Shown: in pieces, positions 1 through 64,000 of the stretch
How the letters are laid out: each line of letters opens with the position of its first letter
Position numbering within the stretch: position 1 is the first letter of the stretch
DNA from: Terriglobales bacterium
Lineage (GTDB): Bacteria > Acidobacteriota > Terriglobia > Terriglobales > Acidobacteriaceae
Reading direction: 5' to 3'
Assembly: GCA_035651655.1 (NCBI GenBank)
Contig: DASRFG010000023.1
Location: forward strand, 558,001 to 622,000
DNA: 64,000 nt
Program-made: the position numbers and the translations under genes
Notes under the pieces: model-generated
The model's input: only the letters and a program-made list of their open reading frames with translations
What the model was told of the DNA's origin: nothing
The model's database searches: none

Positions 1-648
1 GCTCTTTTTTCGGCAGTGCTGAAGGCTGCGAAACACCGAGGCGTAGATGTCTCGTCAGGTGAGCGAGTCACGGAGGTACTAGTAGAAGACGGGCGTGCCA
101 CAGGTGTCTTGACCTCCAAGACACGCTTTGCCGGCAACAAGATGGTGAACTGTGCCGGAGCTTGGGCGACCGAGGTGAAATCACCGGTACGCCCCGTTCC
201 GACCCGGCCTGTGAAAGGGCAGATGCTCAGTCTGGTTTGGCCAGATAGACAGCTTCTACGGCATGTAGTGCGAGCTCCGAATGTGTACTTGGTTCCGCGC
301 AGCGATGGGCGAATTTTCGTGGGTACCACGGTAGAAGACGTCGGATTCGATAAGCGCACCGAGCCGGAGACAATTCAGCGCTTCCACCAGGCTGCTGCCA
401 ATCTGATTCCCGAGCTGGGTCAGGCGCGCATGCTGGAAGATTGGGCGGGATTGCGGCCCGGCACCCCCGACGACATGCCTATCCTTGGCGAAACCGAACT
501 TCCCGGATATTTTGTGGCGGCCGGCCATTTTCGCGACGGTATCTTACTGGCGCCAATCACTGCCAAGCTGATGACTCAGCTTTTAACTGGAGAGAAGTCT
601 GAAATTGACATTGCTCCCTTCTCGCCGGCGAGGTTCGGCCTTCGTTAA
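1..648 (+). CDS. thiO: Glycine oxidase ThiO-like FAD enzyme, 3' part only
   Basis: The reading frame is open from the first base, so the gene begins upstream of the window and its N-terminal FAD-binding GxGxxG region is missing. The visible 215 residues match the C-terminal half of DAO-family flavoenzymes: a VNCAGAWAT segment of the FAD domain, then a GLRPGTPDDMPILGE stretch and a GHFRDGILLAP stretch typical of ThiO. ThiO oxidises glycine to iminoglycine for the thiazole moiety of thiamine in aerobes. The thiazole assignment is by family resemblance. No other thiamine-biosynthesis gene is visible here, so a related amino-acid oxidase or dehydrogenase remains possible. Confidence 0.75.
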   Translation, partial: ALFSAVLKAAKHRGVDVSSGERVTEVLVEDGRATGVLTSKTRFAGNKMVNCAGAWATEVKSPVRPVPTRPVKGQMLSLVWPDRQLLRHVVRAPNVYLVPRSDGRIFVGTTVEDVGFDKRTEPETIQRFHQAAANLIPELGQARMLEDWAGLRPGTPDDMPILGETELPGYFVAAGHFRDGILLAPITAKLMTQLLTGEKSEIDIAPFSPARFGLR

Positions 649-693
649 TCCGGAATGAGCGGCGACCAACCCAGCCTTGGCGTCGGTTTCCGG

Positions 694-731
694 TATACTG
701 ACGCACTCGGTAGGTGATTTAAAACGTTTCA
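694..731 (+). promoter_or_regulatory. Possible -10 and AAACGTTT site before the M20 peptidase
   Basis: TATACT at 694-699 resembles a sigma70 -10 box, but no good -35 is visible. About 20 bases downstream, 720-731 contains TAAAACGTTTCA, whose core AAACGTTT is palindromic. The same 12-mer occurs in the promoter of the nucleoside locus near 52 kb. Its role is unknown. Confidence 0.25.
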
Positions 732-762
732 GAGAAGTTAGAAGAACAAGGAAAAGGGGCCC

Positions 763-2142
763 ATGTCGAGTGCGGCAGTTGATTACGCGCGTCAGAACCA
801 GCAGCGATTTTTGAGCGAACTCAAGGACTTGCTGCGGATCCCGAGTGTAAGTACCCTCCCCGATCATAAAGACGACGTCCGGCGGGCCGCTCAGTTTGTG
901 GCCGATGAGATGAAGCGCATTGGCCTGGAGCATGTGCAAGTTATCTCAACCAGCGGTCATCCTTTGGTTTACGCTGATTGGCTGCACGCGGCAGGCAAGC
1001 CCACCGTTCTCTGCTACGGCCACTACGATGTCCAGCCGCCCGATCCCTTGGATGAGTGGAAGTCCCCACCCTTCGATCCCACCGAACGCAATCAGAACCT
1101 CTATGCTCGGGGCGCGGTGGACGACAAGGGCCAGATGTACATGCACTTGAAAGCCATCGAGTCGCTGATGAAGACCGGCAATGGCAAGCTGCCGATCAAC
1201 GTGAGATTGCTCATCGAGGGCGAGGAGGAAGTCGGCGGTGAATCCATCGCGGCCTACGTACGAGATCACCCCGACCGTCTGCGGGCGGACTTTGCTTTGA
1301 TCTCCGATACGGAAATGTTCGCCCCCGAGACGCCAACCTTGTGTGTCGGTCTACGCGGCATGGTCTATACCGAGGTAGAGGCCACCGGCGCCATGGTTGA
1401 TCTGCACTCGGGCATGTATGGCGGTGCCGCGCCCAATCCTTTCGAGGCGCTCGCCCGAATTATTTCCAAGCTCAAAGATGAAGACGGCAAGATTCTTATT
1501 CCCGGCTTCTACGATCGGGTGCAGAAGCCCAGCGCTGACGAACTTAAAGCCTGGGAGTCGCTGCCCTTCGACGAGGAGCATTATCGGCAGACTGAAGTTG
1601 GCTCCAAGGTACTAACCGGGGAACCGGGATATTCAGTCCTCTATCGGACTTGGGCGCGCCCTACCGTGGAAGTACATGGCGAACCGGGAGGGTTTACAGG
1701 AGCGGGCGCCAAGACCGTGATACCGGCGCGAGCCTCGGCAAAAATCTCCATGCGCCTGGTTCCCGACCAGCGCCCAGACGAGATATGGAAGCTCTTCAAC
1801 GACTACGTGCAATCCATTGTGCCTAAAGGGATCACCGTGAGGATCAAGCAGTGGAGCATGGCCGACCCGATCGTGATTCGCACTGACAGCGAGTACGTGA
1901 AGGCCGCAGCTCGAGCCATGCACGATGTGTTTAAGAAAGACACGGTTTACATCCGGTCCGGCGGTTCCATCCCCATCGTCGCCGACTTTGAGAAGTCGCT
2001 CAAAATTCCTAGCGTGATGATGGGCTTTGGACTTCCCGACGATAACCTTCACGCGCCCAATGAAAAATTCCACATTCCCAATTTTTATCGGGGAATTGAA
2101 TCCATCATCCGCTTCTTCCAGATTGTCGGCGGAACGTCGTAA
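763..2142 (+). CDS. M20 family metallodipeptidase
   Basis: A 459-residue M20 peptidase of the dipeptidase (CNDP/PepV-like) group, which cleaves dipeptides or short peptides with two zinc ions. The metal site is readable: H87 in YGHYDVQP, D120 in RGAVDDKGQ, the EGEEEVGG segment with general base E154 and ligand E155, a later SDTEMF aspartate, and a C-terminal histidine in NLHAPNE. The dimerisation (lid) domain lies between the SDTEMF segment and the C-terminal catalytic part. No signal peptide is seen, so it is probably cytoplasmic. An AAAAGGGG sequence precedes the ATG. It stands alone on its strand between ThiO and SMC. Confidence 0.85.
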   Translation: MSSAAVDYARQNQQRFLSELKDLLRIPSVSTLPDHKDDVRRAAQFVADEMKRIGLEHVQVISTSGHPLVYADWLHAAGKPTVLCYGHYDVQPPDPLDEWKSPPFDPTERNQNLYARGAVDDKGQMYMHLKAIESLMKTGNGKLPINVRLLIEGEEEVGGESIAAYVRDHPDRLRADFALISDTEMFAPETPTLCVGLRGMVYTEVEATGAMVDLHSGMYGGAAPNPFEALARIISKLKDEDGKILIPGFYDRVQKPSADELKAWESLPFDEEHYRQTEVGSKVLTGEPGYSVLYRTWARPTVEVHGEPGGFTGAGAKTVIPARASAKISMRLVPDQRPDEIWKLFNDYVQSIVPKGITVRIKQWSMADPIVIRTDSEYVKAAARAMHDVFKKDTVYIRSGGSIPIVADFEKSLKIPSVMMGFGLPDDNLHAPNEKFHIPNFYRGIESIIRFFQIVGGTS

Positions 2143-2532
2143 AACAACTCGCTCGCTTGAACTAAAACCTGCATTGCCGGGCCTTTGGAAAACTCTCTCC
2201 AAACTCCCTTTCCAATTGCTGCGATGCACCGTTTGCGCTACATTTAAAGGCGCTCTCGCGATTCCCCGACCTAACTTCCTCACCAGCTTCAGGTTCTCTG
2301 AGCGCATAAGGTGTCCAAGAAGCAGTGTTACTGGCATGGTGCACACTACATATTGCGATTCGTACTTGACCGAGTCACGAACTGCCGGATAAAGTAGTCG
2401 TAATCGGTTCCGTTGCCAGGTGTGGGGACAAGATTTCCAGCTAGGCCCCAAGCCTCCGGAACCACAGTAGTTACCAGCCAAAGAGCACGGCCACGCAGGA
2501 CGTGATGCCCTCACACCAGGCAAGGAGTGGAA
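2143..2532. other. Intergenic, nothing recognised
   Basis: About 390 bases between the M20 peptidase and smc. Short open frames here overlap flanking genes and show no family signature. No tRNA-like cloverleaf, convincing terminator or strong promoter was found by eye. The only functional element seen is the AAGGAG ribosome-binding site at 2522-2527 that serves smc. Confidence 0.4.
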
Positions 2533-5500
2533 TTGCTCAAACTAAAAAAGCTGCAAATTCTGGGTTTTAAGTCCTTCTGCGACCGCACCGAGCTGAAGTT
2601 CCACGGTGAAGGAGTGGCGGCCATTATTGGCCCCAACGGATGCGGAAAGTCCAATATTTCCGATGCCATCGCTTGGGTTCTGGGTGAGCAATCGGCGAAG
2701 ACACTGCGCGGCTCGCGCATGGAAGACGTCATCTTCGCTGGCACTCGCGATCGTAAACCGACAGGCATGGCGGAGGTGTCGCTCACCCTGATTGACCCCG
2801 AAGTTTATGAGGGCGGCGATGTTCACGACGAAACCCAGGTCGAGATCCACGACGAGATGCCCCTGGAAGAGTGGGACGAAACCGCACAGCGGGCTCAAGC
2901 CGCCCAGGAAGCCGATGAATATGTGCAGGAAGTACAGCCCGGACAGACAGAAGAAGAAGCAGTTTCGGGCACACCGGTTGCCGCAGAGGCCGCTGCCGGC
3001 GAGCAGGGGGGAGAAGAATCAGGCACCCAGAATTCGCAGGTAGTTCTCAAGATCAGGCGCCGCAATTTCAAGCGAGTGACGTTTAAGAAGGGCGAGATCG
3101 CCGTCACCCGACGTCTTTTCCGCTCCGGCGACAGTGAATACCTGCTGAACGGGAAGCTGTGCCGCCTGCGCGACATTCAAGATCTGTTCATGGGAACCGG
3201 CCTAGGGCCGGAGTCCTACGCCTTGATCGAGCAGGGCCGAATCGGGCAGATTCTGAGCAGCAAGCCCACCGATCGGCGCGCCATCATTGAAGAGGCGGCA
3301 GGAATCACCAAGTTCAAAACCCGCAAGCGCCTGGCTGAAGCGCGGCTAGAGGATGCCAAGCTAAACCTGTCCCGCGTGAACGACATTTTCGATGAAGTTA
3401 CTCGGCAGATGAACTCGTTGAAGCGACAAGCCTCCAAGGCCGAGCGCTATGCCAGACTTCGCGACGAGATGCGGGCCAAGTTGCGGATTGTATTAGCCAG
3501 CAAGTTCGCGCAGGTGGAGCAAGAGAATCGTGAACTGGCAGCGCAGATCAATGCCGCATCGGAAGAGATGCAGGCACAGGGCGCGGCCATCCAGCAGCTT
3601 GAAGCTGAGCATTCAGGGCGTACGCAGCGCGGTTATGCCATTGAATCCGAAGCGCGGCAGAGGCGCGAGCGCCTCAATGCGATCGCGTTGGAGATTGACC
3701 GCGCGCAGGCCCGTCGAATTCACAACCAGGAGCGCTGTGGGGAGCTGCAGCAGCGGGCGACAGCATCAGAGACCGAGGCCGCACAGGCGCAAGAGAAAGC
3801 GCTCGCCTTGCGGGCGGAGTGTGAGGCGAATCGGCAGGTGCTGGAATCTGCGGCGGCCGATGTTGCCGTGGCCCAGCAGGAGCTCGAGTATTGTCGCCAG
3901 CAGGCAGCCCAGGCTGCTGCGGCGCTCACCGCGGTTGAACAGGGCCAGGAAATGGATCGTGCCGCCATACTGCAGTCCTTGGCCGCCGGGTCAGACCTGC
4001 GCAACCAGGTCGTGCTCTCAGAAGAGCGGCTGGCTGCGCTGGAGCGCGACGCCCAGCGCATCGGGCAGGAATTTGAATCAGCCAGCGCTCAACTATCAGC
4101 CTTCGGAGGTGAACGCGGTCAGTTGGCGCTCACCTTTGAATCTGCTTCCCAGCGTTTGGCAGGGCTAGGTGAGCAGATCGAACAAGTTCGCTCACGAATC
4201 GAAAGCCAGCGCCGGGAGGAAGTGGAATGCAAGTCCCGCCTCGACAGTCTGCGCGCGGAATATGCCAGCCTGCTGGGAAAGAAGAGCTCGCTGGAAGCAG
4301 TGATTGCCGAGCACGGGTATTCCACCGAATCGGTGCGACGTCTATTCCAGTCCGGTGGTATGCAGGGTGGTCTTGCGCCCGCCGGGGTGCTAGCGGACTT
4401 CCTCGAAGTGGAAGATCGCTACGAGCATGTGGTGGAAGATTTCTTGCGCGACGAACTCAACTACATTGTAGTGAAGTCCTGGGATGCCGCTGACGAGGGT
4501 CTACGGCTGCTCCGGAGCGATGTGGACGGCCGCGCTACCTTCCTGGTCCATCCCTCGGATTCGCAGGCACGTTTTTCGTTCTCCGTAGATGAGAGCGCGC
4601 AAGCGGCTCCCCCGCCCGCTCCTATTATTCCCCTGAAGAGTTGCATTCGTGTGCTCAATGGGTTCGGCAAGTCGCTGGAAGTGATCCTGCCCAAGCTGCG
4701 GGACGGTTACATCGTCCCCGATCCCGAATTCGCCAAAAACCTGGCGCTGGAAAATCCGCAGGCTTTCTTCCTTTCCCAATCCGGCGAGTGCTTCCATAAC
4801 GTGACCGTGACCGGAGGTAAGCAGCGGTCCGAGGGACCACTCTCGATGAAGCGCGAATTGCGAGTCGTGATGCGCGACGTGGCTGAGTTGGAAATCGCGC
4901 TCCGGGGCGAGGAGCAGCGAGCCGGCGTTTTGGCGAGAGAGATCAAAGATCTCACTGCCCTGCTGGAGCGGCTGGAGGACGAAAAGCGCGAAGCTGAAAA
5001 GCAAGCCATGACTTCGGGCCACTCTCTGCAACAGCTGGATGCAGAGGCCGCGAAAACCAACGAAAGACTCGCCATCTATCAACGCGAGCTGCAACGGCTT
5101 GCTGGGGAGCGCGACGAACAAAAAAGCGCGATAGCGGTGAAGCAGCGCGAACTGATCGAAATTGAAGCCGTACGGACCGAATTGGAGCGCAACGCCGCCA
5201 AGGCCCAGGAGAGTCTCTCTGAGCTGCGGCGCTTCCGTGATGAAGCCGCGCACAAAGCTTCGCAGCAAATGGCCAGCGTGGCGACCGTCGAGGAACGTCG
5301 GCGATCGGCGGCCGTGGCGCTGGAACGGATCGAATTGCTGGTCGCCGAAATGGCTGGCCGGGAGCAGGCTCTGCGCACGCAGGTTGAGGCGGCGCTGGCA
5401 GAGCACCAACAACGAGAGAGCGAGAATGTCGCCCTGGCGGACCAGCTCATAGCGGTAGAGCGTGAGCGCGCTGAGGCCGAAATCGGTGAGCGCGAGCTGC

Positions 5501-6378
5501 TGACAGAATCAGAGCAAGTCCGCGCCCGCCTGGCACAGATTGATGAACAGCTGCGCTCCGCCCGGCAAGCCATGGATCAACTCCGCGATCGGCGCGCCGA
5601 AATCAGCACCACAGCGGCCAAGTTGCAGTCGGATTTGCAGTACATGGCGGAAACATGCCTGAATGAGCTCGGTGTCACTCGTCAGCAATTGCTCGAAGAC
5701 ACCACATTGATGCCGGTGGCCGGCGAACAACTGGCGCAAGAAGACGCCATCTACCATCAGATGAGGGCCCACCTCGATTCCATGGGACCGGTGAACATGA
5801 TGGCGCTGGAAGAATATAAGGAGACCGCGACGCGCCACCAATTCCTCGAAACTCAACGCAAGGACCTGTTGGAGTCCATTGAGAACACACAAAATACGAT
5901 CCGGGAAATTGATACCGTCTCGCGGCAGAAGTTTGAGGAAGCATTCGGCCACATCAACGAAAATTTCCAGATGACGTTCCGCAAGCTGTTCGGCGGCGGT
6001 CAGGCCTTCATGAGGCTCACCGACGAAGAGAACACGGCCGAGAGTGGCATTGACGTTGTGGCCTCGCCCCCTGGCAAACGTCTGCAGAACGTGCTGCTGC
6101 TCTCCGGAGGCGAAAAAGCACTCACCGCATTGGCGCTACTGGTGGGCATCTTCCAGTATCAGCCGAGTCCCTTCTGCATTCTTGACGAAGTGGACGCCCC
6201 CCTGGATGAGGCGAATATCGGGCGCTTCACCGAACTGGTACGCGAAATGAGCGTGCAGACCCAATTTGTGCTGATCACCCATAGCAAGAAGACCATGAGC
6301 ATCGCCCCGGTCATGTACGGGGTGACGATGCAGGAGCCGGGCGTTTCCAAATTGGTTTCGGTCCGATTTGGGACCTAA
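2533..6378 (+). CDS. smc: Chromosome segregation ATPase SMC
   Basis: A full-length SMC of about 1281 residues that organises and segregates the chromosome with ScpA/ScpB. TTG at 2533 is chosen because AAGGAG ends five bases before it and the protein then starts MLKLKKLQILGFKSF, as SMCs do. GTG at 2527 would overlap that site. Visible parts: Walker A GPNGCGKS (about 33-40), Q-loop LGPESYALIEQGRIG, first coiled coil, hinge (about 600-740), second coil, signature LLSGGEKALTALALL (about 1190) and Walker B CILDEVDAPLDE (about 1217). Oddity: roughly 80-90 extra acidic, Glu/Gln/Ala-rich residues (about 90-186) sit in the N-terminal head between the VSLTLID strand and VTRRLFRSGDSEYLLNG. Confidence 0.97.
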   Translation: MLKLKKLQILGFKSFCDRTELKFHGEGVAAIIGPNGCGKSNISDAIAWVLGEQSAKTLRGSRMEDVIFAGTRDRKPTGMAEVSLTLIDPEVYEGGDVHDETQVEIHDEMPLEEWDETAQRAQAAQEADEYVQEVQPGQTEEEAVSGTPVAAEAAAGEQGGEESGTQNSQVVLKIRRRNFKRVTFKKGEIAVTRRLFRSGDSEYLLNGKLCRLRDIQDLFMGTGLGPESYALIEQGRIGQILSSKPTDRRAIIEEAAGITKFKTRKRLAEARLEDAKLNLSRVNDIFDEVTRQMNSLKRQASKAERYARLRDEMRAKLRIVLASKFAQVEQENRELAAQINAASEEMQAQGAAIQQLEAEHSGRTQRGYAIESEARQRRERLNAIALEIDRAQARRIHNQERCGELQQRATASETEAAQAQEKALALRAECEANRQVLESAAADVAVAQQELEYCRQQAAQAAAALTAVEQGQEMDRAAILQSLAAGSDLRNQVVLSEERLAALERDAQRIGQEFESASAQLSAFGGERGQLALTFESASQRLAGLGEQIEQVRSRIESQRREEVECKSRLDSLRAEYASLLGKKSSLEAVIAEHGYSTESVRRLFQSGGMQGGLAPAGVLADFLEVEDRYEHVVEDFLRDELNYIVVKSWDAADEGLRLLRSDVDGRATFLVHPSDSQARFSFSVDESAQAAPPPAPIIPLKSCIRVLNGFGKSLEVILPKLRDGYIVPDPEFAKNLALENPQAFFLSQSGECFHNVTVTGGKQRSEGPLSMKRELRVVMRDVAELEIALRGEEQRAGVLAREIKDLTALLERLEDEKREAEKQAMTSGHSLQQLDAEAAKTNERLAIYQRELQRLAGERDEQKSAIAVKQRELIEIEAVRTELERNAAKAQESLSELRRFRDEAAHKASQQMASVATVEERRRSAAVALERIELLVAEMAGREQALRTQVEAALAEHQQRESENVALADQLIAVERERAEAEIGERELLTESEQVRARLAQIDEQLRSARQAMDQLRDRRAEISTTAAKLQSDLQYMAETCLNELGVTRQQLLEDTTLMPVAGEQLAQEDAIYHQMRAHLDSMGPVNMMALEEYKETATRHQFLETQRKDLLESIENTQNTIREIDTVSRQKFEEAFGHINENFQMTFRKLFGGGQAFMRLTDEENTAESGIDVVASPPGKRLQNVLLLSGGEKALTALALLVGIFQYQPSPFCILDEVDAPLDEANIGRFTELVREMSVQTQFVLITHSKKTMSIAPVMYGVTMQEPGVSKLVSVRFGT

Positions 6379-6433
6379 GAGTTGCGAGCCGGAACTTATG
6401 TCGTCCCACGACATAAACGTTTTTTAATCTTGT

Positions 6434-6468
6434 CCAGCTTGTGGGGCAAAAGTAGCTGGCCGATTTTT
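6434..6468 (+). terminator. Possible terminator of smc
   Basis: CCAGCT at 6434-6439 pairs perfectly with AGCTGG at 6454-6459 across a 14-base loop, followed by CCGATTTTT. The stem is short, so the call is tentative. Confidence 0.35.
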
Positions 6469-6583
6469 CCACAATTGCCTCCCTGCAAAGCCTTGTCCAG
6501 AGCGCGATTCCCAAGATGCGAGCCTTGTCAACTTTTTTCTCTTGAAATGCGCGGCCTCCGACCGTAGTACTTTCCCCCACCAG

Positions 6584-6611
6584 TTGACAAAAAAATCTGA
6601 GGGGCTAGAAT
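6584..6611 (+). promoter_or_regulatory. Sigma70-type promoter of purC
   Basis: A perfect -35 TTGACA (6584-6589), a 16-base spacer and a -10 TAGAAT (6606-6611) lie 31 bases before the purC ATG. The transcript would have a short leader of about 25 bases without a clear Shine-Dalgarno site. Confidence 0.65.
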
Positions 6612-6642
6612 ACGCCACGATTTTTCTGTGTAGAATTTCTTC

Positions 6643-7554
6643 ATGACTTCCCAACTCCTCGATACCGTTCTTCTCGAAACCAACATTGATGAGCTTGAGC
6701 TTCACGCCAGTGGTAAGGTCAGGGATGTTTACCGAGTAGATAACGAGCGTCTGCTGTTTGTCGCCACTGACCGCATCTCCGCGTTCGATTACGTTTTGGC
6801 CTCAGGAATTCCCCATAAAGGGAGAGTTCTTACTCAGCTTTCCCTATTTTGGTTTGAGCTCCTGAAGGGGATCGTTCCCAATCACCTGATCACCGCCGAT
6901 GTGGACCGCTATCCGGCTCACCTGCGGCCGCATGCCGACCAGTTGCGCGGGCGCTCCATGCTGGTGATGCGTGCTGATATGGTGGCCATGGAGTGCGTGG
7001 TGCGGGGATACATTTCTGGTTCCGCGTGGAAGGAATACCAGGCCACTGGCAGCGTGTGTGGGATCGCACTGCCGAAGGGCCTGCGCGAATCGGACCAGTT
7101 GCCGGAGCCGATTTTTACACCGGCTACCAAGGCCGTGTCCGGACACGACGAGAACATTTCCTTTGAACGCATGGCGCAACAAGCCGGCCCTCAATTAAGC
7201 AAGGAACTGCGGGAAATCAGCTTGCGTCTCTACAAGACAGCCGCCGATTATGCCCGGCAGCGCGGAATCATCATTGCCGACACAAAATTCGAATTCGGGC
7301 GCACTCCCGGGGGCCTGGTATTGGCGGATGAAGTTTTGACGCCGGACTCCTCTCGCTTCTGGCCGGCTGAGACTTACCAGCCGGGTAAAGCGCAGGAATC
7401 TTTTGACAAACAGTACGTACGCGACTACCTGGAACAAATCCGCTGGAACAAGCAGCCACCCGCTCCCGGCCTGCCGCCCGAGGTGGCGCTCAAGACGAGC
7501 GAGAAGTACCTGGAAGCATATCGTCGGCTGACCGGGAAAGAACTGAATGTCTAA
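6643..7554 (+). CDS. purC: SAICAR synthase (purine biosynthesis)
   Basis: A 303-residue phosphoribosylaminoimidazole-succinocarboxamide synthase. It joins aspartate to CAIR using ATP, a central step of IMP synthesis, in the cytoplasm. Recognisable segments are GKVRDVYRVD with the nucleotide-binding loop, ATDRISAFDYV, the MECVVRGYISGSAWKEY block and GRTPGGLVLADEVLTPDSSR. The length fits the longer bacterial/yeast-like form rather than the roughly 240-residue form. It is not beside other pur genes. Transcription probably starts at the adjacent promoter, and the CvpA-like gene follows after 30 bases, so the two may be cotranscribed. That pairing recalls the cvpA-purF linkage in enterobacteria. 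Confidence 0.95.
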   Translation: MTSQLLDTVLLETNIDELELHASGKVRDVYRVDNERLLFVATDRISAFDYVLASGIPHKGRVLTQLSLFWFELLKGIVPNHLITADVDRYPAHLRPHADQLRGRSMLVMRADMVAMECVVRGYISGSAWKEYQATGSVCGIALPKGLRESDQLPEPIFTPATKAVSGHDENISFERMAQQAGPQLSKELREISLRLYKTAADYARQRGIIIADTKFEFGRTPGGLVLADEVLTPDSSRFWPAETYQPGKAQESFDKQYVRDYLEQIRWNKQPPAPGLPPEVALKTSEKYLEAYRRLTGKELNV

Positions 7555-7584
7555 ACGTTGTACCAGTAAGAAGCGCCGGCGCGC

Positions 7585-8142
7585 ATGACGGGCGTTGATT
7601 GGGCAATTATTTTAGGTCTGTTGCTGTCGGTGGCTTTGTCGGCATCGCAAGGTTTTTTTTACGAGGTCTTTTCACTGGCCGGAGTGGTGGTCGGGTATTT
7701 AGTAGCGGCGTGGGAATATGAATCGCTCGCCCAATGGTTCATGCCCTATGTCAAGGCGACCTGGGTGGCCGAGGTAGCTGCGTTTTTTGCGGTTTTTCTT
7801 GTGGTGGTGCTGGCGGCCGGCATTCTGGGCGGGATTGCCCGCTGGCTGTTGAAGAAAGCTGGTTTGCGCTGGTTCGACCGTCTGTTGGGTGGGGCTTTTG
7901 GGTTGGTGCGGGGCGTATTGATGGTGACCGTGATTGTGCTGGCGGTTGCCTCATTTACGCCGGGATCGCGATGGCTGGCGAATTCCAGCCTGGGACCGTA
8001 TTTCCTGGTGATGGCAAGAGGCGCCATCTGGGTAGCGCCTGCGGAAGTGCGAAACCGCTTCCGCCAGGGCGTGGCGGCTTTGCAGGGATTGACCCCGCAG
8101 GTGAATAGTGAAGGTTCAGGAACGTCTGCAGTGCGACGGTAG
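7585..8142 (+). CDS. CvpA family inner-membrane protein
   Basis: A 185-residue protein with about four hydrophobic helices in its first 140 residues and the start MTGVDWAIILGLLLSVALSA typical of CvpA (colicin V production) proteins. CvpA is an inner-membrane protein linked to envelope homeostasis, and its biochemical role is unsettled. The C-terminus is short and polar. It follows purC closely on the same strand, so cotranscription is likely. Confidence 0.75.
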   Translation: MTGVDWAIILGLLLSVALSASQGFFYEVFSLAGVVVGYLVAAWEYESLAQWFMPYVKATWVAEVAAFFAVFLVVVLAAGILGGIARWLLKKAGLRWFDRLLGGAFGLVRGVLMVTVIVLAVASFTPGSRWLANSSLGPYFLVMARGAIWVAPAEVRNRFRQGVAALQGLTPQVNSEGSGTSAVRR

Positions 8143-8196
8143 TGGTTACTCTGGCTGAGTTGACAACAAGCTCCTTACAAAGGAAAGAGAGTTCCC

Positions 8197-8475
8197 GTGA
8201 AGGATCAACTCGAAGCATTAATCATGCAGATGTACAAGAGCGGCATTCTTTATTCCGAGGCCGTACGCGAATTCAAGAAACGTTTCATCCTCACCGTCTT
8301 ACAGGAGAACAACGGTAATCAATGCCGCGCCGCAAGGCAGCTGGCAATGCATCGCAACACCCTGAGCCGCACTATTCAGGAATTAAAGATAGACGTACGC
8401 ATGCTGCGCGACGGTACGCGACGCCCGCCCCGTAGCGCCCGACCGCTCGCCTTGGAGAAGAAGATGGCGAGGTAA
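8197..8475 (+). CDS. Fis-type helix-turn-helix DNA-binding protein
   Basis: A small 92-residue protein beginning at GTG with an AAAGGAAAGAGAG sequence just upstream. Residues about 28-68 form a Fis-family (HTH_8) module: a helix ending in LTVLQENNGNQ, then CRAARQLAMHRNTLSRTIQEL as the helix-turn-helix, the same fold that ends NtrC-type activators. No receiver or AAA+ domain is present, so it is a stand-alone DNA-binding protein, perhaps nucleoid-associated. The Arg-rich tail is compatible with nucleic-acid binding. Its target genes are unknown. Confidence 0.75.
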   Translation: MKDQLEALIMQMYKSGILYSEAVREFKKRFILTVLQENNGNQCRAARQLAMHRNTLSRTIQELKIDVRMLRDGTRRPPRSARPLALEKKMAR

Positions 8476-8518
8476 TGCGCCAGCTCACTCCAACAGCAAA
8501 TTTCCAGACAGATTCCCG

Positions 8519-8551
8519 CAAAAAAGAAAGGCAGCCGCGAAAACGGCTGCC
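8519..8551 (-). terminator. Rho-independent terminator of the secreted TPR-like gene
   Basis: GGCAGCCG (8530-8537) and CGGCTGCC (8544-8551) form an 8-bp stem with a 6-base loop. Read on the minus strand it is followed by TTTCTTTTTT, so it ends the gene at 8595-10007. Confidence 0.8.
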
Positions 8552-8594
8552 TGTGATATTTAAACGACCTCACCGGCAACATGCCGGCGTTCGC

Positions 8595-10007
8595 TTACTG
8601 CGAGCGCCGCGTGCGGCGGTGTGCGGGTGCTGCCTTCTTCTTCGGCCCTGCGGCCTGCAGCAAGACACCTTTGCTGAGAGTCATGACAAACGGATTGGGA
8701 GTATAGGAAACCGGAATCCCCTCCACTGCGATTTCCTGCCCGACTTTGGGCATGTCGCGCAGCGGAATTGGGGCCGCCATATCCAGCACCAGATCCGCAC
8801 GTTTTGCGTCTATGTCATCCTGGCTGGCGGCAAGCTCCAGCCGAGTTCTGGTTGCATTGATCACTTGCGCCTTCAACTGTAATGGGACGCCCTTCAGCGT
8901 ATTCCACACCTGGTCGGCAGCTTGCTGATTGCCGGAGGAGAGAATCAACTCCCAATCCGCAAATGACATGTCCTTCACAGGAGTTTTAGCCACTAAATCA
9001 GCGGCCTGCTGGGCGGGACTGGGCGGGGGCGGAGCCGGCGCTACGGTGAATCCTTGAGGGACAGCCGGAGTGGTTTTGGCTTGGGCCACCAACTCATTCC
9101 AGCCCTGGTCGGAGCCGTGGTACTTCACGTACTTTGAGCGTCCGTACTTCACGATGTCCGCGTTGCCGTTGCTGAGACCTACCGCACGCGCGATGAACCA
9201 CAAACCTTGAGGATTGATCGGTTTGTCTTCCAGGAAGGCGAGAGACAAAGGATAAACATCTCTGAGGTTGTTAGGATTATCGCCGACCGCAATTAATAAA
9301 TTCTCCTGGGCGGCCTTGTAGTCCTTGTTTTGAAGCGCAGCCAAGCCGATCACACCGTGAAAAATGTCACTCGTCTGGGTCTTCAGCTTCTGCCAGTCGG
9401 CATCAGACATCCCCTCGGGCTTGGGAGCCGTGTTCAAAGCTTGCAGACCTTGCTGCGCAAATTGAGCACCCTGGGTCAGGTTCTGTTGTGCATTCTGGCC
9501 GCTCTCGGCCGCCGCGCGTTTGGTGTAGGCCAGAAGTGCCAGTGCCCGAAGATTGTTGGGATTCGCCTGCAACACGCGATTGGCGGCTTCCTCCGTCTTG
9601 CCGTTATTGCCGGTCTGCTGGTAGGTGGCCATCAGCAATTCCAAAGCGTCCTCCTTCATGACGCTGTTGGGATACTGCTGTAGAAACGACTCCAATCCGG
9701 ATACCTTGGCATTCGGATCCGTCTGCTGCACCGCACCAACATAGGCGTTGTACTCCGCAGGATCCTTGATTTCTTTCTTTTGCTGCGGCTGCTGAGGCGC
9801 AGCTTGGGCGCCGGGGGCAGCTTGCCCCGCTGGGGGCGTTTGTTGGCCGGGCGCGGCCTGTCCGGTGGGAGGCGTTTGAGCAGGCGCCGTCTGCTGCGCG
9901 GGGGCCGCTCCTGGAGCCGTCGACGGGGTCGACTGCTGTGAGGTAGGCTGTTGCGCAACGGCAACCGCGGCGATTACAAGCACAAAGCTGACGAGCGTCT
10001 TTTTCAT
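8595..10007 (-). CDS. Secreted TPR-like protein with Pro/Gln/Ala-rich N-terminus
   Basis: A 470-residue protein with a signal peptide (MKKTLVSFVLVIAAVAVAQQ). Residues about 20-80 are a low-complexity Pro/Gln/Ala/Thr linker. A helical tetratricopeptide-like region follows (about 85-290), including repeat-like blocks around EEAANRVLQANPNNLRALALLAY. The second half has another disordered Pro-rich spacer and a small beta-rich domain. The C-terminus is basic. It is probably periplasmic or membrane-tethered and scaffolds other proteins, but no specific role can be read. The gene is monocistronic, with a clear terminator behind it. Confidence 0.75.
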   Translation of the reverse strand: MKKTLVSFVLVIAAVAVAQQPTSQQSTPSTAPGAAPAQQTAPAQTPPTGQAAPGQQTPPAGQAAPGAQAAPQQPQQKKEIKDPAEYNAYVGAVQQTDPNAKVSGLESFLQQYPNSVMKEDALELLMATYQQTGNNGKTEEAANRVLQANPNNLRALALLAYTKRAAAESGQNAQQNLTQGAQFAQQGLQALNTAPKPEGMSDADWQKLKTQTSDIFHGVIGLAALQNKDYKAAQENLLIAVGDNPNNLRDVYPLSLAFLEDKPINPQGLWFIARAVGLSNGNADIVKYGRSKYVKYHGSDQGWNELVAQAKTTPAVPQGFTVAPAPPPPSPAQQAADLVAKTPVKDMSFADWELILSSGNQQAADQVWNTLKGVPLQLKAQVINATRTRLELAASQDDIDAKRADLVLDMAAPIPLRDMPKVGQEIAVEGIPVSYTPNPFVMTLSKGVLLQAAGPKKKAAPAHRRTRRSQ

Positions 10008-10328
10008 TCCATGGCTCCTTACAATTTATTGGGAAAAGAGGGCGACTTCCTACTCAGGTACGCAACCGCGTCCCGGAGCTCTCGGACGTGGGCTCGCATT
10101 GCAGTCCGCAAGTCTATCCCGGAGAACCGCGACCCTCACTCCGCCTCCAACTGTCCATTCAGTACTGGACTCCAGGCAGGAGCAGAGAGCCGGATTATAA
10201 GTATGTACCTCGTCTAAGGCAAGTTGCCTAACCCTGCAGAGACTTTCCCATGTGGATTAGATGCAAATATGCGTGTTTCTGGATGTTTGGCGCACTCTCG
10301 TGAATGGATAATAAGGGACCAAGAAAAA
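10008..10328. other. Intergenic, upstream of the secreted TPR-like gene
   Basis: About 320 bases between the TPR-like gene start and the terminator of the next minus-strand gene. It should contain the promoter of the TPR-like gene, but no box pair stands out by eye. No RNA gene or open frame with family resemblance was seen. Confidence 0.35.
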
Positions 10329-10364
10329 GGCAGCTCACGAGCGCTTTCCGGCGCGAGAGCTGCC
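10324..10364 (-). terminator. Terminator of the LPxTA small protein gene
   Basis: GGCAGCTC (10329-10336) and GAGCTGCC (10357-10364) form an 8-bp stem whose interior can pair further (GCGC with GCGC). On the minus strand it is followed by TTTTTC. Confidence 0.75.
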
Positions 10365-10384
10365 TTTACGCACTAAACGACTGG

Positions 10385-10762
10385 CTAGCGATTCTTTCTA
10401 CGAGTAACCACGCCTGCGGCCAGTGATCCGATACCCAACAAGCCGAGCAAAGGAAGCGGTGATGCCGTCTGGGGCAGGTTCCCGCCGGCGGAAGCGCCAG
10501 CATTCTGGTCATTCGCCGCGCCCGCTGCGCGATGTTTGTGAGTCGTGGTTGTGGTGGTGCTGGTCTGATCGGTCGAAGTTGCGCTTTGATCGGACGGAGT
10601 GCTGCTGGGAGTAGAAGTAGCATTCTGGTCCGGATTCGAAGAGCTCTGACCAGTCGCGCTGCTGCTGCTCTGGTCCGGGCTCGTGCTGCTGCTGTTGCTC
10701 TGGGCCACCGACATGCCGACGGTGATCAGCATGACCGAAAGCAGAAAAAGTAATTTTTTCAT
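10385..10762 (-). CDS. Ser/Thr-rich surface protein with LPxTA-TM-basic tail
   Basis: A 125-residue protein with three parts: a signal peptide (1-20), a disordered Ser/Thr/Gln-rich stretch (21-95), and a C-terminal LPQTASPLPLL motif (96 on), hydrophobic helix and RRKNR tail. That end has the order of a sortase sorting signal (LPxTG-like, here LPQTA). This is unexpected in a diderm bacterium, where exosortase- or rhomboid-processed tails are more usual. GGAGG precedes the ATG. No sortase or exosortase gene is in the window. Stable anchoring by the helix alone is an alternative. Confidence 0.7.
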   Translation of the reverse strand: MKKLLFLLSVMLITVGMSVAQSNSSSTSPDQSSSSATGQSSSNPDQNATSTPSSTPSDQSATSTDQTSTTTTTTHKHRAAGAANDQNAGASAGGNLPQTASPLPLLGLLGIGSLAAGVVTRRKNR

Positions 10763-10980
10763 CGAAACCTCCGTGAAATAGTTGCTTGTGGTGTTTGGAG
10801 ATTAGACCTCGATTGTCGGCGGCGGGTTTGCCCGGGATTTCGGCTGGTCAGGGTCGCGCGACAGAGCTGCGGATTGCTACAATCGCCTTAGATCCAACGG
10901 CCTAAGTATCATCTGCCTGGTTCCACGGCGCGGAGTCGCTGGGCTTGCCTGAAGTTACGCTAAGGGTGAACCGTGAGACA

Positions 10981-12342
10981 ATGCAGTTCCCTTTTATGAA
11001 TGTCGGCATGGATTTCAAGCTGCGTACATTCCATTTACGTCCGCTGATTGCGTTGTGCCTTTTCTCCGCCCTGCTGTCGGCAACCAACTCGGCTTCTGCG
11101 CAGGTGCTCAAGATCACGGTTCACGACACCATTCACCCGATCACCAACGAATATCTTGGGCGTGCATTGGCCAAGGCGCAGCAGGAAAAAGACCAGGCCG
11201 TGCTGATTGAAATCAACACTCCCGGCGGCTTGCTGGATTCCACGCGCGACATTATCGAGAAGATTGTGGCGTCACCGATACCCGTGATCATCTACGTCAC
11301 TCCCAGCGGGAGCCGCGCAGCCTCGGCTGGGTTTTTTATCCTGGAGTCTGCCGACGTGGCGGCGATGGCTCCGGGAACGAATACGGGAGCCGCGCATCCG
11401 GTCATGATGGGCGGCAAGATGGACGATGTGATGAAGGAGAAGGTAGAAAACGACTCGGCAGCCCTGATGCGCTCCGTGGTCGCCAAACGCGGCCGCAACG
11501 TGGATGTGGCGGAGAGCGCAGTTCGCAAGTCAAAATCGTTTACTGACCAAGAGGCGCTCTCCCAAAAATTGATTGACGTGGTGGCGCCGAATGAGGATGA
11601 CCTCTTCAAGCAGATCGCCGGTAAACCTATTCATCGCTTCGATGGCACCACCATCACTCTCAATCTGGTCGGCAAGCCTGTAGTCCCTTATGAGATGACC
11701 CTGAAGCAGCGCATCCTCTCCTACATCATGAACCCGAACGTGGCGTTCATTTTGCTGGCGATAGGGGCACTGGCGCTTTACGCGGAATTCAACCATCCCG
11801 GAGCGGTCATCCCGGGTGTAGTCGGAGTTATTTTCATTCTCCTCGCCGCCTTCGCGCTTGATCTGCTGCCGACACGTTATGCCGCCCTGATCTTGATCCT
11901 GGGATCCTTCGTGCTTTTCGCGCTAGAAGCCAAGTTTGCTACCCATGGAGTTTTGGGAATCGGCGGCATCGCCATGCTCACACTCGGCGCATTGCTGCTG
12001 GTGGATGGACCCATTCCAGAAATGCGAGTGGGGCTTTGGACGGCGTTGGCGGTCAGTATTCCGCTCGGGTTGATTACGATTTTCCTGATGGATATTGCTT
12101 TGCGCGCGCGTCGAAGCAAGGTCGTTACTGGAGCCCAAGGGCTCGTCGGGGAGATCGGAGTTGCGCGTACTCCTCTGTCACCCTCCGGCAAGGTTTTTGT
12201 GCACGGTGAGCTCTGGGACGCCTTCGCTCCGACCAATATCGATGCTGGACAGCCGGTCGTCGTGCGCCGGGTAGATGGTCTGCGCCTCGAAGTGGAACCC
12301 GCGCCGGCGGCGCAACCATCGCAAGCTCCCGTGTCAGTCTAG
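10981..12342 (+). CDS. NfeD-family membrane serine protease (ClpP-like plus NfeD)
   Basis: A long-form NfeD protein. After a signal peptide (cleavage near SASAQ) comes a ClpP/crotonase-like protease domain with LIEINTPGGLLDSTRDI, the SGSRAASAGFFI segment carrying the likely nucleophilic serine, and GTNTGAAHP. Four or so membrane helices and a C-terminal OB-fold NfeD domain (GLVGEIGVARTPL...) follow. Homologues cleave the C-termini of partner stomatins. The start is uncertain: in-frame TTG 10945 and ATGs 10981, 10996 and 11008 all precede the signal sequence and none has a good ribosome site. A slipin gene follows, the classic NfeD partner. Confidence 0.88.
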   Translation: MQFPFMNVGMDFKLRTFHLRPLIALCLFSALLSATNSASAQVLKITVHDTIHPITNEYLGRALAKAQQEKDQAVLIEINTPGGLLDSTRDIIEKIVASPIPVIIYVTPSGSRAASAGFFILESADVAAMAPGTNTGAAHPVMMGGKMDDVMKEKVENDSAALMRSVVAKRGRNVDVAESAVRKSKSFTDQEALSQKLIDVVAPNEDDLFKQIAGKPIHRFDGTTITLNLVGKPVVPYEMTLKQRILSYIMNPNVAFILLAIGALALYAEFNHPGAVIPGVVGVIFILLAAFALDLLPTRYAALILILGSFVLFALEAKFATHGVLGIGGIAMLTLGALLLVDGPIPEMRVGLWTALAVSIPLGLITIFLMDIALRARRSKVVTGAQGLVGEIGVARTPLSPSGKVFVHGELWDAFAPTNIDAGQPVVVRRVDGLRLEVEPAPAAQPSQAPVSV

Positions 12343-12492
12343 ACGGTACCAACCCCCGGGGCGCTGCCCGCTGCCCCGCACCATTCCAAGCAACTGCGCC
12401 TTGAGCGAGGAGTCATCGCAAGCGCAACCAATTGATATACAATCCGCGCAGCGACCCGAAACGAGAATGTTTTTGGCCCGGCGGAGGCCTCC

Positions 12493-13266
12493 ATGATCTC
12501 CTTCCCCATCATCGTCATCATTGTTGTCGGTTTGTACATCCTCAGTTCAATCAAGATTCTCGCGGAGTACGAACGGGGCGTAATCTTTCGTCTCGGCCGC
12601 TTGCTGGCGAATGCCAAGGGCCCAGGGGTGATCCTGGTGTTCGCGCCAATTGACCGCATGGTGCGTATCTCGTTGCGGCAGGAAGCGCTGGAAGTTCCTC
12701 CGCAAGACATCATCACTCGCGACAACGTCACCCTGAAGGTGAATGCCGTGATCTTCCTGCGCGTCATTGATCCGCGACGCGCGGTGGTGGAGGTCTCGAA
12801 CTACGTTTACCAGACATCACAGTTCGCCCAAACCACGTTGCGCTCGGTGTTGGGCGAAGTGGAACTTGATGAGCTATTGGCGCACCGTGAAAAAATCAAT
12901 TTGCGCTTGCAAAGCATTCTCGATCAGCACACCGATCCCTGGGGCGTGAAGGTGGTCAATGTCGAAGTAAAGCAGGTGGACATGCCGGAAACCATGTTGC
13001 GCGCTATGGCCAAGCAGGCCGAAGCGGAACGCGAGAAGCGTTCGAAGATCATCCACGCAGAAGGAGAATTCTCTGCCGCGCAGAGGCTCGTAGATGCCGC
13101 GAGGCTGCTCGCTGAGGAGCCGGTCAGCGTGCAGCTTCGTTACCTGCAGACACTGACCGAGATCGGCGTGGAAAAGAACACGACCGTCGTATTCCCCATC
13201 CCCATTGATCTGCTAAATGGACTGCATAAGGCACTTGGCACAAAGGCGGCACCCGGCACACCATGA
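12493..13266 (+). CDS. Slipin (stomatin/SPFH-domain membrane protein)
   Basis: A 257-residue protein with one N-terminal membrane segment ([16 protein letters not shown]) and an SPFH/band-7 domain: [20 protein letters not shown], a [17 protein letters not shown] strand block and [17 protein letters not shown], then a helical oligomerisation tail. Slipins assemble membrane microdomains and act with NfeD proteases. It lies 150 bases behind the NfeD gene on the same strand and has GGAGG five bases before the ATG. Its last four bases (ATGA) overlap the start of the SPOR-domain gene, which implies translational coupling. Confidence 0.92.
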
Positions 13267-13928
13267 AGACACACTGGCTTTACGAAGAGTCTCAACAACC
13301 AGTTGGAGGAGCCACCGAGATGGCGTTGTCGCAGGATCAGGACACCGAAATAACTTTGGGAACGGGACGGATGTTGGCGATCTTCTTCGCCCTGGTGGCA
13401 CTCTGTGCAGTGTGCTTCGGGGTCGGGTACTCGATGGGGAGGAACAGCTTCAAGCCTGACGTCGCACAAACGGCCACGCCGGACGCTTCTGGAGTCAAGC
13501 CTAACAACGCGAAAACGAAACCAGCGAAAGCGACGGATACCGGCCTGACTTTCTTCGAGACTGTGAAGCAGAACGAGGGGGATGCGCCGGCGAATCCCGC
13601 GCCCAGTCCGGATGCGCAAGCCAGCAAACCCGCTGCTGACTCGCCAACCCCGAACAATGCTAACGCAGCGCAACAGCCATCCCAACTCACCGGCGTCCTA
13701 GGCGCGAGCGGTTACATGGTGCAAGTGGCGGCGGTCAGCAAGAAGGAAGATGCAGACGCCTTAGTGGCCGCTCTGCAGAAGAAAAACTACGTTGTAGTGG
13801 TCGCCGGCAATGAGCCCTATGATCAGCTTTTCCATGTGCAGGTAGGTCCGTTTAGCGATATCAAAGACGCTGAAACAGTCCGCGCAAAATTGGTCGGGGA
13901 CGGCTATAACCCAATCCTTAAGAAATAA
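13263..13928 (+). CDS. SPOR-domain membrane protein
   Basis: A 221-residue protein with a cytoplasmic N-terminus, one membrane helix (about 38-60, ending GVGYSMGRN), a disordered Ala/Pro/Lys-rich periplasmic linker and a C-terminal SPOR domain from about 145 ([20 protein letters not shown] ... [19 protein letters not shown]). SPOR domains bind denuded peptidoglycan, usually at the septum. The ATGA overlap with the slipin gene suggests coordinated production with the NfeD-slipin pair, which is an unusual partner for SPOR. Confidence 0.88.
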
Positions 13929-13938
13929 CCGGGGACCA

Positions 13939-14550
13939 TCAATCGGTATCGAAGCGCTGTTCCTTCCAGGGATCGCCGTAAATGTGATATCCGTTCTGCT
14001 CCCAGAACCCCGGAACATCTTGGTTGAAGAATTCCATTCCCCGGACCCACTTCACTGATTTCCAGCCATACAGGTGCGGCACAATCAGGCGTAAAGGATA
14101 TCCGTGCTCGGGCGTGAGTGGCTCACCGTCATGATGGGTTGCGAACAGCACGTCCTCGCGATCAAGATCGGGGAGCGGTATATTTGCGGTATAGCCTTGC
14201 TCTGCATGTGCCAGCACGAACCCTGCCCCAGGCTTTAGCCGAACCAGCTTCAAGAGCTCGCGAAAGGCAACTCCCTGCCAACGATTGTCAAAGCGGCTCC
14301 AGCGTGTGACGCAATGGAAATCGCGCGTCACCTCAATTTTTGGAAGAGCGTTTAATTGTTCCCAGCTGAGCCGGACAGGCTCCTCAACCAGTCCAGCGAT
14401 GCGAAAATCCCAGGTCTTGAGGTCTGCCTTCGGAACCGTCCCATACTGCAGCACCGGCCACTTGAGAGTGAGCGATTGTCCTGGAGGCAAGCGGCCTTGG
14501 CGCCGCATCTCCAACTCGCGCTGTTTCCGTTCATTGCCTTCAAACAGCAT
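13939..14550 (-). CDS. Sulfite-oxidase-like molybdopterin oxidoreductase
   Basis: A 203-residue protein of the bacterial/archaeal sulfite-oxidase-like Moco family. The core is visible: FRIAGLVEEPVRLSWEQL, the Mo-ligand cysteine in RDFHCVTRWSRFDNRW, and HGYPLRLIVPHLYGWKSVKW. It lacks the dimerisation domain of true sulfite oxidase and lacks a Tat signal, so it is probably a small cytoplasmic relative of the YedY/MsrP catalytic subunit. The substrate cannot be inferred. No YedZ-like haem partner is adjacent. It converges on the SPOR gene with only 10 bases between the stops. Confidence 0.87.
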   Translation of the reverse strand: MLFEGNERKQRELEMRRQGRLPPGQSLTLKWPVLQYGTVPKADLKTWDFRIAGLVEEPVRLSWEQLNALPKIEVTRDFHCVTRWSRFDNRWQGVAFRELLKLVRLKPGAGFVLAHAEQGYTANIPLPDLDREDVLFATHHDGEPLTPEHGYPLRLIVPHLYGWKSVKWVRGMEFFNQDVPGFWEQNGYHIYGDPWKEQRFDTD

Positions 14551-14644
14551 ATGGACAATTAGACGCAGTTGCTCTTGCGCAGCTTCAAGTGTTTTCGTCT
14601 ACCGGAATCAAGGGAAGGAAAGCGGACGAGCTACTGTGGGCAAC

Positions 14645-14671
14645 AAAAAAGGCGCGGTCATGGACCGCGCC
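14645..14671 (-). terminator. Strong terminator of the sigma-like gene
   Basis: A perfect 9-bp stem GGCGCGGTC (14651-14659) / GACCGCGCC (14663-14671) with a 3-base loop, followed on the minus strand by TTTTTTG. It lies directly behind the gene at 14693-15211. Confidence 0.85.
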
Positions 14672-14692
14672 TTTCACCACTCATGACTCAAT

Positions 14693-15211
14693 CTAAACCA
14701 TGCTGCTGACAAGTTCACGCACCCGCAAGCGGGCTTGGTGAAGGCCGAACTGCGATTCCTGCTCTTCCAGTCCCAACGCACGGGCTATGCGGGCATGGTC
14801 GTAACCTTCCACATCGTGCAATAGGAAGATCAAGCGCTCGGTGGGCGGCAGCTGTACCACTGCCCGCTCCAGGTGAACACGTTTCACGTTATGCCGTACC
14901 GAAGAAATTTCAGCGCAAACAGGAGCGCTAAGACACAGGGTCCCGACGGGCATCAATTCCCGGATTTCGCTCAGCAGTACTTTATCCAGAGTCTCTGAAC
15001 TCGGAGCCGGGCTCATGGCAAAAGCGCGGCGGAACACGCTGCCCGCAATCTCCTCAGCGCTCATTTCATTGTCGGTCATCCAAAATGCGAGAGAGTAAAT
15101 GCGGTGGCGGTGCTCGTCAAAGCTTTCCTGGTAGGCCCCGAGAGGTTCCGTGGCTGCAGGAAAATGTGCCGCTAGTGCTGTAATCTTTGCCTGGTTTACG
15201 GCGCTTGCCAT
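14693..15211 (-). CDS. Degenerate ECF sigma-factor-like protein
   Basis: A protein of about 172 residues. ATG at 15211 is preferred over the GTG-like extension because CAGGGGG lies seven bases before it. Residues about 25-65 (DEHRHRIYSLAFWMTDNEMSAEEIAGSVFRRAF) resemble sigma region 2.1-2.2. The C-terminal VQLPPTERLIFLLHDVEGYDHARIARALGL with LHQARLRVREL matches region 4.2. The middle is short, and the region 2.3-2.4 promoter-melting residues are not obvious. It could be a divergent ECF sigma or a sigma-derived regulator. No anti-sigma gene is adjacent. A strong terminator follows it. Confidence 0.65.
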   Translation of the reverse strand: MASAVNQAKITALAAHFPAATEPLGAYQESFDEHRHRIYSLAFWMTDNEMSAEEIAGSVFRRAFAMSPAPSSETLDKVLLSEIRELMPVGTLCLSAPVCAEISSVRHNVKRVHLERAVVQLPPTERLIFLLHDVEGYDHARIARALGLEEQESQFGLHQARLRVRELVSSMV

Positions 15212-15352
15212 CGTTGCCCCCTGAGAGAAGTCTTTCAATTTGAGGCCTGTACCCGACCTCATGACAATCAGACTGTTGCACTTACTGAGCCAATCGTTTG
15301 TTCGATGAAAGCTCGCTGTCGATCTTTCGATTCAAACCCGTTGGGAGGGAAA

Positions 15353-15577
15353 ATGTCGCCAAAAGAACCGGAAAGACCGCCGATTGCCACTCGTAATCGT
15401 CTTTCTGGGAATTTTCGCCGAAAAATTCGGGTTTCGGTAAAGTTAGGGCGAACAGGAACCCTGAACATCAAAAGTGGTACCTGGATGCCTACAATGGGTC
15501 GCTTGAGTGACAACAGGGTTATTGAGAAGCAGATGCGGCGTGCACTTTGCTCAGCACGCGCCGGGTGGCAGCTATGA
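15353..15577 (+). CDS. Possible small basic protein, unrecognised
   Basis: A 74-residue frame starting at ATG with GGGAGGG five bases upstream. The product is rich in Arg/Lys and Pro and matches no family I know. Its last 59 bases overlap the 3' end of the histidine kinase gene on the other strand, which weakens the case. The region otherwise is the leader of the minus-strand sigma-like gene. Confidence 0.22.
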   Translation: MSPKEPERPPIATRNRLSGNFRRKIRVSVKLGRTGTLNIKSGTWMPTMGRLSDNRVIEKQMRRALCSARAGWQL

Positions 15578-18500
15578 TGTCGCCCATGTCAAAAGGCTTA
15601 ATCAGATATTGGATTCCCTTTTCATCCAAGAAAACCTGGGTCGCGGCATCAATTACTGCGAAAGTGAACAGCAGATGCTTCTGGCTACCCGCACGGTTTT
15701 GTGCCAGCCAGTCGAACATCCTCTGGGCTGCCCAACCATTAGGCATGCTGCCATTCAGGATGTAAGCATCGAAATTTTCTGCTCTCATCAGGACGAGAGC
15801 TTCCTCTGCAGAACTGGCGGTTGCGACCTTTGCCCCTGCGCCTGCGAGCACTTCGCGTTCGAACTCGAGCACGCCCTCCTCATCGTCCACCAGCAGAACG
15901 CGGCCTTCAAGGGCAAGCTGCCGCGGAGGTGAAATAATTGGTTGCTGCAACTGAATTGTCTTATCTGCCGCAGGCAGGCAAACCAGCACGACCGCCCCAC
16001 CCTCAGGCGAATTCTGGGCTGAGATTTCGCCTCCATGCTCCTTTACGATGCCATAGCAAATGCTCAGCCCAAGCCCGGTGCCTTTTCCAACACTCTTGGT
16101 TGTGTAAAAAGGATCGAAGATGCGTTTGGGGTCGAGAAGCCCGGGCCCACTATCATGGAACTCGACACATACGCGGGCTTCCTGGCTATAAATCCGCACT
16201 CGCAGGATGCCACCTCCTTCACCCTCCTGGATTGCGTCCACCGCATTGTTGATGATGTTAAGGAACACCTGCTCGAGCTGGTGAGGGTCAGCAATCACGG
16301 AGGGAAGATCAGGAGCCACCTCGCGTTCCAAAACAATATTGCTGCGCTTGAGATCGTATTCCCGCAGAACCAGCGTGTCCTCCAGCACGCGGGGAACATC
16401 TACTTCGATCTTCTGGGGCTTGCGTTGTCGAGCGAATGAAAGCAGGTTCTGTACCAGGCGGTGAGTGCGTTGCGCCTGGGTGAACAACTTGCGAACGAAG
16501 TCCCGTGAGCGCTCGCCCAGAGCTTCGTTTTCCAGCAATTGAGCGTACCCCAAAATAGCGGTCAACGGATTGTTCAACTCGTGCGCGACGCCCGCGATTA
16601 ATTGTCCAATGGCAGACATTTTCTCGCTCTGCAGCAGCTGCTCCTGGGTCCTGCGCAAGTCCTCGTAGGCGCGCGAGGTCTCCTCATACAGACGTATTTT
16701 GTCCACAGTAGTAGCCAGCTGACGGCCGATTGCAATCACCAACTTTTCGTCGCTCGCGGTAAATTCGCGTTCCTCACGGCTGCTGATGCCCATCACCCCC
16801 AGCGGTTCGTCCTTGCCCCACAGGATGGCCCACATCCACGAGCGTAAGCCTTCAGCGCGGATGAAGTTGGTTACTGGCTCAGGCAGGCGCGTAAGGTGCT
16901 TTGGAGTAAGGACTTCAACTCGCATGCGCACGATAGCTTCCCACGATTCATGGGACAGGATGAGTTCCGGGTGCAGTAATCCCATTTCGGTGCGATGGCC
17001 CCAGGAGGCGCGCCGCCGGAGTTTGTCTGAGCCGTGTTCGGTCAGGTAGACCGAACCCGTCTCCGCGTTGAATAAGTGGATCACCTGCCGCAGAGTAAGG
17101 CTAAGAATTTCGTCCAAGTCAAAGGACTGTGTGGCAATGACCGCAATGGCGTTGAGCACGTGCAACTCGCGATTGCGGCGGCGAATTTCATCCTCTGCTC
17201 TCTTCTTTTCAGTGACATCAAGGAGGAAACCTTGGTAGCGTTCGATTTCGCCAGCAGCATTACGAGTGGCAAAACTGGTTTCCACGGCAGCCAGGGTGCT
17301 TCCGTCACGCTTGCGAAGCTGTACTTCAAAGCTACGGACGTGATTATGCGTCTCTATTTGCCTGAGCAACTTGCCTCGCTGCTCCAACGAGGCGTAGAGC
17401 GCATCGGCATTCAGCGCCAGTAAATCGTCGCGTTGTGCGTACCCCAGCATGGTGACCAGGGCGTTGTTGCAGTCCAAGAGCTTGCCGTGCCGGTCGGCGA
17501 CAAACACTCCTTCATGGACCTGTTCAAACAGGAGCCGGTACTTTTGTTCCGCGGCGCGATATTCGGTGGTGTCGCGAACAATATGTATGGTGCCAAGCTC
17601 TTTTTGACGGTCATCGTCGCTGTAGGAAGGGGTCCAGACATAGGACGAAGTCGAGACCAGAGAAGACCCCCCGAAGCAAGGGTCGGCGCCTTCGGCGAAC
17701 TCAGCCGTAATGTGTGTGCAATACGGACATCCCTGCCATTCGGTTCGGTCGTGCGGCAATACCTGGTCGCAGGTGCTTTCAACTACTTCCAGCGGTGACC
17801 GACCCAAGCGGGTCAATAACGCGCGATTGGCCTTCATGATGCGGTATTCGGAATCGTGGACCAGGATGCAATCCTCGATCGAGTCAAAGGTGCTGACCCA
17901 TTCGCGCTGAGAGCGCAGGATAAGCTCAAGCAGCGCCAGGTTCTCTACTGCGATACCTAGCTGGTTAGCGGTAGCCCCTAGAAATTCCAGCTCCTCCATC
18001 AAATACGAACTCTGACGGCGATACGACAGGGCGAGCAGTCCGATTACGGATGTCTTACCTTTCACAGGTATGGCAACCACGTAACGCATGCCATCTCGTT
18101 GGAAGTGATCCCGAGTAGCCGGATCGAGATCGCTTGTCTTCAGCAAGGCTGGGGTAGAGCGGGCCACCAGGGTCGCTAGTGCTCTATCGTGTTCCCAGTG
18201 CTGACGATTTTTAAGGAATTCGGGGGCCACTCCCAGCCGCCCAGCGATGATGGTGCGGTTCCCTTTTAAGAAGCGGAACCACGCGGCACTCGCGCCCGTC
18301 AGCTGCTTTAGCTGTTGCAGTGCCATTTCCAGCATGGCTTGCTGGTTGGGTGCCTGAGTGATAGCTCCGGCGAGGGCATTTACCACACCCAATTGGCGAG
18401 TGCGGATTTTTGACTCATCCAGGACGATCATCAGCATGCCAAGACAAAGCACGCTCTCTATCGCAAAATCCAAGCCGGAGAATAAATGTCCCTTCGCGAT

Positions 18501-19055
18501 GCCCGGTTCCAGGTGCAGCAAGGGCAAGGAGGCACACAGCAGCCAGGGACCGATCCGCCAACCACCCCAGCTTTGCCGTATGAGCCGAACCAGGGCAAAA
18601 AGAATACAGACTCGGAATGTGCCTTCAAGTGCCCACAGAACCAAGGGTGAATGGGGCCAGAATATGTCCCGCAGCACCGCCATCGCGATTCCCATGGTGG
18701 CCGCTATAGCCGCTGGCAGCAGGAGAAATTGACTGTTGGTGTAGAGCAAAATTGCCGCGGAGAAGAGAAACACGGCTGCAATGAAGGCGACGGCCGGCGC
18801 CCAGCCCAGCCCGAGGTTCGAGGGCAGTAACCACTGCGGCCCGCGGTAGATGAGATAGGCCAGCCAACCCAGCATCCAGGGGAGAAGGTAGCGGTGCCGG
18901 AAAGTTCGAAAGACAAGAAGGCTGGCTCCCAGAAGCACCAGTATTTCCGGGGCTTCGGCGGGAGGTAAGGCGCCGACGAACTGAGCGCCGCCCATCCAGG
19001 CGCACCACCGCGAGAAGTTCATTCCAAATCGGGAATCGTGAGGCGTATATACCAC
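15519..19055 (-). CDS. Hybrid sensor histidine kinase with multiple sensor domains
   Basis: A 1178-residue membrane kinase. Order: about seven hydrophobic helices (20-205), GAF (about 230-375), two PAS domains (about 390-505 and 515-630), a second GAF (about 650-785), HisKA with H825 in GVAHELNNPLTA, HATPase (FHDSGPGL, GTGLGLSICYG) and a C-terminal receiver-like domain (about 1048-1170). The receiver keeps VDDEE and the LIKPFD lysine, but the phospho-acceptor aspartate is replaced by N1101 (AAT at complement 15753-15755, in DAYILNGSMP). It is divergent from the HD-GYP regulator 94 bases away, its likely partner. The GTG start at 19055 is uncertain. ATG at 19022 is an alternative. Confidence 0.9.
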   Translation of the reverse strand: MVYTPHDSRFGMNFSRWCAWMGGAQFVGALPPAEAPEILVLLGASLLVFRTFRHRYLLPWMLGWLAYLIYRGPQWLLPSNLGLGWAPAVAFIAAVFLFSAAILLYTNSQFLLLPAAIAATMGIAMAVLRDIFWPHSPLVLWALEGTFRVCILFALVRLIRQSWGGWRIGPWLLCASLPLLHLEPGIAKGHLFSGLDFAIESVLCLGMLMIVLDESKIRTRQLGVVNALAGAITQAPNQQAMLEMALQQLKQLTGASAAWFRFLKGNRTIIAGRLGVAPEFLKNRQHWEHDRALATLVARSTPALLKTSDLDPATRDHFQRDGMRYVVAIPVKGKTSVIGLLALSYRRQSSYLMEELEFLGATANQLGIAVENLALLELILRSQREWVSTFDSIEDCILVHDSEYRIMKANRALLTRLGRSPLEVVESTCDQVLPHDRTEWQGCPYCTHITAEFAEGADPCFGGSSLVSTSSYVWTPSYSDDDRQKELGTIHIVRDTTEYRAAEQKYRLLFEQVHEGVFVADRHGKLLDCNNALVTMLGYAQRDDLLALNADALYASLEQRGKLLRQIETHNHVRSFEVQLRKRDGSTLAAVETSFATRNAAGEIERYQGFLLDVTEKKRAEDEIRRRNRELHVLNAIAVIATQSFDLDEILSLTLRQVIHLFNAETGSVYLTEHGSDKLRRRASWGHRTEMGLLHPELILSHESWEAIVRMRVEVLTPKHLTRLPEPVTNFIRAEGLRSWMWAILWGKDEPLGVMGISSREEREFTASDEKLVIAIGRQLATTVDKIRLYEETSRAYEDLRRTQEQLLQSEKMSAIGQLIAGVAHELNNPLTAILGYAQLLENEALGERSRDFVRKLFTQAQRTHRLVQNLLSFARQRKPQKIEVDVPRVLEDTLVLREYDLKRSNIVLEREVAPDLPSVIADPHQLEQVFLNIINNAVDAIQEGEGGGILRVRIYSQEARVCVEFHDSGPGLLDPKRIFDPFYTTKSVGKGTGLGLSICYGIVKEHGGEISAQNSPEGGAVVLVCLPAADKTIQLQQPIISPPRQLALEGRVLLVDDEEGVLEFEREVLAGAGAKVATASSAEEALVLMRAENFDAYILNGSMPNGWAAQRMFDWLAQNRAGSQKHLLFTFAVIDAATQVFLDEKGIQYLIKPFDMGDIIAATRRVLSKVHAASASQ

Positions 19056-19149
19056 GGAACCCGAAAGTAATCATGGTTACCACCGGTTATGGGCATTACG
19101 GCGGGGGAACTGCGCTACAATGGCCTTCCCCCTGAGCTGAGTACAACAA

Positions 19150-20238
19150 ATGGCAGCCGAGCGCATTCTTGTGGTTGATGACGAGGAGGCAATCAGAGAG
19201 ATTGTGACCTCCATGCTGAGCTCTGCCGGGTATCAATGCCAGCAAGCGTGTTCCGGCAAAGAGGCGTTGGCGGTCATTGAGTCGGACCCCCAGTTCGAGC
19301 TTGTGCTCTCTGATTTGATGATGGCCGAACTCGACGGCATTGGCCTGCTGGAACGCGCCAAGGAACAGTATCCCGATATACCGGTTGTGATGGTCACCGC
19401 CGTCCATGACATCTCTGTTGCCTTGGCGGCAATTCGTAATGGCGCCTATGACTACCTGCTCAAGCCGTTTGAGCGTGAGCAATTACTCGCGACGGTGCGG
19501 CGCGCGCTGGAAAATCGGCGCCTGAAGATTGAGAATCGCTCCTATCAAACCAACCTCGAATCTCTGGTGAAGGCGCGAACCGACCAGCTTTATCGCGCGA
19601 TGAGCGACCTGGAACGCTCGTACGACATCACGCTTGAAGCCCTCGGGGACGCGCTCGACTTAAAAGACGCAGAGACAGAAGGGCACTCCAAGCGCGTTAC
19701 TGCCTTCACCATCGCCATCGCCCGAGCTATGGGGGTGGGAGACGATAGGATACGTGTCATCGCGCGTGGCGCCTTCCTCCACGACATTGGAAAGATGGCC
19801 ATTCCGGATGCCATCCTGCGTAAGCCGGGAGCCCTCAATCCAGAGGAAGTCACCATTATGCGCGAGCACTGCTTCCGCGGTTACCAGATGCTGCGCAAAA
19901 TCCCCTTCCTGGCTGAGGCGGCCGATATCGTGTATTCCCACCAGGAGCGCTACGACGGCACTGGGTATCCTCGCGGACTCAAGGGGTCTGAGATCCCAAT
20001 GGGGGCACGCATCTTCTCCGTAGCTGACACGCTTGACGCCATCACTTCCGATCGGCCCTACCGGGCGGCACAGTCGGTGGAGGCTGCGCGTGAAGAGATT
20101 GCCCGCTGGGCTGACCGGCAATTCGATCCGGATGTGGTCAAGGCATTCCTGGCAATGCCAGCGCGGATCTGGGAAGAATTACGTAAGGAGATTGACTCGC
20201 AGATTTACCGATTTGCGTATTCCGCAGCAGCCAAATAG
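19150..20238 (+). CDS. HD-GYP response regulator (c-di-GMP phosphodiesterase)
   Basis: A 362-residue two-domain regulator. The receiver (residues 5-118) has the D10-D11 acidic pocket, phospho-acceptor D55 in LVLSDLMM and the LLKPFE lysine. A coiled linker (about 120-160) leads to an HD-GYP domain with H211-D212 in FLHDIGKMAIPD and the HQERYDGTGYP signature (273-274 being the YP). HD-GYP enzymes hydrolyse cyclic di-GMP to GMP. TACAAT at 19116-19121 could be a -10. It sits divergently from the hybrid kinase at 15519-19055, so the pair likely forms one signalling unit lowering c-di-GMP on stimulus. Confidence 0.93.
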   Translation: MAAERILVVDDEEAIREIVTSMLSSAGYQCQQACSGKEALAVIESDPQFELVLSDLMMAELDGIGLLERAKEQYPDIPVVMVTAVHDISVALAAIRNGAYDYLLKPFEREQLLATVRRALENRRLKIENRSYQTNLESLVKARTDQLYRAMSDLERSYDITLEALGDALDLKDAETEGHSKRVTAFTIAIARAMGVGDDRIRVIARGAFLHDIGKMAIPDAILRKPGALNPEEVTIMREHCFRGYQMLRKIPFLAEAADIVYSHQERYDGTGYPRGLKGSEIPMGARIFSVADTLDAITSDRPYRAAQSVEAAREEIARWADRQFDPDVVKAFLAMPARIWEELRKEIDSQIYRFAYSAAAK

Positions 20239-20307
20239 CAGTTCACCTATGGCTAAAACCTGTGGGGCTAGCGGGTAAATAACGAGGGAAGGGCGCGCAA
20301 CCCACCG

Positions 20308-20514
20308 CTATTGAACCGCCTGCAACGACTCCGATACGCGATTGAGGGCAACTTGGATCCGGTCGAGTTCTCGCTGGGCAGCCTCGTTCCACTCCACGGC
20401 GTGCTGCAGGTTGTCCGCCAGCCAGCGCAGACTCTGCCGCCCACGGTCCGTGAGGAACAGCACTCCCAAACCACCGATTCCCATAAGTGCCAAGGGTACA
20501 TACCACGTTCGCAT
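20308..20514 (-). CDS. Small membrane protein, unrecognised
   Basis: A 68-residue protein with one N-terminal membrane helix (VPLALMGIGGLGVLFLT) followed by an amphipathic, probably coiled-coil, cytoplasmic tail (LRWLADNLQHAVEWNEAAQRE). GAAGGAGG lies four bases before the ATG, so it is very likely translated despite its size. No family is recognised. It is convergent with the HD-GYP gene, and no partner is evident. Confidence 0.65.
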   Translation of the reverse strand: MRTWYVPLALMGIGGLGVLFLTDRGRQSLRWLADNLQHAVEWNEAAQRELDRIQVALNRVSESLQAVQ

Positions 20515-20707
20515 GAGGCCTCCTTCGAAAAATAGCCTTACATAATTAGATGCACGCCCGCAACTGTAAAGTTTAAGACTTCAGCGGAACCCTCCCCCTT
20601 TGGGCGGGGCTTGGGTCGGTAATTTCAGGCGCAATAGTGCCAGCGAAGTGCGTTCTATTGGTAGATTACACTCCTGTTTTGTCGCGGGCGCGTTCGGGAG
20701 GGAAGAC

Positions 20708-21436
20708 ATGCAGATGAAGATGGCAGTCTGGGTTGTGGCACTCATCACCAGCCTAAATTTGGCCTCTGCCCAGGAACATCCGACGGTAAGCGCTCAAGCG
20801 AATACAGTTTATGTAGGAGCCGATGGCAAGTACGAAGCGGCGCCGGATACGGCGCTGGTGCAGTTTAGTATTTCCACTCAGGCTGATACTGCCAAAGCCG
20901 CCTACGATCAGGCTAGCCGCGGAGCGGAGCAGGTCCGTCAGCTATTGCGTTCAAACGGAATCCCTCCACAAATGGCGGAGTTTGGATTCTTCTCTCTGCA
21001 ACCGATTTACGACTATCGCTCACCCAAACACAAGCTCGTCGGATATCGCGTGAACAGCAGTGTATCGCTCAAACTCAAAGACTTTTCCAAGGTCTCGCCC
21101 ATTCTGCAACAGCTCACCGACATTGACGTGACCGAATATCAAAGCATCAATTACATCCTGGAGGATATGGACGCTGCCAAACTAAAGGCGGTAGACCAGG
21201 CCTATGCCCACGCCCGGCAAGAAGCAGACGCGCTAGCCAGGGCCGCCCAGCGCGCTGTCGGAGAACTGTCTTACGCTTCAGTGGATACGTTCGAACAGGT
21301 CAGACCTATGCCCATGGCCGCTCGCGCCATGATGGGAGCCATGGACAAGACTGCGATGGCCGCTCCCACCGAAGAGTTCACTCCTCAGAAGGTCACCGTA
21401 ACCGCGCACGTCAATGCTTTGTTTACCCTGAAATGA
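20708..21436 (+). CDS. SIMPL-domain (DUF541) periplasmic protein
   Basis: A 242-residue secreted protein. ATG 20708 is chosen over the longer frame because GGGAGGGAAG precedes it and the product then begins with a signal peptide ending in NLASAQ. The SIMPL domain occupies the rest: a VYVGADGKYEAAPDTALVQF strand, KAAYDQASRGAEQVRQLL helix and VGYRVNSSVSLKLKDFSKV, with the typical final Thr/Val strand. SIMPL proteins form periplasmic or membrane-associated oligomers linked to oxidative stress. Their activity is not established. The gene is monocistronic and convergent with the next gene. Confidence 0.88.
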   Translation: MQMKMAVWVVALITSLNLASAQEHPTVSAQANTVYVGADGKYEAAPDTALVQFSISTQADTAKAAYDQASRGAEQVRQLLRSNGIPPQMAEFGFFSLQPIYDYRSPKHKLVGYRVNSSVSLKLKDFSKVSPILQQLTDIDVTEYQSINYILEDMDAAKLKAVDQAYAHARQEADALARAAQRAVGELSYASVDTFEQVRPMPMAARAMMGAMDKTAMAAPTEEFTPQKVTVTAHVNALFTLK

Positions 21437-21443
21437 AGCAGGA

Positions 21444-22247
21444 TCACACCTTTGAGAATATTCTGCCGAGCACAGTTTTGGCCTTGGCGGCAGGAAGGTT
21501 AAGGCGCACCAGGATTGCCCCCACTTCGTTCTGTTGCAGCCGCTGCGTATTTTTGCGCAGCTGGATCATCTCCTGAAAAGCTGTAAAGCGATCCAAGCAG
21601 TTAAAGCAATCCTTTATGTGTTCTTCGGCTAGCTCGCGCTCCCGCCAGCTGACCTGACCATTAACGATATTGTTGAAGGTCTTGAGGGCAAGACATCGTT
21701 CTGACTTGGTCTTTTCCGCCTCCTGCATCAGCACTCGAACCGAAATATTGAAGGCGTCAGGCGAGCTACCGGGAAGGACTTTTGTGAGCCTTTCGTCGGC
21801 AACCTTCTGGGTGGCTTCTGCCGTGGCGGCTGCATTCATCATCATGGGCGCAATCTGCTGCGCGCTATAGCCCTTGATGAACATCCATAACATCGCGCGC
21901 TCGATCAATGTAAGGTCCTTCATAATTTCGCGCATCTGTTCCAGGGAAATCTGTGGAACTGGCACGCGGGCGACTTCCCTTCCATAGGCAAATACCAACT
22001 CCCTGAAGGACATCAGGAATTCACGTTCGTTGGAAAACTTGATCTGTCGGAACCATTCATTCTGATTGGCTCTCGCTCGCTGGAAAACAGCAAGAACATG
22101 CGTCTCAATGTCGGGCGACAATGTCGGGAAATAATGCTGCAAGAGAGTACGGGTAAGTGCCCCGTAGTCGCGCGCAAAGTCCTCCCAACCCTGCCGCTCG
22201 CCTCGGGAGCAGTCCTCGACTATGGAAAAGACAGTACGGATGGCCAT
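21444..22247 (-). CDS. Sigma-like protein with C-terminal His-Cys-Cys zinc motif
   Basis: A 267-residue protein not assignable to a named family. Residues about 10-95 resemble an ECF sigma region 2 (helices around WEDFARDYGALTRTLLQHYF). Residues about 105-150 resemble region 4 (LTLIERAMLWMFIKGYSAQQIAPMM then a helix with ATQKVADERL). The C-terminus has EEHIKDCFNCLDRF, an H-x3-C-x2-C pattern as in zinc-binding anti-sigma (ZAS) domains. That would place sigma-like and anti-sigma-like parts in one chain. It is six bases behind the 22254-22979 gene and probably in one operon with it and the beta-lactamase-like gene. Confidence 0.55.
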   Translation of the reverse strand: MAIRTVFSIVEDCSRGERQGWEDFARDYGALTRTLLQHYFPTLSPDIETHVLAVFQRARANQNEWFRQIKFSNEREFLMSFRELVFAYGREVARVPVPQISLEQMREIMKDLTLIERAMLWMFIKGYSAQQIAPMMMNAAATAEATQKVADERLTKVLPGSSPDAFNISVRVLMQEAEKTKSERCLALKTFNNIVNGQVSWRERELAEEHIKDCFNCLDRFTAFQEMIQLRKNTQRLQQNEVGAILVRLNLPAAKAKTVLGRIFSKV

Positions 22248-22253
22248 GGTTAA

Positions 22254-22979
22254 TCAGTTTGCAGGGGCGTGGGATCGCACGGGGTCAAGTGGAAGCTCAC
22301 GCTGCATAATCATCTCGATGCTTGTGCCCGGCTCCAAGCGAACATCGTTGCCGCGAGTCAGCATCGCAATCGCCAGGCCGGCGGCGCCGCCAATCCCGGA
22401 TCCAATCAAAGCTCCCTTCCCGCCGCTGCTCAAACCGCCTACCACAGCGCCGGTGGCAGCAGTGCTGGCAGCTGTACCAATCTTTTGCCCAGTCTGGCCC
22501 TCCTCCTGGATGGTTCCTTCCTCACCTTTCGTCTTTTCGTGCGCGGCTCCCGGGAGTCTGTCTACTGATGCGGGCATCAGGAGGGTATAGCCGTTCGGAA
22601 AGATGAGAGTTGTAAAGTGCATCAGGAGTTCGGCTTTACCTTTGACCCGTCCCGGGCGACGGACGCGGTCAATGGTTCCCTGGACGTAGGTGCCGGCCGG
22701 AATCAGCATTCGTCCATTCATGGCGACTGGAAAAGCGGTTTCCGCATACACTGGATCGCCTTGGCGGGCCGTCTTGGTGGAGATGGCCTGCTTGAGCGAA
22801 AGAGGAATTTTGGTTCCGGCTGGAACCACCAGCGCCACCGCCCTTTCAGAGCTTGTGTCCGCCTTAGTAGTCAGAGCAGGTGCGGATTCCTTGCTGTCCC
22901 CGGAGGCGGGTTGGTTCGGTGCCTGCCCCCACGCCAGCGCGGTTAACAAGATGCAAAACCCAAAGCTACGCATACGCAC
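22254..22979 (-). CDS. Secreted VirB10/TrbI-like envelope protein (paralogue A)
   Basis: A 241-residue protein with a signal peptide (MRMRSFGFCILLTALAWGQ), a disordered spacer, and a domain resembling the beta-barrel part of VirB10/TrbI proteins: VPAGTKIPLSLKQAISTKT, GRMLIPAGTYVQGTIDRVRR and NGYTLLMPASVDR. A Gly/Ala-rich glycine-zipper-like segment (GAVVGGLSSGGKGALIGSG) follows, then a final strand RLEPGTSIEMIMQRELPL. It shares this layout with the gene at 41668-42324. No other secretion genes are present, so it is not part of a type IV system. An outer-membrane or periplasmic role is inferred. Confidence 0.6.
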   Translation of the reverse strand: MRMRSFGFCILLTALAWGQAPNQPASGDSKESAPALTTKADTSSERAVALVVPAGTKIPLSLKQAISTKTARQGDPVYAETAFPVAMNGRMLIPAGTYVQGTIDRVRRPGRVKGKAELLMHFTTLIFPNGYTLLMPASVDRLPGAAHEKTKGEEGTIQEEGQTGQKIGTAASTAATGAVVGGLSSGGKGALIGSGIGGAAGLAIAMLTRGNDVRLEPGTSIEMIMQRELPLDPVRSHAPAN

Positions 22980-23030
22980 TCCTCTGACAAGTATAAGACT
23001 TCGGGGACAAAGAGAGTAGCGCGGCGGCAG

Positions 23031-24002
23031 CTATTTGCTAGCCTCTTGTGCGCCGGTCTTCAGACCCGCGGGCGCCCAGGCGTCCACGATTGCTTTTGAC
23101 ATTCGAGCGATGAGTAGTTCAGCTTCATTTTCCGCGTTCCAGCTTTGGTCTTTATTGTCATAGGTAAAGGCGGAGATCACGATCGGCCCGGATTTACTTT
23201 CGATCAGCGCAACATCATTGCGCACGTCGTCCAGCATGCCAATCTTGTCGGCGATGGCGGAGGGCGTCTCGGATGTGTCCACGACTTCCAAATAATGCGG
23301 AATCATGTTGCGATATTGCTGGTTACGCATAATGCCGATCATCTGCCGGCAGAGCGCGGAATCAGAGATGCCGTTCCAATCCGCGGGTGCAGAGGTTGGC
23401 GGTTTCGCGCTCGTGGCGCAGCCTTCGACGCTCTCCATGACCTCCGCCATTTCCCGCGCTGTAGTCTTTCCCAGCCCGAACTGCTTGCTGTCCGGAGGTA
23501 GTTGGCCCTCGGCAGGCTTGTAAACTTTCTTATACAGGTAGGTATTCTTCAGGCCCATGCTGTTCATTCGCGCGTTGACCGAGGGGATCCCGACCTGATC
23601 GATCACCATATTTGTTCCCGTGTTATCGCTGACGGTCATCATCAGCACGATGGCGTCCTGCAACGTGAGCTCGAGCCCAGGCTGGAGAAATGTCAGGACT
23701 CCCGAACCGGGTACCTGGTTTTCTTTAGTGAGCGTGACTTTGTCGGTCAGGCGGCGCTTTCCTGCTTTGACCTGCGCGTAAGCCTCTACCATGAGAGGCA
23801 ATTTGATCACCGACGCGGTCGCTACAGGCCGATCAGGATTAATCGCTACAGTTGCGCCCGTCTTCATATTGATCGCATAGAGCGCCACCTTCCCATGATG
23901 GTGCGCCGCCATGGCCTCAATTTTTTGCTGCAAGTTGGCAGCAAACGCAGGGGTGACCAATAGCGAAAGAACCATTAAATTCTTGGTTAAGCCCGGATGC
24001 AT
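23031..24002 (-). CDS. Class A beta-lactamase-like serine hydrolase
   Basis: A 323-residue secreted protein of the penicillin-binding/class A beta-lactamase fold. Readable motifs: S64-V-I-K67 (SxxK), S125-D126-N127 (SDN), a possible omega-loop Glu E165 in KPAEGQL, and K253-I-G where class A enzymes have K-T/S-G. The KIG variant and a non-canonical omega loop make true beta-lactam hydrolysis doubtful. It may act on cell-wall peptides or bind beta-lactams weakly. The signal peptide ends near AFAAN. It heads a likely three-gene minus-strand operon with the 22254 and 21444 genes (51- and 6-base gaps). Confidence 0.8.
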   Translation of the reverse strand: MHPGLTKNLMVLSLLVTPAFAANLQQKIEAMAAHHHGKVALYAINMKTGATVAINPDRPVATASVIKLPLMVEAYAQVKAGKRRLTDKVTLTKENQVPGSGVLTFLQPGLELTLQDAIVLMMTVSDNTGTNMVIDQVGIPSVNARMNSMGLKNTYLYKKVYKPAEGQLPPDSKQFGLGKTTAREMAEVMESVEGCATSAKPPTSAPADWNGISDSALCRQMIGIMRNQQYRNMIPHYLEVVDTSETPSAIADKIGMLDDVRNDVALIESKSGPIVISAFTYDNKDQSWNAENEAELLIARMSKAIVDAWAPAGLKTGAQEASK

Positions 24003-24122
24003 TGTTTCCCCTTTGCAAATGTCATGGGACCAGCCGAATGAATATAACCCGTGTCGATGGTTGGCATAGCCCGGATGTTGCCGACAGAGTCTTCTGCCAA
24101 CCCCTCAGGCATAATATTGTGA

Positions 24123-24845
24123 ATGACCCTGCCCGCAGCGCCGGAACCTACGACATCCGACGCGCCACTGTTGAGGACTGAACATCTCAGCCGAGTGGTG
24201 AACGGCGTTGCGATCGTAGATGACATCTCGGTTGAGGTCCGCACTGGTGAGACGCTCGCAATCTTTGGCCCAAGTGGCTCAGGTAAGACATCATTCCTGC
24301 GACTTTTGAATCGCCTGGATGAGCCCGCCAGCGGAACAGTTTTTATTCAGGAAATAGATTATCGGCAGATTCCGCCCCGTGAACTTCGCCGCAAAGTGGG
24401 GATGGTCACGCAACGGCCTTTTCTGTTTCCGGGAACCGTAGCCTACAACATCGCTTTTGGGCCACTACAGCGCGGCGAAAATTTACCGGACGACACCATA
24501 GAGCTGTTGCTCACCAAAGTTGGCCTGCCCGGGTTCTCTAACCGCGACGTGACTAACCTATCGGGAGGCGAAGCTCAACGCGTTTCACTCGCCCGCGCCC
24601 TTGCTAATTCGCCAACTGTTCTTCTCATGGATGAACCAACGTCCGCCCTGGATGACGACGCCAAGCAGGGCGTCGAATCACTTATCAGGAGCATCATCCG
24701 CGATGCCCGGCTCACCTGCGTGATCGTTACCCATGACATGCCCCAAGCTGCCCGCATGGCTGATCGAGTCATGATGATTCAGGCTGGTCGTGCTATTCGC
24801 ATAGGCCCAGTAAAAGAGGTGCTACATGCTCAACTGGTTCTTTAA
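24123..24845 (+). CDS. fetA: FetA-like ABC transporter ATPase
   Basis: A 240-residue ABC ATPase: Walker A FGPSGSGKTSFL (residues 49-56), Q-loop VTQRPFLFPG, signature TNLSGGEAQRVSLARAL and Walker B VLLMDEPTSALDD, with the switch histidine in VTHDMPQ. With the permease immediately downstream it matches the FetAB (YbbL/YbbM) type, which in E. coli exports iron and protects from peroxide. The 3' end overlaps the permease gene by 20 bases, so the two are translationally linked. The metal specificity is inherited from the family and is not proven here. Confidence 0.85.
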   Translation: MTLPAAPEPTTSDAPLLRTEHLSRVVNGVAIVDDISVEVRTGETLAIFGPSGSGKTSFLRLLNRLDEPASGTVFIQEIDYRQIPPRELRRKVGMVTQRPFLFPGTVAYNIAFGPLQRGENLPDDTIELLLTKVGLPGFSNRDVTNLSGGEAQRVSLARALANSPTVLLMDEPTSALDDDAKQGVESLIRSIIRDARLTCVIVTHDMPQAARMADRVMMIQAGRAIRIGPVKEVLHAQLVL

Positions 24846-25620
24846 CGGCCAACTACAGCTAGGCCTGGCCCAGGCTGCGGTTTCAGCTGCGTTGGCAATC
24901 GCGGTAGTTCTGCTTGCCCGCAAGCGTCATATCCACCTAGAACGAGAGACCGCGATAGCGCTAGTCCGAGGACTGGTCCAGATCATTGCGGTGGGTTCCG
25001 TTCTGGTGGCTTTGCTGCATGCGCCGCGGTGGGTCAGCATTTTCCTGCTTACAGGAATGATCTTTGCCGCCGGAGCCACCTCAACCCGGCGTGCCAAGGG
25101 CATTCCCGGGGCATTCAGAGTTTCCACTTACGCCATCGCATTAGGAGCTGGCGTAGTGATTGCGATCATGACGGGTCTGGGCGTAATTGACACCGCGATC
25201 ACGGCATTGATCCCAGTCGGCAGCATGTTGATCGCGAATTCAATGAATACGAATGGCCTGGCATTGAACCGCTTTCGCTCTGAAGTGTTGGCACATGTGG
25301 GTGAGGTGGAAACTGCCCTGGCATTGGGCGCCGGACCTAACGAAAGCGTCGCACCCTACGTACAGGCATCGTTCGAAGCCAGTCTCATCCCGGCGATTGA
25401 TTCGCTGCGATCGCTGGGGATTGTCTGGATACCTGGGTTGATGGCAGGAATGTTGCTGTCCGGCGCGAGGCCGATTTACGCGGCTATCTATCAGTTCGTA
25501 GTTTTGGCGATGATCTTCGCAGCGTCAGGTCTCACCTCGCTGGTGAGCACGACTTTTATCCGTGGTCACGCGTTCTCTCCCGCGGAGCAGCTCATTCTTC
25601 GGCCTACATTGGGAAAATAG
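24826..25620 (+). CDS. fetB: FetB-like ABC transporter permease (UPF0014)
   Basis: A 264-residue permease with about seven hydrophobic helices, matching the FetB/YbbM (UPF0014) family: ERETAIALVRGLVQIIAVG, the ATSTRRAKGIPGAFR cytoplasmic loop, MLIANSMNTNGLALNRF, EVETALALGAGP and the conserved IPGLMAGMLLSGARP block. GAGGTG precedes the ATG inside the fetA reading frame. It acts in the inner membrane with the adjacent ATPase, probably for iron efflux. Confidence 0.88.
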   Translation: MLNWFFNGQLQLGLAQAAVSAALAIAVVLLARKRHIHLERETAIALVRGLVQIIAVGSVLVALLHAPRWVSIFLLTGMIFAAGATSTRRAKGIPGAFRVSTYAIALGAGVVIAIMTGLGVIDTAITALIPVGSMLIANSMNTNGLALNRFRSEVLAHVGEVETALALGAGPNESVAPYVQASFEASLIPAIDSLRSLGIVWIPGLMAGMLLSGARPIYAAIYQFVVLAMIFAASGLTSLVSTTFIRGHAFSPAEQLILRPTLGK

Positions 25621-25634
25621 ATCAGATGGGATTC

Positions 25635-25895
25635 TTAGCCCGTGCGCTGCCTTGTGTTTAGCAGGTTGTCCATGAACTGCGACTGCAGCTTGTGGGCACA
25701 TTGCTCGCCGCATACCGGGATGGCACTTTCACGCACAGCGACCTCTTCATCCCATGGCGCCAATGAGAGTACGGGCGCGTTGCCAGAGGGATACGTCGTC
25801 CACATCATCCACCAATGATTGGTGTTGCCCTTCAGCACGCCGCAGTTCGGTCCGGCGCAACGCTGGAGAAAGTACTTTCCAGCCTCTTGGGTCAT
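25635..25895 (-). CDS. Small Cys-rich protein, unrecognised
   Basis: An 86-residue protein (ATG 25895, GAGG about nine bases upstream; GTG 25910 is an alternative start). Two cysteine pairs, C-x4-C near residue 13 (RCAGPNCGVL) and C-x3-C near residue 62 (PVCGEQCAHK), could bind one zinc ion, and Trp residues cluster between them (NHWWMMWTTY). It lies just behind the hydrolase-NamZ gene on the same strand, probably in the same transcript. No family is recognised. Confidence 0.55.
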   Translation of the reverse strand: MTQEAGKYFLQRCAGPNCGVLKGNTNHWWMMWTTYPSGNAPVLSLAPWDEEVAVRESAIPVCGEQCAHKLQSQFMDNLLNTRQRTG

Positions 25896-25916
25896 GGGAG
25901 AAGGCCTCACAGTCCC

Positions 25917-28301
25917 TTATTTGTAAATCAGGTATTTCTGGCGAACCTGCTCAAAGGCCTCGAGTGCCTCGCGCCAGTCGGCTGCGATACGCTGCGGATC
26001 CTCTCCCGCCATGATCGCATCGAACACCGCTTTGTTCGCGAGCAACTCTATCATACGGTCCATGTGGTACTGCTGCGGATACAGGTGGCGCAGTGCTGAC
26101 GCTAGTTCGATGCCCAGTTCCGGCGCGTTTAAAACGGTGCGATCAAGAAGAATGATGTTCACTCCCTGGCACAGCTGGCCGGCATAATTGCTGGCGTTTG
26201 GAGTGAAGCTGATGGGTACCAATCGAACACCCGGAATCTGCCGGGCGTTCAGGAAATCAGCCAGTTCCCTGGCACTCACCCAAGGCGCACCCACCAACTC
26301 GAACGGGGTGTCCGTGCCTCGGCCCACGGAAACATTTGTACCTTCAACCAATGCCACTCCCGGATACAGGGTGGCTTCGGTCAAGCTGCGCAGATTTGGC
26401 GAAGGATTTACCCAGACCAGCGATGTCGAGTCAAACCAATCGCCGCGCATCCAGCCCTGCATCGGGAGAACGTTGAGATTCGCGTTAAGGTGCCGTTCGA
26501 CGTTAAACATCCTCGCCAACTCTCCCATGGTCATGCCGTGGCGAATAGGCATGGGATGATAGTTGGTGAAACTTTGCGTTCCGGAATCGGGGATTGGCCC
26601 TTGGACCATCGATCCGGTAATCGGATTCGGCCGATCCAGAACCACGATCTCAATGCCCGCCTGCGCCGCCGCTTCCAGGAAATAACCGAGCGTAGTTTCG
26701 TAAGTGTAGAAGCGCACGCCCGCGTCCTGAATGTCTATAAAAACAGCGCTCAGGCTCTTAAGCACATCGAGTGAAGGACGGCGTTCGGCGTCAGTGTTTC
26801 CATAGACGCTATAAACCGGTACTCCCGTGGCTGAATCGGTGGAGTTGCCGATTGAAGTGGTGTCGAGCGTGCCAGTGACACCGTGCTCGGGGCTGAAGAT
26901 GGCGGCTAGTGAGACTCCGGGCGCGTGGGCGAGCACATCAATGGTGCGGTGGCCTTCGGCGTCGAGACCGGTTTGGTTGGTAAGAATTCCGATGCGCTTC
27001 TGGGTTGCCGTGCTATGAAAAAGGTCGAGATCGAAATTGCTGACTTCGAGAACATCTATGCCCGTTTTTACCGCGCCCGCCCGGACCTGCACATTGCGCG
27101 CGGCCGTCTCGGCTTCGTTGTAGCCGGTAATGCGCGCGAGCCGCACCTGGTCTTTTTCGGCTACGGTCAGGTGCAGGGCGGCGGCGACCGCAGTCGCCAC
27201 TTTGGAGCGCAATGAGATGGCAGTGCCTTGTCCGCGCGGGTGCACTCCGTTGGCAAGAATGATTATGTAGGTGCGCGTCGTGGGATCAATCCAAATGGAG
27301 GTTCCCGTCCAACCAGTGTGGCCAAAGGAGCCGACGGGCAAGAGTTCGCCGCGATTGCTGGAGAGAGGCGAATCTATGTCCCAGCCAAGCCCGCGCACGC
27401 TGGTAGCTGTGGGCGGTTGCTGGGGCGTACTCATTTTCTCGATGATGAGGGGCGAAAGGATTTTTCCGCCATCCAGCAGGTCCTGAGCGAACTTGGCGAG
27501 GTCATCGGCGGTGGAGAATAGTCCTGCGTGCCCAGCCACTCCGCCCATGCGCCGCGCCCGGGGATCGTGCACCACACCGCGCAGCATCACATTGCGCTCG
27601 TCATACTCGGTGGGCGCGATCCTGGGCAACCATGCATGCGGGGGCAGAAAACGCGTATGCGCCATTCCGAGCGGCAGGAAGACATGCGCTTCCGCATACT
27701 TATCGAGCGGCATGCCGGATACCCGCTCTACCAGTGCTCCGAGGACAATGAAGTTGGTGTCGCTATAGATGAATCGTGTTCCGGGTGGGCTCGCCGGCTT
27801 CTCCTGAAAAGACATCTGGTAGGCAATGTCGCGTCCCTGCCATGGTGGGTTCAGATCAATGTCTGGGGCCAGCCCGGAATAGTGCGTCAACAGTTGGCGG
27901 ACAGTTATGTCCTGTTTGCCATTGGCAGCAAACTCCGGAATATAACGTATGACAGGATCGTTGATCCGCACTTGACCAAGCTCCACCAGGCGCATCACCG
28001 ATGTGGTTGTGGCCACCACCTTGGTAAGTGAAGCAAGATCAAAAATGGTGTCCACCGTCATGCGCTCGCGCCGCGGCTCCAGCGATCTCCAGCCAAATGC
28101 TTTGCGATAGACCACATGCTTGTCGTGCCCGATCAACACTACGGCGCCGGGTACCTGACGGTTGGTAATTGCATCCTGAAGAATTGCATCTACTTGCGGA
28201 AGCGGAATGGCGTACGACTTCTTGGTTTTTGCGTATGAAAAACTGGTCAGAATGAGTATGCAGGCCAGCGCAGCAGCTCGGTTGCGAAGCCGGAGAATCA
28301 T
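25917..28301 (-). CDS. Serine hydrolase (beta-lactamase fold) fused to NamZ exo-N-acetylmuramidase
   Basis: A secreted two-domain enzyme of about 794 residues. ATG 28301 is taken as the start; TTG 28325 adds eight residues, which are included in the numbering here. Part one (about 40-400) is a class C/AmiE-type hydrolase with S99-L-T-K102, the YSD motif at 187-189 and HTGWTGTS. Part two (about 435-802) is DUF1343, the NamZ/GH171 family: RIGILTNQTGLD, IFSPEHGVTG, VFIDIQDAGVRFYTY, LDRPNPI and EGTNVSVGRGTDTPFE. In Bacillus, separate AmiE, NagZ and NamZ release MurNAc from muropeptides. Here two of the steps are in one chain. MurQ lies 1.7 kb beyond the divergent start. Confidence 0.88.
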   Translation of the reverse strand: MILRLRNRAAALACILILTSFSYAKTKKSYAIPLPQVDAILQDAITNRQVPGAVVLIGHDKHVVYRKAFGWRSLEPRRERMTVDTIFDLASLTKVVATTTSVMRLVELGQVRINDPVIRYIPEFAANGKQDITVRQLLTHYSGLAPDIDLNPPWQGRDIAYQMSFQEKPASPPGTRFIYSDTNFIVLGALVERVSGMPLDKYAEAHVFLPLGMAHTRFLPPHAWLPRIAPTEYDERNVMLRGVVHDPRARRMGGVAGHAGLFSTADDLAKFAQDLLDGGKILSPLIIEKMSTPQQPPTATSVRGLGWDIDSPLSSNRGELLPVGSFGHTGWTGTSIWIDPTTRTYIIILANGVHPRGQGTAISLRSKVATAVAAALHLTVAEKDQVRLARITGYNEAETAARNVQVRAGAVKTGIDVLEVSNFDLDLFHSTATQKRIGILTNQTGLDAEGHRTIDVLAHAPGVSLAAIFSPEHGVTGTLDTTSIGNSTDSATGVPVYSVYGNTDAERRPSLDVLKSLSAVFIDIQDAGVRFYTYETTLGYFLEAAAQAGIEIVVLDRPNPITGSMVQGPIPDSGTQSFTNYHPMPIRHGMTMGELARMFNVERHLNANLNVLPMQGWMRGDWFDSTSLVWVNPSPNLRSLTEATLYPGVALVEGTNVSVGRGTDTPFELVGAPWVSARELADFLNARQIPGVRLVPISFTPNASNYAGQLCQGVNIILLDRTVLNAPELGIELASALRHLYPQQYHMDRMIELLANKAVFDAIMAGEDPQRIAADWREALEAFEQVRQKYLIYK

Positions 28302-28478
28302 CTTCAATGGGAATAAACTTTGCAAAGTGAAGTAATTGCGAATTTACACAACCCCCGATCCGTTCTCAAGTGACCATTATGTGCCCCCTGGCAAACTCGC
28401 GCCCACGCAAGCGTGAATGATCGGCATCTTTACCGACCCGAGCGCAGTCTGCTATAAGCGAATGGTCAACCGAATCAA
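28302..28478. promoter_or_regulatory. Divergent promoter region of the muropeptide-salvage genes
   Basis: About 177 bases separate the divergent hydrolase-NamZ gene (minus) and the second serine hydrolase (plus). It must hold both promoters. No convincing -35/-10 pair or operator palindrome was found by eye. Confidence 0.35.
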
Positions 28479-29597
28479 TTGCCAGGGCCAGCTCACAGCT
28501 CGCACACGAAAATCCTGAACCCCGCCTACCAGCAGCAAGATTCAGTGTTTGCCAAGGCCTTCGAAGTTTTGCGTAAGGGTGTTGCCGATCGTGCGTTTCC
28601 GGGATGCGCTGCCGCAGTCAGCTATCGCGGGAAGCTGGCGGCACTGAAAGGCGTCGGGCGTTTCACTTATGAACAAAACGCCGCGGAGGTGCAAGCGGAT
28701 ACGATCTTTGACCTTGCATCAGTCTCCAAGGTGGTTGCCACTACCGCAATGGCCATGCTGCTATACCAACGCGGACACCTGGAATTGGAAACGCCGGTGG
28801 CCTCCATCGTCCCAGAATTTTCGGCGGGAGGAGACGAACGACGAAAACAGGTCACCATCCGGATGCTCCTGGCGCACTCGTCCGGTCTACCTGCTTATGA
28901 AAAATTGTTTCAGAAAGCGCACAATCGCGCGGAACTGGTGAAGAACGCCATTTCAACGCCCCTCACCGCCGATCCCACAACTCACGCCGAATACAGCGAT
29001 ATCGGCTTTATTGTTCTGGGTGAGGTCCTGGGGCGTATCGCCGACGAACCGCTCGACCGTTTCTGCCAGAGGGAGATTTTCGGCCCACTGGGACTGGCCC
29101 ACACCTGCTTTTGCCCGCCAGCGAACTGGAAGCAGAGCATTCCGCCAACCGAGGATGACCGTGAATTTCGGCGGCGAATAATCCAGGGGGAGGTCCAGGA
29201 CGAGAATGCCAGCGTGATGGATGGCGTAGCGGGGCATGCTGGATTGTTCGCCACTGCCTCCAATGTGGCCCTATTTGCCGAAACAATGTTGAATGGTAGG
29301 AGTCCCATTTTCCGTCCTGAAACTGTGGCCCTGTTTACCCGTCGCGAGACTGTGCCACTGGGGACTTCTCGCGCGTTGGGATGGGACTCCCCGTCGTCGC
29401 CATCACAATCCGGCCACCATTTCTCTGCGGGTTCTTTTGGTCATCTCGGGTACACTGGCACTTCGTTGTGGGTTGATCCTGCGCGGCATCTCTCGGTGAC
29501 ACTCTTGAGCAATCGTACGTGGCCCGACCGTAGCGGCCAGGGAATAAAAGAGATCAGACCCCGGTTTCACGATGCGGTAGTTGAGGCGCTCACATGA
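28479..29597 (+). CDS. AmiE-like serine hydrolase (beta-lactamase family)
   Basis: A 372-residue class C beta-lactamase-type hydrolase with S81-V-S-K84, a YSD motif in HAEYSDIGFIVLGEVLG and HLGYTGTSLWVDP near the end. No signal peptide is visible, unlike the fused homologue next door, so this copy may be cytoplasmic. In Bacillus the related AmiE removes the peptide from MurNAc-peptides, which fits the MurQ two genes downstream. The start is probably TTG 28479, since no in-frame ATG precedes the catalytic domain. Its stop overlaps the next ATG as ATGA. Confidence 0.8.
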   Translation: MPGPAHSSHTKILNPAYQQQDSVFAKAFEVLRKGVADRAFPGCAAAVSYRGKLAALKGVGRFTYEQNAAEVQADTIFDLASVSKVVATTAMAMLLYQRGHLELETPVASIVPEFSAGGDERRKQVTIRMLLAHSSGLPAYEKLFQKAHNRAELVKNAISTPLTADPTTHAEYSDIGFIVLGEVLGRIADEPLDRFCQREIFGPLGLAHTCFCPPANWKQSIPPTEDDREFRRRIIQGEVQDENASVMDGVAGHAGLFATASNVALFAETMLNGRSPIFRPETVALFTRRETVPLGTSRALGWDSPSSPSQSGHHFSAGSFGHLGYTGTSLWVDPARHLSVTLLSNRTWPDRSGQGIKEIRPRFHDAVVEALT

Positions 29598-30052
29598 CCC
29601 TCGCAAAACACATTCCTCGCAGCGCCATTGGCGCTGGGCTCGTACTTATGCTCGCAGTTTCCGCTCTCGCCTACGCTTCGAACCAGCTGCTGGCCTCATC
29701 TCCCTACCACCACGGTTACGTGGTCTTGGACGCCGTTGGTCTGGGTGCCTTCTGCGGTGCTCTGGTTTGGGCTTATGAAGAGCGCCACAATCGCGTTATG
29801 GCAGAGAAGCTGGAGATTATCGCTGAGATGAACCATCGAGTGCGCAATGAACTGCAGGTGATCCAGTACTCGGCCTATTTCACCAAAGATCGCGAGCACA
29901 TGGAGAGGATTTCCCAGTGCTTGTCGCGCATCGAGACGGCATTGCGCGAGGTACTTCCCGGAAAGACGTTCATCTTCGAAACTGGGAGCGGAGAGGTTCC
30001 CGGGGCAGATGAAGAATCCAACACCAAAAGACTTGGCCGCACTGGCAACTGA
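29594..30052 (+). CDS. Membrane protein with a histidine-kinase-like DHp helix pair and no ATPase domain
   Basis: A 152-residue protein with two membrane helices (about 12-30 and 43-61) and then AEKLEIIAEMNHRVRNELQV, which reads like the phospho-acceptor helix of HisKA_2/HWE-type kinases with H81 in the right place. A second helix (RISQCLSRIETALREVL) follows and the protein ends without any ATP-binding domain. It overlaps the upstream hydrolase by four bases and murQ by 44 bases, so it belongs to the muropeptide operon. It could be a phosphotransfer or sensor protein, or a structural relic. Confidence 0.6.
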   Translation: MTLAKHIPRSAIGAGLVLMLAVSALAYASNQLLASSPYHHGYVVLDAVGLGAFCGALVWAYEERHNRVMAEKLEIIAEMNHRVRNELQVIQYSAYFTKDREHMERISQCLSRIETALREVLPGKTFIFETGSGEVPGADEESNTKRLGRTGN

Positions 30053-30959
30053 GCGGCGCAACCGTGCCGCTGCGGAGCTGGATACGCGATCGGCCCTCGA
30101 AATTGCCCGCATTATTAATTCCGAGGACGCGAAAGTTGCACCCGCCGTGCGCCGCGCTCTGCCCCAGATCGCAAAGGCAATTGACCTGATTGTCGCGGCT
30201 TTGGCGCGAGGCGGCCGAGTCATCTACGTCGGCACCGGCACTAGCGGGCGTATTGCGGCCTTGGATGCGTCAGAGTGTCCGCCTACCTTCAACACCGACC
30301 CTGAAACCATACAGTTTGTAATCGCCGGAGGTAAAAAAGCGCTAGGAGCCGCAGTTGAAGCCAGCGAAGACTCCCGCCAACTCGGTGTGCGTGACATAAA
30401 AAGAAAGCGGCCCGGCAAGAATGACGTGGTTGTCGGCCTCGCCGCTAGTGGACGCACGCCTTATACGATCGCTGCTCTGAGCTACGCTCGGCAGCACGGG
30501 GCAAAAACCGTCGCCGTTACGTGCGCGCGAAACTCGCCACTGGGCAAGGCAGCGCACGTGCAGATCGTGGCAGAGGTAGGACCAGAAGTAGTTGCCGGTT
30601 CCTCGCGGATGAAGGCTGGTTCCGCCCAGAAAATGATCCTCAACATGCTCTCCACCGGAGCCATGGCCCGACTGGGGCGGGTTTATGGCAACCTTATGAT
30701 CAACGTGCAGCTGCGAAATCAGAAGCTCTCGGAGAGGGGACTGGGGATTTTGCAGCAGGCTGCAGGCGTGGATCGGAACACGGCCAAACGTGCAGTTGAA
30801 GCCGCGGGAGAGAGCGTCCCGGTGGCCCTGGTTATGCTCCGATCTGGTGTAAATCGCAAAGAAGCCGAGCGCAGACTAGCCCACGCCAACGGGAACGCCC
30901 GTAAGGCGATCACCGGTTCGGGAAAACGCAAGGTCACGTCCCGTCGCGTCAAGAGCTAA
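30009..30959 (+). CDS. murQ: N-acetylmuramic acid 6-phosphate etherase
   Basis: A 316-residue SIS-domain etherase that splits MurNAc-6-phosphate into GlcNAc-6-phosphate and D-lactate in the cytoplasm during cell-wall recycling. Signature stretches: VGTGTSGRIAALDASECPPTF with the catalytic E89, a second acidic residue near E120, GLAASGRTPYT, and GSSRMKAGSAQKMILNMLST. The length is close to the E. coli enzyme. It overlaps the DHp-like gene and is followed by murA. No PTS permease, MurNAc kinase or AnmK is visible in the window, so the phosphorylating step must be encoded elsewhere. Confidence 0.95.
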   Translation: MKNPTPKDLAALATERRNRAAAELDTRSALEIARIINSEDAKVAPAVRRALPQIAKAIDLIVAALARGGRVIYVGTGTSGRIAALDASECPPTFNTDPETIQFVIAGGKKALGAAVEASEDSRQLGVRDIKRKRPGKNDVVVGLAASGRTPYTIAALSYARQHGAKTVAVTCARNSPLGKAAHVQIVAEVGPEVVAGSSRMKAGSAQKMILNMLSTGAMARLGRVYGNLMINVQLRNQKLSERGLGILQQAAGVDRNTAKRAVEAAGESVPVALVMLRSGVNRKEAERRLAHANGNARKAITGSGKRKVTSRRVKS

Positions 30960-31042
30960 GTGAAATTCCCGCTGCCTTCCACAGGTTTCCTCGCTAGAAT
31001 GTGGTTGCACTTTTCGGACGAACCAATGGGGTGTACATAGCC

Positions 31043-32347
31043 GTGGACAAATTCGTAATACGCGGCGGAAATCCGCTGCTCGGAACTATCCGCGTAAGCG
31101 GGGCGAAGAACGCGGCCTTGCCGGCCATGGCGGCCGCTCTACTTACCGAAGAACCCGTCATTCTGGAGAACATCCCGCAGGTCCACGACATTGAGACTAC
31201 CCGCAAGCTGTTGGCCGCGATGGGCGCGGAAGTAGAACTGGGCTACGGACGCGCGCAGCACCGCACCACCATCTGCTGCCGTCACCTGACCGCGCCGGAA
31301 GCTTCCTACGACCTGGTGAAGACGATGCGCGCCTCGACCCTGGTGCTCGGGCCCCTTGTGGCCCGTACCGGATATGCACGCGTCTCTCAACCCGGCGGCT
31401 GCGCCATTGGCGCGCGCCCGATTGACCTTCACGTAAAAGGTCTCGAGAAACTGGGCGCCACTATCGAGAACGATCACGGCTACGTGGTTGCCCGGGCCAA
31501 ACGGCTCAAGGGCGCGGAGATTCGCTTCGACAAAATCACGGTGACCGGAACTGAAGATCTGCTAATGGCGGCTACTCTCGCCGATGGCGAAACGGTGCTG
31601 CAGAATTGCGCGCGCGAGCCGGAGGTTGCCGACCTGGCCGCGTTGCTGAACAAAATGGGCGCCAAGATTGAAGGCGCGGGCACTTCCACCATTCGCGTGC
31701 AGGGGGTGTCGCGACTTCACGGCGCGCGTCATCGCATCATCCCGGACCGAATTGAAGCGGGAACTTTTGTGATCGCCGCCGCCCTCACCGGCGGAGATTT
31801 GAACGTCGCCGGCTGCGACCCCGGCCATCTCACAGCGCTATTGCAGAAACTGCACCAAGTTGGAATCAAGCTGTCGCAGGGGCCAGATGCGGTCCGTGTG
31901 ATCGGAGACGGCAACCTGAAAGCTTCCGATGTAGTGACCGAAGAATATCCTGGCTTCCCGACTGACATGCAGGCGCAGTATATGGCCTTGGCCACTCAGA
32001 CCAACGGCAGCTCGGTGATCACCGAGAACATTTTCGAGAATCGCTTTATGCACGCTCTGGAACTGGTACGCATGGGCGCGGACATTAAAGTTGCAGGCCG
32101 GCGGGCTACCGTCCGCGGCAAGACCCCCTTGAGCGGGGCGGCCGTACAGGCTTCTGACCTGCGTGCCTCAGCTTCGCTGGTGCTGGCTGCGTTGGTCGCT
32201 GATGCAGAAACGATCATCGACCGGGTGTACCATATTGACCGCGGTTACGAGCGGATCGAAGAGAAATTGCGCAGTGTGGGCGCCCAGATTCGCCGCATCG
32301 GCGAAATGTTTCCCAAGCGGGCGGTAGCGCCAGCCGTGCCGGTTTAA
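31043..32347 (+). CDS. murA: UDP-N-acetylglucosamine 1-carboxyvinyltransferase
   Basis: MurA, the first committed enzyme of peptidoglycan synthesis, transfers enolpyruvate from PEP to UDP-GlcNAc. GTG 31043 is the likely start, since the protein then begins [22 protein letters not shown] as in other MurAs; a longer frame from 31001 adds 14 unlike residues. The fosfomycin-target cysteine is present (C120 in [15 protein letters not shown]). The length is 434 residues. TAGAAT at 30995-31000 may be part of its own promoter. It lies 83 bases after murQ, so synthesis and salvage genes are side by side. Confidence 0.95.
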
Positions 32348-32385
32348 TCCGTCAGTTCGCCACAAGCTCTTGAGATTCGAAAGCA

Positions 32386-32415
32386 AAGGCCACCCATTCA
32401 GGTGGCCTTGTTTAT
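32386..32415 (+). terminator. Bidirectional terminator between murA and pnp
   Basis: AAGGCCACC (32386-32394) and GGTGGCCTT (32401-32409) form a 9-bp stem with a 6-base loop, followed by GTTTATT on the plus strand and by TTGCTTTC after the stem on the minus strand. It separates the convergent murA and pnp genes. Confidence 0.7.
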
Positions 32416-32438
32416 TCTGCAAATCCTAAGACAGCAGC

Positions 32439-34805
32439 TTAACGTCGCGGCCCACCGCGTCCGCGTCCGCTGCGACCGTTATGGCCTCGGCCTCCACGAC
32501 CTCCGCGGCCACCCCCATGCCCACCATGTCCGCCGCCGTGCTGGCCGCCTCCCTGGTGAGAATCTGAACGATGTTCCACGCGATTGAAGTTAGGCTCGGC
32601 TTCAGCTGCCGCAGCTTCCTCTTCTGTAAACTCGCCGCCACCCTCGATGGTCATGGTACCCGTGGCTGCGCCGGCGGCCGCCGCGGCCTCCCCGCCACCC
32701 ATCTTGGCGCGTTGCTCCTTCAGAATGGCTTTGCGCGAGAGCCGGATCCGGTTGCCCTCGATTGAAAGTACCTTCACCAGCACCTGATCGCCCTCTTTGA
32801 GTTCGTCGCGCACATCCTTGATGCGATGCTCGGCTACCTCACTGATGTGCAGCAACCCATCAGTACCAGGCAGGATCTCCACGAAGGCGCCGAAATCCGC
32901 CAATCGCGAGACTTTGCCCAGGTACGTCTTCCCTACTTCCGCAGTGGCCGTAAGATCGCCGATAATTTGCAGCGCCTTGGCGGCTGAGGTCTCGTCACTG
33001 GAGGCAACGTTCACTTTTCCGGAGTCTTCCACATCAATTTTGACTCCGGTCTGCTCGATAATGCTGCGGATCATCTTGCCGCCGGGGCCAATAAGATCGC
33101 GGATTTTGTCCACCGGAATCTGCAACGTGTAAAAGCGCGGCGCATGAGCAGAGACCTTCGAACGGGCTTCTGGAAGAGCCTCAACCATTTTGTCGAGGAT
33201 AAAGAGCCGGCCTCGGCGTGCCTGCTCCAGCGCCTCGCGCATGATTTGCGCGGTGATTCCAGCCACCTTGATGTCCATCTGCAGAGCAGTGATTCCTTCG
33301 CGCGTTCCGGCAACCTTGAAGTCCATGTCACCGTAGTGGTCCTCGGCGCCTGCGATGTCAGTGAGAATGGCGTACTTATCGCCTTCTTTCACCAATCCCA
33401 TGGCTACACCAGCTACCGGCGAAACCAGGGGAACGCCCGCATCCATCATCGAGAGCGATGCGCCGCAAACCGTCGCCATGGAAGAGGAACCGTTGGATTC
33501 CAGAATGTCGGCAACCACACGCATGGCATACGGCCAATCGTTTTCTGAAGGCAATACCGCAGCAATAGCCCGCTCGGCTAGAGCCCCGTGGCCGATCTCG
33601 CGACGACCCGCGCCGCGCAGGAAGGCGACTTCTCCAACCGAGAACGGCGGGAAGTTGTAGTGCAGCATAAATCGCTTCTTGGCTTCGCCTTCGAAGACTT
33701 CGAGCCGCTGCATGTCGTCCGAAGTGCCAAGAGTGGTGGTCACCAGCGCCTGGGTTTCACCACGGGTAAAAATCGCAGAGCCATGGGTCCGCGGGAGAAC
33801 TCCGACTTCAATCCAGATGTCGCGAATCTGGTCGAACCCTCGTCCATCAGGACGGCGCTTCTGATTAATCACCTGCTCGCGGAAGATGCGCTCACGCGAA
33901 AGTTCGAAATATTGCGTGAACTTGGTGCGGGCTTCTTCATCCTCTTCCGGAATCGCTTCCAGCAGCTCTTTCTTGTAAGACTTTACCAGGCGGTAGCTTT
34001 CCGCTTTGGGATGCTTTTGCGTATCGAGTGCATCGCCAAGCCGCTCGCCAATCTTCCCGCGCAGCTTGTTGTAGTAAGCCTCATCAATTACGGGCGGAGT
34101 GAACTCGCGCTTCGGCTTTCCAGCCTTTTGACGCAACTGCTCGATACCTGCGCAGATCTTCTTAATTTCCTGGTGGGCAAACTCGATGGCATCTACCACG
34201 GTCTGTTCCTGGACCTGGCTGGCGCCCGCTTCGATCATCACGATGCCTTCAGCCGTGCCCACAACCATAATGCGCAGCAAGCCGCCACGCATTTCTTCGT
34301 AAGTGGGATTGACGATGAACTGACCATCCACCAGACCAACCCGCACTGCGCCCACCGGGCCCCCGAAGGGGATGTCAGAAAGGGTTAGCGCCGCCGAGGC
34401 GGCGTTGATGCCCAGCACGTCGGGGTCATTATTCGTGTCTGCGGAAAGTACAAACGCGATTACCTGAGTTTCACTGCGAAAACCTTCCGGGAAGAGCGGG
34501 CGGATGGGTCTGTCAATTTGCCGGCTGGTTAAAATCTCGCGCTCACTCGGCCGACCTTCGCGCTTGATAAATCCGCCAGGAATGCGTCCGCCGGCATATG
34601 TATATTCGCGGTAATCCACGGTAAGCGGGAAGAAATCAATTCCTTCGCGAGGCTCTTGATTGGCCACCGCCGTGGCCAGCACCACGTTGTCTCCCGAGCG
34701 AATTACCGCCGAGCCATGGGCCTGCTTGGCTAATTTTCCAGTCTCAAATGAAATTTGTTTTCCGCCGGAGAGTTGTACAGTAAGTTCTTGAACTTCTTGC
34801 TTCAT
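32439..34805 (-). CDS. pnp: Polynucleotide phosphorylase
   Basis: A 788-residue PNPase, the 3'-5' phosphorolytic exoribonuclease of RNA decay. Two RNase PH domains (GREGIDFFPLTVDY..., GEAQALVTTTLG region), the linking helical domain, a KH domain (IPVDKIRDLIGPGGKMIRSI) and an S1 domain (GKVSRLADFGAFVEILPGTDGLLHISE) are in order. After S1 come an acidic Ala/Glu stretch and an unusual tail of about 45 residues made of Gly, His and Arg with RGG repeats. It lies downstream of rpsO, the conserved rpsO-pnp order. Confidence 0.97.
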   Translation of the reverse strand: MKQEVQELTVQLSGGKQISFETGKLAKQAHGSAVIRSGDNVVLATAVANQEPREGIDFFPLTVDYREYTYAGGRIPGGFIKREGRPSEREILTSRQIDRPIRPLFPEGFRSETQVIAFVLSADTNNDPDVLGINAASAALTLSDIPFGGPVGAVRVGLVDGQFIVNPTYEEMRGGLLRIMVVGTAEGIVMIEAGASQVQEQTVVDAIEFAHQEIKKICAGIEQLRQKAGKPKREFTPPVIDEAYYNKLRGKIGERLGDALDTQKHPKAESYRLVKSYKKELLEAIPEEDEEARTKFTQYFELSRERIFREQVINQKRRPDGRGFDQIRDIWIEVGVLPRTHGSAIFTRGETQALVTTTLGTSDDMQRLEVFEGEAKKRFMLHYNFPPFSVGEVAFLRGAGRREIGHGALAERAIAAVLPSENDWPYAMRVVADILESNGSSSMATVCGASLSMMDAGVPLVSPVAGVAMGLVKEGDKYAILTDIAGAEDHYGDMDFKVAGTREGITALQMDIKVAGITAQIMREALEQARRGRLFILDKMVEALPEARSKVSAHAPRFYTLQIPVDKIRDLIGPGGKMIRSIIEQTGVKIDVEDSGKVNVASSDETSAAKALQIIGDLTATAEVGKTYLGKVSRLADFGAFVEILPGTDGLLHISEVAEHRIKDVRDELKEGDQVLVKVLSIEGNRIRLSRKAILKEQRAKMGGGEAAAAAGAATGTMTIEGGGEFTEEEAAAAEAEPNFNRVEHRSDSHQGGGQHGGGHGGHGGGRGGRGGRGHNGRSGRGRGGPRR

Positions 34806-34990
34806 TCTTGTTTCCTTCCAGGAGTATCGTCTGCGAGGTTCTGGTGCGGGACACGCTAGCAGAGGACTCGGTCACAATACCTCCAGCAAGCTGGCCAGCC
34901 TTGATGGTTGCTGAAACCCCGGCGCTTCTCACTTGGCGGTTCAACCAAATCGCCTACAGGGATTCCATGACGGATGCGTTTGGCCCAAAC

Positions 34991-35017
34991 GGGACCTGTA
35001 ATTGTCCCCTAGGGGAC
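34991..35017 (-). promoter_or_regulatory. Palindromic hairpin in the rpsO-pnp spacer
   Basis: GTCCCCTAGGGGAC (35004-35017) is a perfect 14-base palindrome in the 244-base gap between rpsO and pnp. GGGAC at 34991-34995 could alternatively pair with GTCCC at 35004-35008. In E. coli this spacer holds an RNase III-cleaved hairpin through which PNPase represses itself. A similar role here is an inference. Confidence 0.4.
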
Positions 35018-35049
35018 GCGGTTCCCTTCTGGAGGGCCCCTCGAAACAA

Positions 35050-35316
35050 CTACTTGCGAATGCCGAGTCTCTGGATCACGTTCTGGTATCGCTCAGAGTT
35101 GTAGTTCTTGAGGTAGTCCAGCAAGCGACGCCGCTTGCTGACCAGCATGAGAAGACCTCGCCTTGAGGCGTGGTCCTTCTGGTGCGCCTTGAAGTGGTCC
35201 GTCAACTGACCGATGCGTTCGCTTAGAATAGCGATTTGGACCTCGGGACTGCCCGTGTCCGTAGCATGGGTACGGTGTTGATCAATTAGGGCTTGCTTCT
35301 GCTGTCGGGCTAGCAC
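35050..35316 (-). CDS. rpsO: Ribosomal protein S15
   Basis: An 88-residue S15, the primary 16S rRNA binder that organises the 30S platform. GTG 35316 is chosen as the start because the product then begins [20 protein letters not shown] and has the family's length; longer frames to 35436 add 40 unlike residues. The conserved [21 protein letters not shown]-type [22 protein letters not shown] and the ending [12 protein letters not shown] are present. AGG lies six bases before the GTG. pnp follows. Confidence 0.97.
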
Positions 35317-35449
35317 TGAACCTGCTCTACTCCTATATTCTCGATTATCTAGTGACGTCATCGAGGGTAACACGCTGATTGCGCGGGTGTAAAGTTTTGC
35401 TGGCGAGCAGCAGCCCGCGACGTCTCGGCTCGACATCTAAGGAAGGAAT

Positions 35450-36652
35450 ATGGTCATGTTAGAGCGTTTTAATCGAATCTCCGACGCCAAGATCGTCTGC
35501 CCAAACTGCTCGCATGAGAATCCCGCTCCTTACCGATTCTGCGGCATGTGCGGAAATGCCTTACCGCGATTGACCGCGGGTGTGCCAGGAGAGGCCAGTG
35601 CTCCCGCATCAAGGACAGCTGAATCACCTGTCCCCAGAATTGTGCCGCCTCCGCCTGAACCTGAACCAGCTCGCGGTCAGCCGATCAGCGGACCTTCCTT
35701 TCTGGGGTTGAACGAACCGACTGACCGTAGCGCTGATTACCTGCTGGATGAGGAAGAAGAGCCCTCAGGCCACTGGAGAATTTACGCGGCCCTCGCCATT
35801 GTGGCGGTGTTTGCCATTCTGCTTGGACTGCAGTGGAAGAATGGAAAGCTCAATCGCGCCAAAGTCATGGATCTGGTGCAGCGCGTCCAAACGGCGCTAA
35901 ACTCCAAGAAGCCGGCCAGCACCACTCCATGGCCAGATCAAACCGCGACCGAACCGGCGTCAACTGAAGAGTCCGCGGCGGCCGTAAACGATCAGCACGC
36001 TTCTCCGGCCCCAAAAGTCGCAACCCCGCCGGAATCTGCGTTACCCGCCGCTTCAAAGCCGCCCGAGACACCCAACCAGCAAGCGCCTAGCGAGAGCGAT
36101 AGCACTCCTGCTGCGAGCGCCGGAGCAGCCCACAACGCAACAACCCCAGGTGCTCCGAAATCAGACGAGAGCAAAGCGCCGAGCCAGGAATCTGCGTCCG
36201 TCGATCAGGCTGATAACTCGGGAGCAAGTACCGACCATGGCAGTAGTAATAAAGCGCCAGCGGAGAAAACTCCCACAGCAGCGACGCCTCGATCGCGCAA
36301 CGCAGCCGCAAGGGAAACGACGCCGAATACCAAAAACGAAGACCCCGGCGCCTCTCTCGTCGCCCGGGCGGACGCGTTGCTATACAACAGCGCCGCCACC
36401 CAGGACTGCGATCGAGCGGTGGGTCTTCTGCGAGAGGCTGCGGGTAACGACAGCGCAAGTGCGAAGAGCAGGCTTGGCACGCTCTATGCGACCGGTCACT
36501 GCGTTCCCTTGGATCGCCCGAGCGCATACCGTTGGTTCGCATTGGCGCTCAGACAATCTCCCAACAATATGTCCGTGGAGCACAACATGCAGATGCTCTG
36601 GGGACAGATGACGCCCGACGAGAAACAACTGGCTGTTAAAATGAGCCAATAG
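35450..36652 (+). CDS. Zinc-ribbon membrane protein with Sel1-like C-terminus
   Basis: A 400-residue protein with an N-terminal zinc ribbon (CPNCSHENPAPYRFCGMCG), a Pro-rich spacer, one membrane helix (about 105-125, IYAALAIVAVFAILLGLQW), a long Ser/Ala/Pro/Thr-rich extracytoplasmic linker (about 145-295) and a C-terminal Sel1/TPR-like helical repeat (SAKSRLGTLYATGHCVPLDR, AYRWFALALR). The zinc ribbon lies in the cytoplasm and the repeat in the periplasm. It may link an internal signal to an envelope partner, but no function is established. GGAAGG precedes the ATG. It is divergent from rpsO. Confidence 0.75.
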   Translation: MVMLERFNRISDAKIVCPNCSHENPAPYRFCGMCGNALPRLTAGVPGEASAPASRTAESPVPRIVPPPPEPEPARGQPISGPSFLGLNEPTDRSADYLLDEEEEPSGHWRIYAALAIVAVFAILLGLQWKNGKLNRAKVMDLVQRVQTALNSKKPASTTPWPDQTATEPASTEESAAAVNDQHASPAPKVATPPESALPAASKPPETPNQQAPSESDSTPAASAGAAHNATTPGAPKSDESKAPSQESASVDQADNSGASTDHGSSNKAPAEKTPTAATPRSRNAAARETTPNTKNEDPGASLVARADALLYNSAATQDCDRAVGLLREAAGNDSASAKSRLGTLYATGHCVPLDRPSAYRWFALALRQSPNNMSVEHNMQMLWGQMTPDEKQLAVKMSQ

Positions 36653-36714
36653 TCGCGCGACCGCCAAAAGAAACTTTCTTCCCGGTTGCGAATCAAACTC
36701 CGTGGGGGACAATC

Positions 36715-37179
36715 ATGGAAAAAGCCACATTTGCCGCTGGTTGCTTCTGGGGCGTAGAGGCAAGTTTTCGTCAACTGCCTGGGGTGAGTGACGCGATTGT
36801 CGGATATACCGGGGGTAATACTGAAAGCCCTACTTATCGCGACGTTTGCACTGACCGCACCGGCCACGCCGAGGCACTCGAGGTCAGCTTCGATCCGCAG
36901 AAAATTTCTTACGACGCACTTTTGGACCACTTTTGGAAGATGCACGATCCCACCACATTGAACCGCCAGGGTCCCGACTTCGGTACGCAGTATCGCTCGG
37001 CTATCTTCTTCCACTCTCCGGAGCAAGAGAAAGCTGCGCGGGCTTCGAAGGAACGCTGGCAGGCCCAGTTCAAGCGCCCCATAGTCACACAGATCGTCCC
37101 GGCTACTACCTTCTATAAAGCTGAGGATTACCACCAGCGCTATCTGGAAAAACGCGGCGCCAACGCCTGCCACATCTAG
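36715..37179 (+). CDS. msrA: Peptide methionine-S-sulfoxide reductase
   Basis: A compact 154-residue MsrA that reduces methionine-S-sulfoxide in proteins. The catalytic cysteine is C10 in FAAGCFWGVEASFRQLPGV, with later family blocks GYTGG, SPTYRDVCTDRTGHAE and LDHFWKMHDPTTLNRQGPD-FGTQYRS. A C-terminal cysteine (ANACHI) could resolve the sulfenic acid. The active-site residue is an ordinary TGC codon, unlike the redoxin at 41143. No signal peptide is seen. Confidence 0.96.
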   Translation: MEKATFAAGCFWGVEASFRQLPGVSDAIVGYTGGNTESPTYRDVCTDRTGHAEALEVSFDPQKISYDALLDHFWKMHDPTTLNRQGPDFGTQYRSAIFFHSPEQEKAARASKERWQAQFKRPIVTQIVPATTFYKAEDYHQRYLEKRGANACHI

Positions 37180-37507
37180 TTGTGCAATAGGGGCACAGGA
37201 GGATGCGGAGCCTCTGAGCGGCTGGCTGCCATAAACGACAACCGAAGAGCTCAGAAGTCTTGCTTTCCGGGTTCCAGCTAACAACTATAAGCAAACAAAT
37301 CACTTAGGCAAAGCTGGGAGGAGAGCGAGTCGCAATTACGCACCCTTCCATACTGTACCTTTGCACAATTCCACCGAGACCCTCGCGATTCAGAGGCTGG
37401 TCCGTGGTAATGTTTACGAAATTCCCTCCACAGGCGACACTAGCCTTCGAGCAATGGCAGAGAAAGCACTCCGTTGCCCGCAGACGGCACCCAGGGAGGG
37501 TGCAGGT
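37180..37507. other. Intergenic region upstream of the small TM peptide and pilin
   Basis: About 328 bases with no convincing gene. An in-frame extension from 37361 exists for the next peptide but lacks coding character. A hairpin GCACCC-AGGGA-GGGTGC (37487-37503) lies just before the ATG at 37508 and overlaps its GGGAGGG ribosome-binding site, so it could limit translation. Confidence 0.35.
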
Positions 37508-37612
37508 ATGAACGCGATGGCAACCCTGCAGATCTTGTTTGGAAGCGTGATTTGCATGACCACCGCACTGACCTTCGTAGAACTGAGGCGGCTGCGTAAG
37601 AAATTGCAGTAA
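37508..37612 (+). CDS. 34-residue single-span membrane peptide
   Basis: A short frame starting at ATG 37508 with GGAGGG about seven bases before it. The product is MNAMATLQILFGSVICMTTA plus a basic end (ELRRLRKKLQ): one membrane helix with a positively charged C-terminus. It lies 59 bases before the Flp pilin gene on the same strand. It could be a small pilus-linked or regulatory peptide, and no family is recognised. Confidence 0.45.
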   Translation: MNAMATLQILFGSVICMTTALTFVELRRLRKKLQ

Positions 37613-37671
37613 TACTTAAGAAATATGGCTGAGCTTTGCACTCCCCTAATTAACTCGGTTTGGAGGGAACA

Positions 37672-37839
37672 ATGAAGGACCTTCTTCGTAGAATGTGGTT
37701 GGATGATAGCGGTCAGGACATCGCGGAATACGCAGTGATGTTGGCCGTAATCCTGGTAATTGTGATCGGGACGGTGCGACTGATCGGTACGAAATCCAAT
37801 ACCGTCTTCTCGCAAGTGGCCAGTTCGCTCGGAACATAA
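37672..37839 (+). CDS. Flp/Fap-type IVb pilin
   Basis: A 55-residue protein with the Flp pilin pattern: a short basic leader, then GQDIAEYAVMLAVILVIVIG with the conserved Glu-Tyr pair and hydrophobic assembly helix, and a small polar C-terminus. The family forms tight-adherence (Tad) pili after cleavage by a prepilin peptidase. TTTGGAGGGAACA precedes the ATG. No tad/cpa assembly genes are in the window, so it is an orphan pilin here. A strong terminator follows, so it ends its transcript. Confidence 0.85.
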   Translation: MKDLLRRMWLDDSGQDIAEYAVMLAVILVIVIGTVRLIGTKSNTVFSQVASSLGT

Positions 37840-37872
37840 TCCAAACCCGAGCCTTGGCTTCGCCTTCGCTTC

Positions 37873-37926
37873 GCGGAACACCTGATGGGCTACTCTCTAG
37901 CCCGCATGGTGTTCCGCTTGTTTTTT
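37873..37926 (+). terminator. Strong terminator behind the Flp pilin
   Basis: A long two-part stem: GCGGAACACC (37873-37882) with GGTGTTCCGC (37908-37917), and inside it GGGCTA (37887-37892) with TAGCCC (37898-37903), followed by TTGTTTTTT. Confidence 0.85.
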
Positions 37927-37937
37927 CTAAGGAAGTG

Positions 37938-37999
37938 TAGGGCGGACACACTGTCCGCCGCATTTGTCCGCAAGACTCTCGCGGCCAGCGTCCGCCCTA
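37938..37999. repeat. REP-like inverted-repeat element
   Basis: TAGGGCGGAC (37938-37947) and GTCCGCCCTA (37990-37999) are perfect inverted arms. Inside the left part GGCGGAC-acact-GTCCGCC (37941-37959) forms its own hairpin, and further GTCCG/GCGG pieces repeat. This looks like a dispersed intergenic palindromic element of REP type rather than a terminator, which already lies upstream. Confidence 0.5.
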
Positions 38000-38019
38000 T
38001 ACGACCTGCTCGTCGCTGA

Positions 38020-39630
38020 TTATCTAAGCGGAATGCGCAGATCGTGCCCGGTCATCTCACCCGGCTGAGGGATACCCAACAGACCCAGCAGCGTGGGCGA
38101 AATGTCGCGTAAGGAGCCGTGGTTGCGCAGAGTGAATCTCTTGTCTTCTGCGCTGACTACGATGAGCGGCACGGGATTGGTGGTGTGCGCGGTATGCGGA
38201 CCGCCGGTGGCTGGGTCAATCATCATCTCAGCATTGCCGTGGTCAGCAGTAATGATCATGGCGCCGCCACGAAAGCGCAGTGCCGCAGTGATGCGTTCAA
38301 GGCAAGCGTCAACCGTCTCTACCCCTTTCACGGTTGGCTCAATTTTTCCCGAGTGGCCGACCATGTCAGCGTTAGCAAAGTTTACAACGATGACGTCGAA
38401 AGCACCTTTCTCGATGGCCTTGACTACTTCGTCGGCGATTCCAGCCGCGCTCATCTCCGGCTTGAGGTCATAAGTCGCGACCTTCTGTGATGGGACGAGT
38501 ACGCGCTCTTCACCGGGAAAGGGCGGCTCTACTCCGCCGTTAAAGAAGTAAGTGACATGGGCGTACTTTTCGGTCTCGGCAACGCGCAAATTGCGCAGGT
38601 TGGCCGCGGCCATCACGTTGGCCAGGATATTGTCCAGCGGCTCCGGCGGGAGCACTACTGGTAAGGTGAATTGCTTGTCATACCGGGTCATGCAGACGTA
38701 GTGCTGGTTACGAGGTGTGCGGTCACGTGGGATGGTCGCATCCAACCCGGCTGCATCAGGCAGTTCACTCCCACCGTTAGGTGTAAGCCCGCTGTTGCGC
38801 GCCAGCGCGCGTGTAATCTGGCGTGCACGATCGGCCCGGAAGTTGAAGGAGATGCACGCGTCCTCGTCCCGGATGATCGCCAGCGGCTCACCACGATTGT
38901 CAGTGCAGATGAAGGGCACGACGAACTCATCCGTGACGCCCTGGTTGTACGATTCCTTCACTCCTTGCACCGCGTCCACGAACGGCCCGGCTTCGCCTTT
39001 GCCGTGCACCATTACATTGAATGCCTTGGCGATGCGCTCCCAGCGCCGATCTCGGTCCATTGCATAGTAGCGGCCGCTGACACTGGCGATCTTGCCTGTG
39101 GAATACTCCCGCATCTTTTGCTGGAGCTGTTGCAGATATCCGGCGCCGCTGGTGGGCAGGGTGTCGCGCCCATCCATAAAAGCGTGCACGAAAACGCGGT
39201 CCACGCCGTTCTGCTTTGCCATCTTCAGCAGAGCGTAAAGGTGATTCTGGTGCGAGTGCACCCCCCCGTCAGAGAGAAGGCCGAAAATATGCAACCGCCG
39301 GCCGCCGCTACGAGCATGCTTCATCGCGCCCAGCAGCACCGGATTGGAGAAGAAGTCTCCATTCTGAATCATCTGGTCAATGCGGGTGATGTCCATGTGC
39401 ACGATGCGTCCAGCGCCGATATTAAGATGGCCAACCTCGCTGTTGCCCATCTGTCCCTCGGGCAAACCCACGTAAGGACCGCTGGTATGGATCAGCGTAT
39501 TGGGAAAATCGCGCAGCAAACGATCATAAGCAGGCTTGCGCGCCAGGGCGATGGCATTGGCCTGGGTCTCAGCGCGGTATCCCCAACCATCTAAGATGGT
39601 GAGCACGATTGGTTTGGGACGAATGGGCAT
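38020..39630 (-). CDS. gpmI: 2,3-bisphosphoglycerate-independent phosphoglycerate mutase
   Basis: A 536-residue iPGM, which interconverts 3- and 2-phosphoglycerate with a metal-bound phosphoserine. Visible: [10 protein letters not shown] with the first metal Asp, the catalytic serine in [18 protein letters not shown], the DGRDT and [11 protein letters not shown] blocks, and C-terminal metal residues in [14 protein letters not shown] and [16 protein letters not shown] precedes the ATG. It follows enolase by 17 bases, so two consecutive lower-glycolysis steps share a transcript. Confidence 0.97.
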
Positions 39631-39647
39631 TGTTTCTCCTGCGCGGC

Positions 39648-41108
<1,461 letters not shown>

Positions 41109-41142
41109 TCAAGCTTCTTTGCTGTTCTACAGTCGCCATCAG

Positions 41143-41640
41143 ATGAGGGAGAGCACGGGGACTCTCCAGATCGGAGATCGAGCACCGGAGTTCACTCTGC
41201 CGGCAGCCAATCGTGAGGGCGAGGTTTCGCTTTCCGGCCTGCTGCGGCATGGACCGGTGATTTTGGAGTTTTTGCGCGGCACCTGGTGACCGAACTGCGT
41301 GAAGCGCATGGCTCAGGCTGAGCCCCTAACGGAGCAGATTGCACAAGCCAATGCGTCCCTGGTTTACATCGCGGCTGAGAAACGAAACGGGATTTTTCAT
41401 CCGGAGAGGTTTTTGGGCGAGCATCCCATTTCATTTCCCTTCCTGCTGGACGAGGATCGCAGGGTGACCAAGGCCTATGGCTTGCACCACCGCTTTGGCC
41501 ATGACGCATTAAACATTGCGCACCCGGCCACGTTGGTGATTGATCGTGATGGGACCATGCGATTCATTTATCGCAGCAAAAACCAAGTCGACCGTGCGCC
41601 GCTTGAGCACGTAATGGATGCACTTCGCAAGCTGAAGTAA
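41143..41640 (+). CDS. Candidate selenoprotein: AhpC/TSA-type redoxin with in-frame TGA (UxxC)
   Basis: A 165-residue thioredoxin-fold redoxin if TGA at 41287-41289 is read as selenocysteine (residue 49). Before it: IGDRAPEFTLPAANREGE and VILEFLRGTW. After it: PNCVKRMAQAEPLTEQIAQA, the SFPFLLDEDRRVTKAYGL block, the cis-Pro strand HPATLVIDRDGTMRFIYRS and a normal end. The TGA falls exactly on the first Cys of a GTWCxxC motif; C52 is kept. A stem-loop follows (41310-41324). ATG 41143 has no clear ribosome site. The frame stays open upstream with a hydrophobic stretch (41071-41130) that lacks a good start. A Cys-to-stop pseudogene or a sequencing error are the alternatives. It is followed at 28 bases by the 41668 gene. 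Confidence 0.75.
41295..41337 (+). promoter_or_regulatory. Putative bacterial SECIS element
   Basis: Downstream of the in-frame TGA, GGCTC (41310-41314) and GAGCC (41320-41324) form a perfect 5-bp stem closing the loop AGGCT. The loop begins 25 bases after the TGA and has G in its second position, within the accepted spacing for bacterial SECIS elements and close to the AGGUCU loop of E. coli fdhF. CTGC (41295-41298) and GCAG (41334-41337) can close a lower stem. Confidence 0.6.
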
Positions 41641-41667
41641 TTGAAACGGAATAGAGCAGGAGGTTCA

Positions 41668-42324
41668 ATGAAGAGAGCTGGGCTTTTGATTTGCTTGATG
41701 TTGCTGTCCGCCGCCGCGGTTGCGCAGAGCAGCTTGTCGCTCCCCGTGGGCACAGCGGTGAAAATGAAATTGCAGATTACGCTGGCCACCTTCACTACCA
41801 GGGTGGGCAGCCAATTCTATGGTCGCGTAAGCGAGCCGGTGATGCTGGGCAATCGGATAGTTATTCCCCTCGGGTCGGAGATCAAGGGCCATATCACCAG
41901 GATCAGCGAACCGCGCCGGATTGCCGGCAAGCCGACCATCGGCTTGCGTCCCGATACGGTCACACTTCCCAATGGCCAGGAGTACGCGCTGAGCGCTGTG
42001 CTCGTGGACACCAATGTTGGACACGGCACTGACGTTAACGATGAAGGCCAGTTCAAAGGTAGCGGCCACGATAAGTATGATCTGCGCGAGTCTGCTGCCG
42101 GTACTGGCGGAGGCGTTGTAATTGGCGCGTTAGTTGGTGGCGCCCAGGCTGGCATCATTGGCGCGGGAATTGGCGCCGGTGCAACCATGGTCCATTGGCT
42201 GGTGAAGCGCAGGTCCGCTACGCTGCCTGCCGGAACCGAATTAGTGCTGGAGTTAAGCCGCCCTGTTAGCATCACGCCGGCAGCCGGGGTCGCAACCGGC
42301 GCTGCCGGTGGCGGCTCGTTGTAG
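41668..42324 (+). CDS. Secreted VirB10/TrbI-like envelope protein (paralogue B)
   Basis: A 218-residue secreted protein with a signal peptide ending in AAAVAQ. ATG 41668 is chosen because GCAGGAGG lies just before it. It has the same arrangement as the gene at 22254-22979: LPVGTAVKMKLQITLATFTT, GNRIVIPLGSEIKGHITRIS, LPNGQEYALSAVLVD, a Gly/Ala glycine-zipper-like stretch (GGVVIGALVGGAQAGIIGAG) and a last strand LPAGTELVLELSRPV. Its close spacing behind the redoxin suggests cotranscription. An envelope role is inferred; no secretion apparatus is near. Confidence 0.6.
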   Translation: MKRAGLLICLMLLSAAAVAQSSLSLPVGTAVKMKLQITLATFTTRVGSQFYGRVSEPVMLGNRIVIPLGSEIKGHITRISEPRRIAGKPTIGLRPDTVTLPNGQEYALSAVLVDTNVGHGTDVNDEGQFKGSGHDKYDLRESAAGTGGGVVIGALVGGAQAGIIGAGIGAGATMVHWLVKRRSATLPAGTELVLELSRPVSITPAAGVATGAAGGGSL

Positions 42325-42337
42325 TACATTCAGACTG

Positions 42338-44125
42338 TCAGTGCGGGCGACGGGTCCGCACTGGATTTTTTTCTGATTGCGACTTTTTAGTCCGGGCCGC
42401 AGGCTTGGTGTTCGCCACAATACCACTTCCCTCTTTGATAGTAACGAACTGCCCTGCTTGGAGATTCGTAAATTCATCCTTGCGCCCGCTGGGCCACACC
42501 ACCCGTACCGCGTCAGCCTTGGTCGCTTGACCCAGCCCAAAAAACAGCCGTGGATCGGAAGCAGAAGCGTAGCTGCCGCCACCCAGCTTCTGCTGGAATT
42601 GTGACATTCCCCCGGCAACGAGCGTTATCTTTGCGCCCACGGCGTCGCGGTTGCTCTTGGTTCCGATGAGAGTGAACCCCAACCATGAGTTCCCTGCCGT
42701 CACACGAGTTCTCCATAGTTCAGCGGGGCCGCCATTATTACTAACCGCAAAATCTACGGAGCCGTCGTTGTCGAAGTCGGCCAGGCAAAGTCCACGGCCG
42801 ATAGTGGGGCGCATGAAGTCAGCGCCGACTTGCGGGGAGACATCTCGGAAGGTGCCATCGTGCTGGTTCATCCACAAAGTTTTCGGCTCGGCGTACTGAA
42901 CGCTCCCTTTATAAAGATGAATATTAGGCAAGATGTGTCCGTTGATCTGCAGCAGATCGAGCCAGCCGTCGTTGTCAATGTCCAAAAACTTTGTTCCAAA
43001 ACCGCTCAGCACGTTCATTGTCTTAGCCATTTGCGCAGCGAAGGTGTCATCACGAAACGTTCCATCCTTTGAGTTGTGAAACAGACGGTGCAATTCCATA
43101 TCAAGGTGGGTGACGTAAACATCGAGCAGGCCCTGGTGATCGAAATCGCCGGCGTCAATGCCCATGCCGGCCTCCGGCTTACCTTCTTCGCCGTAGGCGA
43201 TGCCGGTTTCGACTCCTACTTCGCTGAACGTTCCATTTCCGTTATTCCGAAATAGAAAATTTCGGACCGAATCATTGGACTGGATGACGTCAATAAAACC
43301 ATCGTTGTTGTAGTCGAATGCGACAACGCCAAGTCCCTTGCCCAGCGAGTTGCTCAGACCGGCAGCGCGGGTCACGTCGGTGAAAGTGCCGTCCCCGTTG
43401 TTGTGGTAGAGAGTTGGCGCAACTCCGCTGAAGACCGCCGGAGCACAGTAACTGCGGTAACCGGGCTTGTGCTCGCCGCAGTAAACATTCTTGCTGTAGT
43501 CCCAATCGAGATAGTTAGCCACGAACAAGTCCAGCAGACCGTCGTTGTCATAGTCGAACCAGGCGGCGCTGGTCGCCCACCGACCCGCATTAGCTACGCC
43601 TGCGGACTGGGTAATGTCCACAAATTTCCCACCCACATTGTGGTAAAGGTGAGAGCGCGGAAATCCGGTGACGTAAAGGTCCGGCTTGCCGTCGTTGTCG
43701 AAGTCGCCCACTGCAACACCCATGCCGAACGTATCGTTCGCCACTCCCAATCCAGCGGAGTCAGTTACATCGCTGAAGGTGCCATCACCAGTGTTCCGAT
43801 ATAAGGCATTGCGAAGCGGCTTGGACGGTTGGTACGACGGGGTAGGGCCACTCTGGACGAAGAACAGATCCAGCAGCCCGTCGCCGTCGTAGTCTATCCA
43901 GCCGCAACCAGCGCCCATGGTTTCGGGCAGGAACATATCTTTGCTCGCGGCGTTGTCGTGAATGAAACGAATGCCCGATTCGGCGGTTACGTTGTCCAAG
44001 CGGAAACCGAGCGGCGACTGGCCCTCAGTTCGGGAATGCGAAGCATGCGGTTGCACCGGCTGGGATTGGCTGCCGAGCAGCCACGCCCACAAGAGTACAG
44101 CGCACAAACATGTTCGCCGGACCAT
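42338..44125 (-). CDS. CRTAC1-type FG-GAP/UnbV secreted protein
   Basis: A 595-residue secreted beta-propeller protein. After a signal sequence come repeated FG-GAP/VCBS units with calcium-binding DxDxDG-type loops (IDYDGDGLLDLFF, GDFDNDGKPDLYVTG, FDYDNDGLLDLFVANYLD, FDYNNDGFIDVIQ, LDIDNDGWLDLLQING), ending in an ASPIC/UnbV domain (about 490-570, WLGFTLIGTKSNRDAVGAKI ... VRVVWPSGRKDEFTNL). Such proteins are abundant in Acidobacteriota and are thought to act on or bind extracellular polymers. The basic tail may be disordered. It follows the TPR gene by 36 bases. Confidence 0.9.
   Translation of the reverse strand: MVRRTCLCAVLLWAWLLGSQSQPVQPHASHSRTEGQSPLGFRLDNVTAESGIRFIHDNAASKDMFLPETMGAGCGWIDYDGDGLLDLFFVQSGPTPSYQPSKPLRNALYRNTGDGTFSDVTDSAGLGVANDTFGMGVAVGDFDNDGKPDLYVTGFPRSHLYHNVGGKFVDITQSAGVANAGRWATSAAWFDYDNDGLLDLFVANYLDWDYSKNVYCGEHKPGYRSYCAPAVFSGVAPTLYHNNGDGTFTDVTRAAGLSNSLGKGLGVVAFDYNNDGFIDVIQSNDSVRNFLFRNNGNGTFSEVGVETGIAYGEEGKPEAGMGIDAGDFDHQGLLDVYVTHLDMELHRLFHNSKDGTFRDDTFAAQMAKTMNVLSGFGTKFLDIDNDGWLDLLQINGHILPNIHLYKGSVQYAEPKTLWMNQHDGTFRDVSPQVGADFMRPTIGRGLCLADFDNDGSVDFAVSNNGGPAELWRTRVTAGNSWLGFTLIGTKSNRDAVGAKITLVAGGMSQFQQKLGGGSYASASDPRLFFGLGQATKADAVRVVWPSGRKDEFTNLQAGQFVTIKEGSGIVANTKPAARTKKSQSEKNPVRTRRPH
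42339..42373 (+). terminator. Terminator of the redoxin/VirB10-like transcript
   Basis: CAGTGCGG (42339-42346) pairs with CCGCACTG (42356-42363) over a 9-base loop, followed by GATTTTTTTC. It lies inside the last codons of the convergent CRTAC1 gene. Confidence 0.8.
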
Positions 44126-44161
44126 TCATGGGATCATAACCGAAGGCAGAGAGAACAGATG

Positions 44162-45652
44162 TCAGCGGTTGGTGAGAGTAGCCAGGGCGCGCCGGTAGTC
44201 GGGATCGTCGGGTGAAATTTGCAGCGCCGACTTCAATGCCTGCACTGCCTCAGCTTGATGACCCAGGCGAGAGTGGATTTGTGCAATCTCGTAATATGCG
44301 TCGGCCTCGCGCGGGTCTATTAGAACGGTTTGCTGGAACGCCTGTAGTGCGCGCTGGTCATCGCCTTGCTTCTCCATGACCCGGCCGAGCACGTACAAGA
44401 ACTCAGGATGATAAGGTCTGGACCGCAGCGCCGCTTCGATTTCGACGCGAGCGCCGGTCACATCGCCCCTGGAAAAATTGATTTTCGCCATTTGAGCATG
44501 GGCAGCGGCGTTCTCGGGATCCTTCTGCAGCGCTTGCTCCAGGAGTTGCAAGGCGGGTGCGAGTTGGTTTTGGCGTGCCAACTCTCCGGCTTGTTCGGCT
44601 ATGTGGTCCGCGTCTGAACGAGCGCTGCGCGCGGCTTCTTCGCGGTGCGAGAGTTCGTCAAATTTCGCCCGCGTGGCTCGCGCCAGTTCGTGCTGCTTCA
44701 GGCAATCGTATGCACGAGCAAGCTGGAAGAGTTCCTCAGTACGAGAGGCGTTTTGGGTATCCGGCTTCTGCCGCGGTCCCTCTTGCTCGCGGTCGCTCAG
44801 CGGCTCCAACAGCTTTTTCGCCTCCGCACACCCACCTGACCGCAACAACACCTTCGCCAGCAGCAGGCTCGCTGGCGTATTCTCAGGCTCTAGGGCTAAC
44901 ACTTTGCGGGCATCGCGCTCGGCGTTCTCATTTTGATTGGAGTCGGCGAAGAACTTGGCGCGAAAGTAATACGCCGCCGCTGAGCGCGGCCCGAGGCGAA
45001 CGGCGCGATTGAAGTTATTCAGCGCCAGCTCTGATTTGCCGGTCAGCTGATAGCAAATCCCCAGGTCCCGAAGAGCAGCAGTGTTAGCTGGGGCCAGTGC
45101 CACCGCACGCTTCAGTACGGCGATAGCCGAGTCATAATGCTGCAATTGCATTTCGAGCTCGCCGAGCGCGACTGCCGGCTCCGCGTCCCGTGGGTGGGCC
45201 CGCATGGCGCGGCGCAGGACGATCTCAGCCTGCTTGTAATTAAAAACCGTACGGTAGGCGGAGCTCAGGCCGAGAGCCGCCGCCTGATTAGCGGGTTCTA
45301 CTCTCAGAATTGTTTTATAGGCGGCAATCGCCTCGGGAATACGTCCGATCTGCTGCAGCGTTCGTCCCAACAGCAGATTGGTCTGAACATCCCGGGGATT
45401 CGCCGCCACGGCTTGCTGAAGCAACGGCAGCGAGTCCTCAACTCTGCCTTGTTCCATCAACAGCTGTGCTTGCTTGCGAAATGCGGCAGTGCTCTTGCTC
45501 GGAGTTTGGGAAAAAACAGAATATGAAGTGAGCAGAGAGCTGCTTATCAGAAGAATTGCCAGCCTACGGCGCTTAGCTTGTAAATAACAGTTTTGTCTGT
45601 GCGGGCGACGCCAGCCGCAAAACCAACGCTGATTCACGAGAGGCCGTAACAA
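44162..45652 (-). CDS. Secreted tetratricopeptide-repeat protein
   Basis: A protein of up to 496 residues made almost entirely of TPRs after an N-terminal hydrophobic segment (LAILLISSSLLTSYSVFSQ). Repeats are visible from about 60 on (GRVEDSLPLLQQAVAANPRD, GRIPEAIAAYKTILRVEPAN ... GHQAEAVQALKSALQISPDD). The true start is unclear: TTG 45652 or GTG 45637 are in frame and both give an extended basic N-terminus before the signal segment. It lies between the TonB receptor and the CRTAC1 gene with gaps of 30 and 36 bases, so the three are probably cotranscribed. Confidence 0.85.
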   Translation of the reverse strand: MLRPLVNQRWFCGWRRPHRQNCYLQAKRRRLAILLISSSLLTSYSVFSQTPSKSTAAFRKQAQLLMEQGRVEDSLPLLQQAVAANPRDVQTNLLLGRTLQQIGRIPEAIAAYKTILRVEPANQAAALGLSSAYRTVFNYKQAEIVLRRAMRAHPRDAEPAVALGELEMQLQHYDSAIAVLKRAVALAPANTAALRDLGICYQLTGKSELALNNFNRAVRLGPRSAAAYYFRAKFFADSNQNENAERDARKVLALEPENTPASLLLAKVLLRSGGCAEAKKLLEPLSDREQEGPRQKPDTQNASRTEELFQLARAYDCLKQHELARATRAKFDELSHREEAARSARSDADHIAEQAGELARQNQLAPALQLLEQALQKDPENAAAHAQMAKINFSRGDVTGARVEIEAALRSRPYHPEFLYVLGRVMEKQGDDQRALQAFQQTVLIDPREADAYYEIAQIHSRLGHQAEAVQALKSALQISPDDPDYRRALATLTNR

Positions 45653-45682
45653 GGCGGCTGCAACAAAGCGGCCGCCCCGTCT

Positions 45683-48673
45683 TCAGAAATTGAGCCGCAA
45701 CCCAAGCTGTACCGCAAACGGCAGACTTCCGGGGGAGATCTGGTCCAGCTTCCGATAAGTCGCGCTAGGTTGCGGAACTGCGGTCAGTGCCGATGGAACA
45801 AAAGCAGAGTTATTGGGATTGGAGAATAAATTCCCGTGGTTTGTCAGGTTAAACATATCAGCAAGCAAATCGAGGTTGTAGCGTTCGCTGAATTTTAAGT
45901 TCTTCTCCACGCGAAAGTCGGTCTGGAAGAAATTTGGCTGTCGCGCCGGGTACCTGGGCAGCAGAAACGCCTTGCCGCTCGCCGGTGTCACCACTGGACG
46001 GTCGTTAAACGCAACCTGGTTCGCTACAGCGTCATTGTTGATGTCGTCCAGGCTGTACGCCGGGTAGGGAAGCCCACTGCGTACCTGGATGGAGTCGCTC
46101 AACGTAAACCCGTAAGGAAGAGTCACGACCACCGCCGACTTGAACTGATGACGAATATCTAGACCGTTGGTCCCATAGTCCAGATTGATATTGAACGGGT
46201 CCTGCGGGCCGAAGAAGGTATCGGTGTCACGCTCGCTTGAAGCATTGTCTTTATTCTGGGACACGGTGTAGCTGCTGAATAACTGCCAGCGCTGAGCAAA
46301 GCTCTTGCGCGCACTTACGACAAACTCGTGGTAGTTGGAATGGCTGAAGCTCGCGAGTTCAGAAGTACCGAAACCAACCGCCGCAATAGTAGGATCCGCG
46401 CCGGTAAAGGGCACGACAATGGCACGACCGAATTGATCATAGTGGTCCACCACGACGTTTCGTGCCCACTGCGTGGTGCTGAATCCCCCTGTGCGCAAGT
46501 GGTCGGAATGGGAGTAGGCATATGTAGCACCCAAGGTCCAAGTGGCAATGCGCTGCTCAACCCCCACTGTAAGATTCGAGACGCGCGGGTTTTTGAACGC
46601 CGGATCAACGTAAGTTATTCCCGGCGGTCCAATGGTTGCAATCAGAGGATCGTTCGGCTGCAAGGCTGAAGGGTATAAGTTCGGGAAACCACCCGGAGGC
46701 GCGCACGCGGGAGGCGCACCCCCGAAGCAGAAAAGGGTTGAGGTCTTCTCACCGCCCGAAGTTGGAAAAAAGATTGTGGGGGTCTGGGCGTAGTACAGTC
46801 CCCACGCAGCACGTAGTACGGTCAGCTTATCTTGAGGTCCGAAACTGTATGCCGCGCCAACACGGGGCCCAAACTGCGTGTAATCGTTAGGCACGTTTTG
46901 CGGAACTGGGGCCAGGTGACTCCCGCCGGGCCCAATCGGACCAATGCCAATGTAAACCTGCTGGCCGGGAGTCCGGGTCTGTGGTTGCGGATTTTTGGAG
47001 CCGTCCCAGCGCAGACCATAAGTGAGTGTGAAGTGGTTGCTGACTTGCCACTTGTCCTGCCAGTACAGACCGATGCCTATCTGATGGGTAGGGGCTAATG
47101 GAGCTGCTTGAAAGATATTCTTCCCGTTTAAGCCGAACCCTTGGATGAATCCGAAAGGCTTGCGCGCTTCGAAGTCCTCGAGTGTGCCGAAAAGATAAGT
47201 GCCGCGAGACCAGCCGGCGAAAGTATCTTTCCGGTCGAAGAAAATGTCCGCATCGCCGCCAAACTTAATGTCGTGCTTTCCAAACACATAGTCGAAATTG
47301 TCTTGCGCTTGAAGTTTGCCGTTATCTCCGTTGATGGGCAAAAAGAATCGCTGTCCGAAATTGCCGGTGTCAGCGATTTGCACTTCGGTTGCATTGCCGT
47401 TGGGATGGCGCGGCCGGGTTTCGCCCGACAGCAACAACTTGACCTCGTTCACCTTGTTGTTGCCGAGCACACTATTCAACGTGAAAACCGAGTTCACGCC
47501 CTGGTTGTGAAAGTTCTCGGTGTTGTCAAAGGCTGCGCTAACCTCATTTTGGCCGCGACCTCCGGTAAACCCGCTGGTATGGTTTCGGGTGAAGAAGGCG
47601 CGTGCGCTGAAGTGGTGTTTGTTATTGATCTGATAATCGTAATGCCCCAGCACCGAGAAGAGGTTTTGAAATTGGGTGTGGGCGCCTTCCAGCGACGCCA
47701 AATCGGCTATGCCCAACTCGGGTACTGCAACTCCGCTAACATTGCGAGCAAACTTGGTGATCAGCGGTCCGTGCTGCTGTTGGCGATCTACGGCCAGAAA
47801 CATGAACTGGCGGTCCTTCTTAATGGGGAACCCGATCGAGGCGCCGAACTGGTGTTGCCAGGTGACGTTGGAAGGATTATTCAGTGCGTCATTGGCCGTC
47901 AGGTTCTTGTGGCGCATATAGTAATGCGCGCTGCCATGGACATCGTTCGTCCCGGACTTGGTAACCACGTTCAGCAAGCCACCGGTTGAGCGACCGAATT
48001 CCGGCGCAAAGCCGTTGGTAACTACCTGGAACTCCTGCACCGCGTCCAGTGGGATGGTGAAATTCTTGGTTTCCAAAGATCCGAAGAACTCGCCGAAGGA
48101 ATTGTTAAAAGAATCCCCGCCATCGATCGCAATTCCGGTGTAGTCGCTCTGCTGGCCGCCGAGCCGAATGCCGCCGCGCAGTCCGGGAACCACCTGCGCT
48201 GAGGGCGTCAATTGCGCCAGGTCGCGATAATCCCGTCCGGAAAGGGGTAAGCTGGAGACACTCTGGGAGTTGATTAGTTCGCTGATTCCGGCCTGGTTCA
48301 CATCCACTGCCGTGGCGGTCACGTTTACTTCTTCACTGGTGCCCTTGACGGGCATATTGATGTCAATGTCCAGGCTGCCGCCGACGTGAAGCAGGATGCT
48401 TGAAACCTTGGTGGTCGTAAAGCTCGGCGACTCTGCCAGAAGTTGATACTCGCCCGGCGGCACTTGCGGGAAATTGTAGTGTCCGGCCGCGTCTGTTACT
48501 ACGTTCCTCTGGAAACCGGTGGAAGAACTGCTGAGCGTCACTTTGGCATTGGGGATCACTGCATGGGCTGGATCCAGCACCGTGCCATGGACGTCGCCCC
48601 GCTCAAGGGTCTGACCCATTAATAAGCATGTACAAATCAGGGCAAAAAATACGCAGGCACCAGGCAGACGCAT
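45683..48673 (-). CDS. Oar-like TonB-dependent receptor (nucleoside locus)
   Basis: A 996-residue outer-membrane receptor. ATG 48673 is used because GGGAGGAAGAAC precedes it and the product begins with a signal peptide. A carboxypeptidase-regulatory-like Ig domain follows (GTVLDPAHAVIPNAKVTL, about 30-115), then a plug domain (LPLSGRDYRDLAQLTPSAQ, GGLLNVVTKSGTNDVHGSAHY) and a long barrel ending in VQLGLRLNF with a terminal Phe. Substrates of such receptors are usually oligosaccharides or other large compounds. Its place behind the permease, ribokinase and nucleoside hydrolase genes suggests nucleosides or nucleic-acid fragments. Confidence 0.9.
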   Translation of the reverse strand: MRLPGACVFFALICTCLLMGQTLERGDVHGTVLDPAHAVIPNAKVTLSSSSTGFQRNVVTDAAGHYNFPQVPPGEYQLLAESPSFTTTKVSSILLHVGGSLDIDINMPVKGTSEEVNVTATAVDVNQAGISELINSQSVSSLPLSGRDYRDLAQLTPSAQVVPGLRGGIRLGGQQSDYTGIAIDGGDSFNNSFGEFFGSLETKNFTIPLDAVQEFQVVTNGFAPEFGRSTGGLLNVVTKSGTNDVHGSAHYYMRHKNLTANDALNNPSNVTWQHQFGASIGFPIKKDRQFMFLAVDRQQQHGPLITKFARNVSGVAVPELGIADLASLEGAHTQFQNLFSVLGHYDYQINNKHHFSARAFFTRNHTSGFTGGRGQNEVSAAFDNTENFHNQGVNSVFTLNSVLGNNKVNEVKLLLSGETRPRHPNGNATEVQIADTGNFGQRFFLPINGDNGKLQAQDNFDYVFGKHDIKFGGDADIFFDRKDTFAGWSRGTYLFGTLEDFEARKPFGFIQGFGLNGKNIFQAAPLAPTHQIGIGLYWQDKWQVSNHFTLTYGLRWDGSKNPQPQTRTPGQQVYIGIGPIGPGGSHLAPVPQNVPNDYTQFGPRVGAAYSFGPQDKLTVLRAAWGLYYAQTPTIFFPTSGGEKTSTLFCFGGAPPACAPPGGFPNLYPSALQPNDPLIATIGPPGITYVDPAFKNPRVSNLTVGVEQRIATWTLGATYAYSHSDHLRTGGFSTTQWARNVVVDHYDQFGRAIVVPFTGADPTIAAVGFGTSELASFSHSNYHEFVVSARKSFAQRWQLFSSYTVSQNKDNASSERDTDTFFGPQDPFNINLDYGTNGLDIRHQFKSAVVVTLPYGFTLSDSIQVRSGLPYPAYSLDDINNDAVANQVAFNDRPVVTPASGKAFLLPRYPARQPNFFQTDFRVEKNLKFSERYNLDLLADMFNLTNHGNLFSNPNNSAFVPSALTAVPQPSATYRKLDQISPGSLPFAVQLGLRLNF

Positions 48674-48803
48674 GTTCTTCCTCCCTTTACAGGCTTGGGA
48701 AAGTGCAAGTGAGAGAAACCCAGAAGACATTTAGTTGGGCGAAATTAGACGATTTATAGCAGCCAAAGTCAAGAATATAGTTTTACCGGAACACAGTTCA
48801 GTT

Positions 48804-49850
48804 CTACTTGCCTCGCACGCGGCTCACCAGCAGATCCAGGAAGCGTTGCGCTTGCACATCAACACAGACTTTTACGTTGGGCGTCACCTTATCCATGCCT
48901 TCGATGACATAACGGTCTCCGTGCAGCACGTTGCGCTCGATGTAGCCTTCCCGGTTGGCGACGGTTTCTCCTCGTGTGAACTCACCTCGGGTTTCAACAT
49001 CAACGTGCATGGATTTCGTTGTCACCAGCGATGAGTCGAGCGCTACCCCCATCGCGAGTGGGTCATACATAGGCGAGCCGGAAAATCCGAATTTCTGCGA
49101 TTGTCCCACCAGGTACTTCCCCACCTTTGCCACAAAGCTCGAGATGGGGCCGGGCGCTGCCTCAAGCTGTGCCACCTCGCGCTGAGTCAACAAAGTGCGG
49201 TTCCCAACATCCAGACCTACCATGGTGAGGGGCCAGCCCGCATTAAAGACGATCTGCGCCGCCTCGGGGTCGTTGTAGATGTTGGCTTCCGCAGCAGCAT
49301 TAACGTTTCCTCCCGAGATGCTTCCGCCCATAATGACAACTTCTCGGACGAGAGGAGCAATGCTCGGGTCTTTTGAGAGCGCCAGCGCGATATTGGTCAA
49401 TGGACCGACGGGAACCAGCGTGATCTGGTGAGGATATTTATGCACCAGTTCGATAATCAGGTCGGGGCCGAACCGCGGGTCGGCGCGGCAGCCGGTCGGC
49501 AGCTCCACATCTGCCAAACCGTTCTTGCCGTGCCAGAATTCGGCGGTAATCAGCTTCTGAAAAAGCGGGTGTTTGGCCCCGGCCGTTACCGGGATGTCGC
49601 ACCGCTTGGCGAGGTTCACTAGCTTGAGCGCGTTTTCCAGACCCACTTCAGCGGTGACATTTCCGGGGACCACCGTCAGCGCCTGAACTTGGACCTCGGG
49701 CGAGGTCAGTGCCAGCAGGATGGCCAGTGCGTCATCGGTACCCGGGTCCGTATCAATGATGATCTTCTTGGGCGAGGAAGTTCCTTGTGCCACTGCCAGC
49801 TGGCACAAAAGAAACAGTAAACATATGACCGATGAACGAATATCTCGCAT
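48804..49850 (-). CDS. Secreted inosine-uridine-type nucleoside hydrolase
   Basis: A 348-residue nucleoside hydrolase with a signal peptide (MRDIRSSVICLLFLLCQLAVAQ). The calcium-binding DTDPGTDDALAILLAL cluster (D33-D40) is intact, and VGPLTNIALALSKDP, MGGSISGGNVNAAAEANIYNDPEAA and the late YDPLA metal-site segment are present. Family members release ribose and base from nucleosides. The signal peptide places the reaction in the periplasm, so ribose would then be imported. AAAGG lies before the ATG. The ribokinase is 48 bases upstream. Confidence 0.92.
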   Translation of the reverse strand: MRDIRSSVICLLFLLCQLAVAQGTSSPKKIIIDTDPGTDDALAILLALTSPEVQVQALTVVPGNVTAEVGLENALKLVNLAKRCDIPVTAGAKHPLFQKLITAEFWHGKNGLADVELPTGCRADPRFGPDLIIELVHKYPHQITLVPVGPLTNIALALSKDPSIAPLVREVVIMGGSISGGNVNAAAEANIYNDPEAAQIVFNAGWPLTMVGLDVGNRTLLTQREVAQLEAAPGPISSFVAKVGKYLVGQSQKFGFSGSPMYDPLAMGVALDSSLVTTKSMHVDVETRGEFTRGETVANREGYIERNVLHGDRYVIEGMDKVTPNVKVCVDVQAQRFLDLLVSRVRGK

Positions 49851-49898
49851 TGCTTTTGTACCTTTCGGATAGATTGTGTAGAAAATTGGGAGGTTCCC

Positions 49899-50921
49899 TC
49901 ACGAAGTATGCGCCAGTCGTGCGGCCCCAGGGGGCGCGGCAGTCTCCACCGAACTGAAACCCGGTGCAGCCTGGAGCTTTGCCGTTTTCAGAAAACGAGT
50001 GACTTCCGCCTTGTCCGGCATGGATGGTTGGGCGCCCTTGCGGGTCACGGAAACAGCTGCCACGGCTGATGCGTAACGCGCGGCCTCGGCAGGCGGCTTG
50101 TCCTCAAGCAGCGCAACCGCGAGCGCTGCATTGAAAGCGTCTCCAGCTGCAGTTGAATCAACCGCACGCACCTTGAAGGCCGGGATGTATTCCCGCTCCC
50201 CATTGCGGCTTGCCAGGTAAGCACCTTGGCTTCCCAGCTTCAAGATCACATGGCGCGGCCCGCGCCCCAGCAAGTCTTCTGCATGCTGGCGCACATGCGT
50301 GGGATCAAATTGCAAGCTTCCCGATCCCTGTGCCGGAGAAGACCCGCACAGGGCCAAAGTCTCGCTCTCATTGGGAGTGAGCCAGCTAAGTTGAAGCAGC
50401 AGCTTTGGAGGCAAGTCACGCGCCGGCGCAGGATCCAGCATCACTGGGATCTTCTTCCGGTATCCCATTTCCGCTACGTACACCACCGTTTCCAGCGGGA
50501 CTTCCAACTGCATCAGGATCATGCCAGCATTTGCCAGCAACGACCCGAAGCGTTCCACGTCCATCGGCAGCAAACGCCCGTTCGCTCCAGGCACCACGAC
50601 AATGCTGTTTTGACCCCGGCTGTCGGTTGTGATCAGGGCGACTCCCGATGAAGTCTGCGCCGCTGCTGTAATCCCGCGGGCGTTTACGCCGGCATCGTGC
50701 AGCCCTCGCCGCAGGCGCTCCCCAATTTCGTCGTCGCCTACCTTGGCGATCATACTTACGGGATAGCCGAGCCGCGCCACTCCCACCGCTTGGTTCGCCC
50801 CCTTTCCGCCGAAGAAGGTCTCAAACCGGTTGCCGATGAGCGTCTCCCCGGGCGCAGGAATGCGCTCGGACGAGGCCACCATATCCAGGTTGACGCTCCC
50901 CACCACTAGTATCGGTTTCAT
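49899..50921 (-). CDS. rbsK: Ribokinase
   Basis: A 340-residue PfkB-family sugar kinase. ATG 50921 has GGAGC upstream and gives the usual start MKPILVVGSVNLDMV. The first signature GGKGANQAVGVARLG and the second with the catalytic aspartate (STAAGDAFNAALAVAL) are intact, with the ATP-anion-hole motif near DSTAAGD. It phosphorylates ribose to ribose-5-phosphate in the cytoplasm. Its neighbours, a permease and a periplasmic nucleoside hydrolase, make ribose the expected substrate. Confidence 0.93.
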   Translation of the reverse strand: MKPILVVGSVNLDMVASSERIPAPGETLIGNRFETFFGGKGANQAVGVARLGYPVSMIAKVGDDEIGERLRRGLHDAGVNARGITAAAQTSSGVALITTDSRGQNSIVVVPGANGRLLPMDVERFGSLLANAGMILMQLEVPLETVVYVAEMGYRKKIPVMLDPAPARDLPPKLLLQLSWLTPNESETLALCGSSPAQGSGSLQFDPTHVRQHAEDLLGRGPRHVILKLGSQGAYLASRNGEREYIPAFKVRAVDSTAAGDAFNAALAVALLEDKPPAEAARYASAVAAVSVTRKGAQPSMPDKAEVTRFLKTAKLQAAPGFSSVETAAPPGAARLAHTS

Positions 50922-50974
50922 CTCGCTCCAAGGATCCAAATTAATGAGCAAACGATCTTAATGAACAACGACAT

Positions 50975-51970
50975 TTAATGAGTGACGATCGGCGCTATTG
51001 CAACCGCTCCCAGCCCGATGACGAAGCATGCGAACATGAGCGGGATTAGCCGACGCGATTCAGGCGGCGCATTCGCAAATTCTTTCCAGATAAACACACC
51101 CCATATGGCTGAGACCATGGTCGCGCCTTGTCCGATCGCGTATGAAACTGCCGGGCCGACCAACTGCGCATGGGACGCGACGAAGTTCAACACCGTGCCC
51201 GTACACCAAATCGCCCCGCCTAATATTCCGATCAGGTGCCACGAAGCACGCCCAGCAAAATAATCCTTCACGCGGACAGGAGGGTCGCCGGTCAGCGGCT
51301 TGCGCATCATTAAATAATTCACCGGCACTGCGCACAACAATGTGCCGATCGAGAACCAGAACGCCACTGCATACGGGCCGAGCGCCCGCTCGCCGGTTAC
51401 CGCCTTAGTCACCAACGGATAGAACACTCCCATGAGAACGCCGCAGGCCAGACTGATCACGATCCCCTTGCGGCTGACCTGCTGCCGTCCCACCTCGCGC
51501 CGGCGATACGCCATCGCGTCGAAGACGATGGCGAGCATCACCATGGCTACGCCGCCGAAGAGTAAGTAAGGATGACCTTTCGGTGCCAGGAGATAATTCA
51601 TTAGTACTCCTACCACCAGAGCTAAACCAATGCCGATGGGAAAGGCTACTGCTAATCCGGCGATCGCGATCGCTGCTACCAGGAGCAGGTTGGCAACGTT
51701 AAATACCGCTCCCCCAGCCATGGCGTAGAGAATGTGGCGGGTGTCAGTTTGAGCAAGGTCGGCCAGAAAGCTGGATTGTCCTCCTCGCAAACTTCCCAGG
51801 GTGAGCCCCCAAAAGATACTCGTCAGCACAATACCGAAGACGTAATCCCAGTAGAACAGCGGAAACGGCCACTTGGGAGTGAGCTTCATAGTGTTGGCCC
51901 ATGACCCCCAGCAGACAGCACTAGTGATCATGAACAGCAGCACCACGGCATATGCTTCCGGCTGATACAT
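50975..51970 (-). CDS. GRP/ureide-permease-type sugar or nucleoside transporter
   Basis: A 331-residue inner-membrane protein with ten hydrophobic helices (two five-helix halves as in the DMT superfamily), close to the bacterial glucose/ribose porter and ureide permease group: FMITSAVCWGSWANTMKL, PLFYWDYVFGIV, GGAVFNVANLLLVAAIAIAG and GGAIWCTGTVLNFVAS. ATG 51970 is preceded by GGGGAGG. It heads a minus-strand run with ribokinase and nucleoside hydrolase, so ribose or nucleoside uptake is the likely function. Confidence 0.82.
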   Translation of the reverse strand: MYQPEAYAVVLLFMITSAVCWGSWANTMKLTPKWPFPLFYWDYVFGIVLTSIFWGLTLGSLRGGQSSFLADLAQTDTRHILYAMAGGAVFNVANLLLVAAIAIAGLAVAFPIGIGLALVVGVLMNYLLAPKGHPYLLFGGVAMVMLAIVFDAMAYRRREVGRQQVSRKGIVISLACGVLMGVFYPLVTKAVTGERALGPYAVAFWFSIGTLLCAVPVNYLMMRKPLTGDPPVRVKDYFAGRASWHLIGILGGAIWCTGTVLNFVASHAQLVGPAVSYAIGQGATMVSAIWGVFIWKEFANAPPESRRLIPLMFACFVIGLGAVAIAPIVTH

Positions 51971-52027
51971 CCGTTGTCCTCCCCTTACGCCCAACCCACC
52001 CGTTCACAAGAGGATAGGCGGTGGGCA

Positions 52028-52055
52028 ATCGTAAAACGTTTCAATCCTTTGTCAA
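52028..52055 (-). promoter_or_regulatory. Promoter with LacI-type operator core before the nucleoside operon
   Basis: On the minus strand TTGACA (complement of 52050-52055) and TACGAT (complement of 52028-52033) are 16 bases apart, about 58 bases before the permease ATG. The spacer contains AAACGTTT (52034-52041), the central core of many LacI/GalR-family operators, including the purine and ribose repressor sites of enterobacteria. Confidence 0.5.
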
Positions 52056-52310
52056 GGTCAATCCCCGGGCGTATGACCATCTGCTGTGGGCGGATTGTTG
52101 GTGGCCAATAAAACTTGCCGAGACACAAGCCAAGTCATAGCTGATCAACCACCCGGAGTACCTGAAGTGCTCAGGCCAGCAGCTCTCGATTGAGGCTTCC
52201 GGACAGCCAACCTCTCACGTTGGGTCCAATCTAATTATTCAAGCGCGCCACGCCTAACAACAATCGACAGCTCAAATGGCCGAAGGAAAACCCTTAGGAG
52301 GATACCTGTA
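52056..52310. other. Rest of the intergenic region before the Ser/Thr-rich gene
   Basis: About 255 bases between the minus-strand nucleoside promoter and the plus-strand gene at 52311. It should contain the promoter of that gene, but no box pair stands out. GGAGG lies about ten bases before the ATG. Confidence 0.3.
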
Positions 52311-52967
52311 ATGAGAAATACATGGTTAGTGACCCTGCTGCTGCTGCTCGCTTCAGCTTGGGTTGTGGCGCAAACCAGCGACACATCCGCCAGCAATCCG
52401 CAGAGCGGAACAAGTGCTTCGCAAGAGACAAGTGCTTCGCAAAGCACCAGTACCTCTTCGCCCAGTACTTCTTCCCAAAGCTCGGATCCCAATAGCTCCA
52501 CCAGCACCGCCAATCCGAGCGGTTCGCAAACGACAACCACTACTCAATCCACCACCACGACCAGCACGACCACCTCAACTGCAAAGACGAAACTTGAAGG
52601 CTGCTTAAGCGGTTCAGGTGGCAGCTACACGCTGACCGATAAGAACGGCCAGACCTGGCAGCTGAGCGGCGATACCTCTTCGCTGAGTGAATACGTTGGA
52701 AAAGAAGTACGTGTAAGCGGCGCCGAACAAGCCGCCGGTTCCAGCTCGAACAGCGGCATGAGCAGCTCCAGCGGTTCTCAGAGCGGTTCTCAGCCCAGCA
52801 GTTCAAATCCGTCGAACCCGTCGGATTCTTCCCAGGCCGGCGCGTCGAACGCTTCTGGAGCTAATCCCAGCGCTTCGAGTGCAGCACAGAACACGTTCAA
52901 CGTGACCAAGGCAAAGAAAATCTCCGACAGCTGCAGCACCTCGGGCAGCATGCCGAGCAGCAAGTAA
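52311..52967 (+). CDS. Ser/Thr-rich secreted protein with small beta domain
   Basis: A 218-residue secreted protein: signal peptide (ending WVVAQ), a Ser/Thr/Gln-rich disordered region (22-90), a compact beta-rich domain (about 92-140, KLEGCLSGSGGSYTLTD then WQLSGDTSSLSEYVGKEVRV) resembling DUF5818/OB-like modules, a second Ser/Asn/Gly linker, and a short end FNVTKAKKISDSC whose cysteine may pair with C96. The domain looks split by the linker. Short DNA repeats (18-bp copies near 52410-52445) underlie the low complexity. Confidence 0.7.
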   Translation: MRNTWLVTLLLLLASAWVVAQTSDTSASNPQSGTSASQETSASQSTSTSSPSTSSQSSDPNSSTSTANPSGSQTTTTTQSTTTTSTTTSTAKTKLEGCLSGSGGSYTLTDKNGQTWQLSGDTSSLSEYVGKEVRVSGAEQAAGSSSNSGMSSSSGSQSGSQPSSSNPSNPSDSSQAGASNASGANPSASSAAQNTFNVTKAKKISDSCSTSGSMPSSK

Positions 52968-52993
52968 GCGCAGCTGGAAAATTCTTTCTCGAC

Positions 52994-53025
52994 CCACCGG
53001 CGAAATTTGCCGGTGGATTTTTTTT
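52994..53025 (+). terminator. Strong terminator of the Ser/Thr-rich gene
   Basis: CCACCGGC (52994-53001) and GCCGGTGG (53009-53016) form an 8-bp stem with a 7-base loop, followed by ATTTTTTTT. Confidence 0.9.
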
Positions 53026-53047
53026 GGCCAAAATTCGGAAGCCCGCC

Positions 53048-53449
53048 TCAGTGCACGGGAACAAGGGCAACGACGCTCTCCCGTTCGCGCGGTCCGTCGA
53101 ACTCTATAAGAACTACCCTCTGCCAGGTACCTAGCACCAACTTTCCCTTCTGTACTGGCAGCGCAAGAGAGGTCCCAATCATTGCCGAGAGAATGTGATC
53201 GGGCACATGGGCGGGATTGTGGGGATGACGATAACGTAGTTTGGGCATCATGGCCTCAAAAGCGTCAAGCATGTCGAGATCGGTTCCGGGATCCAGATCG
53301 GCTGTGGTGAGCGCCGCCGTCGTATGGAGCAACGAAAGCTGACAAATGCCGGTCTCATCCGGGTAGTGTTTACGCAATACGGCATCCAGCTGGTCGGTGA
53401 TGTCCACTACCTGGCGTTTCTTCCCCGTCTTTACGGTTATCTTCTGCAT
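53048..53449 (-). CDS. YjbQ-family (UPF0047) protein
   Basis: A 133-residue YjbQ/UPF0047 protein, a small trimeric family with weak thiamine-phosphate synthase activity reported for some members. The physiological role is unsettled. Conserved segments: CQLSLLHTTAALTTADLDPG with the active-site His/Thr, RYRHPHNPAHVPDHILSAM, and the final GTWQRVVLIEFDGPRER. ATG 53449 gives the typical length; TTG 53464 would add five residues. Confidence 0.92.
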   Translation of the reverse strand: MQKITVKTGKKRQVVDITDQLDAVLRKHYPDETGICQLSLLHTTAALTTADLDPGTDLDMLDAFEAMMPKLRYRHPHNPAHVPDHILSAMIGTSLALPVQKGKLVLGTWQRVVLIEFDGPRERESVVALVPVH

Positions 53450-53532
53450 TGATTTCACTTTCAATTGGATGTGGTCTGGCGAGAAGCCGCAGCCTGTTGT
53501 AGCTTGCGGATGATAATATCGGCGCCTCGTTC

Positions 53533-54828
53533 ATGGGCTACAAAGAAAAAACCTTCTGGCTGGATACCGCCACCATGCCCGCGGGGAACAACTCCGGTCC
53601 GTTACCCGAGCGAGTGGACGTCGCTGTGATCGGCGCCGGGTTCACCGGCCTTTCGGCCGCGCGCGCTATGGCGAAACGTGGCGCGAAGGTCGCTGTCATG
53701 GAAGCCGAGACCGTGGGCTGGGGCGCCAGTTCGCGGAATGGCGGAATGGTGCTCACCGGAATGAAGCTGTCGGTGGAGAAGCTGGTTTCGAAGTACGGCC
53801 TTGAGGCCACGCGACGCATGTATGCCGCCTCGCTCGCCTCAATTGATTCGGTTGAGCAGATAGTGAAACAAGAGAACATTGCCTGCGACCTCTCCCGCAC
53901 CGGACACTTGGAGGTGGCGTGCAAAGCAGCTCACTTCGCAGCCTTCGCAAGGTCGGCCGAAACCCTTGCGCGCGACTTTAAGCATTCTCTGCAGGTGGTT
54001 CCAAGAAAAGACTTGCACGCGGAGATCGGTTCCGACATTTATTTTGGAGGCCTGGTAGATGAAACCAGCGCCGGCCTGAATCCGGCCCGCTATGTCGCCG
54101 GATTGGCCGAAGCCGCGCAAAGAACTGGCGCAACCATCTATGAGCATGCACGCGTCCAGGCTCTAGCCGCAGCGTCCCGCAATGGAGATTCGGGATTTAA
54201 AGTGAACACTTCCCGCGGCCAATTGTGGGCGCGTGACGTGTTCGTAGCCACCAGCGGCTACACCAGCACGACCCCGGCGCTCCGCAAGCGTGTGATCCCC
54301 ATCGGTTCCTACATTATTGTTACGGAGCGTCTGCCGGAGAGTCTGGCGCTCGAACTCAGCCCCCGCAACCGCATGATCTATGACTCGAAAAATTTTCTCT
54401 ACTACTATCGCCTGACTCCAGATAACCGAATGCTGTTCGGCGGCCGCGCGGCCTTCTTTCCGGAGACTCAAAATTCTGTTCGCCGTAGCGCGGAAATTCT
54501 CCGCCGCGGAATGCTGAGCGTTTACCCACAGCTCCGCGACACACAAATTGACTACGCCTGGGGTGGCACGCTCGATTTTGCATTCGACATCATGCCCCAT
54601 GCCGGCCAGCTTGATGGCATGTACTATTCCCTGGGATACGCCGGCCACGGTGTTGCCATGGCGACCTATTTGGGCATGCAGATGGGTGACCTGATCTGCG
54701 GCGGAACCAGCGAAAATCCGTTTGCCGGTATCCCCTTCCCTACAGCTCCACTGGGACTCTATAACGGCCGCCCGTGGTTCCTTCCGCTGGCTGGAGCCTG
54801 GTACCGGTTTTTGGATTGGGTCAGCTGA
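53533..54828 (+). CDS. FAD-dependent amine oxidase (PuuB-like)
   Basis: A 431-residue DAO-family flavoenzyme like gamma-glutamylputrescine oxidase: VAVIGAGFTGLSAARAMAKR (dinucleotide fold, from about 32), WGASSRNGGM, then substrate-domain parts RMIYDSKNFLYYYRLTPDNR and a final YSLGYAGHGVAMATYLG. It would oxidise a primary or secondary amine to an aldehyde with H2O2. No signal peptide is seen. It lies opposite the APC permease and amidohydrolases, and together they suggest catabolism of amines or N-acyl compounds. The exact substrate is not readable. Confidence 0.85.
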   Translation: MGYKEKTFWLDTATMPAGNNSGPLPERVDVAVIGAGFTGLSAARAMAKRGAKVAVMEAETVGWGASSRNGGMVLTGMKLSVEKLVSKYGLEATRRMYAASLASIDSVEQIVKQENIACDLSRTGHLEVACKAAHFAAFARSAETLARDFKHSLQVVPRKDLHAEIGSDIYFGGLVDETSAGLNPARYVAGLAEAAQRTGATIYEHARVQALAAASRNGDSGFKVNTSRGQLWARDVFVATSGYTSTTPALRKRVIPIGSYIIVTERLPESLALELSPRNRMIYDSKNFLYYYRLTPDNRMLFGGRAAFFPETQNSVRRSAEILRRGMLSVYPQLRDTQIDYAWGGTLDFAFDIMPHAGQLDGMYYSLGYAGHGVAMATYLGMQMGDLICGGTSENPFAGIPFPTAPLGLYNGRPWFLPLAGAWYRFLDWVS

Positions 54829-54864
54829 CTTCAATTCACGACGTTTAGAGAAAGCCGCCTTTCT

Positions 54865-56166
54865 TCACCTCTGAAGGCGAGGCCGCCGTCGCAATAACAG
54901 ATAAGCGAGCGGACCAAGAAGCAGCAAGATCAATCCCCAGCGGGTGCCCACACGATCGCTCCCCAGTAGCGCCACTCCACTCAGCAAAACCGGAGCGCCG
55001 ACGGAGTACAACAAGCCTTTGCGTCCCCAGGGAATGTGAAACGGACGCGGCAGCTCGGGCGCTTTGTTCCGCAAGCGCCAACCCGAGAGCACCGTCAACA
55101 GCGAGGTTGCGATCCTTAACCACGCATAGATGGAGATCAGCTCGGTTAACGTGCGCCAGGACAGAGCGGCATACACCGCGGCCGAAACCAGAATGGCGAT
55201 CCAGGGTGTCTTATAGCGCGAGTGCAGTCGTGTCAAGATCGGCGTGAGATAACCGTCTTCGGCCATGGCGAATGGCATGCGTGTGCTCGCCAACACCGTG
55301 CTGTTGAGGATGGAAACGCTGGTCACAGTGGCAGCCAAAGTCATCCAGAGTCCGAGCCAAGGGCCGCCGATTAACCGGGCAGCCTGAGAGAAATATCCGG
55401 TATGCCATAGCTGCCAATTGTCCAGGGCAGCCAGGGAGCACAAGGTCGGCAAGAAGTAGGTCGCCATAGACATGGGCACTACCCACGCCAGAGCGCGGGG
55501 ATAATTGCGCTGCGGATTTTCTACTTCTTCCGCGACGGTTGAAAGCTGTTCATATCCCGAATACAACCAGATGCCCAATGCGAGCCCGACGCCGAATACC
55601 TGGAACACTGGCCCTTGCGGAGGCACCAGGGGCGAAAAAGGATTGTGCTGCCACTTCCATAAGGCCACCACGCAGAGCACCACGACCGGCAGGAGAATAA
55701 AAATCTCAAGGACCGTCGCCACCTTGCCGACCAGTTGAATTCCTCGAATGTTTACCCAGGCAATCAATGCGATCAGCGCAACCGAGAGCAGGTAGTGCTT
55801 CCAGCCCACGAGCTGGGGAAGCCAGTAGCTGACGTAATCGCTGAACAGCACTGCATAGGCGCCACCTAGTAAGAACGAAGCGCACCAGTTCCACCATCCC
55901 GCCAGAAATCCCCAGAAATCTCCGAACGCGGCACGCGTCCAGCGGTAAAAGCCACCCTGCACCGGCATGGCAGTAGTCAGCTCGGCCGCAACCAGTGAGA
56001 TGGGAATGCACCAGAAGAAAGGCAGCAGCAGGTGATAGATGAGGGTGAGTCCCGGCCCGGAGGTGCTGACCTGGTCTTCCAACCCGAAAGGACCAGCCGT
56101 GGTGTAGGAGTACATCACGAAAACAAAATAGAAGAGGCCTGTCTTCGTGAGTTGTCGCCGGTTCAA
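54865..56166 (-). CDS. APC-superfamily amino acid/amine permease
   Basis: A 433-residue transporter with about 12 hydrophobic helices; the helix-1 break motif reads AGPFGLEDQVSTSGPG and the conserved WSGYEQ-type segment is LYSGYEQLSTVAEEVENP. These place it in the amino acid-polyamine-organocation superfamily. The start is TTG 56166, inside the stop of the upstream amidohydrolase (TTGA overlap) with GGAGAG just before, so translation is coupled. It probably imports the substrate or exports the product of that enzyme. Confidence 0.88.
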   Translation of the reverse strand: MNRRQLTKTGLFYFVFVMYSYTTAGPFGLEDQVSTSGPGLTLIYHLLLPFFWCIPISLVAAELTTAMPVQGGFYRWTRAAFGDFWGFLAGWWNWCASFLLGGAYAVLFSDYVSYWLPQLVGWKHYLLSVALIALIAWVNIRGIQLVGKVATVLEIFILLPVVVLCVVALWKWQHNPFSPLVPPQGPVFQVFGVGLALGIWLYSGYEQLSTVAEEVENPQRNYPRALAWVVPMSMATYFLPTLCSLAALDNWQLWHTGYFSQAARLIGGPWLGLWMTLAATVTSVSILNSTVLASTRMPFAMAEDGYLTPILTRLHSRYKTPWIAILVSAAVYAALSWRTLTELISIYAWLRIATSLLTVLSGWRLRNKAPELPRPFHIPWGRKGLLYSVGAPVLLSGVALLGSDRVGTRWGLILLLLGPLAYLLLRRRPRLQR

Positions 56167-57944
56167 CGCTCTCCGTTCTCGGCCGTATAAACGATTCTTC
56201 CGGCAAAGATAGTCATCTCACACTTCAGATTCTTTAGGTCGGCGGATGGAATCGAGTACATGTCGCGGTCCCACACGGCAATGTCAGCTTCCTTGCCAGA
56301 CTCGATCGAGCCGATCTTGTCTTCAAGAAAAAGTTGCCGTGCTGCCCACGCCGTGTATGAACGCAGTGCGCTGTGAATGTCGACGGATTCTGCAGTGCCA
56401 AAGGGATGCGCTCCGTACACACCCTTCAGCGGTTCGCGGACAATGGACGCCCACAGACCGTAACGTGCTGGGAAAGGCGTAACGAAGTAATCCGAGCCTC
56501 CAGTCCATTTCACATTTTTCGCCAAATAGGTTTTGAACGGATTCAGCCGCAGCGAGCGCTCCGGACCAAAGTTGCCGGCATAAGTGTCACCGATCCACCA
56601 CACAAATGGCGGTTGAGGCTCGGGGTAGCCAGCGTCGTATTCCTTTTGTAGTACCGCCATCGTATCAATCGCGTGACCGGTTGGGATATTGCAATGGATG
56701 ATGCTATGCCGAAGCCCGCGCGTCGGCTTCTCCTTCAAGACCTGCGCGTAGGTGTCCACCACCCAGTCAATCGCGCGATCGCCCACGGCATGCGTGCCCA
56801 CGTGTATACCCGCCTGATGAAACAATCGAACTTCCTGACGGTAGATCTCAGGATCGGTTGACGGATATCCGAAATTACCGGCATCCTTGTCGATAAAGTT
56901 CTTGTTCCACTCCTTGTGTACCCACGCGGTGCGCCCTCCGCCGCTGCCATCCATGTACAGCTTCGCGCCGCCGGAGAGCAATATCCCATCGCCGAGAGAT
57001 TGTGGCGGCTTGGGGAGCGCCGAGATGCGTGCGGCAGTCTGGCGCGCCGATTCCATCGTCGTGCCGGCATGCCATAGCACGAACACCCGCACGCTCAATT
57101 TGTTCTCCTCTAGAAGCTGTCGGTAGGCCTCCCATGTGTGTGCCTCGATGTCGGCGTCTTTTACCGCCGTCATGCCTTCCCGATGCAGGCCTTCGATAAT
57201 GTGCAGGATTCCATTTCGCTCCTGCTCGGGAGTAGTAGCCGGAATCAGGCGCGTCACCAAGCTCATGGCCGCTTCCTTCAGCACGCCGGTGGCATTGCCT
57301 GCGGCGTCATGATCGATCGTGCCCGCAGCAGGCGGTTGCGTTTCAGTTGATATGTGCGCCAACTTCATCGCGTAGCTGTTCGCCACTCCATAATGACCGG
57401 TGGTATGTAACAACCACACCGGATTGTTAGGGCTAACCTTGTCGAGGTCCGATGCATACACATAACGATGCTCCGCCAGCTTGCCCTCGTCCCAGCCATC
57501 GCCCTGGACCCATTCCCCCGGCTTCGTCGTCGCCACCTTGTCGCGAACCTTGGCGACCACATCTTCCACTCGCGAGGAGTCGCTCAGGTTGACGTGGTAG
57601 AGCTCATTGACACCACCGTCCGCGAAGTGACCATGAGTATCAATGAGCCCGGGTGTAGCTGTGCGCCCGTGCAGATCAATTACGCGTGTACCGCTCCCGG
57701 CCCGCTGCAGGATGGCTTCGCTCGAGCCGACAGCGACAATCTTTCCTCCCTTAATCGCCACCGCCTGCGCGATCGAATCGTTGGCATCCACGGTTAGAAT
57801 TTTGCCGTTTATCAGCACTAGATCGGCCGCATCAGATTGAGGTGGGTTCGCCGCAACTGCAGATTTTGCTGCCGGCATGATCCCTGCCGCTACCACCAGC
57901 AGCGCCATCACTGCCGCGTACTGCAACAACGATTTCGTAGTCAT
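56163..57944 (-). CDS. Secreted amidohydrolase (YtcJ-like, amidohydrolase_3)
   Basis: A 593-residue metal-dependent hydrolase with a signal peptide (about 1-32). The fold is clear: DLVLINGKILTVDANDS at the N-terminal beta sandwich, the metal-binding DTHGHF at the barrel start, later histidines (HVGTHAVGDRAIDWV, SIIHCNI) and the C-terminal aspartate in TGGSDYFVTP. The substrate class is cyclic or linear amides. It is coupled to the APC permease by a four-base overlap and divergent from the second amidohydrolase. Confidence 0.87.
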   Translation of the reverse strand: MTTKSLLQYAAVMALLVVAAGIMPAAKSAVAANPPQSDAADLVLINGKILTVDANDSIAQAVAIKGGKIVAVGSSEAILQRAGSGTRVIDLHGRTATPGLIDTHGHFADGGVNELYHVNLSDSSRVEDVVAKVRDKVATTKPGEWVQGDGWDEGKLAEHRYVYASDLDKVSPNNPVWLLHTTGHYGVANSYAMKLAHISTETQPPAAGTIDHDAAGNATGVLKEAAMSLVTRLIPATTPEQERNGILHIIEGLHREGMTAVKDADIEAHTWEAYRQLLEENKLSVRVFVLWHAGTTMESARQTAARISALPKPPQSLGDGILLSGGAKLYMDGSGGGRTAWVHKEWNKNFIDKDAGNFGYPSTDPEIYRQEVRLFHQAGIHVGTHAVGDRAIDWVVDTYAQVLKEKPTRGLRHSIIHCNIPTGHAIDTMAVLQKEYDAGYPEPQPPFVWWIGDTYAGNFGPERSLRLNPFKTYLAKNVKWTGGSDYFVTPFPARYGLWASIVREPLKGVYGAHPFGTAESVDIHSALRSYTAWAARQLFLEDKIGSIESGKEADIAVWDRDMYSIPSADLKNLKCEMTIFAGRIVYTAENGER

Positions 57945-58050
57945 CAGCGCCTTTCAGGTGCTGGGGTTAACCGAAAGCTTTGTTCTGACTGACGCCAGTT
58001 TGAGAATTGCGAGTGCGCTAGTACAATGACGCGCACCCAGCAATACATTT

Positions 58051-59463
58051 ATGCCAACAAATTTCCGACTGCAACTTCTCCTTGCCGTTGCGATCATGTT
58101 CCTGTGCGCGCCAAGGGCCGTTGCCGCTGACCGGCCGGTCGCCTTTACGCACGTCAACGTCATTGATACTACTGGTGGCCCCACTCAGCATGACATGACG
58201 GTTGTGGTCTCCGGCCAGCGAATTGTCGAGGTCGCAAAAAACGGCCACGCCGCCACTATAAAAAACACGCAGGTAGTGGATGGCCGCGGCAAATATCTCA
58301 TACCCGGCCTTTGGGACATGCATGTGCATACGGTGTTTGGCGAGTGGCTGCCACAGTGGACAGGGGAGAAGATATCGTTTCCGCTGTTCGTTGCCAACGG
58401 CGTTACCGGTGTGCGGGATATGGGGGCCGACTTGGCGGTCGCAAAGCAGTGGCGTTCGGACATCGCCTCTGGAAAACTGCTTGGCCCAAGACTAGTGATT
58501 GCCGGACCCATGCTCGATGGCCCCAAACCTCGCTTCCCAAGTTCGGTCGGCGTGGGCACGCCGGATGATGGCCGCAAGACGGTCGATGATCTCAAACGGG
58601 CGGGTGTTGATTTTATTAAGTTTCAATCGCTGATTCCCCGTGATGCCTATTTTGCCGCGGTGGAGGAAGCCAAGAAACAGGGCATTCCATTTGTCGGGCA
58701 CGTGCCGGACGCTGTCCGCGCTAGCGAAGCCTCAAATGCCGGGCAGAAAAGCATCGAGCACCTGACCGGTGTCTTTGAAGCTTGCTCGACTATAGAAGAT
58801 GACCTGATGAAGGGTCCTAAAGGGCCCGGCCGCTTCGTGGCCACTTACAGCGATGCCAACGCGAAGACCTTGATCGCTCTCTTCGCCAAGAACCAGACCT
58901 GGCAGGTACCGACGCTGGTCTGGGAGCACGGGCAATGGTTAATAGACAAGAGCGATTTCAGTCGCGATCCGCTCACCAAGTATGCCCCGGCGGCCTGGAA
59001 GGACCACACCTGGCCAATGTTCACTACCGACATATTGAAAGACATGGACACGGATCCATTACCCGTCCGCGAAAAGTTCACCGATAAGGAGTTGGAGATT
59101 GTCGGCGCCATGCACCGGGCCGGCGTTCCTTTCCTAGCAGGCACTGATACCGCTGCCGGAGTGCACGTTTTTCCCGGCTTCAGTCTGCATGAGGAGCTGG
59201 AATATTTTGTTCGCGCCGGTTTCACGCCCCTGGAGGCATTGCAAACCGCCACTCGCAATCCTGCGTTCTTTCTGGGTAGGTCAGACATGGGAACCGTGCA
59301 GAAGGGCAACGTGGGCGACTTGGTGCTGCTGGATGCGGATCCATTGGCAAATATCAGTAACATTCGCAAAATTCGTGCCGTGGTGCTTAACGGCCGCTAT
59401 CTGTCGCGCTCGCGCTTGGACGATCTTCTGCACCAGGTCGTGCTGGCAGCGAACTCCCGTTAA
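58051..59463 (+). CDS. Secreted amidohydrolase (imidazolonepropionase-like)
   Basis: A 470-residue amidohydrolase_1 enzyme with a signal peptide ending near AVAAD. Metal-site motifs: LIPGLWDMHVHTVFGEW (HxH), the carboxylated-lysine position near GVDFIKFQSL, VGHVPDAVRASEA, and the aspartate in FLAGTDTAAGVH. The final SLHEELEYFVRAGFTPLEAL is typical of prolidase/imidazolonepropionase-like members. It starts 106 bases from the divergent amidohydrolase and has no clear ribosome site. The substrate is unknown; a dipeptide or N-acyl amino acid is plausible. Confidence 0.87.
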   Translation: MPTNFRLQLLLAVAIMFLCAPRAVAADRPVAFTHVNVIDTTGGPTQHDMTVVVSGQRIVEVAKNGHAATIKNTQVVDGRGKYLIPGLWDMHVHTVFGEWLPQWTGEKISFPLFVANGVTGVRDMGADLAVAKQWRSDIASGKLLGPRLVIAGPMLDGPKPRFPSSVGVGTPDDGRKTVDDLKRAGVDFIKFQSLIPRDAYFAAVEEAKKQGIPFVGHVPDAVRASEASNAGQKSIEHLTGVFEACSTIEDDLMKGPKGPGRFVATYSDANAKTLIALFAKNQTWQVPTLVWEHGQWLIDKSDFSRDPLTKYAPAAWKDHTWPMFTTDILKDMDTDPLPVREKFTDKELEIVGAMHRAGVPFLAGTDTAAGVHVFPGFSLHEELEYFVRAGFTPLEALQTATRNPAFFLGRSDMGTVQKGNVGDLVLLDADPLANISNIRKIRAVVLNGRYLSRSRLDDLLHQVVLAANSR

Positions 59464-59512
59464 CGAATCGCAGTGCAGAGCACGAAGTCTTTCTTTTCAG
59501 GCGAGCGCGTTG

Positions 59513-59557
59513 AGCTGTCAGGGTTCTGCTTGACAGCTCCCACAAGTGGGGTATAGT
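59513..59557 (+). promoter_or_regulatory. Promoter with overlapping inverted repeat before the second TonB receptor
   Basis: TTGACA (59530-59535), a 16-base spacer and TATAGT (59552-59557) form a near-consensus sigma70 promoter. AGCTGTCA (59513-59520) and TGACAGCT (59531-59538) are perfect 8-base inverted arms with a 10-base gap, and the right arm covers the -35, a good position for a repressor site. Confidence 0.7.
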
Positions 59558-59678
59558 CGTTTCCACTTTCATTCTTTTCTGAAACTTTCCATTCTCTTTG
59601 CTGTCTGTAGGTCGCGACAAGTGTATTAGCAATAAGTTGTTGCTATTGTGCAGGTGCTGTCGCCGTAATGGAGGAAGT

Positions 59679-62600
59679 ATGCGGATACGGAGCTGTTATT
59701 TGCAGGTTGTTCTTCTCGGACTGGCAATTCTCTTCACTCTGTCGGTGAGCCAGCCAGCCTTAAGCCAGACCGCCACCGGCAGCATCATTGGAACGGTCAC
59801 CGACCCGAGCGGCGCGGTGGTTCCGGGAGTGGCGGTGACCATCAGGTCGGTTTCTACGGGCGCTACTCGAACCCTGGCCACGACCAATGCCGGCACGTAT
59901 TCCGCGACCGCCCTCGCGCCGGGACAGTACACCGTAAGCTACCAGCAGAAAGGCTTTGGCGCCGGGAGTCAGGCGGTCATCGTGCTTGTGGGCGAGACCG
60001 CAAATGGTGACTTCAGGCTGCAAGTCGGCGAGCAAAGCACTTCCATCAATGTGAGCGCCGAGACCGCAAGCCCTGTCAACACCGTCCAAGCGGTGGTGCA
60101 GGACGTGATGACCGCCAAACAGATCGACCAATTACCCCTAAATGGCCGCAACTTCCTCGACTTGGCACAGCTGAACGCTGGCGCGCAAATTCAGGACGGT
60201 GGAAATCTCGACCCCACCAAACAGGGTTTCGCCGCCATTTCTCTGCAGGGCCGCTCAGGACGTTCGACCCGAATTGAGGCGGACGGCGTTGACATAACTG
60301 ACGATTTCGTCGGCACTACTACCATCAATTTGTCCGAAGAATCCATTCAGGAATTCCAAGTCGCGCAATCCACACTAGACCCGGCGAACGGTGTCACCAG
60401 TTCAGGGGCCGTTAATGTCATAACCCGCGCTGGCTCCAACGCACTGCACGGCAGCGCCTTCTATCTTTTCCGCAACGACTCTCTGGCTGCCCGCGTGGGG
60501 GCGACGAAGGCGCCTTTCGACCGCAGCATGGTGGGTTGGCGTGTTGGCGGGCCGTTCATTAAAAACAAGCTGTTCTGGTTTGTCGGTCATGAGCACACGC
60601 TGCAGCACGGAACGACCTTTGTCAGTCCCGGTGGGAATTTTTCCAATTTTGCCGGCGCGTTCTCAACTCCATTCCACGAGACCGAAGCCACCGCCCGTCT
60701 CGACTGGAACATCTCCAATAATTGGCGCACGTTTTATTCCTTTCACTTTGACCAGCTGAATTTGGTCACCGGATTCGGGGGGATTTCCCTTCAGCCATTC
60801 TCCAATCGAAATCTAAATGCAGTGCACACTTTCGCCTTGGACGGCACCACGGGTACCTACACCCACAGCTTCCGCTTTGGCCTGATGCGTTTTCGCAACT
60901 TCATCCAGGATGCGCTGCACGTCGTCGGTGGACTGCCCCAGGCATTCCCCGGAGGAGTGCCCGCGGGAATCGGCATTGGTCCCGATGTTTTCTGCACCGC
61001 TGGTGTCAACCAGCTCTGCCTCGGACCTAACTATCTGGTGCCGCAGTTCACATTGCAGCGCAACAAGCAGGTCCGCTATGACGGCTCGGTACCTTACCGC
61101 TCCCACACTCTTCGCTATGGGATTGAGTACGTCAGCATCCTTGAAGGCGGATTTTCTGGTTTCATCGGCGATGGTCCCATACTTAACTCGAACGGAACAT
61201 CTACTGAAGTGAATTTCGCGAACGCCAACAACACATTTGGCGGCGGCGCTACTAATCCGCTCAACTATCCTCTGGAAAACATCGCCTTCGGCAACGGTCT
61301 GGGATTTTCTTCAGAAATACGAGGAATGGGCCTCCCCCATGGCACATTTCCGGGGCACCGTTTCAGCCTGTACGTGGGCGATGTCTGGAAGGTGAAGCCG
61401 AACCTGACTGCCACGCTCGCCCTGCGGTATAACCGTGTAACCGGTCGTACTGACAGCGACGCGCGCGCCCTGCCCAGCCTTACAAGCCTGATTCCGGGTT
61501 CTGACCGTCCACCCCGCCAAGCTAATCTGGACTTTGCTCCCCAGGTTGGCGTTGCTTGGGACCCATTCAAGGATGGCAAGACTTCCGTGCGCCTCGGTGC
61601 CGGCCTGTTTTACGACAATTTCCTGACCGAGAACATCCTTTTCGACCGACCGCTACGCATTCCTGGCGGCTTGGCTAACTTCACCCCTGTGGTTAACAGT
61701 GGGACCGTTCCAGGCACCTCTATCTCGGTGACTCCCTGGATTGGCCAGCCGATCGGAAGTGTCGCTGGGCAGGTTGCCGCGGCTCAAGCCGCGTTTCAGG
61801 CTGCCAGTGCTGCAGCAGCAGCCACCTTCAATCCCAATGGCATTCCCGGATTTGACGATCCTAATGGATTCAATCGGAATACTCTGTTCGGGGTACTTGC
61901 TCCGAACCTCCAGATCCCGCGCTCCGTCGAGATCAATTTCGGCGTACAGCGCCAAATCCGCAAAAACTTATTTGTCTCCGTGGATTACCTGCGCAACGTA
62001 AACACCCATTCCATCATGAACCACGATGTAAATTTCCTGGGTGCGGCCCGGACTTTCAACAAGGCTGCTGCGCAGGCCGCAATCCAAACAACAATAGCCC
62101 AGTACCCCGGTTGTGCCGACATCGCGTGCACAATTTCCCAGGGCGCCACCATCCAGACCTTCGCCGCCAATGGCTTGGGCTCGCCTGCGAATGGGCTATT
62201 GACAACAATAGTTCAGCCCAATAACACCTTCGCATTTGGCGGAGTGGATCCCAGCTTCGGCCAGATCATGCTCAGCGACACGATTGGCCGCTCGGTGTAC
62301 AACGCGCTGCAGGTGCGCTTGAACCAGAATGTTGCCAATCCGTTTCCCGGCGTGCGCCAGCTTTCCTGGCAGGCCAATTACAGCCTCTCCCGCTTTAACT
62401 CGACTGCACCTGATCAGGATGTTGTCTACGCCCAGAACGCGCGCGACAATCTGAACCCCTTGCACTTTTTCGGGCCGAACGCCCTCGACCGCACTCACAT
62501 GCTTGCTTTTGGCGGCACTTTCGACGTCCGCGGCGGGCTTCGAGTCAGCATGTTGACGCGCATTTACAGCGCTCTCCCGAACAGCCTGAGCGTGCCCTTA

Positions 62601-63185
62601 CAGTGCAATTGCCCAGCTGAAATCTTCCTGACCGACCTCACCGGCGACGGCACCGGCAGTGACCTTCTGCCCGGCACAAATCTTGGCGCCTTCGGCCGCG
62701 GTGTGAAAGTCGGCAGCCTGAATTCTGTTATCAACAATTTCAATTCCAGCACTGCGGGCACGCTGACTCCTGCTGGCCAGGCCCTGGTATCAGCCGGTCT
62801 GTTTACGTCCGCGCAGTTGAAACAGCTAGGCGCAGTGGTTCCCGCCATCACCAACGCTCCCGCCGGCCAGGTTGGAATTGACAACTTCATTGCCGACGAT
62901 CTGCGCATCAGCTACCCCTTTCACTTGAATCGGCTCTGGAAGGGTGCGGGAGAGGAGTTCGTGCTCGAGCCTACGGTTGACATATTCAACGTTGTGAACA
63001 AGGCAAACTTCGATCCGCCGGCTGGTTTCATTACTTCGCCTATACGCGGCGTGCTGGATGGTTCCGTCGGCTCAGCTAACGGCACCACCTATGCGCAACG
63101 CGCCAACCGATACGGTTTGGGTACGGGCGTGTTCTCGCAGGGCATTCCTCGCGCCTTCGAGATTGGGATGCGAGTGTCGTTTTAG
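59679..63185 (+). CDS. Oar-like TonB-dependent receptor
   Basis: A 1168-residue outer-membrane receptor. ATG 59679 has GGAGG five bases upstream and starts a signal peptide (to about QPALSQ). A carboxypeptidase-regulatory-like domain (ATGSIIGTVTDPSGAVVPGV), a plug (LPLNGRNFLDLAQLNAGAQ, GAVNVITRAGSNALHGSAFY) and a barrel ending FEIGMRVSF with a terminal Phe follow. It is longer than the receptor at 45683, mainly in the barrel loops. It stands behind its own promoter. The substrate cannot be told; the amidohydrolase neighbour may be coincidental. Confidence 0.92.
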   Translation: MRIRSCYLQVVLLGLAILFTLSVSQPALSQTATGSIIGTVTDPSGAVVPGVAVTIRSVSTGATRTLATTNAGTYSATALAPGQYTVSYQQKGFGAGSQAVIVLVGETANGDFRLQVGEQSTSINVSAETASPVNTVQAVVQDVMTAKQIDQLPLNGRNFLDLAQLNAGAQIQDGGNLDPTKQGFAAISLQGRSGRSTRIEADGVDITDDFVGTTTINLSEESIQEFQVAQSTLDPANGVTSSGAVNVITRAGSNALHGSAFYLFRNDSLAARVGATKAPFDRSMVGWRVGGPFIKNKLFWFVGHEHTLQHGTTFVSPGGNFSNFAGAFSTPFHETEATARLDWNISNNWRTFYSFHFDQLNLVTGFGGISLQPFSNRNLNAVHTFALDGTTGTYTHSFRFGLMRFRNFIQDALHVVGGLPQAFPGGVPAGIGIGPDVFCTAGVNQLCLGPNYLVPQFTLQRNKQVRYDGSVPYRSHTLRYGIEYVSILEGGFSGFIGDGPILNSNGTSTEVNFANANNTFGGGATNPLNYPLENIAFGNGLGFSSEIRGMGLPHGTFPGHRFSLYVGDVWKVKPNLTATLALRYNRVTGRTDSDARALPSLTSLIPGSDRPPRQANLDFAPQVGVAWDPFKDGKTSVRLGAGLFYDNFLTENILFDRPLRIPGGLANFTPVVNSGTVPGTSISVTPWIGQPIGSVAGQVAAAQAAFQAASAAAAATFNPNGIPGFDDPNGFNRNTLFGVLAPNLQIPRSVEINFGVQRQIRKNLFVSVDYLRNVNTHSIMNHDVNFLGAARTFNKAAAQAAIQTTIAQYPGCADIACTISQGATIQTFAANGLGSPANGLLTTIVQPNNTFAFGGVDPSFGQIMLSDTIGRSVYNALQVRLNQNVANPFPGVRQLSWQANYSLSRFNSTAPDQDVVYAQNARDNLNPLHFFGPNALDRTHMLAFGGTFDVRGGLRVSMLTRIYSALPNSLSVPLQCNCPAEIFLTDLTGDGTGSDLLPGTNLGAFGRGVKVGSLNSVINNFNSSTAGTLTPAGQALVSAGLFTSAQLKQLGAVVPAITNAPAGQVGIDNFIADDLRISYPFHLNRLWKGAGEEFVLEPTVDIFNVVNKANFDPPAGFITSPIRGVLDGSVGSANGTTYAQRANRYGLGTGVFSQGIPRAFEIGMRVSF

Positions 63186-63569
63186 CCAGAACACTCGGAC
63201 AGACGGCACCTACTCCGTGTGGCTCGTGCGCCTCATCCTTGACGCGACCTATATAAGAATAGTGCTCAAGTTGCCGCTCGAGCCGTGACGTTGTTCTTTC
63301 AGCTTTACCTACCGCAAGGGGAAGCCATCAGCGTTTTTTGAGAAACGAAATCGGGATCTGAAATTTCCGCTTGACACTCTTAAACGGCGGGAGCACAATC
63401 CGCCCGGAATCGCCTCTCCGAAGAGCAGTTCCCTCACAGAGCAAGTGCTGCACCCTGAGGTGAAGTCTCCTGGTTCCCGGGAACGAACCCAAGCGGAAAA
63501 TCTGCGCGATGCAGACCGCGTTCCGCGCAAGAACGGACGCGTCTCTCATTGCTGCCTGGAGGGAATGTA
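63186..63569. other. Intergenic with promoter of the Kelch gene
   Basis: About 384 bases. No small gene was convincing. TTGACA (63371-63376), a 17-base spacer and CACAAT (63394-63399) form a plausible sigma70 promoter about 170 bases before the Kelch gene, leaving a long leader. Confidence 0.45.
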
Positions 63570-64000
63570 ATGAAAACGGGAAACCTCGTCGCGCGCACCA
63601 TTCTCCTGACAGCGCTACTCGCTGTTACAGCCGGGGCCGGCTTTGCACAGACAACTTGGCTTCCACCGATCACACCGGCTACCACTTCGCCGAACGGCTT
63701 CCCACATTATGGCGGAGACGGCTCTCAGAGCAGCGCTTATGATGCCGCCCACGACCGCTTGATCGTCTTCGGCGGAGTGAGCCCGTTTGACAACAGTGCG
63801 GTATCGCACGATACCTGGGTGCTCGTTAACGCAAGCGGGGCTGCAGGCATCCCAACCTGGAATAAGCTTCAAACAACTAATGATCCGCCCGGCCGCTTAA
63901 GGCACAGTGCGGTTTACGATCCCGTCACCAATCGGATGATCGTATTCGGAGGAACAACAAATGGCTTTGGCTATGGCCCATTTCTGAATGACGTTTGGAT
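63570..64000 (+). CDS. Secreted Kelch-repeat protein, 5' part only
   Basis: The frame runs off the window end with 143 residues visible. GGAGGG precedes the ATG. A signal peptide (about 1-26, ending GAGFAQ) is followed by Kelch/galactose-oxidase-type blades: SSAYDAAHDRLIVFGGVSPF, DTWVLVNASG, then RLRHSAVYDPVTNRMIVFGG and LNDVW. It is probably an extracellular beta-propeller binding or recognition protein. Confidence 0.85.
   Translation, partial: MKTGNLVARTILLTALLAVTAGAGFAQTTWLPPITPATTSPNGFPHYGGDGSQSSAYDAAHDRLIVFGGVSPFDNSAVSHDTWVLVNASGAAGIPTWNKLQTTNDPPGRLRHSAVYDPVTNRMIVFGGTTNGFGYGPFLNDVW

Follow-up and report, generated by a model that had tools for sequence, protein, structure and literature searches.

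A gene on the plus strand of the 64,000-nucleotide stretch analysed here (the window) almost certainly encodes a selenoprotein, in which SelB-guided decoding of an in-frame UGA would place selenocysteine (Sec) at residue 49 of a UxxC thioredoxin-fold redox protein with Cys52 as the resolving residue. This reading rests on the position and conservation of the TGA codon, a downstream hairpin with paired changes, the selenocysteine machinery of the source genome and a fold model; that Sec is inserted, how the enzyme turns over and what it acts on are what we infer from these. The features of the locus are as follows.

39648..41021 (mechanical ORF limits), minus strand: enolase, divergent neighbour (Enolase_C, 429.7 bits), outside the proposed mechanism.
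41105..41133, plus strand: TTGTTC-N17-TACAGT, a promoter-like element lying 9 nt ahead of the start codon, its pattern found in related loci.
41143..41640, plus strand: predicted Prx-like redoxin selenoprotein gene (read-through frame, Pfam matches, and N-terminus, C-terminus and TGA kept in homologues).
41287..41289, plus strand: in-frame TGA, predicted Sec49, the U of UxxC (TGA also in 53/54 family homologues, in locus L035 and in 9/9 homologues from other families of the phylum).
41296..41298, plus strand: Cys52 (TGC), the C of UxxC and probable resolving residue, invariant in a 30-row alignment (A2).
41310..41324, plus strand: bSECIS-type hairpin inside the coding sequence (paired changes, RNAalifold, model scan).
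41668..42324, plus strand: 218-aa protein, downstream neighbour; its N-terminus looks signal-like by eye, and it matches no Pfam family at E <= 0.001.

Read from the ATG at 41143, the frame meets TGA at 41287-41289 and ends with TAA at 41640, giving a read-through product of 165 residues. Around codon 49 it reads LEFLRGTW-U-PNC-VKRMAQ (motif GTW-U49-P-N-C52). These coordinates and the intact C-terminus had been given in a preliminary description and were confirmed on the sequence, as was its truncated 113-residue call from 41299, which is the mechanical ORF from GTG 41299. The read-through product was matched best by the Pfam family Redoxin (PF08534; 79 bits, residues 10-148) and also by AhpC-TSA (PF00578; 73.9 bits, residues 10-141). 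When mechanical ORFs of 300 aa or more are taken from the window without overlap, 8 of 27 end in TGA, and the codon is an ordinary stop here; global reassignment of TGA was therefore rejected as the reason for the in-frame codon.

The structure model of the read-through protein (pLDDT 93.1, pTM 0.90) had Bcp, PrxQ and AhpE as its closest fold matches. Aligned to solved chains, Sec49 fell on Ser (2cx3) or Thr (2ywn) and Cys52 on the next Cys, which we take to be the peroxidatic Cys of those proteins. The classical peroxiredoxin signature is PxxxTxxC with a peroxidatic Cys; it is absent from the window protein, where residues 45, 49 and 52 are R, U and C. The AhpC/TSA type assigned in the preliminary description was thus upheld for the fold and not for the chemistry, Sec49 aligning to the Thr/Ser of TxxC and not to the peroxidatic Cys. 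None of the NCBIfam models reached its cut-off with the window protein; a ResA-type thiol-disulfide oxidoreductase was among the nearest, far below cut-off, and ResA and SelL-related models were the commonest NCBIfam matches of the 30 aligned A2 members. Since Sec49 stands where peroxiredoxins have Thr/Ser, we favour thioredoxin-like chemistry over that of classical peroxiredoxins, and by analogy with the chemistry of the family the protein most likely works as a UxxC enzyme of the thioredoxin type built on the fold of a peroxiredoxin. A selenoprotein that acts as a classical peroxiredoxin and mainly reduces peroxides would suit the Redoxin and AhpC-TSA domains and the PrxQ/Bcp/AhpE fold matches; the placement of Sec49 and Cys52, the absent signature and the ResA-type model among the nearest matches all count against it, and we consider it rather unlikely.

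For the thioredoxin-type UxxC enzyme, the proposed sequence of events would run as follows. SelB loaded with Sec-tRNA(Sec) would bind the hairpin at 41310-41324 during translation, and the UGA at 41287-41289 would be decoded as selenocysteine. The product would have 165 residues and a thioredoxin fold and would belong to the Prx-like/redoxin group. Sec49 would serve as the attacking selenolate and act on a peroxide or a disulfide, both of which are possible substrates. Cys52 would resolve the intermediate as a selenenylsulfide, which thioredoxin or a similar donor would then reduce.

Proteins of this kind are already known. Prx-like UxxC/UxxU and redoxin UxxC selenoproteins are catalogued in sections of the reviews PMC13188914 and PMC9312934, and marine Prx-like UxxC families are described in a section of PMC2398784. 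For Acidobacteria, four selenoproteins of three families are tabled in a section of PMC1794560, and three selenoprotein genes are given for Occallatibacter riparius in a section of PMC12013277. The window gene adds to the catalogued UxxC Prx-like/redoxin selenoproteins, combining U49-P-N-C52 with both the PF00578 and the PF08534 domain. Compared with the catalogue sections by description, it shares with the Prx-like thiol:disulfide oxidoreductase selenoproteins (PF00578, UxxC/UxxU) the domain family, the UxxC motif and Sec at the first redox position; unlike the description of that class, the window family often adjoins enolase. With the catalogued redoxin selenoprotein (PF08534, UxxC), compared in the same way, it shares the best Pfam match and the motif, and by this comparison of domain and motif the window family may be that redoxin family. 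The SelL-related redox protein model NF040769 was matched weakly by the window protein (41.6 bits vs a cut-off of 120 bits) and by 30/30 A2 members at E <= 1e-5. Peroxiredoxin (Prx) selenoproteins of the TxxU type have the same fold as the window protein and have members in the same genome (L097, L101 and L102); in the UxxC of the window protein, Sec stands three residues earlier than in their TxxU.

Conservation of the codon was assessed in a first set of 61 genomes (the source genome and 60 relatives; close homologue defined by E <= 1e-25), 16 of which had a close homologue, with TGA at codon 49 in 16/16. A second set of 300 genomes was sampled from the same family; 54 carried the gene, and codon 49, which was read in all 54, was TGA in 53 and TGC in one. 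The family is taken to be Acidobacteriaceae and the phylum Acidobacteriota from the label of locus L050, whose genome is one of the same-family set. The preliminary description had expected Cys or TGA here in close relatives and had argued that a chance nonsense mutation would rarely hit this codon; the relatives agree with the first statement, and the recurrence of TGA at one codon in 53/54 homologues goes beyond chance. In 396 genomes sampled across the phylum, a profile search (E <= 1e-30) gave 14 matches, each of which carries a TGA in frame. Nine of the 14, from other families, were new, the other five being known from before; the nine new homologues had TGA at the UxxC position in every case, two of them with a second TGA at the C-terminal end. 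TGA was also found at codon 49 of L035, from another family of the class. Among more distant redoxins, Cys codons (TGC/TGT) stood at this place in L037-L041 and similar loci and Thr codons in L051-L053, so that the in-frame UGA is aligned to Cys both in these redoxins and in the TGC copy (L050/L093). A single scan of genome contigs with the query P0001 returned six loci, with L050 as the sole close homologue. Frame damage had been named beforehand as a finding that would speak against a selenoprotein. Such damage, or likely assembly errors, was seen in 4/54 family homologues: the frame is broken in G001, G009 and G323, G323 also has a second TGA, and G317 has an additional TAA. The rest were free of it.

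The sole TGC copy, L050, came from an Edaphobacter aggregans MAG (G324) and is the same place as L093 in G090; from identical match places and identical sequence around the codon, G090 and G324 appear to be one genome. No SelB over cut-off was found in the TGC-bearing genome, its one tRNA-Sec match over cut-off was called tRNA-Ser by ARAGORN, and no hairpin at the TGC copy fits under the bSECIS model. Enolase and the downstream neighbour gene were both found at the locus. In a tree of 39 rows (midpoint root, 22 of 36 forks open, bootstrap unsettled), the TGC row lay inside a 29-row group of which the other 28 rows were all TGA (support 95/89). This nesting makes a change from Sec to Cys in one relative most likely, ahead of a fresh Cys-to-Sec change in the window gene, and the midpoint-rooted tree suggests that TGA is the older state in the family and the single TGC derived. 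A TGC-to-TGA change in the window gene had been assumed in the preliminary description; the homologues point the other way. The family thus offers a natural experiment, with Cys at the same locus in one homologue and the hairpin and SelB missing there too.

A search of the genome for selA, selB, selD and a selC tRNA(Sec) had been proposed, and all four were found in the source assembly (39 contigs, 99.78% complete). SelA scored 464 bits, SelB 358 bits (cut-off 242) and SelD 361 bits (cut-off 125; G000:C24:84020-84976, L111), and a tRNA with anticodon tca scored 66.8 bits (cut-off 47) and was named tRNA-Sec by two programs. The selD gene has an in-frame TGA of its own, and this selenophosphate synthetase is probably itself a selenoprotein. 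In 14 control genomes, SelA, SelB and SelD were each over cut-off in two and the tRNA-Sec model in five, so that of these four markers the tRNA score by itself is the least specific. Among the 61 genomes, each of the 16 that bear the gene had SelA at more than 370 bits, and 14/16 had SelB over cut-off; G028 carried the TGA gene, SelA and tRNA-Sec with no SelB over cut-off, and G035 carried the same three with SelB as a fragment only. The gene was found in 0/13 genomes without strong SelA (P = 0.011 assuming independent genomes, whereas the genomes are related, and several of the 13 are incomplete assemblies). G019, G033 and G034, over the SelA cut-off at 24-29 bits only, were counted as without SelA, which gives 48 instead of 51 SelA-bearing genomes of 61; 32 of the 48 were without the gene.

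A second match to the tRNA-Sec model was over cut-off in the source genome (L002 1501-1585, minus strand; G000:C25:154857-154942; 56.4 bits). It was rejected as tRNA-Sec despite its score, being a type II tRNA with anticodon TAT; by eye it has an 8/4 acceptor/T-arm, and it resembles the allo-tRNA(UAU) genes reported, in a section of PMC7609411, for soil samples and an Edaphobacter strain. Within the 64-kb window, ARAGORN found no tRNA and an Rfam scan at gathering scores gave no match.

The stem GGCTCA/TGAGCC of the hairpin pairs 41310-41315 with 41319-41324 (6 bp) around the apical loop GGC (41316-41318), and the UGA-to-loop distance is 26 nt. bSECIS rules set out in a section of PMC13188914 ask for G in the first two positions of the loop, frequently with G/U next, and for a loop 16-37 nt after the UGA; the window hairpin conforms in stem, loop and distance. 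The model fitted 58/63 TGA loci vs 248/1892 window TGAs (13.1%). The 5/63 loci outside the 5-bp model miss it because of a C-A mismatch, and L035 and L119, among the 58, fit by a different pairing. RNAalifold recovered the same hairpin with a 5-pair core.

Pairs were counted in the 47 TGA loci that match a strict motif, namely L035 and 46 of the 53 loci from the family; in the seven uncounted family loci (L033, L072, L073, L082, L088, L089 and L095) the five core pairs form on reading. In the alignment of the 47, 97.9% of the cells of the five core pairs are paired. At pair 25-37 the letters were G-C in 28, G-U in 10 and A-U in nine with no mismatch, and pair 27-35 was U-A in 40, C-G in two and mismatched in five. 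The covariation score (0.200 vs 0.129 in shuffles) and the number of cells changed on both sides (11 vs 3.8 in shuffles) were each above all 500 shuffles, and every slid register did worse than the hairpin register in the covariation test. The number of pairs with a change on both sides (134/500 shuffles as high) and the number of further pair types (497/500 as high) were not beyond shuffles. These covariation counts are of cells and not of events: a single genus, g28, which contains G-U rows too, supplies all nine A-U rows, and L026 and L090, the only C-G rows, are sisters in the tree, so two events could suffice within the family. Several of the hairpin changes alter amino acids (Ala/Thr, Pro/Ser, Glu/Gly). 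In L122-L127, from more distant families, the stem letters are wholly different and a GUU-type loop is kept, and in L122 and L127 the place of the hairpin differs as well; these distant hairpins make a stronger case that the structure is maintained independently than do the pair changes within the family. Together with the Sec genes and the TGA or TGC at codon 49 of relatives, the SECIS-type hairpin supports the candidate selenoprotein proposed in the preliminary description. The hairpin alignments also provide material for testing which features acidobacterial SelB recognises. A second mini-hairpin, in which alignment columns 10-14 pair with 18-22, lies nearer the UGA; it was dropped, having no double-sided changes.

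It is very improbable that a suppressor tRNA or simple readthrough puts Cys, Trp or some residue other than Sec at the UGA. Some bacteria have tRNA-Sec-like tRNAs that insert Cys or Ser, according to a section of PMC7609411, and the source genome holds the allo-tRNA-like gene described above, though its anticodon is TAT; against suppression stand the tca tRNA identified as tRNA-Sec by two programs, the presence of SelA, SelB and SelD, the agreement of the hairpin with published bSECIS rules and the lack of a SelB over cut-off in the sole TGC relative. A pseudogene, derived from an ordinary Cys redoxin by a nonsense mutation and giving only a truncated or restarted product, would account for a TGA that is a normal stop in the source genome, for the 113-aa mechanical ORF and for the other frame damage in 4/54 family homologues, and is dismissed as highly improbable given TGA at the same codon in nearly all family homologues with conservation on both sides, TGA in each of the nine homologues that other families in the phylum contributed, the paired changes of the hairpin and the Sec machinery of the genome.

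With the window gene read as a selenoprotein gene, standard gene calling would shorten it, or label it a broken gene, in those Acidobacteriaceae that have it, and for this reason such bacteria may be credited with too few selenium-dependent redox enzymes. We give about even credence to a broader picture, that of an acidobacterial family spread across the phylum in which Sec is near-fixed and older, whose window member falls below all NCBIfam cut-offs, which often lies by enolase in the main family, which may be expressed from a near-leaderless mRNA and forms part of a large Sec-redoxin set in one genome, and in which one Sec-to-Cys switch is seen, with hairpin and SelB absent.

By tblastn over short flanks, and with L050 and L093 being one place, enolase was found beside the gene in 44/65 loci and the 218-aa neighbour in 43/65. 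The pattern TTGT[TCG]C-N15-19-TAN[AT][GT]TC was present upstream in 29/49 related loci vs 0.0004 per letter-shuffled sequence, with the element 59 nt from codon 1 in one of the 29. The loci are related, and conservation of the promoter-like element alone is therefore weak evidence; with the element as close as 9 nt to the ATG, the mRNA may have almost no leader.

In the source genome, 6/14 PF00578 (AhpC-TSA) matches have an in-frame TGA, the window gene among the six. The five further TGA redoxin-type genes (L097, L101, L102, L104 and L110, at G000:C6, C25, C28, C23 and C37) have the TGA at what looks like a redox position, as read in the source genome alone. We take L097, L101 and L102 to be TxxU types and L104, like the window gene, to be a UxxC type; L110 is presumably a deiodinase-like protein, with the motif GSYTUPPF.
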